Shown: in pieces, positions 1 to 11,555 of the stretch
Position numbering within the stretch: position 1 is the stretch's first letter
Layout: every line of letters begins with the position of its first letter
Assembly (NCBI GenBank): GCA_005877655.1
Contig: VBOC01000198.1
Span: 1 to 11,555 of the forward strand
Reading direction: 5' to 3'
DNA: 11,555 bases
From: Ignavibacteria bacterium
GTDB taxonomy: Bacteria; Bacteroidota; Ignavibacteria; UBA10030; SZUA-254
Notes under the pieces: model-generated
What the model was told of the DNA's origin: nothing
What the model saw: only the letters and a program-made list of their open reading frames with translations
Database searches by the model: none
Program-made: the position numbers and the translations under genes

Positions 1-104
1 AACTTGCCGATATCGCACCCACGATCCTCAGAATCATGGGAATTCCTGTACCGATCGAAATGGACGGCACGCCGCTCATCCTGGAAGAACCGTCAGGATC
101 GTAA
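1..104 (+). CDS. C-terminal end of an alkaline phosphatase superfamily protein (partial)
   Basis: Only the last 34 codons are in the window, read from base 3 to a TAA at 102-104; the gene begins upstream. The peptide starts LADIAPTILRIMGIPVP and continues with EMDGTPL. The pattern 'DIAPTIL..MGIP.P.EMDG..L' is the usual C-terminal end of alkaline phosphatase superfamily enzymes, namely type I phosphodiesterases/nucleotide pyrophosphatases, sulfatase-like proteins and cofactor-independent phosphoglycerate mutase. In these families the segment packs against the metal-binding core, but the metal ligands lie upstream of the window, so the substrate cannot be named. The gene converges on bshC with 16 bp between the two stop codons. 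The superfamily call is fairly firm; the exact family is open. Confidence 0.6.
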   Translation, partial: LADIAPTILRIMGIPVPIEMDGTPLILEEPSGS

Positions 105-118
105 ACCTCTTCGAGGTT
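104..118. terminator. Small perfect hairpin between convergent genes, possible weak bidirectional terminator
   Basis: AACCTC-TTC-GAGGTT forms a perfect 6-bp stem with a 3-nt loop. It lies between the stop codon of the partial upstream gene and the stop codon of bshC. No U-run of useful length follows on either strand, so intrinsic termination would be weak. It is reported because of its position between convergent stops; such a short palindrome could arise by chance. Confidence 0.25.
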
Positions 119-120
119 CC

Positions 121-1770
121 TTACACGTTGAGGATCTGGTGCTTGAAACGGTCGATTTCGACGTCGTTCCTGAGCCGTTGGACAAAATCGAGCCCGTACT
201 TATTCATAAAGTAGACGATGCTGAGCACACGCTCCTGAAGATTCCCCTTCGGAACGATGCTGTCGATCACTTTCCTCACCTGCCTGAGGGCGATCTCGTG
301 TTTTCGCTTCTGCGCCTCGATAACCTTCTCCTTCAGCACGACCAAGTGTGATTCGATCTTCGCTCGCGTCGCTTCGAGCGGCCCCATGAGCGTTGAATCG
401 ATATAGTTCAACCCGTATTTCATTTCCGCCATCAGCTCGTTCGTCCGCTTCACGGCATCGTTGAACATCTCGTCGATTTTGACTTCGGAGATCAGCTCGA
501 CGACCTTACGGCTGACTTTCTCCGGGTCTCCGAAGAATTCAAGCAACTCGAGCTGATACTTCTCCAGGATACGCTCGAATTTCTGCTCGTAAATAGTGAC
601 GCTGGCCCGCGGGTAGATGATCGGCATCGTGAGGTCAAAATAGGCATACACCGGTTTTAGCTGGGCAAAATAGGCAATCTCCGACGGTCCCCCGACGTAC
701 GCCAGCGTGGGGAGAAGCGTGTCCTGGCAGATCGGGCGCAGCGCAACGTTCGGGCTGATGAGCTCGGGAGTCTCGGTGACGATCTTGAGGAGCTCCTCCT
801 TCTGAAAATACTGGCGCGTCCCCTTGAGGCTGAAGTCATGCTCCCGCGGCTCGATGAAGTATCTCCCCCCCTTGAAAAACATGAAGAGATTCATCGCCTT
901 CGTCTTGATCTGTGCGTGATACCGCTCCTCCAGTTCGGCGCTTCGCTGGATGATCAGCTGCGAAACCTTGGGATAGTCCTGGAGTTCCTTGAGGAAGATC
1001 GGGACAAGCAGTTCCTTCAGCCGGCGATCGTTGGATGAAATGAAGACGAGGCCGGCGTCCTGGAACAGCGTGCCCATGAAGCGGGAGAACGAAGTGTTGA
1101 GCGTGGAAGAGGGGGTATACGCCGCTTTCAGCATGGAAAGAAGGGATGCCTTGAATTCCGAATTCGGGAGCGTCCGCTGAAGCTGCTCGAAAAAATGGTC
1201 GAGAGTGCTGTTGAGTTGAATCTCGCCGACGGCGCCGGGGTTTTTCAGGATCTGCTTTGCCTTCGGCACGTACTCGATCTCCACCGGAGCGTGATCGGCG
1301 TTCAGGACGCTGACCTTGTTGATTTCTGCGAAGTCATGGTCCTCGCCCTCCAGCCAGAAGACGGGTACGAAGTGGTACTCGGGGTAGGAGGATGCAAGCC
1401 GTTCGGCGAGCTTCAGGGCGGTGACGGTCTTATAGATTGTGTACAGGGGGCCGCCGAGGATTCCGACCTGCTGTCCGGTCACAATCGCAAAGGATTTGGG
1501 ATCGCCGAGCCGCCGCGCATTCTCGAGGGTCTTCTCCGGCGCGCCCATCTGCCGGTTTTGGTCGATAAGGACATCGGCGACGACCGAGCGGTGCTTCGCC
1601 TGACGCGCGATCTGCTCGGCATGGGCGGGAAAATTCTGGAGAGAATGAAAGTCTGCTTCGAAGTACTGGCGCACCTTCTGGAACTGGCCGATGTAGTCGT
1701 CAAAGAGTCTGGAGAAGCTCCCTTCGGCGTGAGGAAGCTTTTCGAAATCAACCCACTGTGAGTCGGCCAT
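121..1770 (-). CDS. bshC: Bacillithiol biosynthesis cysteine-adding enzyme BshC
   Basis: This cytoplasmic enzyme is assigned the last step of bacillithiol synthesis, adding cysteine to the glucosaminyl-malate made by BshA and BshB. From the ATG at 1770 it has 549 residues, close to the usual family length of about 540. Family signatures are clear: TGQQVGILGGPLYTIYK near residues 98-114, PVFWLEGEDHD at 136-146 (the nucleotide-binding-like core), and a conserved block running from SPNVALRP (339-346) through LAYVGGPSEIAYFAQLK (356-372). Residues about 465-505 look like the family's C-terminal coiled coil. The reading frame stays open upstream to 2232, but that part is antisense to the Rieske gene. 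The start at 1770 fits the family N-terminus and a promoter candidate at 1803-1831. No strong Shine-Dalgarno sequence is visible. BshA and BshB are not in the window. Confidence 0.93.
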   Translation of the reverse strand: MADSQWVDFEKLPHAEGSFSRLFDDYIGQFQKVRQYFEADFHSLQNFPAHAEQIARQAKHRSVVADVLIDQNRQMGAPEKTLENARRLGDPKSFAIVTGQQVGILGGPLYTIYKTVTALKLAERLASSYPEYHFVPVFWLEGEDHDFAEINKVSVLNADHAPVEIEYVPKAKQILKNPGAVGEIQLNSTLDHFFEQLQRTLPNSEFKASLLSMLKAAYTPSSTLNTSFSRFMGTLFQDAGLVFISSNDRRLKELLVPIFLKELQDYPKVSQLIIQRSAELEERYHAQIKTKAMNLFMFFKGGRYFIEPREHDFSLKGTRQYFQKEELLKIVTETPELISPNVALRPICQDTLLPTLAYVGGPSEIAYFAQLKPVYAYFDLTMPIIYPRASVTIYEQKFERILEKYQLELLEFFGDPEKVSRKVVELISEVKIDEMFNDAVKRTNELMAEMKYGLNYIDSTLMGPLEATRAKIESHLVVLKEKVIEAQKRKHEIALRQVRKVIDSIVPKGNLQERVLSIVYFMNKYGLDFVQRLRNDVEIDRFKHQILNV

Positions 1771-1802
1771 TTCCGGGGGACTGTTGTTGAAGAATTCTGC
1801 GA

Positions 1803-1831
1803 AATATACTCTTTCAATCCAAGAGAAGCAA
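1803..1831 (-). promoter_or_regulatory. Candidate sigma70-type promoter for bshC
   Basis: On the minus strand TTGCTT (plus 1826-1831) is followed after 17 nt by TATATT (plus 1803-1808). The -10 is good; the -35 matches only its TTG. Transcription would begin near 1796, leaving a leader of about 25 nt before the ATG at 1770. This supports that start over longer versions of the reading frame. Confidence 0.45.
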
Positions 1832-1842
1832 ACCATCATCGT

Positions 1843-1871
1843 TTGACACAAAGCAATTTTTTTGCTATATT
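1843..1871 (+). promoter_or_regulatory. Strong sigma70-type promoter for the Rieske/cytochrome b operon
   Basis: A perfect -35 TTGACA (1843-1848) and a near-consensus -10 TATATT (1866-1871) are separated by exactly 17 nt inside an AT-rich patch. Transcription would start near 1878, about 38 nt before the Rieske start codon. The -35 lies only 11 bp from the -35 of the divergent bshC candidate, so polymerases at the two sites would compete and a regulator bound here could affect both genes. No clear operator palindrome was seen. Confidence 0.7.
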
Positions 1872-1915
1872 TTTTGCGCTCGATCAAGGGTATCTGAAAA
1901 CTCATCATTGGCGTA

Positions 1916-2584
1916 ATGGATAACCCCAGCGGTCCCGGGACCGAGAACAAAACTCTCCCACAGGCCGGTAACCCACCGGTCGTTTCCAGCTCAACATCGC
2001 CGCCTGCTGTCGCGCCGCCGCAATCGAAACCTCCCGTTGCCTCGGGAGCGATCAAGAAACCGAAGCAGGACAAACCCCCCGAACATGACCTCGGCATCTG
2101 GCGTATCAGCCGTCGAAATTTCTTCTCCCTGGCGGGATGGGCCGCTTTTTTCGTGTTTCTTGCGACTTCCACGATCGGCACACTGCGGATGATGTTTCCG
2201 CGTATTCTGTATGAACCGCCCTCGGCGTTCAAGGCCGGTTTCCCGCAGGACTACATCGTCGGTGAGGTGAGCGAGAAGTACAAGGATGACTACCGGGTCT
2301 GGATCATCCGTGATTCGGAGGGGTTTTACGCTCTGTCGGCCATCTGTACGCACCTGGGGTGCACACCCCGATGGCTTGAGGCCGAGAACAAATTCAAGTG
2401 TCCGTGTCACGGGAGCGGTTTCCGGCGCAGCGGGATTAATTTTGAAGGACCGGCCCCCCGCCCCCTTGAACGCCTTAGGATCGCATTGGCGGACGACGGC
2501 CAGATCCTGATCGACCGCAACATCAAGTTCCTCTTTGAAAACGGGGACTGGGTCAAGCCTGAAGCGTTTCTGAAGTATAGCTGA
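1916..2584 (+). CDS. petC: Rieske [2Fe-2S] iron-sulfur protein of a cytochrome b6-type complex
   Basis: This subunit takes one electron from quinol at the Qo site and passes it to a c-type cytochrome. It has 222 residues. Residues 1-58 are a low-complexity tail rich in Pro, Ser and Ala. ISRRNFF (64-70) resembles a twin-arginine signal, and the hydrophobic anchor spans about 71-90. The cluster-binding boxes are intact: CTHLGC at 144-149 (ligands C144 and H146) and CPCHGS at 162-167 (ligands C162 and H165), with C149 and C164 as the expected disulfide. GPAPRPL (178-184) is the Pro loop. It is the first gene of a four-gene operon, with the next gene 20 nt downstream. No Shine-Dalgarno sequence precedes the ATG. 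The long N-terminal tail would be cytoplasmic. The gene symbol is given by analogy. Confidence 0.95.
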
Positions 2585-2595
2585 GTCGCGGGAAT

Positions 2596-2599
2596 GGAG
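2596..2599 (+). promoter_or_regulatory. Shine-Dalgarno site of the cytochrome b6 gene
   Basis: GGAG lies 5 nt before the ATG at 2605 and fixes that start. It stands out because the other three genes of this operon lack a recognisable ribosome binding site. Confidence 0.5.
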
Positions 2600-2604
2600 A
2601 AGCG

Positions 2605-3381
2605 ATGCTAAAAATACGGGAAAAGCTGCAGCAGACGGAAGTCTGGAAGTCGATCTTCCGTCACAACTATCAGGACACGAACAGGAACCGTGCCCTCCAG
2701 ATCGTCGACAACGTTTTCCTTCATCTCCATCCGGTGCGGATCCCGCGCCACGCTACCAACATCGGGTATACGTGGGGGATGGGAGGGATAACCTTTCTCC
2801 TGTTCATTGTCTTGACGGTGACCGGCGTGATCCTCATGTTTTATTACCGTCCGGCGGCGGAGTACGCGTATGAGGACATGAAATACCTCATGAACGATGT
2901 TGCCTTCGGTCCTTTGATCCGCAACATGCACCGGTGGTCTGCGCATGCCATGGTCATCACCGTCATGCTGCACATGTTCAGAGTCTTTCTGACCGGATCG
3001 TACAAGGCTCCCCGGCAGTTCAATTGGGTCGTGGGGGTTCTCCTTCTCGTGTTGACCCTGTTGCTCAGCTTCACGGGCTATCTTCTTCCATGGGACCAAC
3101 TGGCCATCTGGGCGGTCACCGTGGGCACAAACATGGCTCGCGCCACGCCCTTTCTCGGGCACCAGGGACCGTTCGGCCCGCAGCTCGGCATGCGTATCGA
3201 CAATGATGTTCGCTTCGTGCTCCTGGGCGGCACGCAGGTCGGGCCGCCGACGCTTCTTCGTTTCTATGTGGGCCACTGCATCTTCCTCCCGCTCATCGCC
3301 TCGATCTTCATGGCGGTCCATTTCTGGAGGATCCGGAAGGACGGAGGTATTTCCGGCCCGGTCTCAAATGATCGCGAATAA
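2605..3381 (+). CDS. petB: Cytochrome b6-type diheme subunit
   Basis: This membrane subunit carries the two b hemes that move electrons across the bilayer from the Qo site. Its 258 residues match the split b6 form (helices A-D) rather than full-length cytochrome b. The heme ligands are visible: H109 (in NMHRWS) and H123 (in LHMFRV) on one helix, H224 (YVGHC) and H239 (AVHFW) on another. The 14 residues between H224 and H239 are the b6-type spacing. [14 protein letters not shown] (158-171) is the family's Qo-side signature. The position that holds the covalent heme ci cysteine in plastid and Bacillus b6 is glycine here (G58), so a covalently bound third heme is not expected. The stop lies 19 nt before the subunit IV gene. 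Confidence 0.95.
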
Positions 3382-3400
3382 CTGAACCTATCGTGCAAGC

Positions 3401-4285
3401 ATGAATCACGTCTGGGAGCTCGTTCGAAAACCGGATAACATCCCGATCGTGGCGCTCTTGGTGTTCGTGATCGTCTATACCTGGTGGGCGTTCCACAAGG
3501 CGTTGAAAAATGACCGCCAGGGATACCTTGACGAAGCCCGATTAAGCGAGAAAATCCAGGTGTGGCCGAATCTGGTGCGGGTTGAATTTCTCGCCTCGCT
3601 GTTTGTGATGGTCATCCTTGTGTTCTGGTCCTTTCTCATCGACGCGCCGCTCGAAGAAGCCGCGAACCCCACGCTGACGCCGAATCCCTCGAAGGCGCCA
3701 TGGTACTTTCTCGGGTTGCAGGAAATGCTTGTTTACTTTGATCCGTGGATCGCCGGCGTCGTCATGCCGAGCCTGATCATCGTGGGCCTGATGGCGATTC
3801 CGTACATCGACATTAACGAGAAAGGGAACGGTTACTACACGTTCAAAGAGCGCAAGTTCTCAATCATCACTTTTTGCGTCGGGTTTCTGATCCTTTGGGT
3901 TTCCCTGATCAATCTCGGCACCTTCTGGCGCGGCCCCGGCTGGTATCTCTTTTTCCCCTGGGAAGAATGGGATACTCACCGCGTCGTGGCGCTTACCAAC
4001 GTCGATCTTTCCGAAGTGTTCGGTATCCATACCCGGAGGGCGGATTACAGCCTTAATCCCGCGGCCATCGTATTCGGGTCGGCTGTTATTCTTGGGTACT
4101 ACTCCCTGATCGGGGCCTACTGGCTGAAAAAGAGAAACTCAGATCTGATAAAAAAGCTCGGTTTCCTGCGCTACAATATCGTGGCCTTCCTCTTTCTGAC
4201 GATGACCGCCCTCCCGATCAAAATGATCCTGCGCATCGGGTTCAATATCAAGTACATCCTGGTTACCCCCTGGTTCAATATCTGA
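3401..4285 (+). CDS. Long subunit IV-like cytochrome b C-terminal subunit
   Basis: This membrane protein supplies the C-terminal half of cytochrome b and, with the Rieske protein, builds the Qo site. At 294 residues it is much longer than the roughly 160-residue subunit IV of b6f. About six hydrophobic segments are visible (about 14-30, 62-81, 117-134, 154-172, 220-241, 257-277). The Qo motif region reads NPSKAPWYFLGLQEML (95-110). The PEWY tetrad is therefore APWY (99-102) and lacks the acidic residue thought to take a proton from quinol. A distinctive loop with WRGPGWYLFFPWEEWD (176-191) follows a helix. The extra C-terminal helices may dock the octaheme subunit; that is inference. It lies 19 nt after petB with no clear Shine-Dalgarno site, and 23 nt before the cytochrome c gene. 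Confidence 0.9.
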   Translation: MNHVWELVRKPDNIPIVALLVFVIVYTWWAFHKALKNDRQGYLDEARLSEKIQVWPNLVRVEFLASLFVMVILVFWSFLIDAPLEEAANPTLTPNPSKAPWYFLGLQEMLVYFDPWIAGVVMPSLIIVGLMAIPYIDINEKGNGYYTFKERKFSIITFCVGFLILWVSLINLGTFWRGPGWYLFFPWEEWDTHRVVALTNVDLSEVFGIHTRRADYSLNPAAIVFGSAVILGYYSLIGAYWLKKRNSDLIKKLGFLRYNIVAFLFLTMTALPIKMILRIGFNIKYILVTPWFNI

Positions 4286-4308
4286 CACTGGACCGCTGAC
4301 CGCACGGT

Positions 4309-6816
4309 ATGAAAGGACCGCTTAGCTTCTTCGCCGCCCGGGCGGAGACCCCCATCGAAACGCGCGATTACGGAAGGGTATACTTCATCATGTCCGCCCT
4401 CCTCTTTCTGGGTACGATGTGGTCCGTTCTCGACGAGGTAACGACCCGGCGGCCCTGGAAAGAAGAGCAGGATCAGTACCTAGTTCTGAGCATCGAGAAG
4501 TGGCAGCAGCGCCTGAAGGATGCTCAGGCCGCCTTCGACTCGTCCTCCTTCCTCCGGCTGAGCGCCCAGTTGAAAGAGGCCCAGGACAGACTGGTCTCGC
4601 CCGAGGCCCGGGCGATTCAGAAGGAGGTCGACAGCCTCGAGGAAGTGTTGCTCGACGCGAACAGGGATTTTACGTTCGCGAAGAGCCGGGCGGATGAGGC
4701 GTATTATTTCTGGAAGAAGTCGATCCACGAAGGCAAGGAGGATCCCGGGTACCGCAGCAAGGTGCAGGAGCTGACCGCTCTGATGGCAAAGTACAACGCC
4801 AGGGTCGATGAGCTCACCTCCCGGCATGATTCGCTCGCGAAGATCGTGAACGGCTACAAGAACGACGTGAAGGCGATTCAGTCCTCGATCAAGGATCTTT
4901 ACAAAGAGATCGAGCTCGCGAATTCCAAGATCGAGAAGGCGAAAACTTCGCCCATTCTCATCAAACAGGTAATCATCAACAACTTCGATCGCTCGAACTT
5001 TGGAATTCCAAAAGCGCGCATTGATCGATGCCAGACCTGCCATGCCGGTTGGAAGGACGACGTCATGGCGGATGCACCCCAGCCGTTCACCAGGCACCCA
5101 GTTCCCGAGCTGCTGAAGATACACAAGCCGGAGTCTTTCGGCTGCACTCCGTGCCACCGCGGCCAGGGCGCCGCTCTGACGGCCGGATTCGCCCACGGAG
5201 ACGCCGATAAGTACTGGGAGTGGCCTCTGCTCAGCGGGAAAGAGGTGTACGCCTCCTGCACGGGTTGCCATGGGAACGAATCGTATGTCAAGGAGGCCGA
5301 CCGCCTGAATACAGGCAAGCAGATGCTCGCGGAGTCGGGTTGTTTCGGCTGTCATGAGGTCAAGGGTTTCCTCGATCTGGCGAAGATCGGGCCCGAACTG
5401 AACCAGCTCAGTGTCAAGGAGAAGCCCGACTGGATTTTCCGCTGGGTGCGCAACCCGAAGGACTACAACCCCCACACCCGTATGCCGAACTTCCGGTTCA
5501 CCGAAGACGAGGCGGCGGCGATCACCTCATACCTGTGGAGCGCGGGAAAGGAAGGGCCTTTCCAGGTGCGGAAGGGGATCAGCGCCGGGGGAGACGCCGC
5601 GCGGGGGAAGGAGCTTGTAGGAACGATCGGATGCAAGGGTTGCCATGTGGTCGGCGACGATATCCGGATGCGGCAGGCGCGCGGATTTTCCTACGACATC
5701 GCGCCGGAACTGACCCGGGCTGGCAGCAAGCTTGACCCCGACTGGATCTTTGAATGGATCAAGAACCCCCGAAGCTTCAGGCCTACCACCCGGATGCCGA
5801 GTCTCCGCCTCACCGACCAGGAGGCGCGCGATATTGTTGCCTACCTGATCACTCTCAAGGACGACCGTCATTTTGAAAAGAAGGTTCTCACGCTGGATGC
5901 TCCCGATCTGATCAAGCGCGGTGACAAGCTCATCCGCGACTTCGGTTGCTCGGGCTGCCACACGATAAAAGGGATGGAAAAAGAGGGCCGCGTCAGCGTG
6001 TCGCTTTCAAACTTCGGCCGCAAGCGGGTGGACGAGCTTGACTACGGAGACTCAAAGGTTCCGCATACATGGGACGACTGGGTTTTCGGGAAACTGAAGG
6101 ATTCGCGGATCTACACGACGGACCGCATCATTTCAAAAATGCCCGTGTTCGCCTTCGCCGACAGCTTCGACAAGAGTCTCCAGACTATCGAGGCGGGGCG
6201 GAAGCTGACACACTATTACAACTGCATCAATTGTCACCAGATCGAAGAGGTGGGCGGAGCAATCAAGGCCACGCTGGACGATGAAGGCTTTGCACCGCCG
6301 TTTCTGCTTCCGGAGGGATCGAAGGTTCAGGAACCCTGGTTACACAATTTCCTGACGGGGCCGACGCCAATTCGCCCATGGCTTAAAATACGAATGCCGA
6401 CGTTCACCCTTACGGACGACGAAATCGGAATCGTTCAACGGTACTTTCTTGCTCTTCACAAGCGGGAGATGGAGCTGCGGGATTACCGGGCAATCCCGCT
6501 CGATGAGAAATATGTGGTGAACGGCAAGAAACTGTTCGAGGATTACCAGTGCCTCAGCTGCCACTATACGGGGAAGATCCCGGAAGGGAAGAGCCCGGCA
6601 GATCTCGCCCCAAACCTGGCCCTGGCAAAGGAGAGGCTCAAGCCGGATTGGATCCTCGACTGGATTGCACGCCCCGATTCAATTCAGCCCGGAACGAGGA
6701 TGCCGAATTACTTTCCCGATATGCAGGCGTCGGATTCGTCGATCCTCGGGGGCAATGCGCGCGAACAGATTCGCGCTCTCCGCGACTACGTCTGGACCCT
6801 CCGGGAGACCCGTTAG
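4309..6816 (+). CDS. Membrane-anchored octaheme c-type cytochrome with coiled-coil spacer
   Basis: This is the probable electron-accepting subunit of the complex, in the place of cytochrome c1 or f. It has 835 residues. One hydrophobic helix at about 23-41 is followed by a charged, heptad-like coiled-coil region (about 55-213), then the heme domains. Eight CxxCH motifs start at residues 241, 279, 317, 345, 442, 547, 639 and 748. The first three have no Met motif near them, but H263, H272 and H296 lie among them as possible distal ligands. The last five are each followed by a Met in an (R/K)MP context (M392, M496, M611, M696, M798), so each looks like a class I cytochrome c module. Modules 4, 5 and 8 share a 'PDWI..W...P......TRMP' repeat; modules 6 and 7 have diverged. 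The N-terminal helix would act as an uncleaved signal anchor, placing the hemes outside the membrane. It is the last gene of the operon. The electron acceptor is unknown. Confidence 0.92.
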   Translation: MKGPLSFFAARAETPIETRDYGRVYFIMSALLFLGTMWSVLDEVTTRRPWKEEQDQYLVLSIEKWQQRLKDAQAAFDSSSFLRLSAQLKEAQDRLVSPEARAIQKEVDSLEEVLLDANRDFTFAKSRADEAYYFWKKSIHEGKEDPGYRSKVQELTALMAKYNARVDELTSRHDSLAKIVNGYKNDVKAIQSSIKDLYKEIELANSKIEKAKTSPILIKQVIINNFDRSNFGIPKARIDRCQTCHAGWKDDVMADAPQPFTRHPVPELLKIHKPESFGCTPCHRGQGAALTAGFAHGDADKYWEWPLLSGKEVYASCTGCHGNESYVKEADRLNTGKQMLAESGCFGCHEVKGFLDLAKIGPELNQLSVKEKPDWIFRWVRNPKDYNPHTRMPNFRFTEDEAAAITSYLWSAGKEGPFQVRKGISAGGDAARGKELVGTIGCKGCHVVGDDIRMRQARGFSYDIAPELTRAGSKLDPDWIFEWIKNPRSFRPTTRMPSLRLTDQEARDIVAYLITLKDDRHFEKKVLTLDAPDLIKRGDKLIRDFGCSGCHTIKGMEKEGRVSVSLSNFGRKRVDELDYGDSKVPHTWDDWVFGKLKDSRIYTTDRIISKMPVFAFADSFDKSLQTIEAGRKLTHYYNCINCHQIEEVGGAIKATLDDEGFAPPFLLPEGSKVQEPWLHNFLTGPTPIRPWLKIRMPTFTLTDDEIGIVQRYFLALHKREMELRDYRAIPLDEKYVVNGKKLFEDYQCLSCHYTGKIPEGKSPADLAPNLALAKERLKPDWILDWIARPDSIQPGTRMPNYFPDMQASDSSILGGNAREQIRALRDYVWTLRETR

Positions 6817-6823
6817 GGGGGCG

Positions 6824-7669
6824 TTACCTCGTTCCGATCTTCTGAACAACCCCGGTCAGGAGGGATTGCAGAGGCTCTTTTACAAGGGCCGCAACCTCCG
6901 TAACTTCCCTGTGCGTCAGTTTGTCGGCCGCGATCCCTGTGGCGAGATTTGTAATGCAGGAGATCCCGCCGAGGCGTATCCCGAGCGCGTGCGCCAGTGA
7001 GACCTCATTGACCGTCGACATGCCGATGGCATCGCCCCCGATCCGGCGGATCATCTCCACTTCGGCCACTGTCTCGTAACTCGGCCCCTTGATCCCGCAA
7101 TAGATCCCCTGACGTAACTCGATGTTCGATTCCCGGCCGACGGCCCTCATGATGTCCCGAATCTCCGGGTCATAGAGGTCGCCGCCGCGCGAGGGACGCC
7201 GGAGATGTTTTATCGGGTTCTCGAACGTGAGGTTAATCTGGTCTGTAATGATCATCAGGTCAGCGGGGCGGAAGTTCATGTGGAGCCCCCCGGCGGCATT
7301 CGTCAAAAGGAGAATCTTGATTCCAAGCCGGTGGGCGATCCGGATCGGGTAAAGCACCGAATCGAGATCTCCCGATTCATACAGATGTACGCGTCCCTGG
7401 AAGACCAGAAGCGAGACGCCGCTGAGCTTTCCGGCGACAATTGTTCCGACGTGGCCCTCGACCGTCGCGCGGGGATAATTAGGGACAGTATCGATCGGCA
7501 CGACCTGGCTCGCCCGGAGCCCGTCGCCGAATTCTCCAAGCCCCGAGCCGAGAATGATGCCGATCTTCGGTCTGTGCTTCAGCCGGGACCTGAGGTGCGC
7601 GGCGGATGTGTCGATCCGGGCGTCGATGTCGCGCACGCTCACAAGAGGACTAGATCGCTTCTTTTTCAT
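6824..7669 (-). CDS. punA: Purine nucleoside phosphorylase, trimeric type
   Basis: This cytoplasmic enzyme converts inosine or guanosine plus phosphate to the free base and ribose-1-phosphate. Its 281 residues fit the trimeric PNP/MTAP family. Visible signatures are GSGLG (41-45), EGHVG (71-75, with H73), the phosphate-binding GRVHLYE (92-98), TNAAGG (123-128), GPSYET (195-200), GMSTV (216-220) and CITNLATG (238-245). E199 and N241 correspond to Glu201 and Asn243 of the mammalian enzyme, a pair associated with 6-oxopurine specificity, so inosine and guanosine are more likely substrates than methylthioadenosine. The ATG at 7669 overlaps the end of the upstream permease gene by 20 nt, which ties it to the nucleoside transporter operon. 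Its stop is 7 bp from the stop of the octaheme cytochrome gene. Confidence 0.94.
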   Translation of the reverse strand: MKKKRSSPLVSVRDIDARIDTSAAHLRSRLKHRPKIGIILGSGLGEFGDGLRASQVVPIDTVPNYPRATVEGHVGTIVAGKLSGVSLLVFQGRVHLYESGDLDSVLYPIRIAHRLGIKILLLTNAAGGLHMNFRPADLMIITDQINLTFENPIKHLRRPSRGGDLYDPEIRDIMRAVGRESNIELRQGIYCGIKGPSYETVAEVEMIRRIGGDAIGMSTVNEVSLAHALGIRLGGISCITNLATGIAADKLTHREVTEVAALVKEPLQSLLTGVVQKIGTR

Positions 7670-8510
7670 AGGGTATCCCGACGGACGCCGGTGCCGTCGA
7701 ACGTCCGATGAATCCGGCGAGGACGATCATCGTGAGGAGATAGGGAATCATCTGGACCAACTGCAGATAGCGGGAGGCCGATTCGAGCTGGATCGTCAGG
7801 CTTTCAGCAAATCCGAACAACAGGGCGGCGGAGAGGGCCCCGATCGGAGTCCATTTGCCGATGATCATAGCCGCCAGAGCAATGAACCCCCGCCCGGCAG
7901 ACATACCGTCGGTGAAACTGTGCTGATCGACGGCAAGCCAGGCGCCCGCAAGACCCGTAAGGCCGCCGCACATGATGAGGCCCGCGTAGCGCAATCGCGC
8001 CACGTTGACTCCGAGGCTGTCCGCCGCCTCGGGATGCTCGCCGACGGCTCTGAGCCGCAGGCCGAATTTCGTGCGGAAGAGCAGGATGTGCGATGCGACC
8101 ACGAGTAAACCGGTAGTAATCAAAAAGGGATTTTTCAGCACAGGCACTGCTGCAAGGAAGCTCCACTGTTCGATGCCGGCAATGCGGGCCGAATTGCTCG
8201 AGCTGTTGAAGAGCAACTGGCATGAAAACTTTGTTATGCCGACCGCGAACAGATTGACCGCAATCCCGCTCACGATCTGGTCGGCCTTCAGAGTCACGCA
8301 AATCACCCCGCAGAGAATTCCAAACATCGGGCTTCCGGTAACAAATGCCGCAGCGGTGGTCGCGAACGCGGAGACGAGCAGAATCCCCTCAAGCGCGATA
8401 TTTACGACGCCTCCCCGTTCGCTGAATGTGGCACCGAGCGCCGGAAGAGCGTACGGAATCGAGATGCGGGCGATCTGAGTCAAGAAGGCGAGGGTGAAGA
8501 GGGCGTCCAT
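7650..8510 (-). CDS. Nucleoside-type ABC transporter permease, NupQ-like
   Basis: This is the second membrane subunit of a BMP-type nucleoside/sugar importer. From the ATG at 8510 it has 286 residues. A GTG at 8513 is an equally possible start: the upstream stop TGA overlaps the ATG by 1 nt and the GTG by 4 nt. Family signatures are FSERGGVVNIALEGI (29-43), KADQIVSGIAVNL (75-87), LRAVGEHPEAADSLGVNV (153-170, the cytoplasmic loop facing the ATPase) and RGFIALAAMIIGKW (207-220). Between TGSP (58-61) and LKADQ (74-78) only 12 residues remain. Relatives carry a full helix there, roughly 13-16 residues longer, so a short in-frame loss is suspected. That comparison rests on memory of the family. 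The 3' end overlaps the phosphorylase gene. Confidence 0.9.
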   Translation of the reverse strand: MDALFTLAFLTQIARISIPYALPALGATFSERGGVVNIALEGILLVSAFATTAAAFVTGSPMFGILCGVICVTLKADQIVSGIAVNLFAVGITKFSCQLLFNSSSNSARIAGIEQWSFLAAVPVLKNPFLITTGLLVVASHILLFRTKFGLRLRAVGEHPEAADSLGVNVARLRYAGLIMCGGLTGLAGAWLAVDQHSFTDGMSAGRGFIALAAMIIGKWTPIGALSAALLFGFAESLTIQLESASRYLQLVQMIPYLLTMIVLAGFIGRSTAPASVGIPYEKEAI

Positions 8511-9568
8511 CACGCGGCCGACTTCTGCTGGACGGCAAGCATCCAGCGATCGACAAGCCGGGAAAGGACGATCACAAACATGATCATGATCGCCTCGAGA
8601 ATGTTTGCCAGTTCCTTGGGGACAACCGTGTTAATTGTGAGGCTTCCATATCCGAGGATCCCAAAAAACAGCGAAGTTGCGATGATGCCCAACGGGTGAT
8701 TCTTCGCGAGCAGGGCGACGGCGATGCCGATAAATCCGACGTTCTCGGAAAAACCCAGCTCAAAGTAATGCTTGTATCCGAGAACAAAGTTGCTTCCAAC
8801 CAGCCCCGCAAGCCCGCCGGAGACAGCCAGCACAAGCACAGTTTGCCTGGCCACATCGATGCCCGCATAGGCGGCGGCATTCCTGCTGAGCCCCGTGGCG
8901 CGAAGCTCGTAGCCAGGACGCGATTTCCAAAGAAAGATATAACTCGCGTAGCAGACGCAGAGGGCCAGCAGCAGGCTCAGGTTCACCGGGGCCCCCTGGA
9001 ACGCCCCGGTCAGGAGGTCGAGGCGGGGAATTTCCGCGGCCCTGGCGATGGCGGGAGTGTGGACCGTGGCCGGAACAAGGAATACGTTGGTTACCAGGTA
9101 GCTCACGAGGGCAGTACCTATGAAATTCATCATGATGGTATTGATGACCTCGTGCGCCCCGAAGCGGGCCTTGAGAAATCCCGGAATCGCTCCCCAGAGC
9201 GCCCCTCCCGCGCTCCCCGCGACGAGCGCAGCGGGCATGAGCAATCCCGAAGGAATCCAGTGCCCTGAACAGCCGACGAGGGCTGTTAGGAACGCCCCGA
9301 CGGTCAGTTGTCCTTCGGCGCCGATGTTGAACAGGCCGCCCCGAAAGCTGATCGCGGCTGCAAGACCTGTGAACATCAGGGGCGTGGCCCGGAAGAGCAC
9401 CTGGCCGAGGACGTAAGAGTTGCCGAAGGTCTGAGAGAAGAACAGGCCATAGACGTCGACGGGGCTCCGGCCGATCGCGAGAATAAGCAGTGCGCCGATG
9501 GCGAACGAGACCGCCGATGCGACAGCCGGACCGGCGAGGGGATAAAAATTAACTCTGGGCAGCCTCAA
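8510..9568 (-). CDS. Nucleoside-type ABC transporter permease, NupP-like
   Basis: This is the first membrane subunit of the importer, 352 residues with about eight to ten hydrophobic segments. The family hallmark FRGGLFNIGAEGQLTVGAF (76-93 region) is intact, as are GAHEVINTIMMNFIG (137-151) and LRATGLSRNAAAYAGIDV (222-239), the loop expected to contact the ATPase. No ATG is available: the frame opens with TTG at 9568, which overlaps the end of the ATPase gene by 20 nt, and no later ATG or GTG comes before the first helix. Its TGA overlaps the start of the next permease. Together with the neighbours this indicates a translationally coupled BMP-ATPase-permease-permease-PNP operon. Confidence 0.92.
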   Translation of the reverse strand: MRLPRVNFYPLAGPAVASAVSFAIGALLILAIGRSPVDVYGLFFSQTFGNSYVLGQVLFRATPLMFTGLAAAISFRGGLFNIGAEGQLTVGAFLTALVGCSGHWIPSGLLMPAALVAGSAGGALWGAIPGFLKARFGAHEVINTIMMNFIGTALVSYLVTNVFLVPATVHTPAIARAAEIPRLDLLTGAFQGAPVNLSLLLALCVCYASYIFLWKSRPGYELRATGLSRNAAAYAGIDVARQTVLVLAVSGGLAGLVGSNFVLGYKHYFELGFSENVGFIGIAVALLAKNHPLGIIATSLFFGILGYGSLTINTVVPKELANILEAIMIMFVIVLSRLVDRWMLAVQQKSAA

Positions 9569-10544
9569 GCCCGCGGTGCTTCTGGAATCCCGTCATATAC
9601 AGGCCGAGCTCACGTTCGTTGGTTTCAGAAGTATGAAAGATGCCGTTGAGGCGGCCCTCGTACATGACGGCGATGCGATCGGCTAACTCGAGCAACTCCG
9701 TCAAATCGGAAGAGAGAAGAAGGATGGCCTTCCCCCGGTTTCGCTCCCTGATGATTGCGCTGTGCACGAAGTCAATCGCTCTGATGTCGAGACCGCGGGT
9801 CGGCTGGCTCGCCACGATGAGTGCTGCGTCCTTCGACAGCTCCCGCCCGACGACGACTTTCTGCTGGTTCCCTCCGGAGAGCGACTTCACCGGAAGGTCC
9901 TTCCGCCGCGGCCGGATGTCGAACCCCTCGATGATTCGCTCCGCATGTTCGTCGATCTTCGCCCGGTCAAGAAGCATGAGCCGCGAGAACTCAGGCTCTC
10001 GGTGCCTCCCGAGGATGAGGTTTTCCAGGACCGTGAAGCCGAGCACGATGCCGAACTTAATCCGGTCTTCCGGTATATGGGCGAGCGCTCGCGTCGAAAG
10101 GCGGTCCGACGCGTTCCCCGATCTGACAACCACGCGGCCGTTTATGAATCGCCTTAACCCCGTGATGGCCTGTACCAGCTCAGACTGGCCGTTCCCTTCG
10201 ACCGCCGCGATGCCGAGGATCTCACCTTGATCGATAGTAAACGAGACGTCGCGCACGGCCGGGAGCAGGCGGTCGTTCAGCACGGACAGATGCTCGACAT
10301 TGACGACCGTCTCGCCTCCACCGCGCGGGACCTTCTGGACCGGCTGGCCGACGTCGTCTCCCACCATCATGCGGGCGATTTCCCGGGCGGAGGTTGACGC
10401 AGTTTCCAATTCTCCTACGACGCTCCCGCGGCGCATGACCGTGACTCGGTCGCTAATCGTCATGACCTCGTTCAGCTTATGTGTGATGAGTATAACGGTT
10501 TTTCCCTGCTTCTTCAAGCGCCGGATGAACGGGGGTTGGTTCAT
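9549..10544 (-). CDS. ABC transporter ATPase, C-terminal part (frameshifted gene)
   Basis: These 331 codons hold the end of the first nucleotide-binding domain and the whole second one of a NupO/RbsA-like twin ATPase. From residue 6 onward the frame reads FIRRLKKQGKTVILITHK, which includes the switch histidine (H22) of domain 1. Domain 2 shows a degenerate Walker A (VEGNGQSE, 115-122), an intact signature LSGGNQQKV (222-230) and a degenerate Walker B (LIVASQPTRGLD, 242-253), the usual pattern for the weak second site in this family. The ATG at 10544 is not a natural start: it overlaps codons for the conserved DEPT of the upstream fragment in another frame. Real expression would need the two fragments joined. 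Either the gene is broken or the sequence has a local error. Confidence 0.85.
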   Translation of the reverse strand: MNQPPFIRRLKKQGKTVILITHKLNEVMTISDRVTVMRRGSVVGELETASTSAREIARMMVGDDVGQPVQKVPRGGGETVVNVEHLSVLNDRLLPAVRDVSFTIDQGEILGIAAVEGNGQSELVQAITGLRRFINGRVVVRSGNASDRLSTRALAHIPEDRIKFGIVLGFTVLENLILGRHREPEFSRLMLLDRAKIDEHAERIIEGFDIRPRRKDLPVKSLSGGNQQKVVVGRELSKDAALIVASQPTRGLDIRAIDFVHSAIIRERNRGKAILLLSSDLTELLELADRIAVMYEGRLNGIFHTSETNERELGLYMTGFQKHRGLEAAQS

Positions 10545-11037
10545 CGAGAATCAGAAGCTCCGCCTTGCGGTACAGGATCTTGAGAATCTCAACGCGCTGT
10601 TGCATGCCCACCGAGAGCGTTTCGATTCTTGCCCGGAAATCGACGTCAATGCGGTATGCTTGCGAAAGCTGTTCGATCTCCCGTGCCGCCCGGCCCAGAT
10701 CCAACCCGCCCCAGCGGCGGGAGGGTTCGGATCCGAGAATGATGTTCTCGGCGACGGTGAACCTTGGAATCAGCATGAAATGCTGGTGCACCATTCCGAT
10801 TCCAAGCGCAATTGCCGTTCGGGGGGACTCGATTCTCACCTCCCTGCCTTCGAAGCTGATTGATCCCTCGTCCGGCTCTACCATGCCATAGAGAATTTTC
10901 ATCAGGGTGGATTTGCCCGCGCCGTTCTCGCCGACCAGCGCATGGATGTCGCCTTTGCGCACGCGAACGGTGACTTGGTCATTCGCCTTCACGCCGCCAA
11001 AGGCCTTTGTGATTTCCTTCAGTTCAACAACGTACAC
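10477..11037 (-). CDS. ABC transporter ATPase, N-terminal part (frameshifted gene)
   Basis: This is the first nucleotide-binding domain of the nucleoside importer's ATPase. It starts at GTG 11037, 29 nt after the BMP gene. Walker A is GENGAGKST (36-44), the Q-loop is HQHF (84-87, Q85), the signature is LSVGMQQRVEI (141-151) and Walker B is LLILDEPT (161-168). After DEPT the family continues with a conserved stretch of about 13 residues (AVLTPQE...) before the helix that reads FIRRLKK. Here that helix follows almost at once and in the next frame, so about 30-37 nt appear to be missing near 10530-10533 and the frame is broken. The last 17 or so residues of this fragment are out-of-frame translation. 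Intact members of the family have about 510 residues in one chain. Confidence 0.85.
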   Translation of the reverse strand: MYVVELKEITKAFGGVKANDQVTVRVRKGDIHALVGENGAGKSTLMKILYGMVEPDEGSISFEGREVRIESPRTAIALGIGMVHQHFMLIPRFTVAENIILGSEPSRRWGGLDLGRAAREIEQLSQAYRIDVDFRARIETLSVGMQQRVEILKILYRKAELLILDEPTPVHPALEEAGKNRYTHHT

Positions 11038-11066
11038 GGCGGCGGCGGGTTCCTTGTGGGGGAAAA

Positions 11067-11555
11067 TTATTGATTCGGAGCCTTGATCTCGCCTGAAATG
11101 ATCTTCTTTCGAACGTCCTCCACTTTGGCATGGATGCTGTCGGGGATGAGCGCTCTGTTATGCTCGTCGTAGACGTAATCTACTCCCTTGCTGCGCACGT
11201 CGAAGAGAACGACGCGGCCGCCCTGAAACGTTCCTTCTTTTACCGAGCGGATCGTTTCGTAGACTGCATGATCGACGACTTTGATCATACTGGTAAGGAC
11301 GGTCCCGGGCGCCTCAAGATATTGATCAGAATCGACGCCGACCGCCAGCTTGTGCTTTTCTCTCGCCGCCTCAAACACGCCGAGGCCGGTAACACCGGCA
11401 GCGTGATAGATGATATCGGCTCCGCGCTCATACTGACCCAACGCGAGCTCCTTTCCCTTCTCGGGGTTCTTGAAGGCGTCCCCGGTGATCCCGGCGTAGG
11501 CGACGAGCACTTCGCAATCCGGATCGGCGTATTTCACACCGGCCAGGTACCCCGC
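11067..11555 (-). CDS. BMP-family nucleoside-binding lipoprotein (C-terminal part)
   Basis: This is the substrate-binding protein of the importer, of the basic membrane protein family (BmpA/PnrA/NupN-like), which captures nucleosides outside the membrane. The N-terminus lies beyond the window; the frame is open from 11555 and ends with TAA at 11067-11069. The visible part begins AGYLAGVKYADP, then VLVAYAG, GADIIYHAAGVTG, VGVDSDQY and VLTSMIKVVDHAVYE. These are conserved segments of the second lobe, including the ligand-contacting VGVDSDQ. A GTG inside the frame at 11537 is not a start, because conserved residues precede it. The lipoprotein signal cannot be seen. It is the upstream gene of the transporter operon and no terminator separates it from the ATPase gene. 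Confidence 0.93.
   Translation of the reverse strand, partial: AGYLAGVKYADPDCEVLVAYAGITGDAFKNPEKGKELALGQYERGADIIYHAAGVTGLGVFEAAREKHKLAVGVDSDQYLEAPGTVLTSMIKVVDHAVYETIRSVKEGTFQGGRVVLFDVRSKGVDYVYDEHNRALIPDSIHAKVEDVRKKIISGEIKAPNQ

Follow-up and report, generated by a model that had tools for sequence, protein, structure and literature searches.

An octaheme Rieske/cytochrome b6 complex from Ignavibacteria and its probable link to a CuA-type oxidase

Four adjacent genes in an 11,555-nucleotide stretch of DNA from an Ignavibacteria bacterium (hereafter the window) probably encode a complex III of the octaheme Rieske/b6 kind, which would deliver electrons to an aa3-type CuA oxidase either directly or via a cupredoxin-like protein. 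We give this reading a probability of about 0.75. This kind of complex is already known from a few bacteria of the nitrogen cycle; what is new is its likely acceptor, the CuA oxidase. To judge from its genes, the window complex is most likely the complex III of an aerobic respiratory chain and lacks the NAD(P) reductase found in the Kuenenia version.

A four-gene operon with an octaheme cytochrome c

The four genes (Table 1) are separated by gaps of 20, 19 and 23 nt. The first three products match the Pfam families Rieske (E 1.4e-9), Cytochrome_B (E 2.4e-45) and Cytochrom_B_C (E 6.2e-7), and the fourth contains Cytochrom_C, CBB3 and C7 domains. These reading frames, gaps and matches bear out an earlier note on this DNA, which described a tight operon for Rieske, b6, a long subunit IV and an octaheme cytochrome. 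The note had also seen no cytochrome f or c1, and neither domain was found by Pfam among the ten window proteins scanned. No CxxCH motif occurs in the other window reading frames of at least 100 residues. A scan of the genome contigs recovered one locus, and a scan of viral contigs with b6 as the query found no relatives.

Table 1. Features of the octaheme complex operon in the window.
Feature	Position	Strand	Length (aa)	Basis
Rieske [2Fe-2S] subunit, one N-terminal membrane helix	1916..2584	+	222	Pfam, motifs, PDB match
Cytochrome b6-like subunit	2605..3381	+	258	Pfam, His pairs, alignment
Subunit IV-like protein with extra candidate membrane helices, APWY	3401..4285	+	294	Pfam, hydropathy, alignment
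Octaheme cytochrome c subunit	4309..6816	+	835	Pfam, motifs, alignment, AlphaFold2 model
In-frame junction, site of 24 residues missing relative to homologue P0002	6165..6166	+		alignment

The Rieske protein has a proline-rich N-terminus and the cluster motifs CTHLGC and CPCHGSGF. In the b6 subunit, His 109 and 123 form one pair (spacing 14) and His 224 and 239 the other; the spacing of 15 in this second pair is that of b6. The heme cn ligand of the b6f complex is a Cys in helix A. Helix A lacks a Cys in the window protein and throughout the 23 window-type b6 sequences aligned, and hence the window b6 has no ligand for heme cn; of the 39 aligned rows in total, L071 and L072 alone have a Cys in this helix, further along it. 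A simple hydropathy scan of subunit IV gives six candidate membrane helices, the surplus ones being one N-terminal and two C-terminal, which corrects the three helices assigned to it before. The motif APWY replaces PEWY in all 38 aligned subunit IV sequences.

The octaheme protein carries CxxCH motifs at residues 241, 279, 317, 345, 442, 547, 639 and 748. All eight, already counted in the earlier note, are invariant across 68 aligned sequences (the window protein and 67 homologues), and therefore do not arise by chance. Extra His residues at 263, 272 and 296 suggest three putative bis-His hemes, and five class I His/Met domains have Met at 392, 496, 611, 696 and 798. One candidate membrane helix spans residues 24-44, and the AlphaFold2 model (mean pLDDT 72, but <50 over much of the triheme part) has long helices at 21-213. 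This agrees with the membrane helix and long coiled coil reported earlier; in the modelled layout a membrane anchor would be followed by a coiled coil up to about residue 213. A fold search with the model gave no match at E ≤ 0.001 among 719, and those listed were mostly coiled coils and helical bundles. Most database entries that give the protein a name use "mono/diheme cytochrome c family protein" or "c-type cytochrome"; a few use "putative octahem cytochrome c".

The window copy lacks 24 residues, corresponding to 620-643 of the near-identical homologue P0002; its 835 residues thus represent a shortened copy of a family of about 859 residues. The loss removes the apparent C-terminal helix of the heme-6 domain, P0002 keeps the stretch while being almost identical otherwise, and five of the missing columns are conserved in at least 90% of the 68 aligned sequences, all of which would fit a broken or degenerate copy. 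We consider this improbable: the reading frame, the eight heme motifs and all distal ligands are intact, and the gap could equally be an assembly error of the metagenomic contig.

The neighbours of the octaheme gene were compared in 60 whole-genome relatives, 29 of which carry a window-type octaheme gene; the genomes are related to one another, and the counts are not independent. All 29 carriers have subunit IV and the octaheme gene on one contig, and the gap between the two genes is at most 64 nt in 27 of them. The remaining two have a partial subunit IV match and an inserted TonB-receptor gene, respectively. Octaheme homologues that stand apart from Rieske/cytochrome b genes are hence not the pattern, and the linkage supports the defined complex that the earlier note had proposed.

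Known relatives of the complex

Nitrospina, Kuenenia and Methylomirabilis all have this operon according to Lücker et al. (2013), who call its c subunit an "atypical octaheme cytochrome c" (PMC3578206), so the earlier idea of a distinct new type of complex is not supported. The operons of Nitrospina gracilis and Methylomirabilis oxyfera share with the window a Rieske protein, a split cytochrome b (b6 and subunit IV) and an octaheme cytochrome c, a likeness drawn from the published description and from labelled homologues. The octaheme homologue P0219 (labelled Nitrospinota) is identical to the window protein in 277/837 columns (33%), and P0150 (labelled NC10, partial) in 211/669 (32%); both have all eight heme motifs and have eight or seven distal ligands in common with the window. 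The same paper gives the Nitrospina complex a part in the electron transport of a nitrite oxidiser, in both the forward and the reverse direction, whereas the window type occurs with a CuA oxidase operon.

The complex Kustd1480-1485 of Kuenenia stuttgartiensis has been modelled, and in that model the long helices of its large c subunit wrap the complex (PMC12954380). It resembles the window in its b6-like subunit, enlarged subunit IV and large multiheme c subunit with long helices. It also has an NAD(P) oxidoreductase, a modelled heme cn and five subunit IV helices, in contrast to the window with no reductase gene, no Cys in b6 helix A and six candidate helices in subunit IV. A literature search found no purified and experimentally solved whole octaheme complex. 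The question of whether the complex is already characterised is thus answered in part: the operon is published and the Kuenenia complex modelled, but the search found no whole complex that has been purified and solved.

The best PDB match of the window Rieske protein is the crystallised Kustd1480 (9rk3; E 5.4e-47, 163 bits), with 67/116 identical columns (58%), C-terminal extension included; both proteins have the SGF stretch and this extension. That the closest solved Rieske protein comes from Kuenenia would suit a bifurcating or reverse enzyme making NAD(P)H, as proposed for Kustd1480-1485. Relatives from the same order also combine a Pyr_redox/Fer4 NAD(P) oxidoreductase with an octaheme protein in the cluster (L051, L052 and L070) or with a five-heme c subunit (L071-L073). 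But the reductase gene, which is present in this sister type of complex, is absent from the window and had no tblastn match in 23 window-type loci, and the b6 tree separates the NAD(P)-reductase type from the window type with a support of 95/83 (long branches, rough support). This makes an NAD(P)H-producing role for the window complex quite improbable.

Other known systems resemble the window complex in some respects. Cytochrome b6f shares the split b6/IV, the 14/15 His spacing and the kind of Rieske protein; the window differs by the missing cytochrome f and heme cn cysteine, by APWY in place of PEWY and by its octaheme c. Alternative complex III (Act) fills the same metabolic role, oxidising quinol for a heme-copper oxidase, but its proteins are unrelated. 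In the actinobacterial bcc-aa3 (QcrABC) a multiheme c subunit feeds an aa3 oxidase; this subunit is diheme and cytochrome b is unsplit, unlike the split cytochrome b and octaheme c of the window. The match of the octaheme protein to the actinobacterial QcrC model is weak (43.8 bits; cut-off 200). Membership in the selenite/tellurite operon (ExtPQS, NCBIfam) was rejected because b6 to ExtP (285.1 bits), subunit IV to ExtQ (53.4) and octaheme to ExtS (89.8) all score below the curated cut-offs (290, 150 and 100).

An oxidase operon linked to the octaheme gene

An oxidase operon with the order cupredoxin-like protein, COX1, COX3, COX4, CuA-COX2, CtaA and CtaB accompanies the octaheme gene. COX1 lies downstream of it on the same contig in 15 genomes; 23 window-type loci, 8.7 to 20 kb long, were compared, of which 10 have the full seven-gene order and 12 have COX1. 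Linked-type COX1 (at least 72% identical to the COX1 of L044) occurs in 32 of the 60 genomes, i.e. in 28/29 with the octaheme gene and in 4/31 without it (Fisher p 9e-12, kinship ignored). The single carrier lacking such a match is the window's own genome, which is 79% complete. One of its contigs, C16, encodes a COX3 fragment, COX4, COX2, CtaA and CtaB and ends inside COX3. The complex is hence associated with a dedicated terminal oxidase in 28 of the 29 carriers, and with other genes of its operon in the window's genome. A COX1 fragment on another contig of this genome, C34, was dropped as its oxidase because the other C34 genes look foreign and the linked-type operon was found on C16.

In the window's family separate contigs carry the octaheme and oxidase operons; COX1 or the remainder of the oxidase operon is found in 10/10 genomes with the octaheme gene, and linked-type COX1 in 0/5 without it. 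Four genomes have linked-type COX1 but no window-type octaheme gene. Three of these (G027, G032 and G047) carry a shorter octaheme relative instead, which is about 33% identical, while no octaheme relative was found in G021 (77% complete).

The COX2 proteins have the CuA motif in 11/11 cases and contain no CxxCH. The COX1 and COX2 of L044 score below the NCBIfam cut-offs of CtaD_CoxA (573.8 vs 670.75) and CoxB (114.5 vs 147.7). The presence of heme a is suggested by CtaA, which is encoded beside the oxidase. All 15 aligned cupredoxin-like proteins retain the residues His, Cys, His and Met, and on these ligand motifs they are predicted to bind copper; Pfam reported the carboxypeptidase-regulatory-like part alone. 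Cupredoxin-like genes are also present in clusters without this oxidase.

As a variant of our reading, complex III could be docked permanently on the oxidase, with the octaheme protein as a fixed wire to CuA and no mobile carrier, much like the diheme c subunit of actinobacterial bcc-aa3 but with eight hemes. In a search of five genomes the octaheme protein was the sole class I cytochrome c found in G045 (92% complete); G035 and G050 have one further match each (127 aa, lipoprotein-like), and G001 and G022 several. The octaheme gene followed by COX1 on the same contig in 15 genomes, and the weak QcrC match, also agree with a fixed wire. However, the octaheme gene and COX1 are separated by the cupredoxin-like gene, a hint at a copper carrier that is either mobile or bridging, and the two operons are on different contigs in the window's family. 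We regard permanent docking as rather unlikely.

The marker of alternative complex III, TIGR04519 (ActB), matched 22 of the 60 genomes, and all 22 have another COX1 type, its own, which is 38-42% identical. The marker occurs also in five octaheme genomes; it had no match in the window's genome (79% complete). A literature search, with subscription papers mostly outside its scope, found no octaheme bc operon paired with a cytochrome oxidase in Ignavibacteria-like bacteria.

The earlier note had suggested long-range or extracellular electron export without naming an acceptor; in such a scheme an outer-membrane conduit would receive the electrons of the octaheme protein. Its eight hemes and long coiled coil would suit this role, and more distant relatives of the complex (L051, L052, L054, L063-L066 and L068-L070) adjoin a gene for a one-heme porin-like protein, which we tentatively take to be a Cyc2-type cytochrome-porin with a barrel. 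This porin-like gene was matched in 0/23 window-type loci, 12 of which carry the COX1 of the oxidase operon downstream. The octaheme protein carries a membrane anchor at its N-terminus, and five of its domains are Met-ligated; such heme domains typically have a high potential. The Kuenenia Rieske protein, of the octaheme-complex kind, has an Em of +335 mV (PMC12954380), which is high for metal reduction. On these grounds extracellular export was rejected for the window subtype; it is not supported and very unlikely. Linkage and co-occurrence point instead to the CuA-type oxidase with its cupredoxin-like protein.

Proposed electron flow and its meaning

In the proposed complex III, b6 and subunit IV would provide the Qo site for quinol oxidation. 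Following a Q-cycle scheme, one electron would pass via the Rieske cluster to the eight-heme subunit, and the other would cross both b hemes and re-enter the quinone pool. Held by a single membrane helix and extended across the complex by its coiled coil, the octaheme subunit could relay electrons from three bis-His hemes close to this helix to the five class I domains. From there they would reach the CuA of the aa3-type oxidase, directly or via the cupredoxin-like protein with its carboxypeptidase-regulatory-like domain.

A broader view, which we put forward only tentatively, is that one octaheme Rieske/b6 chassis has been adapted, inside a single phylum, to electron flow in opposite directions. 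Electrons in the window type would run from quinol through an eight-heme wire, replacing soluble cytochrome c, to the cupredoxin and aa3 oxidase, and the complex would stand in for alternative complex III. In the sister types they would move uphill from an outer-membrane cytochrome-porin (Cyc2-like) via cupredoxin and a monoheme c to quinone and, where a flavin reductase is present, onward to NAD(P)H; this may apply also to green sulfur bacteria.

The literature surveyed reports the multiheme bc family from anammox, nitrite-oxidising and NC10 bacteria, and our analysis proposes an acceptor for it, which makes its function testable. In this order two unrelated quinol-oxidising complexes each travel with their own oxidase. 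If our reading is true, an aerobic complex III would substitute for alternative complex III throughout a lineage in which the labelled homologues come from Ignavibacteria and other Bacteroidota, and this would suggest that the eight hemes serve the connection from complex III to complex IV, not export.

The four-gene operon and its conservation

The window's genes for a Rieske protein, a cytochrome b6, subunit IV and the octaheme cytochrome c all lie on the plus strand, are separated by 20, 19 and 23 nt and encode the expected Pfam domains. This bears out the tight four-gene operon described in an earlier note. The overlap of the bshC frame with the Rieske gene is merely an effect of choosing the earliest start codon; the BshC model starts at residue 173 of that mechanical ORF. 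A divergent bshC precedes the operon in 15 of the 23 window-type loci, some with different downstream genes. The purine nucleoside phosphorylase and ABC transporter neighbours have no visible part in the octaheme complex.

Features of the window and one-heme genes of two sister clusters
Feature	Position (nt)	Strand	Basis or remark
bshC	121-2232	-	Mechanical ORF, left of operon
Rieske	1916-2584	+	ORF, Pfam domain
b6	2605-3381	+	ORF, Pfam domain
Subunit IV	3401-4285	+	ORF, Pfam domain
Octaheme cytochrome c	4309-6816	+	ORF, Pfam domains
Purine nucleoside phosphorylase and ABC transporter genes		-	Right of operon; Pfam, NCBIfam
One-heme protein	L054:8506-9903; L051:16116-17528		Single N-terminal CxxCH, then ~400 residues

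Among 60 whole genomes, a window-type octaheme gene (at least 44% identity) was found in 29. All 29 carry subunit IV on the same contig, no more than 64 nt away in 27 of them; one carrier has only a partial subunit IV match, 215 nt from the octaheme gene. The 23 window-type loci inspected over longer stretches have Rieske and b6 as well. In genome G016 an inserted TonB-dependent receptor gene (L046:7078-9165) separates subunit IV from the octaheme gene. We regard the octaheme Rieske/b6/IV unit as a genuine and conserved complex, of a type already known, whose subunits presumably assemble together.

Subunits and known relatives

The b6 protein shows the highest conservation (84-95% identity across full-length window-type comparisons), followed by subunit IV (60-89%) and the octaheme protein (44-76%). 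Its His pairs are spaced 14 and 15, like those of b6 proteins. Helix A, where a cysteine would occupy what we take to be the position of the heme cn ligand in b6f, has no cysteine in the window b6 or in any of the 23 window-type rows of the alignment; among all 39 rows a cysteine occurs within it only in the sister loci L071 and L072, at another place. An HxHP motif before helix A (residues 40-42, LHLHP) is kept in 37 of the 39 rows, L037 and L073 being the exceptions. This motif may be connected with an additional b heme that was modelled at the dimer interface in Kuenenia (His62 of Kustd1481). APWY replaces PEWY in all 38 aligned sequences of subunit IV, and the window copy has six candidate helices.

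The octaheme protein contains eight CxxCH motifs and one candidate membrane helix (24-44), and its AlphaFold2 model has long helices up to residue 213. In an alignment of 68 proteins (the window's and 67 out of 120 listed homologues), no variation occurs in the eight CxxCH motifs, in three extra His (263, 272 and 296) or in five Met, each within an R/K-M-P motif (392, 496, 611, 696 and 798). There are therefore eight candidate distal ligands for eight hemes; the likely pairing gives three bis-His hemes close to the anchor, followed by five class I domains with His/Met ligation. In a wider set of 18 proteins, some labelled NC10, Tectomicrobia, Binatia or Nitrospinota, all three His and all but one of the five Met are fixed; the remaining Met is retained in 13, aligned as E in four and a gap in one partial sequence. 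Relative to P0002, an otherwise almost identical homologue, the window protein misses 24 residues in frame, at nt 6165-6166 of the window. One class I domain thereby appears to lose its C-terminal helix; the gap is either a real deletion or an assembly error.

A passage in Lücker et al. 2013 (PMC3578206) describes an operon common to Nitrospina, Kuenenia and Methylomirabilis that encodes an Fe-S subunit, a split cytochrome b and an octaheme protein; this kind of complex is therefore already known. The best solved relative of the window Rieske is 9rk3 (67 of 116 aligned columns identical, CPCHGSGF stretch included), which a passage in PMC12954380 identifies as Kuenenia Kustd1480, measured at +335 mV. 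The CPCHGSGF of the window fits the Ser/Phe pair discussed there. In the Kustd1480-1485 model described there, subunit IV has five helices, heme cn and an NAD(P) oxidoreductase are included, and the large c subunit wraps its long helices around the complex.

Sister types

Further clusters combine Rieske, b6 and subunit IV with a related multiheme protein. The order to which the window belongs also has Kuenenia-like clusters with an NAD(P) oxidoreductase; their c subunit carries eight hemes in L051, L052 and L070 and five in L071-L073. A second set, with eight hemes each (L054, L063-L066, L068, L069), adds a one-heme protein, a monoheme cytochrome and a cupredoxin-like protein. The one-heme protein, which we take to be a Cyc2-like cytochrome-porin, is also found in L051, L052 and L070; the L054 copy gave no significant match in Pfam, NCBIfam or PDB. 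In the b6 tree the reductase type stands apart (95/83) and the other sister types lie nearer the window type, with long branches and rough support.

Chlorosome protein C was found in 5/5 genomes tested from families f26 and f24, which are therefore green sulfur bacteria or close kin, and in 0/2 from other families. Phylum-wide matches number 33 among 296 genomes, 25 of them from these families (24 f26, one f24). Genomes with chlorosome protein C carry Rieske-b6-IV-octaheme-monoheme c-cupredoxin clusters in L063-L065, L068 and L069 (G097, G068, G142, G170 and G167). The window's own genome, G000, has a second b6-IV-octaheme-monoheme cluster near the start of contig C196 (L036), with the octaheme protein in two reading frames (4 + 4 hemes).

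The linked oxidase operon

In 15 genomes COX1 lies downstream of the octaheme gene on the same contig; G036 and G048 apparently have the same arrangement, split by contig ends. COX1 is present in 12 of the 23 window-type loci, and the order cupredoxin-like protein-COX1-COX3-COX4-COX2-CtaA-CtaB is complete in 10. Domains were assigned on the reference locus L044, whose COX1 and COX2 fall short of their NCBIfam family cut-offs. All 11 of 11 COX2 sequences contain the CuA motif and none a heme motif; we use the label aa3 because of CtaA and CuA. The cupredoxin-like protein keeps its His, Cys-x-V-His and Met in 15/15 aligned sequences, 12 of them from the window type.

COX1 of this linked type (at least 72% identity to that of L044) was found in 28 of the 29 octaheme genomes versus 4 of the 31 others (Fisher p 9e-12, which overstates the association because the genomes are related). 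In three of these four (G027, G032 and G047) there is a shorter octaheme relative (~33% identity), seen beside an NAD(P) oxidoreductase only in G032; no octaheme relative was found in G021. G000 is the sole octaheme genome without a COX1 match. Its contig C16 carries CtaB, CtaA, COX2, COX4 and part of COX3 before breaking off; thus all 29 octaheme genomes have the linked oxidase operon or part of it. Another G000 contig, C34 (L056), holds a COX1 fragment and another cupredoxin-like gene and looks foreign by gene content.

In f1, the window's family, the two operons are on separate contigs, some short, and the genes seen downstream of the octaheme gene (L035, L038-L042) are not oxidase genes. 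The oxidase is present in 10/10 octaheme genomes of f1 (G000 by its partial operon), and linked-type COX1 is absent from the 5/5 without the octaheme gene, one of which (G010) is only 61% complete. This co-occurrence without adjacency is a stronger argument than the Fisher p.

A second COX1 type, sharing 38-42% identity with the linked type, occurs in 25 of the 60 genomes. TIGR04519, which we take to be ActB, the marker of alternative complex III, occurs in 22, every one with the other COX1 type. This pairing indicates two unrelated quinol oxidisers, each with its own oxidase. Both the octaheme system and this marker are present in five genomes, and neither system in 14, 11 of which have no COX1 match.

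Class I cytochromes c were searched in five genomes with PF00034 and PF13442, to which multiheme or divergent cytochromes are invisible. By these families the octaheme protein is the only one found in G045; G035 and G050 each have one additional 127-residue lipoprotein-like match, and G001 and G022 several further matches. The constant companion of the window type is therefore the cupredoxin-like protein rather than a soluble monoheme carrier. The genomic company of the window type points to aerobic respiration through a CuA oxidase, probably of the aa3 type, in which the octaheme complex would oxidise quinol by a Q-cycle and electrons would flow on to the oxidase.
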